Origin: a bacterium HR30
GTDB lineage: Bacteria; Desulfobacterota; Binatia; HRBIN30
Assembly: GCA_002898795.1 (NCBI GenBank)
Contig: BEIG01000013.1
Span: forward strand, 1 to 47,627
Reading direction: 5' to 3'
DNA: 47,627 nucleotides
Shown here: in pieces, positions 1 to 47,627 of the stretch
Layout of the letters: each line of letters starts with the position of its first letter
Numbering within the stretch: position 1 is the first letter of the stretch
Position numbers and translations under genes: made by a program
The notes under the pieces: model-generated
Told to the model about the DNA's origin: nothing
What the model saw: the letters and a program-made list of their open reading frames with translations, nothing else
Databases searched by the model: none

Positions 1-473
1 CGACGACGAACAGCTATCGGCGGCTCGTGCCGGGCTTCGAAGCGCCCGTCAATCTCGCGTACTCCAGCCGTAACCGATCCGCGGCAGTGCGCATTCCCAT
101 GTACAGCCCGAGCCCCAAGGCAAAGCGGATCGAAGTGCGGTTTCCCGACCCGACGGCTAACGGCTACCTCGCTTTTGCCGCCATGCTCATGGCCGGGCTC
201 GACGGCATCCAAAAGCGGATCTCCCCGGGCGATCCCCTGGACAAGGACATTTACTCCCTCACACCGGAGGAGCTCAAGGACGTGCCGAGCATGCCTGCAA
301 GCCTCGAAGAAGCCCTGGATAATCTCAAAAAAGACCACGAGTTCTTGCTACAGGGCGACGTGTTTACCGAGGATGTGATCGAAACCTGGATCGAGTACAA
401 AATGGCAAACGAGGTGAACGCTATGCGCTTGCGTCCGCACCCGTGGGAGTTCGCCCTGTACTTCGATTCATAA
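1..473 (+). CDS. glnA: Glutamine synthetase type I, C-terminal part (5' truncated by window)
   Basis: The frame is open from the window edge and ends with TAA at 471-473, giving about 156 C-terminal residues. The NRSAAVRIP stretch and the acidic [20 protein letters not shown] segment are the active-site end of type I glutamine synthetase, which makes glutamine from glutamate, ammonia and ATP in the cytoplasm as a dodecamer. A tyrosine lies in [12 protein letters not shown], where the adenylylated tyrosine of the beta subtype sits (usually NLYDLP), so control by GlnE is possible but the surrounding motif is not the classic one. The protein ends in a normal position (ELYF-like tail). A strong terminator follows 27 bases downstream. 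Identity is secure; promoter and N-terminus are outside the window. Confidence 0.96.
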
Positions 474-500
474 GCCGCGCAAACCAGCGCACATACCAAC

Positions 501-535
501 GGGGCGGAAGACCCGACTTCCGCCCCGTTTTTGTT
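501..535 (+). terminator. Intrinsic terminator after glnA
   Basis: A perfect 10-bp stem (GGGGCGGAAG at 501-510, CTTCCGCCCC at 517-526) with a 6-base loop is followed by GTTTTTGTTT. It lies between glnA and the converging aldehyde dehydrogenase gene and most likely ends glnA transcription. Confidence 0.88.
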
Positions 536-556
536 TGCGCCTATTTCGCGCAGGGA

Positions 557-1993
557 TCAGCGGCCGTGCCGGAGAAGGAAGTCAATGCACCGCCGGTGCC
601 AACTCCGATAGGGCGGATACATCAACCGCAGTAGGGACAAGCGCGGGGCCTGGAATACGGGCCGCAATTTGCTGAACTCCAAGAATCCTTCATAGGCGTG
701 ATACTGCCCCATGCCGCTGGCCCCAATCCCACCAAAAGGCAAATCGTGCTGCGCCACGTGCAACACGACGTGGTTCACAGTGACCCCGCCAGAAACCGTA
801 GAAAAAAGCACCTTGTCCCTTTTCGCTCGGTCGTTGGTGAAAATGTACAGTCCCAGCGGACGGTCGCGCTCGTTGATATAAGCGACGACTTCGTCCAGAT
901 CGTTATACGTTTTCACGGGGAACAACGGTCCAAAGATCTCTTCCTGCATGATCACCATATCGTCCGTGGGGTCCAGCACCAACGTCGGGGGAATCTTTCG
1001 CAAGTGGTCGTTGAACTTCGGTTGCGGAACCAAGGGCACGATCTTCGCCCCTTTGCGCTCGGCATCTTCCAACGTGGCTCGCAAGCGGCGATACGAGCGA
1101 TCATCGATCACGGAGGTGTACGATTCGTCCTCTGGATCTGGATAGCGGCGGCTCATAATGTCTTTGGCCAGCTCCACAAAAGAATCCCGCTGTTTCGTCG
1201 GCACGAAGAGGTAGTCGGGCGCCAAACACGTTTGACCCGCGTTGATATATTTCCCATACAAAATACGCTCAGCAGCTTCCCGCAAGTCGAAGTCCTCGCA
1301 GATGATCGTTGGCGACTTGCCGCCAAGTTCGAGTGTAACCGGGGTCAAATGCTCCGCAGCGTTGCGCATCACGGTTTTGCCAGCGTCGGCAGAGCCGGTA
1401 AAAATCAAGTGATCGAACGGTAGGGTGGAGAACTCCTGCGGCCGTACCCCGGGCAAAATCGCCACGGTGTCCTCCGGAAATACGGCACGGAACTTCTCCG
1501 CAAGCAGGCGGCACACCGTCTGCGAATTGCTCGCCATTTTGATCATCGCCCGGTTGCCGGCGGCCAACACGCTGGTGAGCGGGCTGACCGTGAGGAATAC
1601 CGGATAGTTCCACGGTGAAATGATCCCCACGACGCCCTTCGGCTGCGGCATGACCCAGTTCTTTCCCGGAAAGAACATGGGCGAAACTTTTCGCCGCTGC
1701 GGTCGCATCCACTTTTTCAGCATCCGCCGCGTGTACCGGATGCCGTCGACACAGCCAAAGAGTTCGAGCATCTTCGTCTCTTCTGGGCAGCGGTGACCGA
1801 AGTCCTGCCGCACCGCATCGGCGATGAGATCATCGTTGTCGAGCAAAACCTGTTCGAGCTTTCGCAGGTTTTCCAGCCGTTCTTCCAAGCTTGGGTACGG
1901 CTGCCGCAAAAACGCTTGCCGTTGCAAGAGGAAGATCCTCTGTGCTTCGGTTTCGACGACTTCGAGCTTACGAAGCTGTGCTGTCTGCGCCAT
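557..1993 (-). CDS. NAD(P)-dependent aldehyde dehydrogenase, coniferyl-aldehyde dehydrogenase-like
   Basis: 478 residues, start ATG at 1993 with AAGGAGG a few bases upstream. It has the full aldehyde dehydrogenase apparatus: WNYP (Asn129), FTGS near 198-201, the general base Glu222 in LELGGKSP, and nucleophile Cys256 in NAGQTCLAPDY. The LELGGKSP/NAGQTC pairing and the hydrophobic-basic C-terminal tail (LLRLMYPPY, then a basic end) resemble the class 3 / coniferyl aldehyde dehydrogenase subgroup, which oxidises aromatic or long-chain aldehydes to acids. The tail could associate with membrane. The gene appears monocistronic, converging on glnA. Family assignment is firm; substrate is inferred. 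Confidence 0.93.
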   Translation of the reverse strand: MAQTAQLRKLEVVETEAQRIFLLQRQAFLRQPYPSLEERLENLRKLEQVLLDNDDLIADAVRQDFGHRCPEETKMLELFGCVDGIRYTRRMLKKWMRPQRRKVSPMFFPGKNWVMPQPKGVVGIISPWNYPVFLTVSPLTSVLAAGNRAMIKMASNSQTVCRLLAEKFRAVFPEDTVAILPGVRPQEFSTLPFDHLIFTGSADAGKTVMRNAAEHLTPVTLELGGKSPTIICEDFDLREAAERILYGKYINAGQTCLAPDYLFVPTKQRDSFVELAKDIMSRRYPDPEDESYTSVIDDRSYRRLRATLEDAERKGAKIVPLVPQPKFNDHLRKIPPTLVLDPTDDMVIMQEEIFGPLFPVKTYNDLDEVVAYINERDRPLGLYIFTNDRAKRDKVLFSTVSGGVTVNHVVLHVAQHDLPFGGIGASGMGQYHAYEGFLEFSKLRPVFQAPRLSLLRLMYPPYRSWHRRCIDFLLRHGR

Positions 1994-2514
1994 TGCTTCC
2001 CTCCTTGCTCATAGCCGGCGAGCTTCGCTGGCGGGGCAAAACGTTGATGGATCCATTGCATTGGTTCAGCATAGACTCAAGCGGCACATTGCTCCCGTGG
2101 GTTCCAGCAGCCCCACCGCCGAGGCGCAACGCTCCCGTCTCCAGGGAACTTCTTGGCCCGACCGGCTGCTCACTCCAACCTCGATGTCACGGTACACACG
2201 TCGACCAGCAAGACCCAGGCATCCACTGCCTGGGATGTGGTGAAAAGCCGCGTCCGTACCGCGCGAATTTAGCACCTCCACCAAAGCAAACGTGCGACAA
2301 GGACCGAAGGGTGCGGACCACTCTCGAGGAAGCAGCGATACGGGGTTGGGATGACCACCGCAGCAGGCGAAACCTTGCCCCCTAAGCAAGAAATGCAGAC
2401 GTGGCCCTTTTCCTCCGAAAGAAATCAGCCCAAAGGGCGCACCGGGGTAGCCTTCGGCCATGTTGGGGATTCTGCGTGGGACCGCAGCCACGGTCGGCGA
2501 CCGCCGGCCAAAAT
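1994..2514. other. Intergenic stretch without a supported gene
   Basis: 521 bases between the aldehyde dehydrogenase start and the lspA stop, both on the minus strand. Open frames run across it on both strands but carry no recognisable domain, no good ribosome-binding site and no signal peptide. The only structure I see is a perfect 8-bp hairpin, CCCAGGCA (2214-2221) and TGCCTGGG (2227-2234), without a T-run. The promoter of the aldehyde dehydrogenase gene must be in the low-coordinate part. No tRNA or riboswitch signature found by eye. Confidence 0.5.
2214..2234. repeat. 8-bp perfect inverted repeat (hairpin)
   Basis: CCCAGGCA, loop TCCAC, TGCCTGGG. It lies downstream of lspA and upstream of the aldehyde dehydrogenase gene. 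There is no T-tract on either side, so it is not a standard intrinsic terminator; it may be a weak terminator, an operator or chance. Confidence 0.3.
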
Positions 2515-3024
2515 TCAGTGTTCTGAAGCCGCAGCCTTCCCTGCTGAACCTGCCCGCCCGCTCCACAATGACTGCCACACGAGCACAGCCACACCGATCG
2601 AGATGAACGAGTCCGCCACGTTGAATGCCGGCCAGTAGTACTCCCGCCAATGGAGCGAAATGAAGTCCGTCACCGCTCCTTCGCGGGCTCGATCGATGAG
2701 GTTGCCCACGGCTCCTCCCAATATGCTTCCGACTGCGAACAGCACGCCTCGTTCGTCCGCGCCAGTGTGGCGTACCACTTGCCACAACAAAACGATGGCT
2801 ACCAGCGAGGCTCCGAGAAAGAACGGCAATCGCCAGGAGTCGGGAGCTCCCGCAAGGAACCCGAATGCACCGCCGGTGTTTTTTACGTGGGTCAGTTCCG
2901 CAAAGCCAGGGATGATTTCGATCACTGCGTGCAGAGGAATCCAAGCGACCACCATCCACTTTGTCACCTGATCGGCAAAGACGACGATCGCGGCTAACCC
3001 GAGGACGAAGCCGTACTTACCCAT
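2515..3024 (-). CDS. lspA: Lipoprotein signal peptidase (signal peptidase II)
   Basis: 169 residues with four hydrophobic segments, the normal length for LspA, the inner-membrane aspartic protease that cleaves prolipoproteins before the lipid-modified cysteine. The conserved boxes are present: ADQVTKW in the first membrane segment, KNTGGAFGFL, then GNLIDRAREGAVTDFISL carrying the first catalytic aspartate, and FNVADSFISIG carrying the second. The start ATG at 3024 overlaps the end of ileS by 8 bases, so the two are co-translated; ileS-lspA is a very common bacterial pair. Several lipoprotein candidates elsewhere in this window (47400, 18018) are plausible substrates. Confidence 0.97.
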   Translation of the reverse strand: MGKYGFVLGLAAIVVFADQVTKWMVVAWIPLHAVIEIIPGFAELTHVKNTGGAFGFLAGAPDSWRLPFFLGASLVAIVLLWQVVRHTGADERGVLFAVGSILGGAVGNLIDRAREGAVTDFISLHWREYYWPAFNVADSFISIGVAVLVWQSLWSGRAGSAGKAAASEH

Positions 3025-5830
3025 GGGGAAGATTCTCCACCACCGCTACGCAGCGAGCACAGAGTCCAGGATGCGCTGCATTCGATCCAACGGACTGACT
3101 AAAGTTCCAGCAGCGTTCGCACTTTTTTCCTCGCGCCGGCTCCACGGCAATGCAAAGCTCCGGCAGGATCGGGCTTGCGGCCTCGGGTGGGAGTGATTCG
3201 TCCCACTCGACCTGCGAGACAATGAACACGGTAGGAAGCTCGCTCAAATACTCCCGCAGCAGCGAGCCAAGGGCTCCCGCGGCACGCAGCCGCACGAGTG
3301 CATCCAGAGAGTGTCCAATTCGGTCCGCGCGTCGTGCATCTTCCAGGGCCTTGGTCACGGCAGCGCGCACATCGAACAGCTTCTCCCAACGAGCGAACAA
3401 GGCTTCGTCGCGTGGCAAGTCATCGCGAAACTGGAGGAAAAACACGCTGTCTGCGGGGCGCGCCGGTACGTGCCGGAACACCTCTTCCGCAGTGAACGAC
3501 AGAATCGGAGCCATGACGCGCACCAATGTGTCGAGAAGCTCGAACAACGTCGTTTGTGCCGAGCGACGAGCGTGCGAGCCAGGAGCAGCGGTATAAAGGC
3601 GGTCCTTGACGATATCCAGGTACAACGCGCTTAAATCCACCGCGCAAAAGTTCACCAAGTGGTGCACGACCAAATGAAACTGGAAGAGTTCGTAAGCTCG
3701 CCGCACGCGGTGATTGAACTCGGCAGCACGGTGGAGAATCCAACGGTCCAGCTCCGGTAGATCCCCCACAGGTACACGGTCGCGCGTCGGATCGAAGTCA
3801 TAGAGGTTCCCCAGCAAAAAGCGGCACGTGTTGCGAATCTTCCGGTACGACTCCAACAGCGGAGCGATGAGCGCTTTCGAGAACGAAACATCGGCAGTGT
3901 AGTCCACCGAGGCAAACAACAGGCGCAACACCTCCGCACCGTGCTGACGAATGATTTCCTCGGGGGATACGACGTTGCCAAGTGACTTCGACATCTTCTT
4001 GGCCGCTTCATCCAGGATCAGCCCGTGTGTGAGCACGGCACGGTAGGGCGCGGCACCTCGAGTAGCCACTGCTGTCAACAACGAGACTTGAAACCAGCCC
4101 CGATGTTGATCGACCGCTTCGACGTACAAGTCGGCGGGCCACTGAAGCCCCTCTCGCTGCTCCAGTACGGCCACATGCGAACACCCGGCATCGAACCACA
4201 CGTCGAGGATGTTCTGATCCTTCTCGAACTCGCTCCCTCCACACCGACAACGCTTCCCCGGGGGTAGAAGCTCCGCCGTGGGCAGCTCGTACCACGCGTC
4301 GGAACCACGGCGAGCGAACACCTGCTCTACGTGGCGGATAGTCTCGGGATCGAACAAGAACTCCCCGCACCGAACGCAGCGGAAGGCTGGAATGGGCACA
4401 CCCCAGGCGCGTTGCCGCGAGAGGCACCAGTCGGGCCTATGTTCCACCATGTTGTAAATCCGATCGTGCCCCCACGAAGGGATCCACGTGACGCCATCGA
4501 TTTGCTGCAACGCCCGCTGGCGCAACTGCGCATGATCGACACGGAAAAACCACTGCTCCGTCGCTCGAAAGATCAAGGGCTGTTTGCACCGCCAACAGTG
4601 AGGGTACGAATGGCGCAATTGCTCTGCCCTGAGCAAGCTACCTTTCTGGTCAAGCAAACGAACGATGTCGTCGTTAGCCTCGAACACCGGCCGACCGGCA
4701 AACGGCCCGGCCTCCTCCGTGAAGCGCCCTGCGCCATCGACCGGGGTAAGCACGGGCAAGCCATATTTCTGCCCGACCGCGAAGTCCTCGTAACCGTGTC
4801 CGGGAGCCGTGTGGACGCAACCCGTACCGACATCGGCTGTGACGTGCGACTCGAAGACCAGCCGCACGGCGCGGTCGAAAAACGGGTGACGAAAAACGTC
4901 GCGGCCGTCGAGCGGTTTCAAGTCCACGGGGATGCGGGCCGCAGCGGTGCGCCCAAGCGCGCCAAGAAAGGCCTCCGCCAACCGCTCAGCCACGATATAT
5001 AGATCCCCGTCAACGTCCAAAGCCACGTAGTCGAGGTGCGGGTTGAGGCACACCGCTAGATTCGCCGGCAAGGTCCATGGAGTCGTCGTCCAGATTACCG
5101 CGAACAACCGATTCGCCCGTTCCGCCAGGGCCGCACGGTCTTCCTCGCGCTTGGCGATCGCCCGGGCATCTTCTGGCGAGCCCACGAAGGGGAAGCGCAC
5201 GTAAATCGAGGGCGACACGTGTTCACTGTACTCGACCTCGGCTTCGGCCAAGGCGGTAGCGCACACCGTGCACCAATGAACCGGCCGCAACCCACGGTAA
5301 ATGTAGCCTCCCTCGACGAGCTCGCGGAACACACGAACGATTTGCGCTTCGTACTCTGGCGACATCGTCAGGTAAGGCCGCTCCCACTCGCCGAGCACGC
5401 CCAAGCGTTGGAACTCCGAACGCTGAATGTTCACGAACTTTTCCGCATAAGCGCGACAGCGCTGACGAATCTCGAGCCGACTCAGGGAACGTGCCTTCGG
5501 GCCCAATTCTTTGGTCACTTGATGCTCGATCGGCATTCCGTGGCAATCCCAACCTGGAACAAACGGCACCCGGTATCCCGCCAGCAGCTTCGATTTGAGC
5601 ACCATGTCCTTGATGATCTTGTTCAACGCCGTTCCCAGGTGCACGTGCCCATTGGCATAAGGAGGCCCGTCGTGGAGAACGTAGAGCGGACGACCCGACG
5701 TGGCCTCTGCCAGCCGGGCGTACAAACCGCTCCGTTGCCACTCCTCCACCCACGCCGGCTCCCGTTCCGGCAGGTTGGCCCGCATGGGGAAATCCGTCTT
5801 GGGTAAGTTCAGGGTTTGCTTGTAATCCAT
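3017..5830 (-). CDS. ileS: Isoleucyl-tRNA synthetase
   Basis: 937 residues, the usual length for bacterial IleRS, which charges tRNA-Ile in the cytoplasm. The class I signature PPYANGHVHLG lies at residues 56-66 (HIGH motif), the editing domain follows (WTTTPWTLPANLAV), KKMSKSLGN is near residue 605, and a C-terminal zinc-binding Cys4 site is intact (Cys904, 907, 924, 927 in CERC...CARC). Start ATG at 5830 has GAGGG about seven bases upstream. First gene of the ileS-lspA pair; divergent from the amgK-like gene with about 220 bases between starts. No T-box element was seen in that leader. Confidence 0.98.
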   Translation of the reverse strand: MDYKQTLNLPKTDFPMRANLPEREPAWVEEWQRSGLYARLAEATSGRPLYVLHDGPPYANGHVHLGTALNKIIKDMVLKSKLLAGYRVPFVPGWDCHGMPIEHQVTKELGPKARSLSRLEIRQRCRAYAEKFVNIQRSEFQRLGVLGEWERPYLTMSPEYEAQIVRVFRELVEGGYIYRGLRPVHWCTVCATALAEAEVEYSEHVSPSIYVRFPFVGSPEDARAIAKREEDRAALAERANRLFAVIWTTTPWTLPANLAVCLNPHLDYVALDVDGDLYIVAERLAEAFLGALGRTAAARIPVDLKPLDGRDVFRHPFFDRAVRLVFESHVTADVGTGCVHTAPGHGYEDFAVGQKYGLPVLTPVDGAGRFTEEAGPFAGRPVFEANDDIVRLLDQKGSLLRAEQLRHSYPHCWRCKQPLIFRATEQWFFRVDHAQLRQRALQQIDGVTWIPSWGHDRIYNMVEHRPDWCLSRQRAWGVPIPAFRCVRCGEFLFDPETIRHVEQVFARRGSDAWYELPTAELLPPGKRCRCGGSEFEKDQNILDVWFDAGCSHVAVLEQREGLQWPADLYVEAVDQHRGWFQVSLLTAVATRGAAPYRAVLTHGLILDEAAKKMSKSLGNVVSPEEIIRQHGAEVLRLLFASVDYTADVSFSKALIAPLLESYRKIRNTCRFLLGNLYDFDPTRDRVPVGDLPELDRWILHRAAEFNHRVRRAYELFQFHLVVHHLVNFCAVDLSALYLDIVKDRLYTAAPGSHARRSAQTTLFELLDTLVRVMAPILSFTAEEVFRHVPARPADSVFFLQFRDDLPRDEALFARWEKLFDVRAAVTKALEDARRADRIGHSLDALVRLRAAGALGSLLREYLSELPTVFIVSQVEWDESLPPEAASPILPELCIAVEPARGKKCERCWNFSQSVGSNAAHPGLCARCVAVVENLPHG

Positions 5831-6050
5831 CCAAGGCCCTCGGCATCTCTGACCACGGCAAAAACCTGAAGCGCGCCTTGTAGCAGCGTCGCTCCCGCGA
5901 TTTCAAACAAACGGAACGCGGCAGCGCAAATCCATGGGGACCTTCTTCTAGCGGTCCATCCAGGCTTCCGAACAACCCTCACCCCGACAAGCAAGCCAGT
6001 GCCACCGGCTGCTTGTTTGTGCGTGCGTTTTCCTGGTACTAGCACGGCCC

Positions 6051-7124
6051 GTGCGTGAAGATCGCCTGGCGGCGCTCGAGCAAGCAGTGGCCCTCGCTTT
6101 TGGAAACCAGACCCGGTTGACGACTCGGCAGGCTCTGGCGGGTGACGCCTCCACGCGCAGTTACGAACGCATCTGGCTTTCCGGTTCGAGCGCACCCAAA
6201 ACTGCCGTGGTCATGTGGCTAGCCGACCGTGGCGTATCCATTTCTTCTGACGAGCTCGCAGTGCTCCCTGAAACCCTAACCGAGCTCCCCTACGTCAACG
6301 TGTACCGTTTCCTTCAGCGAATCGGGGTCGATGTACCCTTAATTTACGCAGACTGCTCTTCTCAGGGTCTCCTCCTGCTCGAGGATGTCGGCGACCTCAA
6401 TTTGTGGGAGACCGTATCAGCGGCAAGCCATGAGAAAGAGGTAATCGAGTGGTTTTGCCGCGCGGTCGACCAGCTCGTCGCCTTGCAGCTCCGCGGCGCC
6501 AGCCAAAAGTCTTCTGAGTGTATTGCCTTCCAGCAGAACTTCGACGCTCGCTTGTACCTTTGGGAGTGCCACCACTTCCTCGAATGGGGCTTAGAGCGAA
6601 GGATCCGGCACCCGTTGCCGCGCGCGGAGCAACAGGCGTTGGACGAGGAGTTCCGCGTTCTCGCAGATCGGCTAGATGCCGAGAAGCGCTTTTTGGCTCA
6701 TCGCGACTACCACGCCTGGAACCTGTTCGTACAGCCTCCGGCTCGCCTTCGCGTGATTGACTTTCAGGACGCATTGCTTGCCACTCCGGCTTACGATTTG
6801 GCCACGCTTCTCGGCGATCGCGATACACCTTCAGTCGTCACGCCTCTACGCGAGGAGGCTTTGCTCCGTTACTACCTCGAACGTTGGCATCAGGAGGGCG
6901 GCCCTACTCTCGACGCAAAGGAGTTCATCCAAACCTACCGCCTCTGCGCACTGCAAAAAGCCCTGAAGGTCGTAGGACGTTTCCACTACTTGGCGGAAGC
7001 GAAACAAAAGCCCCAATATTTGCGCTACATCCCAGCGACACTGCGGCAAATTCGCCGGCTTCTTCCTTTTTTTCCCGAGTTTCCGGCGATCGCCACCGTT
7101 ATTCAGCGCTACTTCCCTGAGTGA
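6051..7124 (+). CDS. amgK: Sugar kinase of the aminoglycoside phosphotransferase fold, AmgK-like (MurNAc/GlcNAc anomeric kinase)
   Basis: 357 residues from a GTG start. Catalytic features of the APH fold are intact: AHRDYHAWNLF (Asp219 as catalytic base, Asn224) and VIDFQDALLATPAYDL (Asp237 as metal ligand). The DFQDA box followed by YDLATLL is characteristic of AmgK, which phosphorylates the anomeric hydroxyl of N-acetylmuramic acid in the AmgK-MurU recycling route described in Pseudomonas. The next gene is a MurU-like nucleotidyltransferase overlapping or adjoining by a few bases, which strongly supports the assignment. The start has no clear ribosome-binding site and could lie slightly further downstream. 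Activity on other sugars, as in related lipopolysaccharide-type kinases, is possible. Confidence 0.85.
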   Translation: MREDRLAALEQAVALAFGNQTRLTTRQALAGDASTRSYERIWLSGSSAPKTAVVMWLADRGVSISSDELAVLPETLTELPYVNVYRFLQRIGVDVPLIYADCSSQGLLLLEDVGDLNLWETVSAASHEKEVIEWFCRAVDQLVALQLRGASQKSSECIAFQQNFDARLYLWECHHFLEWGLERRIRHPLPRAEQQALDEEFRVLADRLDAEKRFLAHRDYHAWNLFVQPPARLRVIDFQDALLATPAYDLATLLGDRDTPSVVTPLREEALLRYYLERWHQEGGPTLDAKEFIQTYRLCALQKALKVVGRFHYLAEAKQKPQYLRYIPATLRQIRRLLPFFPEFPAIATVIQRYFPE

Positions 7125-7126
7125 AC

Positions 7127-7861
7127 ATGCGCGCGATGATTCTTGCGGCCGGCCTTGGAACTCGCCTTCGCCCTTTGACCAACGAGGTGCCGAAACCCCT
7201 GCTTCCCGTAGCAGGCAAGCCCATGATTGCATACGCCCTAGAACTGGTGGCTAACGCCGGCATCCGCGAAGTGGTGATCAACCTTCACTACCTTGGAGAA
7301 CAAATCCGCTCGGCCCTTGGCACCGGTGAGGCCTTCGGTGTCAGGATTTTTTACTCAGTAGAACCGCATCTCCTCGATACAGGTGGAGGGATTGCCGCCG
7401 CACGGAGATTTCTTGGGGATTCCCCGTTCGTGGTCGTAAACTCCGATGTTTACATCGAGGGAGATCTCCGCGAACTCATCTCCTTTCACGAACAAAAGGA
7501 GGCCTTGGCCTCACTCTGGGTACGCCCTGACCCTCAAGGAGTCCGCCACGACAACGTGCGGGTTGATTCCGCGGGCCGCGTTTACGGCCTCCTTGGGCAT
7601 ACCGCGAGCCCTGATCTCGCCAACCAATTGCCGCGATATTTTTATGCCAGTGCCATGGTCTGCAGCCCTGGGATTTTCGAGTTTCTACCTCCGGGTATTT
7701 ACAGCCTGACCCGCGACGTCTTGCCCAGGCTGGTTAGGGAGCGTAAACCCGTGTTTGCCCTGGAACACACTGGATACTGGCGGGTTCTCGATACTCACGA
7801 AGATTACCGTGAGGGTTGCCGCGAAATTACTGCTCGCCGGGGTTTTGCGCCCCGATCTTGA
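7127..7861 (+). CDS. murU: Sugar-1-phosphate nucleotidyltransferase, MurU-like
   Basis: 244 residues from ATG at 7127; a GTG at 7121 overlapping the stop of the kinase gene is the alternative start. The nucleotidyltransferase signature GLGTRLRPLTNEVPKPLLPV is N-terminal, followed by the LDTGGGI box and a nucleotide-binding NSDVY motif. MurU converts MurNAc-1-phosphate and UTP to UDP-MurNAc, bypassing de novo synthesis and so bypassing the fosfomycin target MurA. Pairing with an AmgK-type kinase and similar length (about 220-240 residues) fit this role; mannose-1-phosphate or glucose-1-phosphate specificity cannot be excluded. Translationally coupled to the kinase gene. Confidence 0.87.
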   Translation: MRAMILAAGLGTRLRPLTNEVPKPLLPVAGKPMIAYALELVANAGIREVVINLHYLGEQIRSALGTGEAFGVRIFYSVEPHLLDTGGGIAAARRFLGDSPFVVVNSDVYIEGDLRELISFHEQKEALASLWVRPDPQGVRHDNVRVDSAGRVYGLLGHTASPDLANQLPRYFYASAMVCSPGIFEFLPPGIYSLTRDVLPRLVRERKPVFALEHTGYWRVLDTHEDYREGCREITARRGFAPRS

Positions 7862-7921
7862 CAGAGCAGGCCGCTAGGCCGAAGTTTTGCTTTGCTGTTC
7901 TCCTAGCAGCAACGAGGTTTC

Positions 7922-9265
7922 ATGGGCATCACGATTGTTCAAAAAAGCAACTTAAATGAGCGGAAGCGGAAGGCCAAAGTGGCTTTGGTTTTGGCCGGAG
8001 GCGCGGTTACCGGCGGCGGGTTTAAGCTCGGGGGTCTAAAGGCGCTGGACGACTTCCTCGTAAACCGGAAGACGACGGATTTCGATACCTATGTCGGGCT
8101 TAGCGCTGGAGCTGTGCTTTCAGCGCCCCTAGCTGCCGGGGTAAGCCCAGCAGAAATGATGCGAAGCCTCACCGGCGAATCCGAGCACTTCAGCCCGCTC
8201 GGGGCTTGGGATTTTTACTATCCGAACTTCCGGGAATTCCTGAGCAAGCCCGCGCAGTTTGCGTTGGACGTAGCCTGCTATTTGCCCAATCTACTCGTCG
8301 ACGTACTCCGCTCTCTCCCTCGGCTAAGAGCGGAACTGGAAACGCCCCTGGACCGAGCATGGAAAAGTCCATCGGTCCGTAACCTCGAGGCGGTGCTCGA
8401 ACCTCTCGGTAACCTGCTGGCAAAACAGCGGAGTTTGCCCTCGCCTCTCGATTACTTGCCGTCAGGGCTATTCGATAACAGCCCGATCGAGCGGTACTTG
8501 CGCCGCAACTTCGAAGCTGCCGGCATGCCCAACGACTTCGTCGGGTTGTACCGCCGAACCGGCAAAGAGTTGTACATTAGTGCGATGAACTTGGATACCG
8601 CGGAGAGGGTGGTGTTCGGTCACGACGAGGATACGTCCCTTACCGTCTCGGAGGCGGTGCAAGCTTCCACGGCTCTGCCTGGATTTTATAAGCCTGCTCG
8701 AATTCGTGGAGTCGACTATGTCGATGGGGGCGTGCGGCGCACCGCCAATATCGATGTTGCTATCGAGCATGGGGCCGATTTGGTGATTTGCTACAACCCA
8801 TTTCGTCCCTTCAATAACCGCGTGCGGCGTATCCGGGAAAACGGCTCCTACCGCATCGAAGGCAAGCCCTTGGCCGACATGGGTTTGTTTACGGTGATCA
8901 ACCAAGTCTTCCGCACCCTGTTACACTCGCGGCTGCAGTACGGACTCCGCCAGTACCAGGACGACCCCAACTTCCGTGGCGACATCGTCGTCATCGAGCC
9001 GCAGGAAACGGATCTTCACTTTTTCGAACTGAGCGCGCTTGCCTTCTGGCAGCGCGTGGCAGCGGCTAACCATGGGTACATCTCGGTCAGTGAGTCGATC
9101 GAGCATAATTACGATCTGATCAAGCAAATTCTGGCGAGTTACGGGATTCTCATGACCCGCAAACAGGTTCGCGCAGGGGTGGAGCGTATCCGCGAAGCGG
9201 GGGAGGAAGAATCGTCAGACGTGCTCACTGAGGAGTCGCCTCGGCGACGGCTGCATGTTGCCTAG
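7922..9265 (+). CDS. Patatin-like phospholipase family protein
   Basis: 447 residues, ATG at 7922 with GAGGT just upstream. The patatin lipase core is complete: a glycine-rich oxyanion segment (GGAVTGGGFKLGG, about 26-39), the nucleophile elbow GLSAG with Ser61, and the second member of the Ser-Asp dyad in VDGG (Asp268). No signal peptide, so it probably acts from the cytoplasm on membrane lipids, cleaving acyl esters. A long insertion (about 95-185) separates the elbow from the core and may form a membrane-contacting lid. It follows murU with a 60-base gap and may be read through from it. Substrate unknown. Confidence 0.9.
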   Translation: MGITIVQKSNLNERKRKAKVALVLAGGAVTGGGFKLGGLKALDDFLVNRKTTDFDTYVGLSAGAVLSAPLAAGVSPAEMMRSLTGESEHFSPLGAWDFYYPNFREFLSKPAQFALDVACYLPNLLVDVLRSLPRLRAELETPLDRAWKSPSVRNLEAVLEPLGNLLAKQRSLPSPLDYLPSGLFDNSPIERYLRRNFEAAGMPNDFVGLYRRTGKELYISAMNLDTAERVVFGHDEDTSLTVSEAVQASTALPGFYKPARIRGVDYVDGGVRRTANIDVAIEHGADLVICYNPFRPFNNRVRRIRENGSYRIEGKPLADMGLFTVINQVFRTLLHSRLQYGLRQYQDDPNFRGDIVVIEPQETDLHFFELSALAFWQRVAAANHGYISVSESIEHNYDLIKQILASYGILMTRKQVRAGVERIREAGEEESSDVLTEESPRRRLHVA

Positions 9266-9673
9266 TTAGATTGCGACTCCGGCTCGGAAACACGGGCTCC
9301 CTTCGCTACCTTACCGCCGTTATGGGGAAACGGGCCCGGACCTGCCCGACAATGCCTCACGCGCAAGGGTTTGCCCCGCTGTAGCGTGGTCCGGGGCAGT
9401 GAAGCCCACACAAGAAAGCTCCCTCGCCGAGCCTTTCCTCGAAGGTCCAGGTAATCCCGTCCCCAAGCCTGAGTCGGTCGGCTCGCCCGCGGGCCCTCGG
9501 TTTTCGTTTTCGCCCCTAGAGGACCCAGACTCCAAGGCGGCCTCGCCCCTTAATTCGGGAAACGCACATGAGGGAGTGCCTCTGTCGAAGCACTCCCTCA
9601 TCACGCGTTAGGCAAGGTCGACTGAGACCGCGGCACAAATGCGGTCAACGAAGTGGCGAGGGCGAAGCGCTCT
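9266..9673. other. Intergenic stretch between converging genes
   Basis: About 400 bases between the patatin stop and the 43-aa membrane protein stop. Apart from the strong hairpin at 9568-9601 I see nothing I can support. A short plus-strand frame from GTG 9399 is rich in Pro, Ser and Gly with no domain, and I do not call it. Confidence 0.5.
9568..9601. terminator. Strong hairpin between converging genes, terminator-like
   Basis: Perfect 12-bp stem ATGAGGGAGTGC (9568-9579) and GCACTCCCTCAT (9590-9601), 10-base loop, with a further ACGC/GCGT pair outside. No T-run follows on either strand, so it is not a textbook intrinsic terminator, but its place between converging genes suggests a bidirectional transcription end. 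Confidence 0.5.
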
Positions 9674-9805
9674 TTATCCGATCAACCATTTCACTGCGAC
9701 CACCGCCAAAGCCGGGAGGACGATGAGGAAGAGAACGATGCGAAATACCACCGCGAGCCCAGACGGCGCATTTTCCTGGCGCGTCTCTTTCTCCTTATCG
9801 CTCAT
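9674..9805 (-). CDS. Small single-span membrane protein (43 aa), unknown function
   Basis: I read an ATG at 9805 and a TAA at 9676-9674. The 43-residue product starts with a charged head (MSDKEKETRQENAPSGL) and continues with one long hydrophobic stretch (roughly residues 17-41, including VVFRIVLFLIVLPALAVVAV) ending KWLIG. Its first 11 bases overlap the end of the upstream PH-like gene (ATGAGCGATAA), a typical coupling arrangement. A charged N-terminus and a single transmembrane helix fit an inner-membrane micro-protein. The pairing with a PH-like protein suggests the two act together. No family recognised. Confidence 0.62.
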   Translation of the reverse strand: MSDKEKETRQENAPSGLAVVFRIVLFLIVLPALAVVAVKWLIG

Positions 9806-10151
9806 GGGCGTCCTCCGACTGCTGAGCAGCTAAGCGTCCTTGCAAAAAGCCGATGATTTGATCGAAGGCCGCCGTTGACTCCGGAGGGTACATAATGGTC
9901 AGAACCCGACCGCCCGAGCCTTCGGCAAACTGTATTTGCAAAAGGTTGGCACTTGGGTTGGGCATGGACCGGAGTGCGACTAGGCTCGAAAGCGGAAATC
10001 GCTCTACCTTGCCCCAACGGCGTATAATGCCGGCTTTGGCTGTGATCAGTTGGTCCTCGGTCAGCGCAACTGCTAGCCCAAAGCCCTCCGCACTCACGCG
10101 GATTGCCGAACGTTCTACCTCTTCGAATAAAAAGTCCAAATGCTTAGACAT
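9795..10151 (-). CDS. Small protein with PH-like (bacterial pleckstrin-type) fold, unknown function
   Basis: 118 residues from ATG at 10151, chosen because GAGAGGAG lies six bases upstream; a longer in-frame extension to 10214 lacks such a site. The pattern LTEDQLITAKAGI, then FPLSSLVALRSM, LLQIQF and a final helix TAAFDQIIGFLQGRL follows the strand order of bacterial PH domains, with the C-terminal capping helix. No signal peptide or membrane span. The gene overlaps the 43-aa membrane protein gene by 11 bases. The fold call is my reading of the pattern, not a search result; binding partner unknown. Confidence 0.65.
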   Translation of the reverse strand: MSKHLDFLFEEVERSAIRVSAEGFGLAVALTEDQLITAKAGIIRRWGKVERFPLSSLVALRSMPNPSANLLQIQFAEGSGGRVLTIMYPPESTAAFDQIIGFLQGRLAAQQSEDAHER

Positions 10152-10337
10152 GGAAGCTCCTCTCCTATCCAGGGAAATCCGATACGGAGGCTGAAGCCCG
10201 AGGTCGAGCAGCAAGTTCCTCCTCCGCCCTCATCGGGCGTCGGCGGAGAAAGCGAAGCAGGAGTGGACAGCTTTGAACTGCCACATAGCGACGCACGCCC
10301 TCGTGGCTCAGCACTCGAGCAAACGTTGCTCAGCGCC

Positions 10338-10715
10338 CTAGGCGACGGAGCTTACGTCGGAGGGATCTTCGGGTCGGGAACGAGGTAGCGCGAGCCGCAA
10401 CAACCGGCGTACCAAGCGGTTCCGATCCTTCGCAAGAAGCAAACGCTGCTTCTCCCGATCGCAAACCTTCGGGGAAACCGCGGCCATCTCCCTTACCCCA
10501 CCGAGAAACCGGGAGAACCGCGTTTCCGGCTGCCGCATCACCTCCCGAGCCTCGGGGGCTCTTGGACCCCAGACGAGATCGTCTTGCGCCACGGAGGAAA
10601 TCACCTCGCTCCGGCGGTGATGCCGCAATTGGTCCTTCGCCGCCCACACTCGCTGACCAGCGACGTTGGCCGCGAGGCAGACTAAAACGAGAATGATCCG
10701 CAGTCCCTTGTCCAA
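10338..10715 (-). CDS. Secreted protein of unknown function, TTG start
   Basis: 125 residues. The start is TTG at 10715, supported by GGGAGAG seven bases upstream; no ATG in frame gives a better model. The N-terminus is a clear Sec signal peptide (Lys3, Arg6, then IILVLVCLAANVAG, cleavage probably after VWAA). The mature part is basic, with arginine-rich helices (RNRLVRRLLRLALPRSR near 99-115) and no recognised domain. It is upstream of the PH-like/membrane micro-protein pair in the same direction, about 190 bases away, so the three might share a transcript. Function unknown; the signal peptide is the main reason to believe it is real. Confidence 0.6.
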   Translation of the reverse strand: MDKGLRIILVLVCLAANVAGQRVWAAKDQLRHHRRSEVISSVAQDDLVWGPRAPEAREVMRQPETRFSRFLGGVREMAAVSPKVCDREKQRLLLAKDRNRLVRRLLRLALPRSRPEDPSDVSSVA

Positions 10716-11246
10716 GCGAAAACTCTCCCTAGCGGTGTGAGGAAATTCGGCAAGGTGTCACGAGAAGTCGGCCGTAAACAGGGCACGGGCGCCGTGCAAC
10801 GGACCGATGGCACCAGGCCCCCCCACGCCCCCAAATCTGCGGCGGCAGTTCATTCGCAAACAAAGGCAGCGTTTTTAGGCGGCGCTACCAAGCCCCCTCA
10901 ATTGGCTGAAAGCCTCCTGTACCACTGCGGGTTTCTCCAAACCCAATTCCCCCAACCGGCGTCCGCGCCGCTGCGGCCACAGCGAAGCGCCTTTCCGAAG
11001 AGTCACGTAAGGTTCCATATCTGCGCACTTCCGCACCGAACGAGCGGCCTCTGCATTGTGGGAGGGAGCTCGTCCACGCTCGGCCACATTCCGAGCGCGG
11101 CTGGGCCGTGCCCATCCACCCGGAAAGGCTTAGCCGGCACTCACCGAAAAGCCCTGGCGGCTCAGGGCGCCTGCCGCCTGTATCCTTGGGCTCCCTGAAA
11201 CTCGCAAAGCGAGCCGTCGCTCAGAGCGCTACTTGGGCAAGGGTAC
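10716..11246. other. Intergenic stretch without a supported gene
   Basis: 530 bases upstream of the secreted-protein gene and downstream of the thiolase, both on the minus strand. Open frames here are low in complexity, with no ribosome-binding site. I see a short hairpin GGGTTT-CTCC-AAACCC (10929-10944) and several GC-rich dyads around 11150-11215, none with a T-run. No tRNA found by eye. Confidence 0.45.
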
Positions 11247-12386
11247 TCAAACGCGCTCGATGATCGTGGCGATGCCCATGCCCATGCCGATGCACATGGT
11301 CACTAGACCGAAACGCTTGTTTTGCCGTTCGAGTTCGTCGAGCACTGTGCCGATCAGCATGGCCCCCGTGGCGCCTAGCGGATGCCCCAGCGCGATGGCG
11401 CCGCCATTAACGTTCACCGTAGCCGGATCCATGCCCGTCTCCCGCATGACGCAAAGCGGTACGGAGGCAAAGGCCTCGTTGATTTCGATGAGGTCGATGT
11501 CCTCGATTTTCATACCGGCCTTGGCCAACACCTTTTTCGTCGCAGGAATGGGGCCAGTAAGCATGAGGATGGGGTCCGACCCAACGATCATTTGTTCGAC
11601 AATGCGCGCCCGCGGGCGAAGCCCGAGTTCCTTTGCCTTTTTCTCCGAGGCGATGAGAACCGCGGCTGCGCCGTCGACGATGCCACTGGAGTTTCCTGCA
11701 GTAATTTTCCCACCAGGTTTGAAGCTCGGCTGCAGTGCCAGCAACCCTTCCAAGGTCGACTGTGGGCGTACGTGCTCGTCGGTGTCGAACAGGCGCGACT
11801 CGCCATTTTGCGTCACGGGCACTGGCACGATGCTCTTCTTGAACCTCCCCTCTTGGATCGCCCGCCATGCCTTTTGCTGGCTCCCCAGGGCAAACTCATC
11901 GAGCTCCTCGCGGCTCAAATTCCACTTCTCCGCAACCAGCTCGGCAGACAAACCTTGGGGGATAAGGTTGTATTTGTCCAGAAGAGAAGACGGTAGCGGC
12001 CCCATGTCCGAGCCCATGGGCACCCGCGTCATACTTTCCACACCGCCCGCCACCACGAGGTCCTGCGCTCCGGAACGCACGGACATGGCGGCAAAGTTCA
12101 CCGCTTGCTGCCCGGACCCGCAAAAGCGGTTGAGGGTCACCGCTGGGATTTCCACCGGCCAACCTGCAGCCAGTACGGCACCGCGCGCGATGTTCGTCCC
12201 TTGTTCACCCGTTTCCGTCACGCAGCCAATGACGACGTCCTCGATGTGTGCCGGATCGAGGTCATTTCGCTCTACGATCGCACGCAGCGGCACGCACAAG
12301 AGGTCGATCGGATGTACTTCGGCTAAACTCCCCTTGCGCCTGCCGCGCGGGGTACGACACGCGTCGATAATCAAGGCTTCGTTCAT
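11247..12386 (-). CDS. Acetyl-CoA acetyltransferase / 3-ketoacyl-CoA thiolase
   Basis: 379 residues, ATG at 12386 with GGAGGA ten bases upstream. Thiolase features in order: nucleophile Cys89 in NRFCGSGQQA, GNSSGIVDGAAA, NEAFA, the catalytic His335 in GGAIALGHPLGATGA, and the second catalytic Cys365. The C-terminal loop reads CIGMGMG where many thiolases have CIGGGMG. It cleaves 3-ketoacyl-CoA or condenses two acetyl-CoA in the cytoplasm. The gene stands alone, 88 bases after the M48 protease gene in the same direction. Together with the CoA-transferase (15641-16849), EtfAB and the quinone oxidoreductase it suggests acyl-CoA catabolism. Chain-length preference cannot be read. Confidence 0.94.
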   Translation of the reverse strand: MNEALIIDACRTPRGRRKGSLAEVHPIDLLCVPLRAIVERNDLDPAHIEDVVIGCVTETGEQGTNIARGAVLAAGWPVEIPAVTLNRFCGSGQQAVNFAAMSVRSGAQDLVVAGGVESMTRVPMGSDMGPLPSSLLDKYNLIPQGLSAELVAEKWNLSREELDEFALGSQQKAWRAIQEGRFKKSIVPVPVTQNGESRLFDTDEHVRPQSTLEGLLALQPSFKPGGKITAGNSSGIVDGAAAVLIASEKKAKELGLRPRARIVEQMIVGSDPILMLTGPIPATKKVLAKAGMKIEDIDLIEINEAFASVPLCVMRETGMDPATVNVNGGAIALGHPLGATGAMLIGTVLDELERQNKRFGLVTMCIGMGMGIATIIERV

Positions 12387-12474
12387 GAAAGCACAGTCCT
12401 CCGGATAAAGAGTGTTTCTTTGGGTGCTGCCAGGGCGACATCATTGAGTCAAGGAAGGGGTAGATCGCCCTGGA

Positions 12475-13848
12475 TCATCGCCGCATGCTGCGCAGCTCTA
12501 CAAGCACCTCGCGAATTTCCACACCGCGCTCGCTATCCTCTGGCCATAAGGGCAAGGCGCGTTCCCAATACCGTAAAGCCTGCTCTAGATCGCCGCGAAG
12601 ATAAGCCGCACGCCCCAGGTAATAGAGGCCTTTTGCCTCCTCTCCGCGGCGGCCAGCCAAGGTCCCCAAGGCTTGGGTCGCCTCCTCGAAATTTGGCACC
12701 AAGGCCACTGCACGATCGAGCGCCAGCTCCGCGGCAACCTCATCTCCGACGCCCCTGAGAGCTTGCGCCAGTTCATAATGAGCTACGGCATCTTGAGGGT
12801 CCACTTGCACCGCCCGCCGTAGCCACTCCACAGCCTTGGCCGGCTCTCTGCGCGCCAACCATGCGCGACCCATTTCGCGCTCGACATTGCCTAGGCCTAA
12901 CTCTCGCGCCTTCTCGAAGGCGTTGGTGGCAAGGTCCGGCTGTCCGGCGAACAACAGCGCAAGCCCCAGCAAATAGTGCCGAGTCGGATCCGTGGGTTGG
13001 TCATGGACACGGCGGCGGTACCATTCGACCACGTCGCCCGCTGGCTCGAGCAGGGTCCGCAACCTGACTTGGACCCTTGCCAGCAAAAGATTCGGCGGCC
13101 GCTCCTGCGCCCGTTCCCAGCCGTGTTCGCGTAGTAGCGACTCCAAATTGCTCAGTCGCACCTCGGTCAATGGGTGAGAGAGCAAGTACGGCGTCGCCGC
13201 AGCCGCGGAGGTTCGTTGGTCTTCCGCTAGCTTGCGGAAGAATTGCAGCATGCCGCGGGGATCGAAGCCCGCCTCTCGCATAAAGCGTGCCCCTTGATAA
13301 TCGGCTTCCTGCTCGAACTCGCGCTGGTACTGCAACTGCTTCGCCGCCTGCAGCGCCACCGCCCCTGCGCCCACCGCGGGTTGCACGGTCGACAGCAACA
13401 TTCCAAGCAAGCTCGTGTAGTTCAGGAGCTGTGTTGCTTCCTGTTGCCGCGCAAGATGGTGGGAGTGGATGTGCGCAATTTCATGGCCCAGTACTCCGGC
13501 CACTTCGTCGTCCGATTCCGCCCGCAGCAACAGTCCCGCATTCACATAGATGACCCCGCCAGGAACGGCGAAAGCGTTTACCCGCCCGTCGCGAGTCACG
13601 TAGAAGCGGTACGGGATCGGCTGCGATCCCAGGACAGCAACGATCCGGCCACCGATGCGGTTAACATACTCCAGCACCTCCACGTCGGACACGAGTGGCA
13701 ACCGCGCCCGTGCTTGCAGCTCGAAGCGTCGACCGAGACGAATCTCCTCACTCGTAGACCAGGCGCTCCCCCAGGCCCGCGCAGCGCCTAGCCATGGCCC
13801 AACCAGAACCGTTACCACGACAAGAGACAATGCTCGAACACCACTCAT
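12475..13848 (-). CDS. M48 family zinc metalloprotease with C-terminal TPR repeats, BepA-like
   Basis: 457 residues from ATG 13848, chosen because it overlaps the stop of the upstream 70-aa gene as ATGA and begins a signal peptide (MSGVRALSLVVVTVLVG, cleavage near GAARAWG). The zinc site is intact: HEIAH at 122-126 and Glu181 in FEQEADYQGARFM. From about residue 290 to 440 there are tetratricopeptide-type repeats (YLLGLALLFAGQPDLATNAF, AVEWLRRAVQVDPQDAVAHY, ALRYWERALPLWP). This architecture is that of BepA/YfgC, a periplasmic protease and chaperone for outer-membrane protein assembly. Last gene of a minus-strand operon with trmJ. Confidence 0.92.
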   Translation of the reverse strand: MSGVRALSLVVVTVLVGPWLGAARAWGSAWSTSEEIRLGRRFELQARARLPLVSDVEVLEYVNRIGGRIVAVLGSQPIPYRFYVTRDGRVNAFAVPGGVIYVNAGLLLRAESDDEVAGVLGHEIAHIHSHHLARQQEATQLLNYTSLLGMLLSTVQPAVGAGAVALQAAKQLQYQREFEQEADYQGARFMREAGFDPRGMLQFFRKLAEDQRTSAAAATPYLLSHPLTEVRLSNLESLLREHGWERAQERPPNLLLARVQVRLRTLLEPAGDVVEWYRRRVHDQPTDPTRHYLLGLALLFAGQPDLATNAFEKARELGLGNVEREMGRAWLARREPAKAVEWLRRAVQVDPQDAVAHYELAQALRGVGDEVAAELALDRAVALVPNFEEATQALGTLAGRRGEEAKGLYYLGRAAYLRGDLEQALRYWERALPLWPEDSERGVEIREVLVELRSMRR

Positions 13849-14057
13849 GGACACCGCTCGGCATAACGGAGCAAAGCTCCAAGCACGTTCACGCGGCGCT
13901 GCCAAACCTCCCGTTCGAAACCTTGGCTAACGTCGTACATGCGCTGCGCGTACGCGTAGTTGCACTCGAGGATCTTGACACACTGCTGGTGCACCCCACG
14001 ACGATACTCTCGCTGGCGACGTTCGAGCAGTTGCTGAAATGGAATGATGATGGCCAT
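13845..14057 (-). CDS. Conserved-looking 70-aa helical protein, unknown function
   Basis: 70 residues, ATG at 14057 with GAGAG seven bases upstream. It is placed 16 bases after trmJ and its TGA overlaps the ATG of the M48 protease gene (ATGA at 13848-13845), so expression of the two is coupled. The sequence is strongly helical and charged (QLLERRQREYRRGVHQQC, then CNYAYAQRMYDVSQGFEREV), with three cysteines and no membrane span or signal peptide. I do not recognise a family. Tight spacing on both sides and lack of stops make it a real gene rather than a chance frame. Confidence 0.72.
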   Translation of the reverse strand: MAIIIPFQQLLERRQREYRRGVHQQCVKILECNYAYAQRMYDVSQGFEREVWQRRVNVLGALLRYAERCP

Positions 14058-14073
14058 ACAACCACTCTCGGAG

Positions 14074-14850
14074 TTAACGTTCCTCCACAGCTCGAGCGGC
14101 GCCCTGCAGGTGCTTTTCCTTCATCACCTGCCAGCCCCCGTCGCCATACCACTGGATCTGCCGTGCTAGCCCCAACAAAATTTTCACGTCGCGCTTTTCT
14201 AAACCCGCGCGCCCGAGAAAACGCCGGAACGCAAACAGGATATGGTCGGGATTCTGCGGGTGGGCGTAACCGATCCGCAAAAATGCTTCACGGAGTCTTT
14301 GAAACATAAACTCCACGTCGCGCGCCGGCGCTAGATCCCGTGCCGGCTCGGTTGCGGCTTCTGCCTGCGCAGCCAGGAACAGCTCGTAGCACACGATCAT
14401 CACTGCTTGGGCCAGGTTTAAGGAAGGATACTCCGGCGAAGCCGGAATCGTTAGCAAGCGGTGGCAGAGTTTAATGTCCTCGTTGGAAAGGCCGTGATCC
14501 TCGGGTCCGAACACAACGGACACCGTATTGCGTTGGGCGGTCGCTACAAGTTCGGGAGCAAGCTGGCGCACCGTGCCGGTGGGGGTGCGGTACAGCCCAG
14601 CGCGACAAGTGGTACCGACAACCAGTCCGCAGTTGCTCACCGCTTCCGCAAGATCGCCGGTGACGCGCATCCGATCCAAGATATCGGCCGCGTGCACAGC
14701 CATGGCTCGCATCCAAAAGCGGTTGCGGAACCGAGGCTGCACCAGCACCAGGTCTCGGAGTCCCATGTTTTTCATCGCACGCGCCACGGCTCCGACGTTC
14801 GCCGCCCCCGCGGGCCGTACGAGCACGATACGCACGCCGTCTAAGTTCAT
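14074..14850 (-). CDS. trmJ: tRNA (cytidine/uridine-2'-O-)-methyltransferase, TrmJ-type SPOUT enzyme
   Basis: 258 residues from ATG 14850; in-frame ATGs at 14886 and 14907 would add 12 or 19 residues, but none has a good ribosome-binding site and the protein family begins at about this position (MNLDGVRIVLVRPAGAANVG). SPOUT knot motifs are present: NVGAVARAMKNMGL, VVFGPEDHGLSNEDI, and IPASPEYPSLNLAQAV. TrmJ methylates the 2'-hydroxyl at position 32 of the anticodon loop using S-adenosylmethionine. A C-terminal extension (from about 185) with a helical RNA-binding look is usual. Neighbours: HAD-like gene upstream, the 70-aa gene downstream by 16 bases. Confidence 0.92.
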   Translation of the reverse strand: MNLDGVRIVLVRPAGAANVGAVARAMKNMGLRDLVLVQPRFRNRFWMRAMAVHAADILDRMRVTGDLAEAVSNCGLVVGTTCRAGLYRTPTGTVRQLAPELVATAQRNTVSVVFGPEDHGLSNEDIKLCHRLLTIPASPEYPSLNLAQAVMIVCYELFLAAQAEAATEPARDLAPARDVEFMFQRLREAFLRIGYAHPQNPDHILFAFRRFLGRAGLEKRDVKILLGLARQIQWYGDGGWQVMKEKHLQGAARAVEER

Positions 14851-14930
14851 GTTTTTTGTGTTTAGCACAGCCTTGTTTTGCAGCATGCCCGCTAGAGCCC
14901 CCTTCATAGCCGCATCGCTTCAAGAAGCTT

Positions 14931-15686
14931 CTACTGCACGTCGAAGCAAGCGAGCACAGCTTCCAAACTGTGGATCCGCCCACTTGCTGGAGGTTGGCTC
15001 CGATCGATCCACAGCGCGCGCATGCCCGCAGCTTGTGCTCCCAAAACGTCCTCCCGCCAAGAGTCGCCCACGTGAACAGCCTGCTCTGGGCGAACCCGTA
15101 ACGGCGCCAAAGCTCGGAAGAAGATCTCAGGCGCCGGTTTCGCCGCCCCCGCTCGGCTGGAGACGACAATGGCGTCGAATCGCGGGGCAAGGCCCAAGTC
15201 AGCACAAACCCGGAATAAGCGCGCGTCGAAATTGGAAACTACACAACGGCGGATGCCTCGCCGCTCGAGTTCCGACAAGGTCGGTACCACGTCGGAAAAC
15301 ACGCGCCAGGCCTCGCCACCACCGTAGAAGCGAAATAAATCCGTAAATATTCGATTGACAGTCGCCCAGGGGACTCCCGCAAACACGGCTCGGACGACCT
15401 CGCGCCACCACTCCTGCTCCAGATGAGACACTGCCTCCTCCCCCAGGTCGGGAAAACAAAGCGGTGGGGCGTTGCCGTAAGCCTCGCGGAAGCGCGCCTC
15501 CAGCAGCTCGGGGTCCAACCGAACCCCGTGTTGCCGGGCAATCCGCGCGTAGGTCTGCCCCACCGGTTCGCGCGGTTCGATCAGGGTTCCTACCGCATCG
15601 AACGTGACCGCCAACAGTGGCTGGTGGCGTGGAGCTTGGGTTAAGGAATGACCTGCTGCTCCTTTAGCTGCGCAATCTCTTCCCAC
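14931..15686 (-). CDS. HAD-superfamily hydrolase, HDHD3/REG-2-like
   Basis: Up to 251 residues from GTG 15686, which would overlap the CoA-transferase gene by 46 bases; a TTG at 15614 just before the core (LAVTFDAVGTL) is a plausible shorter start. HAD motifs in order: FDAVGTL (Asp30 nucleophile), VVSNFDARL (motif II), Lys in GAAKPAPEIF (motif III), and HVGDSWREDVLGAQAAGM (motif IV). The residue two after the nucleophile is Val instead of the usual Asp, a feature of the REG-2/HDHD3 branch, so phosphatase activity may be altered. Cytoplasmic, substrate unknown. Sits between the CoA-transferase and trmJ. Confidence 0.86.
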   Translation of the reverse strand: MGRDCAAKGAAGHSLTQAPRHQPLLAVTFDAVGTLIEPREPVGQTYARIARQHGVRLDPELLEARFREAYGNAPPLCFPDLGEEAVSHLEQEWWREVVRAVFAGVPWATVNRIFTDLFRFYGGGEAWRVFSDVVPTLSELERRGIRRCVVSNFDARLFRVCADLGLAPRFDAIVVSSRAGAAKPAPEIFFRALAPLRVRPEQAVHVGDSWREDVLGAQAAGMRALWIDRSQPPASGRIHSLEAVLACFDVQ

Positions 15687-16849
15687 GTGTACCCGTGTTC
15701 GAGCAGGACTTGCTCCGTATCTTGCCCCATCTCGGGGGCAACGCGCCGTACGTCCGTGGGCTCCAGGTCAAACTGCACAGGGCTCGAAGCAACCTGAAAC
15801 GGGCCGTACTGCGGGTGAATGTAGTCAACCAGGTAGCCGTTCGCTTTCACCTGCGGGTCTTCCAAAACCTCGAGCGGTGTTTGCACCGGGGCGTGCAACG
15901 TATCGAACTGCAGCAGCCGTTCGATCCAAGCCGCACGTGGCCGCGTGGCAAAATGGCGATCGAGCTCCCGAACCAGCTCTTGGCGCACGGATTCGTCAAC
16001 CCACCGTGGCAGCGGATAAGTCTCCAAGAGGTCTGGCCGTTCCACCGCCTTGCAAAATTCTTCCCAGTGCCGCACGGGCGTGAGCATCATGAGCATAAGC
16101 CACTTGCCATCCTGACACAGGTAAGTGTTCATCAGGGGGTTCGGGGCCCGGCTGCGGTCGCCGTGTGGAAGCTCATGCCCTAAAGCCCGGGCTGCAAGAA
16201 TATCCGGGGCCATGAGCCACACCGCCGTGCCAAGCAACGACACGTCAACCACACTCGGCTTCCCGGTTTTCTCCCGGTGGTACAAGGCGGCGGCGATGCC
16301 GCCGGCAATAAACGTGGCACCAATCGTGTCGCCAAACGCTGCCCGCTGCATGATCGGAGGTTTCCCCGGCTCGGTTAGCATGTGCGCGACCGCGCCTCGG
16401 CACCAAAACGACCCAGCATCGAAACCACCACGTTCGGCCTCCGGACCCAACGGCCCCTGGCCTGTGCCACGCGCGTAAATCAGCCGCGGGTTCACCTGCC
16501 GCAAATCCTCGACGTCGATTTTCAACCGCTTGCGTGCTGCGGGTAAAAAATTAGTTAGGAAGACGTCGGCCGTTTCCACGAGCCGATACAGCACCTCTCG
16601 TCCTCGCTCGGAGTTCAGGTCGAGCCCGACACTACGCTTATTACGGCTTCCGTTCTCGATGAAAAAGTTCACCCCCTTCGCTCCGGGAACCATCCCTGAG
16701 TGGATGAGCCCTCGCAAGGGGTCGCCTCGCACCGGATGCTCGATCTTGATCACGTCCACTCCCCAGTCGGCGAGCACGGTTCCCGCACCGGGCACGAAAA
16801 ACCACTCGGCCACTTCGATGAGTCGCACGCCTTCTAGTACCTTTCGCAT
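15641..16849 (-). CDS. Class III CoA-transferase, CaiB/BaiF family
   Basis: 402 residues from ATG 16849, chosen because GGGAGGT is three to four bases upstream; a longer frame to 16930 lacks a site. The N-terminal VRLIEVAEWFFVPGAGTVLADWGVDVIKIEHP block and DLNSERGREVLYRLVETADVF are typical of the family. Asp144 in GGFDAGSFW is the expected covalent CoA-carrier aspartate. It moves CoA between carboxylic acids in the cytoplasm (formyl-, carnitine-, bile-acid- or benzylsuccinyl-type reactions). First gene of the minus-strand run to the M48 protease and divergent from the stress-protein gene. The true acid substrate cannot be read. Confidence 0.93.
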   Translation of the reverse strand: MRKVLEGVRLIEVAEWFFVPGAGTVLADWGVDVIKIEHPVRGDPLRGLIHSGMVPGAKGVNFFIENGSRNKRSVGLDLNSERGREVLYRLVETADVFLTNFLPAARKRLKIDVEDLRQVNPRLIYARGTGQGPLGPEAERGGFDAGSFWCRGAVAHMLTEPGKPPIMQRAAFGDTIGATFIAGGIAAALYHREKTGKPSVVDVSLLGTAVWLMAPDILAARALGHELPHGDRSRAPNPLMNTYLCQDGKWLMLMMLTPVRHWEEFCKAVERPDLLETYPLPRWVDESVRQELVRELDRHFATRPRAAWIERLLQFDTLHAPVQTPLEVLEDPQVKANGYLVDYIHPQYGPFQVASSPVQFDLEPTDVRRVAPEMGQDTEQVLLEHGYTWEEIAQLKEQQVIP

Positions 16850-16886
16850 GGATACCTCCCGGCAAACCCAACCCTGCCACAGTTCC

Positions 16887-16901
16887 TGGCACGTTTGAAG
16901 C
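16887..16901 (+). promoter_or_regulatory. Sigma54-like -24/-12 element upstream of the stress-protein gene
   Basis: TGGCACG at 16887-16893 with GG (-24) at 16888-16889 and GC (-12) at 16900-16901, exactly ten bases between, the sigma54 spacing. The -12 half is AAGC rather than TTGC. It points at the universal stress protein gene (start 17025), predicting a leader of about 110 bases. Sequence match only; could be chance in GC-rich DNA. Confidence 0.33.
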
Positions 16902-17024
16902 GAGGCGGCCCGCCCCGCCACTCTGGGCACTGGAGCTCGCTAGCCCCCAAAACATCAAGGAGACGCCACGCAAAGGGAGTCCCGCCAGCTTCGACTTGTG
17001 CTATGGCCGAAATCGGAGGTGGAC

Positions 17025-17480
17025 ATGCAACTGAAAAAAGTACTCGTACCCGTGGATTTTTCCAAAGATTCGCTGCGAGCAGCGGAGTATGCGCGCTCGT
17101 TCTCCAAGCCGTTCGATGCGCAACTGCTGCTGCTGCATGTCATCGAACCCATTTACTACGCCTCGCCGGCCGACATGTACGCTGCAAGCCCGAACCTCGC
17201 TCTGCTCATCGAGGAACAACGCAAAGCAGCTCAAGCTCATTTACAGCAACTTGCAGACAAACTGTCTCGCGAAGGAGCTAAGGTCCAAACCCTGCTCAAA
17301 AGTGGATCGCCTGCACAAGTCATTGCCGATACCGCAAAACGCGTGAAGGCCGATCTCATCATCATGGCCACCCACGGGCGCACCGGACTCGCCCACGTGT
17401 TGCTCGGCAGCGTCGCCGAGCGTGTGATCCGGCTGGCCCCATGCCCTGTGCTAACGGTGCGCCGAGCGCGGCGTCGTTAG
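17025..17480 (+). CDS. Universal stress protein, UspA family
   Basis: 151 residues, ATG at 17025 with GGAGGT five bases upstream (a GTG at 16998 would add nine residues without benefit). The UspA fold is clear: KKVLVPVDFSKDS at the N-terminus, LLLHVIEP, and the ATP-binding signature ATHGRTGLAHVLLGSVAERV (G-x2-G-x9-GS) near residues 117-135. It is therefore the nucleotide-binding type, likely a cytoplasmic dimer involved in stress survival. It is divergent from the CoA-transferase gene and has a possible sigma54-like promoter upstream. Confidence 0.94.
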   Translation: MQLKKVLVPVDFSKDSLRAAEYARSFSKPFDAQLLLLHVIEPIYYASPADMYAASPNLALLIEEQRKAAQAHLQQLADKLSREGAKVQTLLKSGSPAQVIADTAKRVKADLIIMATHGRTGLAHVLLGSVAERVIRLAPCPVLTVRRARRR

Positions 17481-17489
17481 TAGCTCGCT

Positions 17490-17515
17490 GCCTTTTGTTC
17501 CCCGCCTTTTGTTCC
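17490..17515. repeat. Two direct copies of a 12-bp word after the stress-protein gene
   Basis: GCCTTTTGTTCC occurs at 17490-17501 and again at 17504-17515, a 14-base period, starting ten bases after the stop codon. Possibly part of a transcript end (T-rich) or slipped duplication. No function assigned. Confidence 0.4.
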
Positions 17516-17901
17516 GGCAGAGCTAAGGCCGGCTCGCGATGGGGCCGGACGCTCCCCGCTTTTGTGCGCGGGCGTTTCCACGCCCACGGGAGGATCACAG
17601 ACCTTCCAGAACCGTGTAAAGGTCATGGCTTGCAGCGGAAGATCGCAGGACTCGCCGCGAACCAACGGATGCATACCCGGAAAAGATCCACCGGCCTCCT
17701 CTGCCCGTGGCACCCGGCAAGCCGATTCTTACCGTCGAGCTGCTTCAGGAGCCGTCCGCTGCCCGCGCAATCCGTCGGTGCAGCCGCCGTCTCAGAGATG
17801 CAGCCGCACCTGTTCAGAAACTTGGTACCAGGCGCGGACCTGATTTGCAGCGGCCATCAGGGGTCCCCCGGGATGATGGAAGCGCGGCACACTCATCGGT
17901 C

Positions 17902-18018
17902 CTATGTGCCGGCTGGGGGTGGTGGCGTGGGCTCGCCGCATCCCGCCAGCGCTGCAAAACCCAGCGCTACCCACTTCAGGGACTTTCCCGGCTTTGCCTT
18001 GCCGCATCGCGCAGTCAT
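17902..18018 (-). CDS. Possible 38-aa proline-rich lipoprotein
   Basis: A short frame, ATG 18018 to TAG 17904-17902. The product has a basic head (ARCGKAKPGKSLK), a hydrophobic core (WVALGFAALAG) and a perfect lipobox LAGC, then a short proline-rich tail (GEPTPPPPAGT). Such a layout is that of very small outer-membrane-type lipoproteins such as entericidin- or LptM-like peptides, although the KGPL motif of LptM is absent. There is no convincing ribosome-binding site, so this may be chance; the exact lipobox placement is the only strong point. Confidence 0.33.
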   Translation of the reverse strand: MTARCGKAKPGKSLKWVALGFAALAGCGEPTPPPPAGT

Positions 18019-18388
18019 GGCCGCGCCCCGTCCGTTTGGCTGCCCAGTACGTTACCCCCCTTTTACTAGCCATGGCAATTCGCCTTCTACCGCAAAACGG
18101 CCCGAGCTGTGCCCGTTCGCTGCGTTCCCCAGAGCCATCTCTTCCTCCGGCCCTGCCATGGCCTCTTTGAGCCGCCAGATACTGGAAGGACGCCGCCCAA
18201 AATCGACACGATCGCTCGCTGGCGTAATCCTTCCCGCGCCGCACACCTTCAGGCAGCAGCGTAGCCATCCAGCTCCCTCGAGCCCGTAGTGGCCTTCGGA
18301 AACGTCCGGAATGTATCACCGAACGCGCTTCGCTGGGTGCTCTCTACCCTCACCACTGGCAGCGGGCGCCACGCGATGAGCACGGGGC

Positions 18389-18703
18389 TTACTGCGCGCG
18401 CGATCGCTTCAGACGGCGCTTCACACTAGCAACTTTGCTCCGGATGGTTACCGCCTTGTCTCGCCGATCGTCGATCACGATCGTACTCAACACCCGCACC
18501 GCTCCGCGCTTGAAGGCCGCTTCGTGCATCTTCTGGATCAAGGGCAGGGCTTGCTTCACTTCTGCCTCCAAGAGCGTGCCCATCGCCGTCAGTTCGTAGG
18601 GCACCCCGGCTTCGTCGAGCACACGTACGGCATCGGCAATGTAATCGCCAATGCTCGGACTCCCTGTACCGACCGGCACCACGCTTACTTCGATCAGCGC
18701 CAT
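18389..18703 (-). CDS. MTH1187/YqgV-type thiamine-binding protein (UPF0045)
   Basis: 104 residues, ATG at 18703 with GGAGGG seven bases upstream. The N-terminal MALIEVSVVPVGTGSPSIGDY and the TAMGTLLEAE segment match the small ferredoxin-like MTH1187 family, which binds thiamine or related ligands as tetramers; the biological role is not settled. The C-terminus is unusually basic (SKVASVKRRLKRSRAQ). It is divergent from the SDR gene with about 130 bases between starts. Cytoplasmic. Family call is firm, ligand inferred from family knowledge. Confidence 0.9.
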   Translation of the reverse strand: MALIEVSVVPVGTGSPSIGDYIADAVRVLDEAGVPYELTAMGTLLEAEVKQALPLIQKMHEAAFKRGAVRVLSTIVIDDRRDKAVTIRSKVASVKRRLKRSRAQ

Positions 18704-18832
18704 AACCGCCCTCCTTTCTTTACCGTTTACGGCCAGCGGGCGATGCCGTCAATCGCACGAACCCGCAAGCGCGACCACCAGCTTGCCAGGACTTTGGCCT
18801 GCTCGTACAGGGAGCATGAGGATCGACAGACG

Positions 18833-19672
18833 ATGGACGTGCGCAATTTGGAAGGCAAGGTCGCTTTGGTGACCGGTGCAGCGAGCGGGATTGGAAAGGC
18901 CACGGCACTCGCTTTAGCCCGCCGCGGCGCCGATTTGGTCCTGTGCGATGTGGACGAGCCCGGGCTAGAAGCCACTGCTTCGGCCATCCGTGGCCTAGGG
19001 CGACAGGTATTGTACCAGCGGGTGGATGTTTCCTCGCGGCACGAGATGCGCGCTTTTGCCGAAGCCGTGCATCAACGACATGCTGCTTTGGACCTCTTGA
19101 TCAACAACGCAGGAGTGGGTCTCGGCGCCAGTTTCCGCGACACCCCACTCGAGGACTGGGATTGGATCATCGGCATCAACTTGATGGGTGTCGTTCACGG
19201 TTGCCATTTCTTCTTGCCACCGATGATTGCGCGCGGCCAAGGAGGGCATGTGGTCAATGTGTCGTCTGCAGCCGGCTACGTTGCCACCGAGCCTTTGTGC
19301 GCTTACGCCACCACGAAGTTTGCCGTGCTTGGCTTCAGCGAGGCACTGCGCGAAGAGCTCGAACGGTACGGAATCGGGGTCACCGCGGTCTGCCCGGGGA
19401 TCATCAATACGCCTATTACCCGCAGAGCCCGTTTGCGCGGCGCCGGCGCCACGGAAGAGGCACGCCAGCGTATGGTGGCTTTTTACGAACGCCGGAATTA
19501 CACGCCGGAGCGAGTTGCAGAAAATATTCTCAAGGCAGTACAACGGAATCGGGCTGTCGCTCCCATTTCGCCCGAAGCATGGGTCCTGTACTACCTCAAG
19601 CGCTCGAGTCCTGGGTTACTGCGAAAGGTCAATCGCTGGCTTGCCCGCGCAGCCGGGGCTGCATCGGACTAG
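18833..19672 (+). CDS. Short-chain dehydrogenase/reductase (SDR)
   Basis: 279 residues from ATG 18833; an upstream open frame to 18524 overlaps the divergent gene and is not part of the protein. Classical SDR motifs: TGAASGIG at 14-21 (NAD(P) binding), NNAG at 91-94, and the catalytic Ser145, Tyr158, Lys162 (YATTK) with normal spacing. CDVDE after beta-strand 2 suggests NAD preference (Asp39). The C-terminal third (VLYYLKRSSPGLLRKVNRWL) is amphipathic and may touch membrane, as in fatty-acid or retinol-type SDRs. Converges with the GT39 gene. Substrate unknown. Confidence 0.92.
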   Translation: MDVRNLEGKVALVTGAASGIGKATALALARRGADLVLCDVDEPGLEATASAIRGLGRQVLYQRVDVSSRHEMRAFAEAVHQRHAALDLLINNAGVGLGASFRDTPLEDWDWIIGINLMGVVHGCHFFLPPMIARGQGGHVVNVSSAAGYVATEPLCAYATTKFAVLGFSEALREELERYGIGVTAVCPGIINTPITRRARLRGAGATEEARQRMVAFYERRNYTPERVAENILKAVQRNRAVAPISPEAWVLYYLKRSSPGLLRKVNRWLARAAGAASD

Positions 19673-19712
19673 CAGGGCCGAGTTGCTCGCCAGTGTGGTA
19701 AGGAAGCTTCCT

Positions 19713-21254
19713 TCACTCTTCCTCCGGGCGCCAACGGGGCACATGAAGGATCCGTACTGTAGGACCGGTGGTGTTCGCCTCCGGGCGAAACTCCGCCACC
19801 AAGGGCAGCCGCTCAAAGGCAAAGCGGTAAAACTCACCCAGGGTGGGGTGGTCGCGATAACGCTCGTAAATCAAGCTGCTAGCTACGAGGTAGTCTACCT
19901 CAGAGCCGAGATACCAAGCATAAGGTCGCGTTCCTAAGACCTGCACATACGTCACCCGGTAACGCTTGCCGCTCACCTGCGGCGTGTACTCCTCGCGTGC
20001 GATGTGCGCCCCAGCGGGTATGTTCGACTCAATCCACTGTAGAGCCAGGCTCCGCGTGTCCGGCGAACTCAAACTTCGCACCAACGCTTGGCTACTGCGC
20101 AAGGGTGTCCAGGTAACCGCCACTAAAAGGGCCGCCACAGCCGCACGGGCCCGCAAGGACGTCGCCTGCTGGAGCAGCTTGCTCAGCGCAAGCCCGCCAA
20201 AGAGCAACGCGAGTGGCAACATTGGCATGAGGTTGCGCTCGTAACGCACCGACCAACTAGAAACGTAAGCGACATACACCCACGGGAGAACGGCTACAGC
20301 CGCGCGCCACCAACGGTTGCCCATGTCGCGAGCAAACCAAAGCCACACCCAGCCGAGCAGCGCTAAACCACAGCCGACTGGCCCCAATCCAACGTGCCAT
20401 AAGTACGAAAGATAGAACCAAAAATTCCACGGCGACCATGCACCGCTCGCATAGTTGTGGCGCACGACGGAGAGGTCTTCCCACACTCGCTGCGGACGCA
20501 AGACAACGAAGGGACTCGTCAGCGCAAACGCGGCCGCAAAAATAACGGCGGAGAGCAAGGCCGCACGAAACGGCCGCTCCTTCGCTGCGACTGCCGCCAA
20601 CACCAGAAACCACACCACGCCGGCTGGGTACTTCGTAGAAGCTGCCAATCCGGCAAAGAAAGACGCTAGAGCTAGCGCAGAAATGTTTTCTCCGGCGTGA
20701 ACCGACCAAAACACCGCCAGCAACACCCAGAGCATCGCGAGCACGTCGGTCGTGAGGTAGTGGCTGCTCTCGACGTGAAGTGGCGAGACTGCCAGCAGCG
20801 CGCCGGCAACCAAGGCGGCCACCCAACCGAACCATCGCCACCAGAGTACGGTCACGGCGGCTACGGACGCGACCCCGGTAGTTGCCACCAGCGCCCGGCC
20901 TGCAAGCACGAAAGGAAACTGCTCTGGCGCAACGTCCCACGGTCCCAGGCCATGCACCGCCGGGTCCGTGCGCAAATCGGCATGAATCCACAATTGCAAA
21001 AGAGCACTGACGACGGCTTGCAGGTACAACAACAGCGACGGATAATGGAAAAAGTCTGGATCCAAGCTTCGCTCCCGGACCATGCCGAGGGCAGAATATA
21101 CGATGTTGTGCTCGTCGGGGTGATAAACGTAGGGCTCCCCCCAAGAGAGCCCGCGGAATCGCAAGACCGCGGCGAGCAAGGCCAAAAGCCCGGTAGCGAT
21201 CCAACGGACGGTCGTCCCGCCAAATCGACGCCCTGCTTGGCTGGGTTGCTCCAT
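19713..21254 (-). CDS. GT39-family (PMT/ArnT-like) membrane glycosyltransferase
   Basis: 513 residues from ATG 21254, 11 bases after the ald stop; a longer frame reaching 21563 overlaps ald and is not protein-coding. It has many hydrophobic segments. The acidic pair PDE (Asp47-Glu48 in YVYHPDEHN) after the first membrane segment is the catalytic motif of the dolichyl-phosphate-mannose-protein mannosyltransferase/ArnT superfamily, which transfers sugars from polyprenyl-phosphate donors on the outer face of the inner membrane. FHYPSLLLYLQ and SSHYLTTD are also typical. The C-terminal soluble part (from about 415) is shorter than in ArnT. Acceptor (protein, lipid A or another glycan) cannot be read. 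Downstream partner of ald. Confidence 0.88.
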   Translation of the reverse strand: MEQPSQAGRRFGGTTVRWIATGLLALLAAVLRFRGLSWGEPYVYHPDEHNIVYSALGMVRERSLDPDFFHYPSLLLYLQAVVSALLQLWIHADLRTDPAVHGLGPWDVAPEQFPFVLAGRALVATTGVASVAAVTVLWWRWFGWVAALVAGALLAVSPLHVESSHYLTTDVLAMLWVLLAVFWSVHAGENISALALASFFAGLAASTKYPAGVVWFLVLAAVAAKERPFRAALLSAVIFAAAFALTSPFVVLRPQRVWEDLSVVRHNYASGAWSPWNFWFYLSYLWHVGLGPVGCGLALLGWVWLWFARDMGNRWWRAAVAVLPWVYVAYVSSWSVRYERNLMPMLPLALLFGGLALSKLLQQATSLRARAAVAALLVAVTWTPLRSSQALVRSLSSPDTRSLALQWIESNIPAGAHIAREEYTPQVSGKRYRVTYVQVLGTRPYAWYLGSEVDYLVASSLIYERYRDHPTLGEFYRFAFERLPLVAEFRPEANTTGPTVRILHVPRWRPEEE

Positions 21255-21265
21255 TGAACCCGCTT

Positions 21266-22381
21266 TCACTCCAGCAAATCTTCGATCGGCACCTGCGGCA
21301 CACCGACAGCCGTGGCTACGGCTGGATGAACCACATGGCCGTCGAACACATTCACCCCTCGCCGCAAGGGCCGGTTCTCGCGCAAGGCACGCATCATGCC
21401 CTTGTCCGCGATCTCCAAGGCGTACGCAAATGTCGCATTGGTCAGCGCGAAGGTCGACGTACGCGGAACAATGCTGGGCATGTTGGTGACGCAGTAATGC
21501 ACGACATTTTCTGCCACGTACGTTGGCTCCTCCAAGGTCGTTGGCCGCGAGGTTTCCACGCACCCCCCTTGATCGATGGAGATGTCGACAATGGCGGATC
21601 CTGGGCGCATCTTTCGCACCATGCTCCGTGTGACCAGCCGCGGCGCGCGCGCTCCCGGCACGAGCACGGCTCCAATGAGCAAGTCGGCACTGCGCACTTC
21701 TTCTTCGATGTTGGCGCGGTTGGACATCACCGTCGTGATATGCCCGCCCAAGATATCGTGTAGGTAACGAAGCTTGGCGGGGTTAGCGTCGATCACACTC
21801 ACATGCGCTCCCAAGCCAAAGGCAATTTGGGCGGCGTTACTTCCGGCGGTCCCGGCACCAAGCACCACGACCTTGCCCGGACGCACGCCCGAGGCCCCAC
21901 TGAGTAAAATTCCCACACCGCCGCTTTGTTTTTGCAGGCACCAGGCGCCCACCTGAATTGCCAGCCGGCCCGCAACCTCGCTCATGGGCGCGAGCAGGGG
22001 TAATGAGCCGTCATCCAACTCCACAGTTTCGTAGCCAATGGCGCGCACCCCACGGCGACAAAGCTCCTGGGTCAACTCCGGATTGGCGGCCAGGTGCAAA
22101 TACGTAAACAACACCAACCCACGCCGCAAAAATCGATACTCCGAGGGGAGCGGCTCTTTTACTTTCAACAGCAGTTCGGCTCGGCGCCACACGTCCTGCG
22201 CCGAGCGTGCCAGGCGAGCCCCCGCCTCTTCGTATTCTCGGTCGCCCAGGCCACTGTTCACCCCAGCGCGTCGCTCGACCCACACTTCATGCCCATGGCC
22301 GACCAGGGCTGCGACTCCCGCCGGCGTCAGCGCCACACGGTTTTCCTCCGGCTTGATTTCTTTCACCACACCAACAACCAT
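21266..22381 (-). CDS. ald: Alanine dehydrogenase
   Basis: 371 residues, the family length. Catalytic and substrate residues are in place: Arg15, Lys75 (KVKEP), His96 (YLHLA), and the SIDQGG motif near 270; the NAD-binding loop is VVLGAGTAGSNAA near 172. It interconverts L-alanine with pyruvate, ammonia and NADH in the cytoplasm. The gene is first of a pair with the GT39 gene and is divergent from the folD-gcv operon, about 585 bases apart. A role in amino-acid nitrogen catabolism beside glycine cleavage is reasonable inference. Confidence 0.96.
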   Translation of the reverse strand: MVVGVVKEIKPEENRVALTPAGVAALVGHGHEVWVERRAGVNSGLGDREYEEAGARLARSAQDVWRRAELLLKVKEPLPSEYRFLRRGLVLFTYLHLAANPELTQELCRRGVRAIGYETVELDDGSLPLLAPMSEVAGRLAIQVGAWCLQKQSGGVGILLSGASGVRPGKVVVLGAGTAGSNAAQIAFGLGAHVSVIDANPAKLRYLHDILGGHITTVMSNRANIEEEVRSADLLIGAVLVPGARAPRLVTRSMVRKMRPGSAIVDISIDQGGCVETSRPTTLEEPTYVAENVVHYCVTNMPSIVPRTSTFALTNATFAYALEIADKGMMRALRENRPLRRGVNVFDGHVVHPAVATAVGVPQVPIEDLLE

Positions 22382-22966
22382 GCACTCGACTTTGCCGAAA
22401 ACCCCAACGCAGAGCTAGTGCGGAAGGCACGACCCGGCGTAGAGGAAAACTCCAGGGCACCCCGGGGCGCGTGGTGGTAAGGCACCCTGCCCGGCTTCTG
22501 GACTTGCGCTTCACCTCTGTCCCATATCGTCGCCCTGTCTGGCTTAGATCGACGGCGAGCCGTCCCACACGATCCTGCCCTCATGAAAAATTACCCGCCG
22601 TTCCCAGTCCGGATGGTGTCGCGACCTGGGCTAGTCGGGCCTAACAAGCAGGAATGTGGGCAGAACAGTCTCGAGTCTGCGCAGCCGTTGCGGCGACCTG
22701 GACCACCAAGCGCGCCAACGCCGGAGGTTGCTCGCGTCTGAGAAACTGGGCGGTGGGCTACAAAGGCACACTTGCCGCCCGTACGAACCGCATCGGACAC
22801 CATTTCGGTGGCGCTCGTGCCATGCCGCTCTACGGCTTCGGAGCAGTGCTCGCTCAAGAAAAGGTTCGGACGCGGATCCGCCGTCGGACGCGCCTCCGCA
22901 ACCCAACGAAAACTGACCGGCGCAAACGCTTTACTCGCCGCCGCGCTTTCACTATTGCCGGGCGCA
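22382..22966. other. Divergent intergenic region between ald and folD
   Basis: 585 bases that must hold the promoters of ald and of the folD-gcv operon. I searched for a glycine riboswitch core because of the gcv genes downstream and did not find one. Open frames across it (including arginine-rich plus-strand frames running into folD) show no domain or ribosome-binding site. No tRNA found by eye. Confidence 0.5.
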
Positions 22967-23827
22967 ATGGCGGAGATCATCGACGGAAAGGCCGCAGCCC
23001 AAGAGGTACGCGAGCAGGTACGGCGCGACGTGCTCGAGTTCGAAGCCCGCTACGGCATGCCCCCAGGGCTCGCCACGGTGCTCGTCGGCTCCGACCCCGC
23101 TTCCGCCACTTACGTGCGGAGCAAGCGCCGCGCTTGCGCGGAGGTGGGGATTGCTTCGTTCCCTCACGAGCTGAACGAGCGAACGACGATGGACGAACTC
23201 CTCGCCCTGATCGCGGAACTCAACCACCGCAGCGACGTCCATGGAATTCTCGTGCAGCTACCCTTGCCGCAGCATCTCTCGGCACACCAGGTGATCGCTG
23301 CGTTAGATCCGCGGAAAGACGTCGATGGGCTTCACCCCGTGAACCAAGGCAAGCTGGTGCAAGGTTTGCCCGGTTTGCGCCCGTGTACTCCACTCGGTGT
23401 CCTGCTCTTGATCGAACGAACCGGCGTACCCCTCACAGGCGCGCACGCCGTAGTCGTCGGGCGCAGTACATTGGTTGGCAAGCCAACAGCTTTTCTGTTG
23501 CTCGAGCGGGATGCCACGGTGACGCTTTGTCATTCGCGCACCCGCGACCTTGCGCGCGTAGTTCAAAGCGCCGAGATTCTAGTCGTAGCCACCGGGCGGC
23601 CTGGCTTAGTACGGGGCGACTGGGTCCGCATGGGTGCCGTGGTGATCGACGTCGGGATCAACCGCCTTCCGGACGGCACGCTGGTTGGCGACGTCGACTT
23701 TGCCAGCGCTTCCAGCCGGGCTGGGTTCATTACTCCCGTACCGGGTGGTGTCGGGCCCATGACCGTTGCCATGTTGCTGCGGAACACCGTCCAGGCAGCT
23801 ACCTGGCAAATGGAGGGCGAGCCGTGA
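22967..23827 (+). CDS. folD: Methylenetetrahydrofolate dehydrogenase / cyclohydrolase
   Basis: 286 residues from ATG 22967, the normal FolD length; the open frame continues upstream but the family starts at AEIIDGKAAA. The active-site tyrosine and lysine lie in TYVRSKRRAC (Tyr49, Lys53), followed by GILVQLPLPQHL, DVDGLHPVN and the NADP loop VVGRSTLVGKPTA, then PVPGGVGPMT at the C-terminus. It converts 5,10-methylene-THF to 10-formyl-THF in the cytoplasm. As first gene of folD-gcvT-gcvH-gcvPA-gcvPB it directly uses the methylene-THF made by glycine cleavage. Confidence 0.97.
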   Translation: MAEIIDGKAAAQEVREQVRRDVLEFEARYGMPPGLATVLVGSDPASATYVRSKRRACAEVGIASFPHELNERTTMDELLALIAELNHRSDVHGILVQLPLPQHLSAHQVIAALDPRKDVDGLHPVNQGKLVQGLPGLRPCTPLGVLLLIERTGVPLTGAHAVVVGRSTLVGKPTAFLLLERDATVTLCHSRTRDLARVVQSAEILVVATGRPGLVRGDWVRMGAVVIDVGINRLPDGTLVGDVDFASASSRAGFITPVPGGVGPMTVAMLLRNTVQAATWQMEGEP

Positions 23828-23864
23828 TTGGTACGGACCACCCAACGCGCGCGAGATCGAGGCA

Positions 23865-24974
23865 ATGACCGTAGAGGCAAATGCACCGCTGGCCCGCTCG
23901 CCCTTGCACCAACGGCACGTCGCCCTCGGCGCCCGCTTTACCGCCTTTGCCGGCTGGGAGATGCCCCTCCAATACCGAACCGTCGCGGAAGAACACCTTG
24001 CCGTGCGGAAGGCCGCGGGTTTATTCGATGTCACTCACATGGGGGAAATCCTCTTGAGCGGCAGCGGAGCGCTAGCCACCGTGCAGCACGTGACGACCAA
24101 CAACGCCGAGCGGCTCGGTCCGCTCCAAGCCCAGTACTCCTTGTTATGCCGGCCCTCGGGAGGGGTCATCGACGACTTGCTCGTCTACTGCCTCGAAGCC
24201 GATCAGTATCTCTTGTGCGTCAACGCGGCCAACACAGGCAAGGATTTCGCCTGGGTGCGAGAGCACGCAGTGAATGGTACGCAAGTGATCGATCGGAGTC
24301 GGGACTTTGCGTTGCTTGCCCTGCAAGGGCCGCGAGCTACGGACATTCTCGCCAGCTTGGCAACTGCCGCCGTCGCAAGCGTACCCCGCTACGGCTGCAC
24401 GAGAGCCAGCCTTGCCGGAGCTCCTACGTTGTGTTCGCGTAGCGGTTACACCGGGGAAGATGGCTGGGAAATCTTCTGCTCGTGGCACGATGCGCCGAAT
24501 GTTTGGGATGCCCTGCTTGACGCCGGCAAATCGTTCGGGCTGCTTCCGGCTGGCCTCGCAGCGCGCGATACCTTGCGCATCGAAGCCGCACTCCCCTTGT
24601 ACGGCCATGAGCTCGACGAGGATACGAACCCCATCGAGGCGGGGCTGGGTTGGGCAGTGCGGTGCGAAAAATGCCACTTCGTGGGGCGGGAAATTTTATG
24701 CGAACAAAAAGCGCGCGGGGTGACTCGCAAGCTCGTCGCTCTCCTATTGACCGAGCCCGGCATTCCGCGGCAGGGATATACCATCGTGAAAGATGGGAAA
24801 CCCGTTGGTGTGGTTACGAGTGGTTGCAAATCGCCGATCCTTGGCGCAGGAATTGGCCTTGGCTATGTGGCCAGCGCCGAAGCTAAGGAGGGCAACCTCG
24901 TTCACGTACAAATTCGACATCGGCTCGTTCCTGCGAAAATCGTGGCGCGGCCGTTGACTCGACGGGATTGCTAA
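23865..24974 (+). CDS. gcvT: Aminomethyltransferase, glycine cleavage T protein
   Basis: 369 residues from ATG 23865 (GAGG five bases upstream; the frame extends into folD but that part is not GcvT). T-protein motifs: FAGWEMPLQY, FDVTHMGE, GVIDDLLVY, RSGYTGEDGWEIF and GLAARDTLRIEAALPLYGHE, then the C-terminal barrel ending KIVARPL. It moves the methylene group from aminomethyl-lipoyl GcvH to tetrahydrofolate, releasing ammonia. 37 bases after folD, 14 before gcvH. Confidence 0.96.
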   Translation: MTVEANAPLARSPLHQRHVALGARFTAFAGWEMPLQYRTVAEEHLAVRKAAGLFDVTHMGEILLSGSGALATVQHVTTNNAERLGPLQAQYSLLCRPSGGVIDDLLVYCLEADQYLLCVNAANTGKDFAWVREHAVNGTQVIDRSRDFALLALQGPRATDILASLATAAVASVPRYGCTRASLAGAPTLCSRSGYTGEDGWEIFCSWHDAPNVWDALLDAGKSFGLLPAGLAARDTLRIEAALPLYGHELDEDTNPIEAGLGWAVRCEKCHFVGREILCEQKARGVTRKLVALLLTEPGIPRQGYTIVKDGKPVGVVTSGCKSPILGAGIGLGYVASAEAKEGNLVHVQIRHRLVPAKIVARPLTRRDC

Positions 24975-24988
24975 GGAGGTTTGACGAT

Positions 24989-25378
24989 ATGGAGTTCCCC
25001 GAAGACCTGCGATACTCGAAAGAGCACGAGTGGGTGCTCGTCGAAGGGAACGTGGCAACGGTGGGCATCACCGACTACGCACAGGAGCAGCTAGGCGAAA
25101 TCGTGTACGTGGAGCTGCCGGAGGTGGGCGAAAAGGTGAGCAAGGACGACGCCTTCGGTGTGGTCGAGTCGGTCAAAACGGTGTCCGATGTCTACGCTCC
25201 TGTGAGCGGAAGCGTGATCGAAGTCAACGACGATTTGCCTGGGAATCCGGAGCTGCTCAACGACGACCCTTACGGGGATGGCTGGATGCTCAAGATCGAA
25301 ATGAGTGATCCAGAAGAGCTGGAGGACCTCATGACCTCCGAGGAGTACGAGCGCTACGTGGCGGAACTGAAAGAGTGA
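24989..25378 (+). CDS. gcvH: Glycine cleavage system H protein
   Basis: 129 residues from ATG 24989, preceded by AAGGAGGT eight bases upstream, the best ribosome-binding site in the operon; this fits the need for excess H protein. The lipoylated lysine is Lys63 in VVESVKTVSDVYAP. HEWV and VGITDYAQEQLGEIVYVELP are family hallmarks. It carries the aminomethyl group between GcvP and GcvT. No lipoate ligase, LipA/LipB or dihydrolipoamide dehydrogenase gene is visible here. Confidence 0.98.
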   Translation: MEFPEDLRYSKEHEWVLVEGNVATVGITDYAQEQLGEIVYVELPEVGEKVSKDDAFGVVESVKTVSDVYAPVSGSVIEVNDDLPGNPELLNDDPYGDGWMLKIEMSDPEELEDLMTSEEYERYVAELKE

Positions 25379-25456
25379 GCCTCCTCGCCTTCGCCGCGGC
25401 CGGGCGGATCTCTGTCTCGGCCAACGTGCGCTGAACCGATTCCCAGAAGCAAGACT

Positions 25457-26800
25457 GTGCGTTTCTTTCCCCACAACGATACCGAGATCCAGGCCATGCT
25501 CGACGCGATCGGTGTGGCCACGACGGAAGACTTGTTTCGCGATATCCCCACCGAGCTTCGCCAGCGGGCGACACTCGACCTGCCTCCTGGCCTCGGCGAG
25601 ATGGAGCTCCGTGCCCGTGTGGAATCCTTGGCGCGGAACAATTTTGCCTCGTACGAGCGGTGCTTTGTCGGGGCCGGAGCGTACGCTCATTTTATCCCGT
25701 CCGTGGTCGACCACATCCTGCAGCGAGCGGAATTTTATTCGGCCTACACGCCGTACCAACCAGAAGTTAGCCAAGGCACCCTGCAAGCCACGTACGAATT
25801 CCAAACGCTGGTCGCCATGTTGTTCGGCATGGAGGTCGCCAACGCCAGCATGTACGATGGGGCGTCAGCCTCTGCGGAAGCCGTACTGATGGCACTGCGG
25901 TTGCGCCCCACGCGCCATCGCATTCTCGTGGCGCGCTCTCTTCATCCACAGTACCGAGAGGTCATCCGCACTTACCTCGAGGGCAGCTCCTACTCCTTGG
26001 AGGAAATCCCCTTTGCTGCCGACGGTGCAACGGACATTTCGTACCTCACGAGCCGTCTCGGGGAAGACGTGGCCGCGGCAGTGTTCGGCTACCCGAATTT
26101 TTTCGGCGTGATCGAAGACCTTGGCGCACTCGTGACGGAAGTGCGCCGCTGCGGGGCGCTGGCGATCACCGCCACGGCAGAGCCTTTGGCACTGGGGATT
26201 CTTCGCCCGCCAGGTGAGTTCGGGGTCGACATTGCCGTGGGCGAAGGTCAGAGTTTGGGTATGCCGCTATCGTACGGCGGCCCAGGTGTGGGGCTGTTCG
26301 CGACGCGTTTGGAGTTCGTTCGAAACATGCCCGGCAGGCTCGTGGGCGAAACCATCGATAGCGCCGGGCGGCGAGCCTTCGTGCTCACGTTGGCAACACG
26401 GGAACAACACATTCGCCGCGAGCGAGCAACGTCGAACATTTGCACGAATCATGGACTCATGGCGTTAGCCTTTACGGTTCACCTCTCGCTTCTCGGAAAG
26501 CAAGGGTTTCGAGAGCTGGCCACGCTCAACTTCACCCGCGCTCACAAAGTGGCCGAAGAGCTCGAGCGACGCGGCTGGCGGCGAGTGTTTGCCCGGCCTT
26601 TCTTCCACGAATTTGTCGTGGCTCATCCGGATCTCCATGCCCGCTACCAAAGTGCTCTGGCGAAGCAGCTACTACCTGGAGTCCCGCTTCGCCGCTGGTA
26701 CCCCGAACTCGAGGATGCCCTCCTGTTGTGCGTAACGGAAACGCCGAGTGCCGAAGCAACCCAGGCCTTGCTCGACGCACTTGCGCCCCGAACTGGTTGA
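25457..26800 (+). CDS. gcvPA: Glycine dehydrogenase (decarboxylating) subunit 1
   Basis: 447 residues from GTG 25457. This is the N-terminal-half subunit of the split two-gene P protein, recognised by FVGAGAYAHFIPSVVDHIL, YTPYQPEVSQGTLQATYEFQ, NASMYDGASASAEA and GEGQSLGMPLSYGGPG. It has the fold of a PLP enzyme but the cofactor lysine is in subunit 2. Separated from gcvH by 78 bases and from gcvPB by six. The split P protein is typical of many bacteria and archaea outside the enterics. Confidence 0.97.
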   Translation: MRFFPHNDTEIQAMLDAIGVATTEDLFRDIPTELRQRATLDLPPGLGEMELRARVESLARNNFASYERCFVGAGAYAHFIPSVVDHILQRAEFYSAYTPYQPEVSQGTLQATYEFQTLVAMLFGMEVANASMYDGASASAEAVLMALRLRPTRHRILVARSLHPQYREVIRTYLEGSSYSLEEIPFAADGATDISYLTSRLGEDVAAAVFGYPNFFGVIEDLGALVTEVRRCGALAITATAEPLALGILRPPGEFGVDIAVGEGQSLGMPLSYGGPGVGLFATRLEFVRNMPGRLVGETIDSAGRRAFVLTLATREQHIRRERATSNICTNHGLMALAFTVHLSLLGKQGFRELATLNFTRAHKVAEELERRGWRRVFARPFFHEFVVAHPDLHARYQSALAKQLLPGVPLRRWYPELEDALLLCVTETPSAEATQALLDALAPRTG

Positions 26801-26806
26801 GTGCCC

Positions 26807-28294
26807 ATGCGCGGTAGAAAACAAGAAGGCTTGCTTCTCGACGAGCCCCTCATTTTCGAGCGCAGCCGACCAGGTCGGCGCGGTGTCGATGTTGCTGCTA
26901 CCTCCACGACGCCAGAACAATATTTGCCCCCGCAATGGATCCGGCCGCCGATCGACGGATTCCCCGAAGTGAGCGAGCCGGAAGTGCTCCGCCATTATCT
27001 GCGCCTCTCGCAATGGAATTACGGTGCCGCGACAACCTTCTATCCACTCGGCTCGTGCACGATGAAATACAACCCGGTAGTGAACGAAGCGCTGGCGCGG
27101 CTTCGTGGCTTTGCCGAACTTCATCCGCTCACACCCGATGAACTGGCCCAAGGCGCGCTCGAGTTGTTGGCGGAGCTCGAGCGATGGCTGCGAGAGATCA
27201 CCGGCATGTCCGCCGTTACCCTGCAACCCGCCGCCGGGGCACACGGTGAGCTCACCGGGATGAAAATGATTCGCGCATACCATCGGGATCGGGGCAATCC
27301 GCGGCAAAAGGTGCTCATCCCCGCCAGCGCTCACGGAACCAACCCCGCCAGTGCGGCGTTGTGTGGCTACAGTACCGTGACTCTCGAAGGCAACCAAATT
27401 GGCCTCATTGAACCCAGCGCCGTGCGCAAGGCCATGAACGGCGAGGTGGCCGCACTGATGATTACCAATCCCAACACGCTCGGCCTGTTCGAACGGGAAA
27501 TCCTACAAATCGCCGAAATCGTGCATGCCCATGGTGGCCTGGTTTATCTCGACGGGGCCAATTTGAATGCGCTCCTCGGCGTGGCCAAACCCGCGCACAT
27601 GGGCGCCGACGTCATGCAAATCAACCTGCACAAGACGTTTTCTACGCCCCACGGTGGCGGGGGGCCGGGAGCTGGGCCCGTAGCTGTGAACGAGCTTTTG
27701 GAACCTTATTTGCCGGTGCCACGCGTGGTCCGCACGGAAAGCGGCTGGCGGTGGAGCGAAGAGTTTCCCCGTTCCATTGGACGGGTGCGGACTTTTCACG
27801 GCAACTTTGGCATGCACGTGCGAGCACTGGCATACCTGCTCGCTCTAGGCGGCGAGGGACTCACGCAAGTGAGCCGCCTCGCGGTCCTGGCCGCCAATTA
27901 CCTCCGGGTGCGGCTTTCGGAAGCCTATCAACTTGCATTCCCAGGGGTGTGCATGCACGAGTGTGTGTTCACCGACAAAGGCTTCGATGCCACCGGAGTC
28001 AAAACGCTCGATATCGCCAAACGACTGTTGGACCGCGGCTTCTATGCGCCCACGATTTACTTCCCGCTCGTGGTCCCCGGAGCACTCATGATCGAACCCA
28101 CGGAAACCGAGAGCAAGGAAACGCTGGATGCTTTCATCGCCGCCATGCTCGAAATCGCCCGCGAGGCACAAGAAGCACCCCAACGGCTCAAGGAAGCGCC
28201 GGTGCACACGCCCGTGGGGCGCGTGGACGAAGCGCGTGCGGCTCGGCGCCCGATCTTGCGCTGGACCCCACCGCCTTCTCCCGCTGCATCTTGA
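26807..28294 (+). CDS. gcvPB: Glycine dehydrogenase (decarboxylating) subunit 2
   Basis: 495 residues from ATG 26807 (a GTG at 26801 would add two residues). It carries the PLP lysine, Lys276, in QINLHKTFSTPHGGGGPG, plus FYPLGSCTMKYNP, LQPAAGAHGE and SAHGTNPASA. With GcvPA it decarboxylates glycine and loads aminomethyl on GcvH. The C-terminus (RAARRPILRWTPPPSPAAS) matches the usual tail with a proline-rich end. Last gene of the operon; it converges with the subtilisin gene across about 140 bases, which contain only a short CCGTAGG-GG-CCTACGG dyad (28401-28416). Confidence 0.97.
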   Translation: MRGRKQEGLLLDEPLIFERSRPGRRGVDVAATSTTPEQYLPPQWIRPPIDGFPEVSEPEVLRHYLRLSQWNYGAATTFYPLGSCTMKYNPVVNEALARLRGFAELHPLTPDELAQGALELLAELERWLREITGMSAVTLQPAAGAHGELTGMKMIRAYHRDRGNPRQKVLIPASAHGTNPASAALCGYSTVTLEGNQIGLIEPSAVRKAMNGEVAALMITNPNTLGLFEREILQIAEIVHAHGGLVYLDGANLNALLGVAKPAHMGADVMQINLHKTFSTPHGGGGPGAGPVAVNELLEPYLPVPRVVRTESGWRWSEEFPRSIGRVRTFHGNFGMHVRALAYLLALGGEGLTQVSRLAVLAANYLRVRLSEAYQLAFPGVCMHECVFTDKGFDATGVKTLDIAKRLLDRGFYAPTIYFPLVVPGALMIEPTETESKETLDAFIAAMLEIAREAQEAPQRLKEAPVHTPVGRVDEARAARRPILRWTPPPSPAAS

Positions 28295-28438
28295 CGCCGC
28301 GCCACGTGCGGCCGGGCTCTGCTCGCTAAACCATAGGCAGCTCCTGTTCCACCCGGCAGTTCGCAAGAACCTTCTCAGCTCCTCCGCGCAAAACTCACCC
28401 GTAGGGGCCTACGGTGCAATGCGCGGTGGCACGCTCGT

Positions 28439-30103
28439 TTACGTCTGCGAAGTGGGCACGACAACGATCTCCAACCTTTCCTCGCCAACAGTTAGGCGAT
28501 ACTTTCGGCCCGGAGGAGCGGGCACCGTCCACACGGCGTGAAACTCGCCGTCGTCCGCGACTTCGTCGGGCGACACGCCGTCGTCCCGAAAAACGAGTTC
28601 CTGGATGACGCCTCCCGGTGGGCTGGCCTGTCGTACGGGTACCGGCGGCAGCACCCGCGGCAAGGCGCATTCGATGCTGAGTACGCGCAGCACCACCGCT
28701 TTCCCCGGCTGGCGTACGATTTTGTCTTCTACCGGCAAAAGCCGGCGGACCACCACCTGGTTCGAGCAGCTCAACGCCCCGAGGCCATCTGAGCCCCATG
28801 CTTGCACTCGGCGGCCACTCACGAGCGCGCACTCCGGCTGGCTCCCGCACTGGACCCTCGGCCCGCTGCTCAACAAAAGGTTTCGCACCTGCTTCCAAGA
28901 TCGTGTTGGGTCCTGCGCGTGAAGCAGGGCAACCACGCCCGTGGCATGTGCCGCGGCGGGAGAACTTCCCCCGGGCATGAGGCTCCGCCCACCACCGGGC
29001 GTCAATACCGGAATCTGCACACCCGGTGCTGCTACGTGCACGCGCCGCTTCCCGTAGCGGAACAAGACGTTGCCGTACCGATCCGAACCGGTCACGGCAA
29101 CGACGTTCGACAGCGGATAGCTTGCCGGGTAGAACGGGCAGCCACCTGGAGCATCGCTGTTCTTCCGCCCGTTGCCTGCCGATGCAACCACCAACACACC
29201 ACGATCGCGCAACCGCGCAATGGCCCGCTCCACGTCACAGTCGCAACACTCCGAGCCGAAGGAAAAGTTGATTGCCGCAATCCGGACCTGTTCTCGATCG
29301 ATCAAATCCTCCAACCATTCGAGGCAGCGAAGTGCCTTTTCGAGTGTTCCGTTGCTCCCCCCACCCACCTTGCACGGAACGATTTGTGCGCCCCACATAA
29401 TTCCGTCGATTCCAACGGTGCCGTTATCTCCAGTAGCCGCGATGATGCTGGCCATCGCCGTACCATGCGCCGAATCGGCGCTGACGTCCGTGGAGGGTAC
29501 CAAGTCAGCGAAACTCTGCTGCCACGGCGCTATGCGCTGCTGTAGGTCGGGATGCGAGACGTCTACTCCAGTGTCGATCACAGCCACGTACACTCTTCGC
29601 TGGGTTAGCGGTAGGTTCGGCCATCCCAGGGATCCCCACGCCTCGCGGGCATGAAGTGCGATCAAGTTCCAGCTCCCGCCGGGCAGTGGCGTGGCCGTTG
29701 GCGGAACGGCCTCGCCCTGCGGACAGGATTGGTCGAAATCATCCAGGGAGGGATCTTCCCATTCGACATCGGTGGAGCTGCTCGTGCTCGACGCCTCCAA
29801 CTCGAACCCCTTCCATCGATGCAGCTCTGCTGCGCTCTCGGGGTTAGGCCGCACAGCGCCGACACCATAGGGCTGGTCGGCCGAACTGCACCGGCACGCA
29901 GCAGAGCAACTGCAGGTGGGCGTCGGAGTGGGCAGCGGCGTCAGTTCCACGGTGGCTGTCGTCGTACCCATGCCGCCTTGAGGAAGCCCTGCAACGGTGG
30001 GCGACCAGGCAAAGCTAGCCCGAGCACACAGGCAAATCGCGATCCCCGCGAGCGCCATGAGGTTCAAGTCTCGGCACGCGCACCTCAGCCACTGCCTGGT
30101 CAT
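28439..30103 (-). CDS. Secreted subtilisin-like serine protease (S8) with N-terminal Pro-Thr linker and cysteine cluster
   Basis: 554 residues, ATG 30103 with AAGGA eight bases upstream. Signal peptide: basic head then LMALAGIAICLCARASFA. After it come a linker TPLPTPTPT (55-63) and a CxCxxxCxC cluster (Cys64, 66, 70, 72). The S8 catalytic triad is complete: Asp177 (VAVIDTGVD), His213 (SAHGTAMAS, normally HGTHVA), Ser381 (GGSSPAAAHATG, normally GTSMAAPHVAG), with oxyanion Asn311 (ASAGN). Eight or more further cysteines suggest disulphides. About 120 C-terminal residues (from 435) form a beta-rich domain possibly of propeptide or binding type. Divergent from the 224-aa orphan gene with about 350 bases between. 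Confidence 0.93.
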   Translation of the reverse strand: MTRQWLRCACRDLNLMALAGIAICLCARASFAWSPTVAGLPQGGMGTTTATVELTPLPTPTPTCSCSAACRCSSADQPYGVGAVRPNPESAAELHRWKGFELEASSTSSSTDVEWEDPSLDDFDQSCPQGEAVPPTATPLPGGSWNLIALHAREAWGSLGWPNLPLTQRRVYVAVIDTGVDVSHPDLQQRIAPWQQSFADLVPSTDVSADSAHGTAMASIIAATGDNGTVGIDGIMWGAQIVPCKVGGGSNGTLEKALRCLEWLEDLIDREQVRIAAINFSFGSECCDCDVERAIARLRDRGVLVVASAGNGRKNSDAPGGCPFYPASYPLSNVVAVTGSDRYGNVLFRYGKRRVHVAAPGVQIPVLTPGGGRSLMPGGSSPAAAHATGVVALLHAQDPTRSWKQVRNLLLSSGPRVQCGSQPECALVSGRRVQAWGSDGLGALSCSNQVVVRRLLPVEDKIVRQPGKAVVLRVLSIECALPRVLPPVPVRQASPPGGVIQELVFRDDGVSPDEVADDGEFHAVWTVPAPPGRKYRLTVGEERLEIVVVPTSQT

Positions 30104-30451
30104 CCAGGCTTCCTTGGACTAGAGGAATCACACCTTACGAGGAAACGCACGACCTCCCAGTTAGACAGCCTCAGCCGAGGGGAACTCGGATCCAGTTTCA
30201 CGATACTCCGCGTATACGCACCCTGCCTCCGCGTAACAAGCAGCAGCACAAAAAGTTTTTCCGATCCCAAGCACATCGTGCTGCTGGGGTGTCGTTCAGT
30301 TCCGTGCAGAGAACTGTGCGTGCTCCGTTTCGATTCCGCTTGCGTACGCCTACGTGGGACAAAAAAAGTTCCTTCAGCATTGCCAGGCTCGAGCCAGGCG
30401 TGATAGGGCTCGAAGTCGATCAGCCAAAATCCACACGAAAGGATGCTTCTC
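30104..30451. other. Divergent intergenic region, protease versus orphan pair
   Basis: 348 bases. It is AT-richer than its surroundings in places (AAAAAGTTTTT around 30248, GACAAAAAAAGTTCC around 30357) and should hold both promoters. No clear sigma54 element, tRNA or coding frame seen. Confidence 0.45.
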
Positions 30452-31126
30452 ATGCCCCTCCCCGCGCTCGCCCAACTCGTGAGCAAGCTTACCGCCACTC
30501 CCCACGCCAGCGGTCTCACCAACCGTAAGCAATTCAACGTAAACCCCACGCCCGATATATCCACGTTGTCGCCCGCCGAACTCGACGCCTTCTTGCAGCT
30601 TCGCAAGGGCCCGATCAGCATGCAGGTGCTCAGCGACCTCATTGGGGCAGACCCGACGTTGCGCGGCAATGTCGAGGACGTTCGCGACTACGTCCTTTGG
30701 CTGTACGAATACAGTCGTTGGGACTGGGATCCCAACGAAGACGAGGAGTACAAAAAGGGGTTTACCGCGCCGCAAGCGATCGTTGCCAGCTATCCAGACC
30801 CAGTGTGCCAAATCGAAGCGGTTGTGCTACGCAAACCGAAGCCAACCGACCCGCCAGGGACCCCCACGACGCTCGAGGTGTACGGTGAAGGATTCTTACC
30901 TGGCCGTACCACTGTAGAGATTCTCGCCAGCGGGTCGGGAAACTCCGTGTATCAAGTCCGGCGCGACCCGGAAGGAGGTTCCACCTTCCGCGGGGGCAAA
31001 ATTGTTGTCAGCCCGTTACCCATTCCACCGGGCTCGTACCGGGCCGTGGTCAAGATCGCGCTGGGCAATGGTTGGGACTTTGTCATCGATTCTCCCGTGG
31101 CTAACACCCAGTTTTCCGTCTCCTGA
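30452..31126 (+). CDS. Unrecognised 224-aa protein with a C-terminal Ig-like (IPT/TIG-like) domain
   Basis: ATG 30452 is preferred over ATG 30443 because AAAGG stands about nine bases before it. No signal peptide. The N-terminal half is helical (LSPAELDAFLQLRKGPISMQ, then DVRDYVLWLYEYSRWDWDPN, tryptophan- and acid-rich). From about residue 135 the pattern LEVYGEGFLPGRTTVEILAS ... IVVSPLPIPPGSYRAVVKI looks like one IPT/TIG-type beta-sandwich. I do not recognise the whole protein. It starts a two-gene unit with the 344-aa orphan 47 bases downstream and is divergent from the secreted protease. It could be a structural or binding protein; exported status is unclear. Confidence 0.75.
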   Translation: MPLPALAQLVSKLTATPHASGLTNRKQFNVNPTPDISTLSPAELDAFLQLRKGPISMQVLSDLIGADPTLRGNVEDVRDYVLWLYEYSRWDWDPNEDEEYKKGFTAPQAIVASYPDPVCQIEAVVLRKPKPTDPPGTPTTLEVYGEGFLPGRTTVEILASGSGNSVYQVRRDPEGGSTFRGGKIVVSPLPIPPGSYRAVVKIALGNGWDFVIDSPVANTQFSVS

Positions 31127-31173
31127 TACTGTCCGCATCCACGGCCCCGAGCTCAAACCACTGAGGCGCCCCA

Positions 31174-32208
31174 ATGGGGACACTATCGGCGTGGATTGAC
31201 GCGGTTCCGCCCGAGTTCTGCTCACAAGAGGAAAAGCACGCGGTTGCCCACCTCTTAGCGAACCTTCCCCCATGTAGCCGCGATATTGGGCTCGAAGCCG
31301 ACTTGGGCCACCCGGGGAACCTGTACGCCGTCGGATTAGCCATCACGCGTGACGATGAGCGCACAAGCGCTTTGCTGCCAAGCGGGCGAGATCTTCGTTT
31401 GCACAAGCTGGCCCTGCGCTCTGCCGCGTGGCGGCGGCTCAGCACGTTCGTGCTCGCTTGGCTTCACCTTCAGGCGCGATCTCTCGGCCCACGGGTACCG
31501 TTCGTCTTTTTGGAATTCGATCGCGCACCGACCTGGCAGAATACCCCTTGCATCTTCGTGGCCTTGGACTGGCCGCTGGCCGAACTCGAGCCCCAGTTTC
31601 GCCAGCAGGCACCTTTTGCCGTGCCAGGGTTTCAGATGGTGCTGCAACTGCTCGTCCTGCTTGGCGACCGCGCCGCCGGAGAGCAAGCGCACTGCTTGGC
31701 GCGTTGCTGGCGCCAACTACCGGAGGGTGGTGTGTGGAGCCATGTCGGCGTGCTCACGAGCCGACCGGAGGTTGGTCGGCGCGTCTCTCTGCTTCTCCCA
31801 CGGGGTTCGGTAGCGACGTATCTGGAGCGAGTTGCTCCCGCGGTTGACTCGGCACCCATTGTTCAGCTCCTCGAACGCTATGGAGCGATGTGCCATTTCG
31901 ACCGTGTCGGCAAGCGAGTGCAATTAGAACTCGACGTAGGAGAGCACGTTTCGGCGAGGGTCGGCCTGTCCCTCGTACCGAAACAGCCCGAAGGCTGGCG
32001 CCCGTTGCTGGATGCGCTCGTGCGCGACGGGTTGTGCGAGCCGCGTTGCGCTACCGCCGCACTGAATTGGGAAGAAGGTGCCATTCGGCCATTGGCAGGT
32101 GGGCGCGGTCTTGTTCCCTACTTGAGCCACGCGAAGCTCGTGGTGCATGGCGAGCGGGCAACGGTGGCCAAGTTGTACCTCGGCTTGCGCGATCCGCGTC
32201 ACTGCTAA
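31174..32208 (+). CDS. Unrecognised 344-aa protein
   Basis: ATG 31174 with GAGG about eight bases upstream. No signal peptide and no membrane span; composition is that of a soluble mixed alpha-beta protein. Visible segments: LYAVGLAITRDDE (50-62), FVFLEFD (110-116), CIFVALDWPLAE (126-137), a repeat-like centre, then VQLELDVGEHVSARVGLSLVP, WRPLLDALVRDGLCEP and, near the C-terminus, SHAKLVVHGERATVAKLYLGL. The last layout (SHxKLV...AKxYL) reminds me of a family of uncharacterised bacterial proteins of similar size, but this is memory, not a search. Co-directional with the 224-aa gene, converging on the kinase gene with only 24 bases between stops. Confidence 0.8.
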   Translation: MGTLSAWIDAVPPEFCSQEEKHAVAHLLANLPPCSRDIGLEADLGHPGNLYAVGLAITRDDERTSALLPSGRDLRLHKLALRSAAWRRLSTFVLAWLHLQARSLGPRVPFVFLEFDRAPTWQNTPCIFVALDWPLAELEPQFRQQAPFAVPGFQMVLQLLVLLGDRAAGEQAHCLARCWRQLPEGGVWSHVGVLTSRPEVGRRVSLLLPRGSVATYLERVAPAVDSAPIVQLLERYGAMCHFDRVGKRVQLELDVGEHVSARVGLSLVPKQPEGWRPLLDALVRDGLCEPRCATAALNWEEGAIRPLAGGRGLVPYLSHAKLVVHGERATVAKLYLGLRDPRHC

Positions 32209-32232
32209 ATGGGCATGCTCTAAGCTTGCCGC

Positions 32233-35200
32233 CTATTCAACCCGGTTACCGCATTCGAATCCAGGAGCCAGCATACTGACGAATCGTGTCGGAGCCGCGA
32301 CACCGACGCTGGCGAAAAATCGCTCGGCTTGGGTCGTCAGCTTCTCTCCCACCAATCCCGCACACTGCTGGCCCGCGCGATAACCAGCAACTGCGGCAGC
32401 TAACGACATACCTGCCGACTCGAATTTTTGCTGGGCTGCGGTCAACCACTCTATGCTTTGGCTGGCCTTTCCGGTGGAGGTCGCCAGTGCTGCCCGAAAG
32501 ACCAACGCCCAACCTGTGGCGTCGACTCGCCGCTCACGCTCTAGCGCACGGACGACCCGATCGGCCTCCCGCCCCATCCGAGCAACGTCTTGATCTCCAC
32601 GAATCATCTCCGCCAACGCCAGACGCCCGCGCAGCACCAAGGCGTCAATGCGAAAGATCGTGTGACGCATCAGAGCGCTGCGCTCGAGCACGCGCCACAG
32701 TGTCTCGAAGCGCCGTGCTGCCTCCACCGCATTCCCCTCGTAAAGATCGCAGAGGCTTTCCAAGCGAGCAGCATAAAAATGCTGGAGGTGAAACCCCGTT
32801 GTTTTCCACCGGCCGGTGCTTTCTGCGGCCAACTGGCGCGCCGTGCCGGGTTCTCCCACCGCCAGTAGACAAAAGCCCTCGTACAAAAGTCCGGTCACCT
32901 CGGCGTAGAGATTACCCGCACGACTGGCTTCTTGAACCATGGCAGCCGCCTGGCGGTGAAGGTCGCTCAACCTTCCCAACTCCTCCAGCGCTCGTAAGGC
33001 CGCCATCGTCGCAATGGCCACTTCCCACGCCACCCCATGGCAGCGTAAGCGGAACACGTCGCGAGCATGCTCGCAAAGCGATAGCATCTCGGCCCAGCGG
33101 CATTCCATCATGCGGGTTTGCGCAATTCCCAGGGAGGTAACGGCTTCGAGGTATGCATCGTCCGTCATGCGTGCGATCGCGCCCGCCCGTTCGATCATCC
33201 TAGTAGCCCAGCGGCCAAACAGCCCACCCATCGGCAATAAATTACTGCCGACGAACGAAAGGGACCGAGCCAACCGATGGCGATCGCCGCTGACCAGAGC
33301 CCAGCGCAACGCGTGCAAGGAAAAATACAAACCCCTCGGTGGATCGACAAAAGAAAGGCCCTTCGCTGCGGCATGACAACTGTCGCATCGCGCGAGCGCG
33401 CCGGCCACCAAAGGAACGACGCCTCTCGTGCGGGCTCGTCGCTCTTGCCACCACAAAGGCAACACCTGCCACGCCGATCGCAACAGTGCCCTGGTCGGGG
33501 AGGAGGGAATTTCCAATCCCACCTGCTGGAGTACCGCGCCAAGGGCTGCCATACCCTCCAACAAATGGCCACTCATCAGGTACTCCTCGGTGGCGCGGCG
33601 TTGCAACTCATTGGCCAAGCTCGCGTCGGCCGTTTGTTGCGCCAGAGCTAAGAACACCGGGGCCGCTGCGGAGCCGCGGCCGGCATTGACCAACATCTCC
33701 GCTCGCTTCCGTTCGATCTCGACCCGCTCCACCGCATTTGCAGGGCACCCCAAGGCCAAAGCCTCGGCATAAAGCTCTGCAGCTTTTTCAAAAGCCAATT
33801 GCCGCGCCGCGCGATCTGCTGCCCGCAGTGCCCATTCGGCAGCCTCGGGCAAATGGCCGGCCGCTCGCCAGTGATGGAACACTCGCTCCTCTTCCACCGT
33901 GGCCTCTGTTGCCAAATACTGGGCCAGCAATACGTGGCACCGTTCGATCTCCGACGCGGACAGTCGTTCTCGCAACACCTCGCCCACCCGCTGGTGATAC
34001 GGCTCCACGAGCATTCGTTCGTCCGCTCGATTGATGCGAAGCAAACGGGCGGCTTCGAGCGAGGACGCTACCGGCCGGCCCCTCTCGCCAAGCCCCGCCA
34101 TTCGCAAGAGCAAGTCGCGCGCAATGGGGTGCACTGCCACCGCGGCTAAATCTAAAATGCGCCGCGCGGCTACCGGCAGCATCTCTACCCGGACACTCAG
34201 GAGATCCCGCAGTGCGAGAGAGGGTGAAAGCCTTCCAGGCACGGTGCACCGCGCTGCATGCTGCACGAGCTGGCTAATCAGCAGGGGCGAACCTTCTGCT
34301 TCCTTGACGATCTCCTCGACCAGGCCAGAGCTCAATTCCGTGCCCTGGCAGTGCAGTACCACAAGTCTCCGGGATGAGGCAGTGGACAAAGGTCCCAAAG
34401 AAATTGTGCGCACCAGATCAGGCCACGACCGCGACGACGGATCCTCGAGCATGGGTAGTGCCGTACCCGGCTCGTTGCTGCGCTGACACAAAATCATGAA
34501 CGCGGGCGGCGCCCCAGGGGGCCGGAAGAGCGCACCCAACAACGCCGCGCTGTCGGCGTCGGCCCACTGCGCATCGTCAATCCAGAGCACCAGCGGGCTT
34601 CGGTCTGCAGCCCGCAACAACAGCTCCCGCAGGCTTTCAAAGGCCACCCGCCGCACTTCGCGTGGCTGCATGTTCGGGCCCGGCGCTACGGAGTAGCGGG
34701 ATTCCTCCCTCCCCATCACGGGGAACACGCGAGAAAGGCAGTCGAGCTGGAGCGCGGTGAGGTGCTCGAAGGGGTTCGGTTGCTGGGCAGCTAACCAGAG
34801 ACTGAGTTCGTCAACGATACCGTCGAGGGCGTTGAAGGGCACGGACTCTTGCCAATGGCAACGCGCGCGCAAAATAAGAGGGGATTCCGATAGAGAGATC
34901 TCACGCAAAAACTGGCGAACCAGTTCGGTTTTACCAATGCCGCCTGGGCCGCTCACCACGGCCACGATAACCTGACCGCGCACGGACTGCTTGAACAGCG
35001 TTGCCAGCTCCTGCAGTTCATCCTCCCGCCCAACAAACAACCCAGCGCTCGGCGTTACAAATTCGGCAGCAACGGGAACGGTTGCCGGTGCTCGAGTACC
35101 GATCTGGATCTCCGACAAGGTACGCTGCCAGCACCCCCCGTCGGGACGGTGTGCGGGGTCGGGGTCTAAGGAGGCCACGATTAGGTCCGCTAGAGGGTCA

Positions 35201-35961
35201 GGAATTCTTCCCGCTAGTGCGCCACGCACGTCTCCCAAGCGCTTTTGCTTTGCGTTCCAAACCTCTGCCGGGGTACCTGTGAACGGCGGCAAACCCGTGA
35301 CTGCCTCGAACAGTAAAACCGCTAGGCTGTACCAATCACAGGCAGGCGTCGGGGGTCTACCCAAGATCGCTTCGGGGGCCATGTAAACCCAAGTTCCCGC
35401 AGGGCCGCGCTCGATCAAGCGCTCGATGCCTTCCGGATCGCGGTGCGCGGCGAGCCCAAAGTCGAGCAGCACGATGCCCCCAGCCGAGCGCCACAAAACG
35501 TTGCTCGGCTTAACGTCGCGATGCACAATTCCAGCGGCGTGCACTAAAAGGAGAGCATCCACAAGGTCAGAGGCCGCATGGAGGAGCCCCTGGCTGCGCT
35601 CGGGATCCATCGGGGGGCTTGCGGTTGCGAGTTGCCCATCGGGCTCGTCGGCTCGTTCGCTTACGACTGGTAAGCCATCGACGAATTCCATCGAGAAAAA
35701 GGTGCCGTGGCTTGGGCTCGAAAACAGCTCGTACATCTCCACCAAAGCCGGGTGGCGGAGCGAGCGCAAAATCCGAAACTCACGCTTGAGGCGGTAAATC
35801 TCGTGCGAGCTCCACCCCTCGAGAGCTTTCAGCGCGACCTCTACCCGCGTTTCCCGATCATAAGCGCGGTACACGATGCTGTGAGAGCCCCGGCCAACGA
35901 TGCCGAGGATCTTGAAGCGGCCCTCTTCCGCGACGAGGTGCGAAGCATTCGAAATTGCCAT
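32233..35961 (-). CDS. Ser/Thr protein kinase fused to STAND-type ATPase and helical repeats (PknK-like)
   Basis: 1242 residues. Residues 14-285: active Hanks kinase with glycine loop GRGSHSIV, Lys45 (ALKAL), HRDVKPSN (147-154), DFG (167-169) and MAPEAI. Residues 305-600: STAND/AAA-type ATPase with GREDELQ, Walker A GPGGIGKT (338-345) and Walker B LVLWIDDAQW. From about 690 to the end: helical TPR-like repeats. This is the PknK/MalT-like layout in which ligand or partner sensing by the repeats controls the NTPase and kinase. No membrane span, so cytoplasmic. Its ATG overlaps the stop of the NtrC-like gene (TGATG, 35963-35959), so the pair is co-translated. Likely target: the adjoining regulator. 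Confidence 0.93.
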   Translation of the reverse strand: MAISNASHLVAEEGRFKILGIVGRGSHSIVYRAYDRETRVEVALKALEGWSSHEIYRLKREFRILRSLRHPALVEMYELFSSPSHGTFFSMEFVDGLPVVSERADEPDGQLATASPPMDPERSQGLLHAASDLVDALLLVHAAGIVHRDVKPSNVLWRSAGGIVLLDFGLAAHRDPEGIERLIERGPAGTWVYMAPEAILGRPPTPACDWYSLAVLLFEAVTGLPPFTGTPAEVWNAKQKRLGDVRGALAGRIPDPLADLIVASLDPDPAHRPDGGCWQRTLSEIQIGTRAPATVPVAAEFVTPSAGLFVGREDELQELATLFKQSVRGQVIVAVVSGPGGIGKTELVRQFLREISLSESPLILRARCHWQESVPFNALDGIVDELSLWLAAQQPNPFEHLTALQLDCLSRVFPVMGREESRYSVAPGPNMQPREVRRVAFESLRELLLRAADRSPLVLWIDDAQWADADSAALLGALFRPPGAPPAFMILCQRSNEPGTALPMLEDPSSRSWPDLVRTISLGPLSTASSRRLVVLHCQGTELSSGLVEEIVKEAEGSPLLISQLVQHAARCTVPGRLSPSLALRDLLSVRVEMLPVAARRILDLAAVAVHPIARDLLLRMAGLGERGRPVASSLEAARLLRINRADERMLVEPYHQRVGEVLRERLSASEIERCHVLLAQYLATEATVEEERVFHHWRAAGHLPEAAEWALRAADRAARQLAFEKAAELYAEALALGCPANAVERVEIERKRAEMLVNAGRGSAAAPVFLALAQQTADASLANELQRRATEEYLMSGHLLEGMAALGAVLQQVGLEIPSSPTRALLRSAWQVLPLWWQERRARTRGVVPLVAGALARCDSCHAAAKGLSFVDPPRGLYFSLHALRWALVSGDRHRLARSLSFVGSNLLPMGGLFGRWATRMIERAGAIARMTDDAYLEAVTSLGIAQTRMMECRWAEMLSLCEHARDVFRLRCHGVAWEVAIATMAALRALEELGRLSDLHRQAAAMVQEASRAGNLYAEVTGLLYEGFCLLAVGEPGTARQLAAESTGRWKTTGFHLQHFYAARLESLCDLYEGNAVEAARRFETLWRVLERSALMRHTIFRIDALVLRGRLALAEMIRGDQDVARMGREADRVVRALERERRVDATGWALVFRAALATSTGKASQSIEWLTAAQQKFESAGMSLAAAVAGYRAGQQCAGLVGEKLTTQAERFFASVGVAAPTRFVSMLAPGFECGNRVE

Positions 35962-37553
35962 CAGGAGCCGGGCTTCTCCTCGCTCAACCCGAATAGGCGG
36001 ATCAGCCGATGAACGTGCGAGCGGGCCACCCCCAAGCGCCGCGCGGCTTCGGTGACGTTGCCGGCGGTGTCCTCCAGGGTATGGCGAAGCAAGTGTTTCT
36101 GAAAGGCACGGGTGGCTTCGTGAAAGGAACCCCTGAGGAAATTCTCTAGCTCGGAACTCGGAGCCTCCACTGCTCCCGCAGCACTAACCTCCACGCCCGG
36201 AAACAGGTGCTGCGGCTCCACGATTGCACTGGCATCGGCGGTAGCACGAATGACACCAGCTTCGATAACGTGGGCGAGCTGCCGAACATTGCCGGGCCAC
36301 GGAGCAGCTTGAAGCGCACTCAAAGATTCCGGCGACAAATGAACGGCGCCGAGACGATGGCGTTCCCAAGCCTGGGCGCAAAAATACGCGGCGAGCTCCG
36401 GAATGTCCTCACGGCGCTCAGCCAACGAAGGCAGACGGATGGGCATCACCTCCAGGCGATAGAACAAATCCTCCCGAAACCGCCGCTCCGCCACGGCAGT
36501 GCGCAAGTCTGTGTTCGTGGCAGCAATGAGCCGCACGTCGGCCCGCACCGGGCGCGCACTGCCCAGTGGAAAGTACTCCCGTGTTTGCAAGAGGTGCAGG
36601 AGCTTGCCCTGCGCCATCAAGGGCAAGTCGCCGACCTCGTCGAGCAACAAAGTGCCGCCCTCGGCCGCTGCCACCTTACCCAGAATGGCGCGATTGGCCG
36701 TGGAATGTGCGCCCGGAACCGCACCAAAGAGCTCGCTTTCCACCAAATTGTCCGGCAGCGCAGCGCAATTCACCTCGATAAACGGAGCGCTAGCCCGCGG
36801 CCCGTTGTCATGCACGAGCCGGGCAAACTGGCTCTTGCCGGTGCCGGACTCCCCGGTGAGCAACAACGTCACGTCCAGCGGCGCTACCATGTGCGCTTGC
36901 TGCAAAACCCGCGCGAGGGCTTGAGAGCGACCGATAACGCCAGAAAGTTTCAGCCGCGCTCGGCTCGCCGCCGTGGGGTCGGTAATGCTCGCATCCCGAT
37001 AGCTCCTCAAGGCACGCTCGGCCAGGGGAGCAAGTAAGTGCCCCACCGTTTCCACAGCATGGCAGCAGTCGTCGGATAACAGCGGCCAAGCTTCGCTGCC
37101 TTGCAAGTAAATCACCCCGTAAGTGGGCTCAGTTCCAATGGGTGCACAACAAACCGCACCAATCTGGGCGGAGGACACACTGGCTCGTTGGTTGAAACGC
37201 GGGTCGAGCACGGCAGCAGGCGTGATCACGGCTTTGCCGGAAGCCAGTACTTCGGCAATGATCCCGTGCGACACAAGAAATCGCACTTGTTCGATTTCTG
37301 CAGTCGAAAAACCGTGCGCCCGGAACCAAACGGCACGGGGCTCTCCATCGGGCTCGCTGCGATCGACCAGCTCCAAATAGCCTTGCCGGGCGCCCGTCAT
37401 TTCCACCAACAGGAGCAAGGCTTCTTGCAAAAAAGGTTCGATCGCAGTCTCGCGCCCGAGTTCGAGCAACCGGAGGTACAAGTCGCGCTCACGCCGGACA
37501 CGGGCCAGCTCGTCGCCGCCCGTTCGATTCATCCACGCGGCACCGTACGCCAT
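35961..37553 (-). CDS. NtrC-family AAA+ transcriptional regulator (GAF-AAA-Fis HTH) with GAHSTA in place of GAFTGA
   Basis: 530 residues from ATG 37553; ATG 37532 and a GTG at 37742 are alternatives, none with a good ribosome-binding site. The conserved part begins NRTGGDELARVRRERDLYL. GAF sensor about 32-180, AAA+ about 205-425 with Walker A GESGTGKS (234-241), Walker B GGTLLLDEVGDL, sensor RLIAATN and FREDLFYRL, then a Fis-type helix-turn-helix (AGNVTEAARRLGVARSHVHRL, about 497-517, split here by its first residues). The loop that contacts sigma54 reads GAHSTA at 281-286. TyrR and Rhodobacter capsulatus NtrC also lack GAFTGA and act with sigma70, so sigma54 use is uncertain. No receiver or FHA domain; coupled to the kinase gene. 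Confidence 0.9.
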   Translation of the reverse strand: MAYGAAWMNRTGGDELARVRRERDLYLRLLELGRETAIEPFLQEALLLLVEMTGARQGYLELVDRSEPDGEPRAVWFRAHGFSTAEIEQVRFLVSHGIIAEVLASGKAVITPAAVLDPRFNQRASVSSAQIGAVCCAPIGTEPTYGVIYLQGSEAWPLLSDDCCHAVETVGHLLAPLAERALRSYRDASITDPTAASRARLKLSGVIGRSQALARVLQQAHMVAPLDVTLLLTGESGTGKSQFARLVHDNGPRASAPFIEVNCAALPDNLVESELFGAVPGAHSTANRAILGKVAAAEGGTLLLDEVGDLPLMAQGKLLHLLQTREYFPLGSARPVRADVRLIAATNTDLRTAVAERRFREDLFYRLEVMPIRLPSLAERREDIPELAAYFCAQAWERHRLGAVHLSPESLSALQAAPWPGNVRQLAHVIEAGVIRATADASAIVEPQHLFPGVEVSAAGAVEAPSSELENFLRGSFHEATRAFQKHLLRHTLEDTAGNVTEAARRLGVARSHVHRLIRLFGLSEEKPGS

Positions 37554-38196
37554 CCCAGGCTGGAAGGCAAGACTTGAGGGGCTCGTTTTCTCCGTCCCCG
37601 CGGCGGGTCGATCCCCTGAAACGTTGTTCGCGCGCCCACGAGAAACCGGTGACACCGGTTCGAGCCTCGGCAGATCACCGTACAGGGTGTTTTGCGGTAA
37701 CTGGTACGCACCCTTCCGTCGCCACAAGCATGGACCGGCCACGTGCCCTTGGTCAAAGTAGCGGTCGAGATCTGGTCGAGATTCGCTCCTCGGGGGTACC
37801 CTTCAAGTCCACGCACGCAGTCCTGTCCCACCGGAATCGGCACAGGGTCGGAGGGTCGCCCATACCAACCTAGAAACTCATCCCAGCGCGACGAGGCGAA
37901 GAAACCTGCGTTGGGCTCAGGCGAAGACAGGTAGCGCGCGCTCCAACTGGGCCAAACAACAAGAAGGGGACGCTTCCGCATAGGACGGGCTGACTCACAT
38001 TCGGAACGCTTTTCCCCCTCGAACGTACTTATGTCCTCTAAAGGAGACGCTGCAGAGGTGCCTGAAGCTCCCCAAAGAGCCAAATCGGGTTGGCACGTTA
38101 CTTGTTGTGTAATTGGGGAAAGAAACCGGCTCGAACCGAGCAAACCCCTACTGGCCAGTGGACAAGCAAGGCGAGCCCATCGAAGAGGAGAGACCG
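37554..38196. other. Intergenic region between the regulator and the Cys-rich protein
   Basis: About 640 bases. Minus-strand frames continue upstream of the regulator start for several hundred bases but lack a ribosome-binding site and recognisable domain; part of this could be an N-terminal extension of the regulator (to 37742). The plus-strand end contains the sigma54-like element at 38090-38106 and the ribosome-binding site of the next gene. Confidence 0.45.
38090..38106 (+). promoter_or_regulatory. Sigma54-like promoter before the Cys-rich secreted protein gene
   Basis: TTGGCACG (38090-38097), four bases, TTGTT (38102-38106). The -24 GG (38092-38093) and the -12 position (38104-38105) are separated by exactly ten bases as in sigma54 promoters; the -24 half is perfect and the -12 half has GT instead of GC. 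A start about 12 bases further on would leave an 80-base leader before ATG 38197. Confidence 0.55.
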
Positions 38197-38697
38197 ATGA
38201 AGCCAGACACATCCCACCACATCCCCGGATTACTGATCACTACCCTTGTCGGCGCGAGCATGGCATTCGCAGCTTCGTCTGCACAGGCCGGCGACTCTTT
38301 GGCGTGTCAATCCGCCAAGCTCAACGCGCAGGTCAACCATGCACGCTGCGTTGTTCGCTGCCGGCAGCGTCCGCCAGAACGCGTGCAACCGTGTGAAACA
38401 CGTTGCGACCAGCGGCTTACGCGCCGTCTCCAGATCCTGCAGTCTGCTCCGGTATGTACGGGTGCGAGCTCTGGACCAACTCCAGACAACGACGTGTGCG
38501 ACCTTCAGCTCTTGAAGGCGGCATGGAAACAAGTGAAATGCTTCCTGCGTTGCGAGCGCCTAGCCGTCAACTCGCCGACGTTCGATATCGGGCAGTGCAA
38601 CGATAGATGCACCAGTAAATTCAACCGTACACGAGCGCGGGTGTTACAACAGCCCACCTGTGCGCAACACTCGGGTCAGATGCCCAGCATCAACTAA
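38197..38697 (+). CDS. Secreted cysteine-rich protein with two tandem twin-CX3C modules
   Basis: 166 residues from ATG 38197 with GAGGAGAG six bases upstream. Signal peptide: MKPDTSHHIPGLLITTLVGA followed by SMAFAASSAQA, cleaved near residue 31. The mature protein has 12 cysteines in two copies of one pattern: C-x13-C-x3-C-x10-C-x3-C-x16-C (Cys37, 51, 55, 66, 70, 87) and C-x13-C-x3-C-x14-C-x3-C-x16-C (Cys101, 115, 119, 134, 138, 155). Each copy contains R-C-rich helices (ARCVVRC, VKCFLRC, ETRC, NDRC). Two CX3C pairs in antiparallel helices resemble the disulphide-locked hairpin of small Tim proteins, by pattern only. Flanked by a sigma54-like promoter and a strong terminator, so a single-gene unit. 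Function unknown. Confidence 0.85.
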   Translation: MKPDTSHHIPGLLITTLVGASMAFAASSAQAGDSLACQSAKLNAQVNHARCVVRCRQRPPERVQPCETRCDQRLTRRLQILQSAPVCTGASSGPTPDNDVCDLQLLKAAWKQVKCFLRCERLAVNSPTFDIGQCNDRCTSKFNRTRARVLQQPTCAQHSGQMPSIN

Positions 38698-38729
38698 CCG
38701 AGCCCGCCACTGACTCCGCGCCAACTCCC

Positions 38730-38763
38730 GCCACGCCGAGCCCAGCGCTCGGCGTGGCTTTTT
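38730..38763 (+). terminator. Intrinsic terminator after the Cys-rich protein gene
   Basis: Perfect 12-bp stem GCCACGCCGAGC (38730-38741) and GCTCGGCGTGGC (38747-38758), 5-base loop, followed by TTTTTGTG. Thirty bases after the stop codon and just before the converging formyltransferase stop. Confidence 0.9.
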
Positions 38764-38767
38764 GTGC

Positions 38768-39685
38768 CTAAAAGCGATGTCCGGTGCTCAGACCGATCTC
38801 CTGAGCCACTTCCGCTGCGGGACGCTTCGCGCCGCTCCCGTAGCGTAGCCGTTTCACCACAATGGCGCCCCCTTGCGCCGCAACGACAAGGCCGTTGGGT
38901 CCAATCTCCAGGACCGTACCAGGGACGCTATCAGGCAAGCGCGCCCCGGTCTTGCGAGCGTCGAAAAATCGTAGTTTTTCCCCGCGCACCCTGTTGTAAG
39001 CCCCCGGCTGTGGATCGCACCCGCGAATCAGATTGTATACCTGCTCGATCGGCTGCGACCAATCGACCTCTGCATGCTCATCCCGACAAAGTGGATCGTA
39101 TGTCGCTTGCGACTCGTCCTGCGGAATTCGCGGGGCGACACCGCGGTCGATCAAACGCACCGCTTCGACCACCGCTTCCACCCCTAGTGGGAACAACTTG
39201 TTGAAGTACAGCGAGGCGGCCGTGTCGTCAGGATCGATGGTGGCTTCCTTTTGCAGCAAGATCGGACCCGTATCGATGCCCTGGTCCACCCAAAATACGG
39301 TGACCCCGGTTTTGGTTTCCCCTTTGATAATCTGCCAGGGGATTGCACTGCCACCCCGATACTTGGGGAGCAACGAAGGGTGAAAGCAAATACTGCCCAG
39401 CCGGGGAACGACAAAAACCTGAGGCGGCACGATTTGGGTAACGTAAGCGAGCACTGCCAAATCGGGATGGAGTTCTTGCCACTCTTCTCGCACCTTTGGG
39501 TCTTTCAACGAGGCGTGCTGCCTTACCGGAATCCCCAACGCAACGGCCCGAGCCTTTACCGGATCCGGCTTGTCAGGCGCGGCATCGGGCGGACAGTACA
39601 CGGCGACAACTTCGTGACCGTCTTGTCGAAGCCGGTCCAAAACCTCAGCGGCAAAGGCTGCTTGTCCCACGAGAATGATCCGCAT
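38768..39685 (-). CDS. Formyltransferase-family protein, FDH (10-formyl-THF hydrolase)-type rather than classical Fmt
   Basis: 305 residues. The N-terminal hydrolase/transferase core shows CFHPSLLPKYRGGSAIPW with His102 and VDQGIDTGPILLQKE with Asp138, then PLGVEAVVEAVRLI and a C-terminal FDH/Fmt-C-like barrel (VPGTVLEIGPNGLVVAAQGG). In methionyl-tRNA formyltransferase an Asn precedes the catalytic His by two (NVH); here it is Cys-Phe-His, like the YHPSLLP of 10-formyl-THF dehydrogenase. It should therefore take the formyl group from 10-formyl-THF, but the acceptor (water, Met-tRNA or a sugar amine) is open. A link with folD and the gcv genes is functional, not positional. Confidence 0.82.
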   Translation of the reverse strand: MRIILVGQAAFAAEVLDRLRQDGHEVVAVYCPPDAAPDKPDPVKARAVALGIPVRQHASLKDPKVREEWQELHPDLAVLAYVTQIVPPQVFVVPRLGSICFHPSLLPKYRGGSAIPWQIIKGETKTGVTVFWVDQGIDTGPILLQKEATIDPDDTAASLYFNKLFPLGVEAVVEAVRLIDRGVAPRIPQDESQATYDPLCRDEHAEVDWSQPIEQVYNLIRGCDPQPGAYNRVRGEKLRFFDARKTGARLPDSVPGTVLEIGPNGLVVAAQGGAIVVKRLRYGSGAKRPAAEVAQEIGLSTGHRF

Positions 39686-39747
39686 GTCCTCCCACCTTTA
39701 CCGGTTGCCTACCAGTCAGGCACAAGCCCAAATCGGGCTGGCGCGGC

Positions 39748-40491
39748 TCAAGCTTTTAAGTGACGCGCAAAAAACTCGAGCAAACGCCGCCAAGCGTCTG
39801 CCGCAGCCTCAGGCCGGTAGGAATCGCGTTCGTCGCAAAAGAAACCATGGGGTGCGCCCGGGTACACGACCACTTCTGCCTGCTTGCCCAGCTCTTTGAG
39901 CCGCGCCTCGATGCGCCGTACCTCGTCCATGGGGATAAACGGGTCGGCCTCTCCGAAGAACAAGAGCATGGCGCCCTGGAGTTGGTCGGCGTACTCCAGC
40001 GGAGCCTTCGGCGTTTTCTCGCTCGGTTGCATCACACTGCCAATGCCGCCGCCGTAAAATGGCACGGCTGCCCGCACAGCCGGGTTACGGCACGCAGTGA
40101 GGAAGGTTACGCGCCCACCCATGCAAAACCCGGTGACCCCGATCCGATCGCGCTTGACCTCCGGCAAGTTTTGCAAGAAGGCAATCGCTGCGTTCATATC
40201 GCGAACGATATCGTCGTCGCGCAAACTCGTGAGCAAACGGATGGCCTCGGGCAAATTATCGTAGCCCACGACTGTGTTGGGGGAGACGCGGTGGTAAAGG
40301 TCCGGGGCAAGCGCCACGTACCCCTCGCGTGCAATCCGCTCCGCGACGTTTTTGATGTGCTGGTTGAGTCCGAAGGCTTCCATCACGACCACAACCGCGG
40401 GGTACGGGCCTGCTCCGCGAGGCTCCACAAGATATGCGGGCATCGCTTCGCCGTTTACGGGGACAGAAACCATCGTACCGGACACTTCCAT
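39748..40491 (-). CDS. Dienelactone hydrolase family protein
   Basis: 247 residues from ATG 40491, chosen because GGAGGA lies four bases upstream (a longer frame to 40557 lacks one). Alpha/beta-hydrolase of the dienelactone type with the Cys-Asp-His triad: Cys in GFCMGGRV (near 123), Asp in GEADPFIP (near 173), His in GAPHGFFCDERD (near 205). Members open enol-lactones in aromatic degradation or hydrolyse other esters in the cytoplasm. It is divergent from an IclR regulator with an inverted repeat between, which suggests control by that regulator. Substrate unknown. Confidence 0.92.
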   Translation of the reverse strand: MEVSGTMVSVPVNGEAMPAYLVEPRGAGPYPAVVVVMEAFGLNQHIKNVAERIAREGYVALAPDLYHRVSPNTVVGYDNLPEAIRLLTSLRDDDIVRDMNAAIAFLQNLPEVKRDRIGVTGFCMGGRVTFLTACRNPAVRAAVPFYGGGIGSVMQPSEKTPKAPLEYADQLQGAMLLFFGEADPFIPMDEVRRIEARLKELGKQAEVVVYPGAPHGFFCDERDSYRPEAAADAWRRLLEFFARHLKA

Positions 40492-40534
40492 CTCATCCTC
40501 CTGGCCGAGGTAGCCCATATACGGCCAGCCATTT

Positions 40535-40575
40535 TTCCTTGCAACGGGCCCACGCAAAACCCCGTTTGCAAGGAA
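40535..40575. promoter_or_regulatory. Inverted repeat, probable operator in the dienelactone hydrolase / IclR divergent region
   Basis: TTCCTTGCAA at 40535-40544 and its exact reverse complement TTGCAAGGAA at 40566-40575, centres 31 bases apart (about three helical turns); the pairing continues inward as CGGG and CCCG with one extra T. It lies between the two divergent starts (40491 and 40628), the place expected for an autoregulatory IclR site. Confidence 0.6.
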
Positions 40576-40627
40576 CCGTCCGCTGGACTACTAAACCGCG
40601 TCCGGCCACTTCAGAAGGAGACCCAAC

Positions 40628-41407
40628 GTGCGACGCGACAAGACCAACTACGTAATCCAGTCGGTTTCTCATGCCTTGGACGTCTTAGAACAATTCGCGG
40701 GGAGTCAGGAAGAACTCGGTGTGACCGAACTGAGCAAGCGGCTCAAGCTGCACAAAAACAACGTGTTCAGGATTCTCGCGACGTTGGAGGCCCGCGGGTA
40801 CATCGAGCAGAACAAGGTTACAGAAAACTATCGCCTCGGTGTGCGGTGCGCCACGCTTGGCCAGCGCTATTTGGGGCAGGTGGGGTTACTCAAACCGGCG
40901 CGTCCGATCTTGCAACAGCTCGCTGGTTCCGTCGGGGAAACTGCCATGATCGGAGTGGTGCGATCAGGTATGGCGGTCGTGCTCGATGCGGCAGATCCCG
41001 GTCAAACCGTGCGGGTGGTTGCTCAGATTGGCGAGCCCGTACCATTGCACTGCACGGCTATTGGGAAAGTGGCGCTCGCGTTTGGGGAAGCGACGCTCAA
41101 GGAGGCACTACCCGAACCCCTTGCCCGCTGCACCGAGAAAACCATCGTGGATAAAGAGCGACTGATCGCCGAACTTGACCGTGTGGCCGAACAAGGTTGG
41201 GCACTGGAGGCAGGAGAACACGTACTGGACGTGACTTCCGTGGCCACACCCGTGCGGGACTATACTGGCTCGCTCGTTGCCGCGCTGGCCCTGAGTGGGC
41301 CAACGTACCGCATGGGCGAGCAGCGGTTACGGGAGCAAATCGTTCCGCTTCTGACCCGAGCGAGTAAAGAACTCTCGGGCCGACTCGGGTTCGAGTCGAA
41401 GAAGTAA
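40628..41407 (+). CDS. IclR-family transcriptional regulator
   Basis: 259 residues from GTG 40628 with AAGGAG eight bases upstream. N-terminal winged helix-turn-helix (SVSHALDVLEQF, then LGVTELSKRLKLHKNNVFRILATLEARGY), then the IclR effector-binding domain (ETAMIGVVRSGMAVVLDAAD, LHCTAIGKVALAF, RGWALEAGEHV-like WALEAGEHVLDV, and VAALALSGPTYRMG). IclR regulators sense small organic acids and often control a divergent catabolic gene. Here that is the dienelactone hydrolase gene. Effector unknown. After the stop there is no clear terminator. Confidence 0.93.
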   Translation: MRRDKTNYVIQSVSHALDVLEQFAGSQEELGVTELSKRLKLHKNNVFRILATLEARGYIEQNKVTENYRLGVRCATLGQRYLGQVGLLKPARPILQQLAGSVGETAMIGVVRSGMAVVLDAADPGQTVRVVAQIGEPVPLHCTAIGKVALAFGEATLKEALPEPLARCTEKTIVDKERLIAELDRVAEQGWALEAGEHVLDVTSVATPVRDYTGSLVAALALSGPTYRMGEQRLREQIVPLLTRASKELSGRLGFESKK

Positions 41408-41563
41408 GAACCTAGGAAGCGGCGCTCCACCAGCACGGATTTGCAGGGAGAAGTGTTCTCGGAAGTTAGCGCCGGCACGCGAGGCGCGGTCTTCTGTGCT
41501 GGCAGAGACTCCCGGGCAGGACTCCTCGGGAACTAGGGAGCAATCATTCCGATTGTCTCAGGC

Positions 41564-42300
41564 TTAAAGCAGCCGACTTTCCGCCACCCCTGTGATCGAG
41601 CCCGTAACCAAACCATGAGCGACCAAGGTAGTAGCTGACTTCGAGCGGCCTACTACCTCCGCCCCGGCTTTCTTCCTGTTGGAAATCCTGCGGGCACAAG
41701 CCAATGGTTGTCGGCGCAGGAACAAACGCGGATCGAGCTTACAGCGGCGGAACAAGTACCCCCAACCCTCTTCTTCCCGGCACACGAAAATCTTCACGGC
41801 CGGGTAGGTCCCCACCGCCTGGGCCACCTGCCACCCTTTCAACTTGCGCCCGTCCTCGAATACGATGTGGTACACGGACGCGGCCCCATCCTCCCGAAGG
41901 CCACTCCCGAACCAACGATCGCAGCTCGGCTTCGAATCTGTCCGAATCACCGCAAGCTCGGCCTGGTTTCCCGGAAGAAAGTTGGCCTCCTCCGGAACGT
42001 TCCAACCCCGAAGAGCTACGTACCGCTCGCGCGGGCAGCTCGAAACCAGAAAGCCCTCTGCCTGCCCCCCACCGGTTCCACCCGTACCTTGAGGGAACTT
42101 CGTGGCCGGAGCTCCTCGATCCACACAATTTTGGGCTGCCGGTGGAGGTACCAGCCGTCCGGGTACCACACCGTGTAGCCCTCCCGCGGGTGGGTAAAGG
42201 TTGCCGCCACGCAAGGGCTGGCCACAACCACCCACGCAAGCTTCCACCCCCAGCGCCCGGTGACCGCCCACACTCGCCGCAAGCTCTCGAGCAACGTCAT
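41564..42300 (-). pseudogene. Exported PsbP-like-fold protein gene with a single-base frameshift in a G6 run
   Basis: ATG 42300 has AAGGAGGT five bases upstream. The N-terminus is a signal peptide (basic, then WKLAWVVVASPCVAA), followed by FTHPREGYTVWYPDGWYLH, a pattern seen at the start of PsbP-like domains. At 42065-42070 there are six G on the coding strand. Reading on gives a stop at 42016; adding one G continues in the next frame with well-formed protein (QAEGFLVSSCPRERYVALRG, then PGNQAELAVIRTDSKPSC, IVFEDGRKLKGWQVAQAVGTYPA cut here at 20) to a stop at 41564, 245 residues in all. Either a sequencing error, a true mutation, or a phase-variable tract. Function unknown. Confidence 0.72.
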
Positions 42301-42368
42301 CGTGCACCTCCTTCAACGAGGCTTACCGATTGTACATCCGCGCAACCACGCGAGCGTACGCACCCGGG

Positions 42369-42749
42369 CTACGAGCCCCTCGGGCAGCCGCCATACCAGT
42401 TTGTGCGTGCCCTGGGGCTATTCGTGAACTTCAAGTAACCGCGAAGCTGCGGCCGGCTAGCCCTTCCCCACAAGCGTCCCGCCTCTGCGCCATCTGCCTT
42501 TGTCAGCACTCCAGAAACCACACCGTTTGGGTTCACGGTCAACATCAATCTCCCCAAACGCAACGCTGGCTCGCCTGTCACCGCGAAACGTCCTTCTAGA
42601 GTGCAGGGTCCCCGCTGCTCGATGTCCCAGTACACCCAGCGACCCCGGGGATCGAAGACCTTGGGACTGCCCTCGCGCGGAGCAAGGCGCATGGTTTCGG
42701 AATCGTATCCCGAGCCCAACGGAGCCGACTCTCCATACAGCGCCGCCCC
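42369..42749 (-). pseudogene. Fragmentary coding region, C-terminal part of a possible lipoprotein
   Basis: The frame is open from just after a TGA (42752-42750) to TAG (42371-42369). Its content looks like real protein: LYGESAPLGSGYDSETM, FDPRGRWVYWDIEQRGPC, RLMLTVNPNGVVSGVL. No start codon with a ribosome-binding site precedes it. In the next frame upstream (about 42810-42745) there is a lipoprotein-like stretch (KPKGWRSIYAAIALGGACGD), so the intact gene may have begun there and been broken by one or two indels near the G-runs. It lies just upstream of the frameshifted PsbP-like gene, in the same direction. Could alternatively be chance reading upstream of a short real gene from TTG 42719. 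Confidence 0.42.
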
Positions 42750-42839
42750 TCAGCGCACTCTGGTCATCACCGCATGCACCACCCAAGGCGATGGCAGCGT
42801 AGATCGAGCGCCACCCTTTGGGCTTCCCTGCTCCGACAT

Positions 42840-43316
42840 GCCCAACACAACAGGGCGGTAGCTCCCTATCTCTGCTCAGCCGCAATCGGGACGAGAGACT
42901 TCCAGAGCGCAATTGGCAATCCGCAAGTCGATACCCAATGCCTGGGAAGAGAGACAGCCAACATCCATTCCTCGTCGCCCGCCGGTGGCTGTTTTAGGTC
43001 GCCCTGCAACGAAGCCGGAGGCGGTCAGTGGTGCCGAGCAAAGGGGAGTGCCCTGCCCGCCGGATCCTTATTCACTGCCGGCCCTTTCTCTCGTGACGGT
43101 GTTGCCGCGTGCAAGGCTCCGCGGCATGCGTATCTGCCGGCAGTGGCGTTCAGCGCAACTCGAATCGTGGTTAGGGCCAGCGGCGAGCCAGCTCGCAGCT
43201 CACCAGGCATTCGGCAGGGGCTCGGATGGCCCCGTTTTCCCGTTCCTTGAACGCGTGCTGGCCCTATGGTACCGGGTGGGGGTTTCCCCAATTCCTTTGG
43301 AAAAGGAGGCACGTCT
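42840..43316. other. Intergenic region upstream of etfB
   Basis: About 480 bases between the damaged gene and etfB, expected to hold the etf promoter. One 7-bp stem TGCCGCG (43103-43109) / CGCGGCA (43120-43126) is visible. Open frames across it on both strands show no domain. Nothing else supported. Confidence 0.45.
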
Positions 43317-44111
43317 GTGAAGATTCTGGTTACCGTCAAGCGGGTGCCGGATCCCAACGCCACCATTCGGGTGAAGCCGGACGGCACGGGCATCGTTACG
43401 GACAACTTGAAGTACGTGGTCAACCCATTCGACGAGATCGCCATTGAAGAAGCGCTCCGCATCAAAGAAAAAGGCGGTGGTGCGGAAGTGGTTTTGGTCA
43501 GCATCGGGGCCAAGGTGGCGCAGGAGCAGTTGCGTACGGGGCTCGCCATGGGTGCAGACCGCGCCATCCTGGTGGTAGCGGAGCAGGATTTAGATCCACT
43601 GGGTGTGGCCCGCATACTTCAGAAGATCGTCGAGCAGGAAAAGCCTGATCTCGTCCTCATGGGTAAACAAGCCATCGATGACGACGCCAACCAAACCGGT
43701 CAAATGCTGGCTGCGCTACTGCAATGGCCTCAGGCAACGTTTGCCTCGAAAAAAGAAAGCCTCGAATCCGAGGCGGAAAAAAATGGCTTGCCGGGCATTC
43801 AGATGGCCAACGGAAAGGCGCAGGTAGTCAGGGAAGTCGACGGCGGTCTCGAGACAATCGAAGTGCCACTGCCAGCGGTCGTCACGGTCGACTTGCGCCT
43901 CAACATCCCGCGCTACGCCTCGCTGCCGGGAATCATGAAGGCACGGAAGAAGGAACTGAAAGAAATTCCCGTGGCGGAGTTGGGGATCGACGTTACTCCG
44001 AAACTCCGTGTGCTACGGCTCGAACCGCCACCGAAGCGGAAGGCGGGTCGGAAGGTAAGTTCCGTCCAGGAACTCGTGCACCTGTTGCACACCGAGGCAA
44101 AGGTGATCTGA
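43317..44111 (+). CDS. etfB: Electron transfer flavoprotein beta subunit
   Basis: 264 residues from GTG 43317, chosen because AAGGAGG is about eight bases upstream and the family starts with [13 protein letters not shown]. EtfB features: [64 protein letters not shown] (the AMP-site/recognition region), and the basic C-terminal tail. With EtfA it takes electrons from acyl-CoA and other dehydrogenases. No sign of the second FAD-binding features of bifurcating ETFs was checked in detail. Gap to etfA: 27 bases. Confidence 0.97.
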
Positions 44112-44138
44112 AATCTTCGTCTTAGGGAGAGGGCATTC

Positions 44139-45113
44139 ATGGGTAACGTACTGGTTTTTGCGGAGCATCACGGGGGCAAGTTGGTAAAGCCAACGTTCGT
44201 GGCCATTCAAGCGGGCAAGACCCTGGCGGCAAAGTCTGGCGGGCAGTGCCATGCGGTCATTTTGGGCAAGGCCATCGACGCGTTGGCCGCGGAACTTGCG
44301 GAGTACGGCGTGCAGCAAGTTTACGCCTTGGAACACGACGCCTTCGAGCACTACACGGCCGATGCCCATGCGGCAGCGCTGGCGCAACTCGTGCGGGACA
44401 AAGCCGTCGAAACCCTGCTGGCAACTTCGACCGCGGTCGGCAAGGACCTGCTGCCGCGGGTAGCTGGTCTTCTGGGTGTGGGAATGGCCAGCGATGTGCT
44501 GGCGTTTAACGACGACGGCACCATGACCCGACCCATGTACGCTGGCAACGCGGTGGCCACGGTTCGCCTCGAAAGCACGCCGCGGGTCATTAGCGTGCGC
44601 TCCACGGCTTTCGATGCGGCAAGCAAGGATGCCCAGAAAGCCCCGGTGGAAAAGATTCCCGTAAACTTGGACCCCGCCTCGCAGCGGATGAAATTTGTCG
44701 AATTCAGCGAAACGAAGTCCGACCGGCCCGTACTCACCGAGGCCAGAATTGTGGTGTCTGGTGGAAGGGCGCTGAAATCCGGCGAAAACTTCAAGACGAT
44801 TCTCGAACCGCTGTGCGACGTCCTTGGCGCGGCCATGGGTGCCAGCCGGGCGGCCGTCGATGCTGGTTTTGTTCCCAACGATCTTCAGGTCGGCCAAACT
44901 GGAAAGGTTGTCGCCCCCGATTTGTATATCGCTGTCGGCATTTCCGGGGCGATCCAACATCTAGCGGGAATGAAGGATTCGAAAGTCATCGTAGCCATCA
45001 ACAAGGACGAGGAGGCGCCGATTTTCCAAGTTGCCGACTATGGTCTCGTGGCCGACTTGTTCAAGGCCGTGCCCGAACTCACGGAGGAAATCAAAAAGCT
45101 CAAAGCTTCGTAA
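44139..45113 (+). CDS. etfA: Electron transfer flavoprotein alpha subunit
   Basis: 324 residues, ATG 44139 with GGGAG about ten bases upstream. The C-terminal FAD-binding domain is clear: [71 protein letters not shown] (given here as landmarks: [20 protein letters not shown]), and [16 protein letters not shown]. It forms the heterodimer with EtfB and feeds the converging membrane Fe-S oxidoreductase. A hairpin terminator follows at 45142-45180. Confidence 0.97.
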
Positions 45114-45141
45114 GCCCAAGCCTCCTTCTTGTGACCCAGGG

Positions 45142-45186
45142 AAAGAGGGTCGGCCCGTTCGAGGTCCGACCCTCTTTTCCGTTTTG
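45142..45186 (+). terminator. Intrinsic terminator after etfA
   Basis: AAAGAGGGTCGG (45142-45153) pairs exactly with CCGACCCTCTTT (45166-45177), a 12-bp stem with a 12-base loop, then TTCCGTTTTG. It lies between converging etfA and the Fe-S oxidoreductase and may work both ways because the minus strand also ends in an A/T-rich stem base. Confidence 0.68.
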
Positions 45187-45291
45187 ACCCTCGGCGCAAC
45201 CCGAGCGAGCGTTTCCCTCGCAACTGCGTCGTCGGATTCCAATGCTCAGGCGAACTGCGACCCGGATCACATGCCCGACCGGGCGAGACGC

Positions 45292-47388
45292 TCAACCTGC
45301 CTGGGTGTGCTCCATCCGCTCGGCAACAATCTCCATCACGTCGAGGGCTTGCACCCGTTCTTCCAAGTTCTTCGACTTAATGCCGTCGTCGATCATGGTC
45401 ATGCAAAATGGGCAAGCCACGGCCACAGCGTCGGGCTGAGTTTCCAGCAACTGCTCCACCCGCCGCAGATTCACGCGCTTATCGGGATCCTCTTCCATCC
45501 ACATTCGGCCGCCTCCTGCGCCGCAGCACATACCAAAACGCCGCGACCGCACCGGTTCCTTGAGCTGCAAGCCCGGGATGCTTTGCAGGATTTGCCGGGG
45601 AGCCTCGTAAACGTCGTTGTAGCGGCCGAGGTAACACGAATCGTGGTAGGTTACCGTGCGTGCGCCGTCGGGGCCGAACCGAATTCGCCCGTGAGCAATC
45701 AGGCGTTGGACAAACTCGGTTGCGTGATACACCTCGTAGTTTCCACCGAACTGAGGATATTCGTTCTTGAGCGTATTGAAGCAGTGAGGGCAGTTCGTGA
45801 TGATTTTTTTCACGCCATAGCCGTTGAGGACCTCCACGTTCATTTGCGCCATGGACTGAAAGAGGTACTCATTGCCAATCCGACGGGCGGTTTCTCCGTT
45901 GCACAGCTCTTCCTTGCCGAGGATGGCAAAGTCCACACCCGCTTGCTTGAGGATCTTGGCGACCGCTTGGGTTGTCCGTTTCGCACGATCGTCAAACGCG
46001 CCGGCACAGCCAACGTAGTATAAGTACTCGGCATCCGGTTTCTCCGCCATCGTGGGAATGCCGAGACCCTGGGCCCAAGCATCGCGCTGACTTGCGTCCA
46101 CCCCCCACGGATTGCTTTGCGTTTCCATAGCTTTGAACGTGCGGGTGAGCTCGCTCGGAAAGCGCGCTTCCTCCTGCACCAGATGGCGCCGCATGTCCAC
46201 GATTTTGTCCACGTACTCAATGAGCACGGGGCACGCCTCCTCGCAGGCACGGCATGTCGTACAGGCCCACAGCACCTCGTCCAGGATCAACCGTTCCCCA
46301 ACGATATTCTCGCCGACGTTCGAGGCTTCGCTTTGTGTTGCAGCTCCGGTGGCAGCGTTGGGTAAAGCCAACATGGCGTCTTCGTGCTCGTACAGGTAGT
46401 CGCGCAAGTTCAGGAGCAGTTGCCGGGGAGCCAGCAGCTTGCCGCTTTGCGTGGCCGGGCAGTGCGAGGAGCAGCGGCCGCACTCCGTACAGGAGTACAT
46501 GTCGAGCACTTGTTTCCAGGTGAAGTGATTGATGAACGACGATCCGAAGCGCGTGGCGTTCTCCAAGTCCTGTTTCGAAAGAGCCCCCTTCGGCTCCGTC
46601 TTCAGGAAGAAAACGTTGGGCAGGGAGGTGATGATGTGAAAGTGCTTGGAGAGCGGGAGCAGGTTCAAAAACACCAAGATAATGGTGTTGTGCAGCCACC
46701 AACCCAAGTCGCTGAAAAACTTGGCACCCTCGGTACCGAACCACGCGGCCAGGGCATGACCCACCATGCTACTGAATGGCTGCCATGCGGCCTCCTGTTG
46801 CACGTCGGGATGGCTCGCAGCGTAGATCATGCGGCCGCCATCGTACAGCTTGCCGCCGATCATGATGCCACCGATGAAGCAAAGGATCACGTAGGCTTCC
46901 CAGTGCGACTGCTTCGCCAGCCGCTCTTCTGCCGGCAAGAATCCGTATAATCTTTTGGGGTGGGTAATGGCCCAGCGAGTGAGCAGGGCAATGATGCAAA
47001 CCAACACCACCACTTCCATGATGTCCTTGAGCAAAAAGTAGGGCCCGCCCAACAACCCAGGGCTGAACAACGGCACGTAAAAATGCTCGGAGTAAGCGCG
47101 GCCGAACATGGTCAGCACCTGGATTGCGAGAATCATAAAGCCCCAGAACACGAAGAAATGCAGCCATCCGGCTTTCCACTCGCTAATGGGGGACCCTGGC
47201 GGAGGGTCGGGAACGATAAACTTCCGTTGCCCGAATGCGTACACGAGAACGGCCTTGATCCGTTGGGGAATATGGTCAAAGCGGTAATCTGGTTGGGACT
47301 TGAGCAAGATCATCACTCGCCGGTACAAGGTCCGACCAAACCATCCTAAGGCAACGAGCAACATGACGCTGAAAATCAGCGCGGCCAT
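45292..47388 (-). CDS. Membrane-bound ETF:(mena)quinone oxidoreductase-type Fe-S protein (EMO; HdrD/GlpC-like)
   Basis: 698 residues from ATG 47388, with GGAGG six bases upstream. N-terminal half: about six membrane helices of NarI-like cytochrome b type. Then two 4Fe-4S motifs, Cys300-303-306-310 (CTECGRCSSHCP) and Cys376-379-382-386 (CTTCRACEEACP), and two CCG domains typical of HdrD/GlpC (YVGCAGAF...TNCPHC and HDSCYLGRYN...GMCCGAGGGRMW...ACPFC). This is the layout of the ETF:menaquinone oxidoreductases used with EtfAB in beta-oxidation and aromatic degradation by deltaproteobacteria. It faces etfBA, converging. It should pass electrons from ETF through the Fe-S centres and haem to the quinone pool. 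Confidence 0.9.
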   Translation of the reverse strand: MAALIFSVMLLVALGWFGRTLYRRVMILLKSQPDYRFDHIPQRIKAVLVYAFGQRKFIVPDPPPGSPISEWKAGWLHFFVFWGFMILAIQVLTMFGRAYSEHFYVPLFSPGLLGGPYFLLKDIMEVVVLVCIIALLTRWAITHPKRLYGFLPAEERLAKQSHWEAYVILCFIGGIMIGGKLYDGGRMIYAASHPDVQQEAAWQPFSSMVGHALAAWFGTEGAKFFSDLGWWLHNTIILVFLNLLPLSKHFHIITSLPNVFFLKTEPKGALSKQDLENATRFGSSFINHFTWKQVLDMYSCTECGRCSSHCPATQSGKLLAPRQLLLNLRDYLYEHEDAMLALPNAATGAATQSEASNVGENIVGERLILDEVLWACTTCRACEEACPVLIEYVDKIVDMRRHLVQEEARFPSELTRTFKAMETQSNPWGVDASQRDAWAQGLGIPTMAEKPDAEYLYYVGCAGAFDDRAKRTTQAVAKILKQAGVDFAILGKEELCNGETARRIGNEYLFQSMAQMNVEVLNGYGVKKIITNCPHCFNTLKNEYPQFGGNYEVYHATEFVQRLIAHGRIRFGPDGARTVTYHDSCYLGRYNDVYEAPRQILQSIPGLQLKEPVRSRRFGMCCGAGGGRMWMEEDPDKRVNLRRVEQLLETQPDAVAVACPFCMTMIDDGIKSKNLEERVQALDVMEIVAERMEHTQAG

Positions 47389-47399
47389 GCACAACCTCC

Positions 47400-47627
47400 A
47401 TGGAGAGAAAAAAAGTGGGAAACGGGCGGAGTCCTAAGATAAAGGCATTGCGAACACAAGGTGGCGTCCGCCGGACATCCTGTTGGGTTTTGCTGCTGGC
47501 AGTGGTCTCGCTGCTGACGGCCACCGGTGTTGCATGCCAGGAGCAGCCCAAAGTGCTGATCGAAACCGCGCAAGGAACCGTCACCGTCCCCGTCGAGGTC
47601 GCTAACACCCCGGAAACGCGAACGCGC
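47400..47627 (+). CDS. DUF192-family lipoprotein, N-terminal part (truncated by window)
   Basis: The frame starts at ATG 47400 and runs open to the window end (76 codons). A GTG at 47415 with GGAG at 47402-47405 is an alternative start. A basic head (KIKALRTQGGVRR) is followed by WVLLLAVVSLLTATGVAC, with a lipobox ending in Cys, so a lipoprotein processed by LspA. The mature part opens VLIETAQGTVTVPVEVANTP, ETRTR, which is the start of the DUF192 domain (usually continuing GLM-R). Periplasmic or outer-membrane-anchored, function unknown in the family. Its start is only 11 bases from that of the divergent Fe-S oxidoreductase. Confidence 0.78.
   Translation, partial: MERKKVGNGRSPKIKALRTQGGVRRTSCWVLLLAVVSLLTATGVACQEQPKVLIETAQGTVTVPVEVANTPETRTR

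Follow-up and report, generated by a model that had tools for sequence, protein, structure and literature searches.

The window studied here, a stretch of 47,627 nucleotides from a bacterium HR30 of the class Binatia (contig BEIG01000013.1), carries a gene for a 166-aa protein with 12 cysteines that is, judging by profile scores, a divergent member of a large unnamed module family rather than an orphan. We read this protein, with moderate confidence, as an exported, stand-alone pair of alpha-helical hairpins that are stapled by disulfides and have a basic docking or spacer role. Because an extracellular module common in a mostly uncultured class lacks a Pfam or NCBIfam match, annotation of the proteins carrying it probably reflects just the domain that follows. 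The hairpin family also seems to be a natural disulfide-swap experiment, in which the same frame holds either staple pair or both, and at about 55 residues the domain allows tests of disulfide placement, of stability, and of how paired cysteines evolve together. Docking, if true, would reveal how bacteria of this class retain their extracellular oxidases, esterases, and lectin-like domains.

The twelve-cysteine gene and its setting

The gene (38197-38697, + strand, stop codon included), delimited from the open reading frame translation and its orthologues, is preceded by a ribosome-binding-site-like AGGAG 6 nt upstream of the ATG (38186-38190, + strand; recognized by eye) and begins with a signal peptide of residues 1-31 (38197-38289, + strand), for which cleavage after AQA (AQA-GD) was likewise assigned by eye. 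The first cysteine is the sixth residue past that site, and the protein, which the first-pass annotation had taken to be secreted, is apparently exported. It is basic (pI 9.3, net charge +10) and carries no other domain, its two modules standing alone. The 12 cysteine codons span exactly 38305-38661, and the twofold pattern C-x13-C-x3-C-x10/14-C-x3-C-x16-C described in that annotation proved exact. Module 1 (38305-38457, + strand) reads C37-x13-C51-x3-C55-x10-C66-x3-C70-x16-C87 and module 2 (38497-38661, + strand) reads C101-x13-C115-x3-C119-x14-C134-x3-C138-x16-C155 (i.e., cysteine gaps of 13-3-10-3-16 and 13-3-14-3-16), each being a predicted helical pair; the intermodule linker (38458-38496, + strand) has 13 residues, of which four are invariant in three species, and its model confidence is low. 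The two modules are 22% identical, in agreement with the claim that the halves share little identity otherwise. When the 135-aa mature sequence was shuffled 200,000 times, the first six and last six cysteines had the same four outer gaps once, and a single 13-3-n-3-16 module arose in four shuffles.

When 193 genomes were searched with the 166-aa protein, each of the genus's two other genomes had a full-length orthologue (71% and 62% identical), and both orthologues keep the same two patterns and all 12 cysteines. The gene is shown by its codon substitutions to be under purifying selection, with a dN/dS of 0.145 for the closest pair of the three species (from alignment column 32 on, approximately residue 13 of the window protein); in the other two species pairs synonymous sites were saturated, and the ratio is given for the closest pair only. 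In all three genus members, the gene lies between a GAF/sigma-54-type regulator and a formyltransferase, both on the opposite strand. In the window, the regulator (35961-37742, - strand) consists of GAF, sigma-54 activator, and Fis-type helix-turn-helix parts, and the formyltransferase (38768-39685, - strand), with both Formyl_trans domains, converges on the 12-cysteine gene; the position of each is kept in the two other species. Judged from its sequence, the gene is real, given orthologues in conserved gene order, retention of all 12 cysteines, and a dN/dS of about 0.15 for the nearest one. An intrinsic-terminator-like stem-loop with a T run (38730-38758, + strand; 12 pairs, 10 of them G-C) was found by pattern match only, as one of five terminator-like sites in the scanned stretch, of which one is on the gene's strand, versus 1.4 expected. 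The gene is apparently transcribed on its own.

The order of the genes beyond the regulator was also compared. The start of a Ser/Thr kinase-AAA gene meets the regulator's stop at a shared base (35961; both genes within window positions 32233-37742, - strand), and this gene order is kept in the two other species of the genus. At locus L199 (genome G001, about 5381-9233), approximately 3.3 kb more separates the regulator from the 12-cysteine gene than in the window.

Conservation along the protein was uneven across the three species: helix A of module 2 (38497-38553, + strand), a candidate interaction face, ranked first with 18 of 19 invariant residues (three sequences only), compared with 15 of 19 residues in helix A of module 1, 10/22 and 12/22 in the two helices B, and 7/31 in the signal peptide. 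This unevenness, and the retention of a sigma-54-type regulator and a Ser/Thr kinase as neighbors in all three species, would suit an envelope protein, signaling or structural, that has its own protein partner and whose hairpins serve as a rigid scaffold for helix A of module 2. We regard such a partner as possible but rather unlikely, considering that the conservation comes from three sequences and that the neighbors lie on the other strand from a gene that seems to be transcribed by itself.

An unnamed module family of the Binatia

As a single query, the 166-aa protein gave weak matches in 61 of the 193 genomes at an E value of 0.1, many of them surely chance. With a ten-module profile, 53 of the 193 matched at E 0.01; two of these belong to other classes, and each of the two had one weak match. 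A wider profile, at a cutoff of E 1e-4, matched 51 of 148 genomes of the window's class, the richest of which had 26 module matches (per-genome counts with this profile are lower bounds, at most 44 candidates having been scored in each). In a sample of the phylum, 5 of 198 genomes matched at E 1e-3, and four of the five belong to the window's class; the two other-class genomes noted above had no match with the wider profile at this threshold, and within the class of the fifth genome, that genome alone among 60 matched at E 1e-4. In the genomes sampled, the hairpin family appears nearly confined to one bacterial class. A profile scan of assembled genome contigs recovered five family loci among 83 candidate stretches, in Deltaproteobacteria bacterium DP_26, DP_3 (two loci), OFTM64, and a Candidatus Binatia bacterium. 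The last of these has a module protein that also occurs, unchanged, in a genome of the window's class (G059), in line with that class being Binatia (phylum Binatota). With the 166-aa protein alone, 19 pattern stretches in assembled genome contigs included no relative. A scan of viral contigs gave 10 pattern stretches, likewise without a relative, and a plasmid search returned nothing for the window protein or for the tandem of a relative.

In the window's own genome (95.8% complete), the 12-cysteine gene is the only family gene found, with two module matches. Against a profile of 217 modules from which the window's genus was excluded, module 1 scored 25.3 bits and module 2 scored 33.7 bits, though with a mild circularity in that the members had been gathered by profiles including window rows. 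None of 1000 shuffles with cysteines held fixed reached the score of either module (maxima of 12.6 for module 1 and 19.8 for module 2), which shows the modules to be homologous to the family beyond their cysteines. By the definition used here, a family module has C1 and at least one whole inner pair, usually with C6; both window modules have C1, C6, and both inner pairs.

The first-pass annotation had regarded the protein as a duplicated module without a named domain and had called for a profile search for one-module and multi-module relatives, and such relatives were indeed found. A one-module protein in a species of the same family shares the loop SPTFD with module 2, and in other relatives the two modules follow one another as in the 166-aa protein. 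The two modules are present as claimed, but a private duplication was rejected, since relatives have the same tandem order. Module spacing in the window's genus is 64-65 aa versus 82-110 aa in other tandems of the family. Compared with relatives linked to GSDH, Lcl_C, or DUF4215 domains, the window's genus has all six cysteines in both modules and no other domain, and it shares with the family the same C1 frame, inner-pair rule, tandem order, and preceding signal peptide. The lack of a name also stood in part: Pfam, NCBIfam, and PHROGs gave no significant match for the 166-aa protein, but it belongs to a large family, albeit an unnamed one. Modules of 24 relatives had no significant match in Pfam or NCBIfam either; the best values (E 0.035 in Pfam and E 0.011 in NCBIfam, to the STY0301 family, one module each) were taken as chance. 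The literature matches listed, which covered few subscription papers, included no description of the hairpin domain, and a term search of the main text of the Binatota genome paper found none of the words 'cysteine', 'disulfide', and 'secreted'.

Inner-cysteine pairing and the predicted fold

Across the family, the inner cysteines come and go as whole pairs. The module set comprised 239 rows from 193 loci (223 distinct modules), in which 117 modules have C3+C4 only, 82 have C2+C5 only, 17 have all four, 6 have none, and 1 has C2+C4; the same frame therefore carries one or both staple pairs in 216 of the 223 modules and a single inner pair in 199. Both modules of the window's gene are in the all-four class, a minority form. 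For C2/C5, both, first only, second only, and neither were counted in 99, 1, 0, and 123 modules, and for C3/C4 in 134, 0, 1, and 88 (phi of 0.991 for each pair, with the other four pairings at -0.78 to -0.80). The pairing holds after thinning to 58 modules of <40% identity (31/1/0/26 for C2/C5 and 33/0/1/24 for C3/C4). The C2+C4 exception, L021, has a short loop and would fit C2+C5 if the loop were shifted, and is probably misaligned. Closest pairs that differ in class (24 distinct) all differ by whole pairs. Tandems are alike in most proteins (C3+C4 in both modules in 39, C2+C5 in both in 12, and all four in both in 6) and mixed in others (C3+C4 followed by all four in 5, C3+C4 followed by none in 5, and none followed by C2+C5 in 1).

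These clean classes rest on the profile alignment, and a count by exact spacing alone is noisier as the distance to C6 varies (C3+C4 in 90, all four in 16, C2+C5 in 14, only C2 in 65, only C3 in 22, none in 5, C2+C3 in 1, no usable C6 in 9, and no C1 in 1). A C1-C6 pair is without covariation support: C1 is nearly constant, and in 74 of the 239 rows the alignment does not reach C6. With cysteine columns and the class-specific loop masked, a tree of the modules had 33 columns left, too few for a firm tree; its supported branches carry only two independent state changes, with which a sign test cannot reach significance, and a parsimony count of 35 cysteine-pair changes was set aside as evidence. 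Two GSDH-linked tandems (L036 and L037) have an extra cysteine two residues before C2 in both modules, giving CXC in module 2, and the cysteine thus left over in each module could link one hairpin to the other.

AlphaFold2 predicted the mature window protein (residues 32-166; 4 sequences) to form helices at 4-25, 29-52, 65-94, and 100-119, with middling confidence (mean pLDDT 74.5, pTM 0.53, and 4 residues at pLDDT >=90). In mature numbering, C1-C3 are residues 6, 20, and 24 and C4-C5 are residues 35 and 39 in module 1, and the corresponding residues are 70, 84, and 88 and 103 and 107 in module 2; in both modules of the model, C1 to C3 are on the first helix and C4 and C5 on the second, as the first-pass annotation had anticipated in proposing paired helices with CX3C cysteines facing each other. 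The tandem of a relative (6 sequences) was modeled with pLDDT 84.8 and pTM 0.78, with helices at 2-29, 35-55, 64-82, 87-117, 123-142, and 152-157, i.e., with a long extra helix between the hairpins, whereas the window model has no third long helix there. Foldseek searches with the two models returned nothing at E 0.001 or better; the best VIA Z scores (7.3 and 8.1 for the two models) were within the range for common helical arrangements, and Tim proteins and alpha-hairpinins were absent among the fold matches listed for both, an absence that carries no weight.

Because the inner cysteines covary as two interchangeable whole pairs, nested disulfides across a helical hairpin are suggested, and we consider it very likely that the modules are helical hairpins stapled by disulfides. 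Each module would consist of helix A (with C1, C2, and C3), a short turn, and helix B (with C4 and C5), with C6 just beyond. We infer that C3 bonds C4 beside the turn, that C2 bonds C5 one helical turn further out, and that a C1-C6 bond most likely closes the hairpin at its base; the three disulfides per unit proposed earlier are thus plausible, the inner two by covariation and C1-C6 as the likely third. As for the oxidation of such thiols, one 430-aa frame of the window's genome (L201/L202, G000:C168:174-1316), probably a fused oxidative-folding protein, has both VKOR and DsbA-like matches, and further DsbA-like matches lie elsewhere, with no DsbB match; exported thiols can therefore be oxidized in this organism.

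Plant alpha-hairpinins are the nearest architecture known to us, and homology is not claimed. According to the parts of the sources available, they are secreted and have two antiparallel helices with a CX3C in each, bonded Cys1-Cys4 and Cys2-Cys3 (PMC7191063), with a CX3C-X4-20-CX3C core and a six-cysteine type of CX3CX3C-n-CX3CX3C (PMC11591084). The window modules fit this core as do alpha-hairpinins such as EcAMP1, VhTI, and the pumpkin C2 peptide, and they may resemble them further, with helical pairs predicted and nested bonds proposed from covariation. Unlike alpha-hairpinins, they have two extra cysteines, C1 and C6, set 13 and 16 residues out from the CX3C motifs, and predicted helices of approximately 20-30 residues; the bacterial modules are also in tandem behind a signal peptide, and in the family one inner bond is usually absent. 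Against solved chains, the family profile had the C2 peptide (VBP-1, 6wql) as its sole match at E up to 10, at a non-significant E of 0.28, and the 166-aa protein alone found no relative, its sole match being unrelated (E 5.5). We file the gene under an undescribed family with an alpha-hairpinin-like fold, as neither an alpha-hairpinin nor a Tim protein.

Proposed docking or spacing, and alternative roles

Among 124 complete relatives, a hydrophobic 12-mer lies within 60 aa before the first module in 118 (median gap 12). The modules have a median net charge of +6, the later part (from 30 residues past the last module) has a median net charge of -6.9 per 100 aa, and the sequence after the last module has a median length of 227 aa. 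In 121 of these relatives (three were left out for length), the carried domains, given as the best 25 of 29 families, included Lcl_C (27), DUF4215 (9), and GSDH (7), with hydrolases, GH16, GDSL lipase, pentapeptide, and thrombospondin-type families as well; judged by name, no hairpin model was among these 25. Because a stapled basic front module is common to unrelated secreted domains, docking or spacing at the cell surface is suggested, and we put an anchoring or docking role, rather than an enzymatic or metal-binding one, at about an even chance. In relatives, the module behind the signal peptide would hold mostly acidic parts at the cell surface or matrix. The window protein, with its net charge of +10, would serve in the cell envelope as a basic docking or spacer module that resists proteases; in its genus, with the carried domain and the third helix absent, the hairpins would act alone, probably via helix A of module 2. 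This role is extrapolated from the relatives, and charge and position fit several roles. A bolder version, which we hold to be improbable, is that the module is a class-private, dockerin-like adaptor on unrelated secreted enzymes and lectin-like domains, plugging them into a common matrix or receptor, with inner disulfides as interchangeable staples that lineages swap, double, or drop, and with the window protein as a free-standing two-hairpin piece.

The likeness to alpha-hairpinins, in the twin CX3C layout and the predicted helical pair, raises the alternative that the protein is a secreted antimicrobial or inhibitor that attacks competitors or blocks a protease. The window protein is small, apparently secreted, and basic, and plant peptides of the same layout are described as antifungal, antibacterial, and trypsin-inhibiting in the available part of PMC7191063. 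The module of the relatives, however, is usually within a larger protein rather than a free peptide, and no immunity-like gene is among the neighbors examined (the regulator, the kinase, the formyltransferase, a dienelactone-hydrolase-like protein, and an IclR regulator), and we therefore find this role unlikely.

Cofactor binding by the CX3C pairs, at a metal or haem site, was prompted by a histidine after C3 (CX3CH) in 39 of the 134 C3-bearing modules and in 6 of the 17 six-cysteine modules, but was rejected as very improbable: the window modules have Arg and Glu at this position, a four-thiolate site should keep the four inner cysteines together while 199 of 223 modules keep one pair, and the protein is apparently exported in an organism with VKOR/DsbA-type oxidation proteins.

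Small Tim and CHCH proteins (twin CX3C or CX9C) are helix-loop-helix proteins with paired cysteine motifs that are oxidized outside the cytosol. The first-pass annotation had likened the modules to small Tim chaperones, and the twin CX3C and the predicted helix pair bear this out as a resemblance, which is best taken as analogy. Unlike these proteins, the window protein has extra outer cysteines and, in place of Mia40-dependent import, a Sec-type signal peptide (by eye), and the hairpin family shows no sign of the hexamer rings of small Tim proteins. zf-Tim10_DDP and CHCH were absent among the Pfam matches of the 166-aa protein (E up to 10) and of 24 family modules (E up to 1), most matches above about E 0.1 having been filtered in both searches. 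That the protein is a true bacterial relative or ancestor of mitochondrial small Tim/CHCH proteins, acting as a periplasmic chaperone, was rejected as extremely improbable in spite of the twin CX3C, the loop of 10-14 residues, and the probably nested bonds, given no Tim/CHCH family among the filtered Pfam matches, no significant match of the family profile to solved chains, a family that hardly extends beyond one bacterial class among the genomes sampled, and 199 of 223 modules without one cysteine of each CX3C. The stapled hairpin pair with a docking or spacer role remains our preferred reading.

Two further observations concern the relatives' architecture. Modules of the C2+C5 class (in relatives such as L041, L045, L049, and L051) may go with other carried domains than those of the C3+C4 class, and an Lcl_C-like sequence lies behind the module of L051. 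At L198 (1942-4935, + strand), a 998-aa frame contains two copies of a stretch of well over 100 aa, with NHL-like repeats (named by eye) in between; the doubling may have arisen by a recent duplication or be an artifact of assembly.
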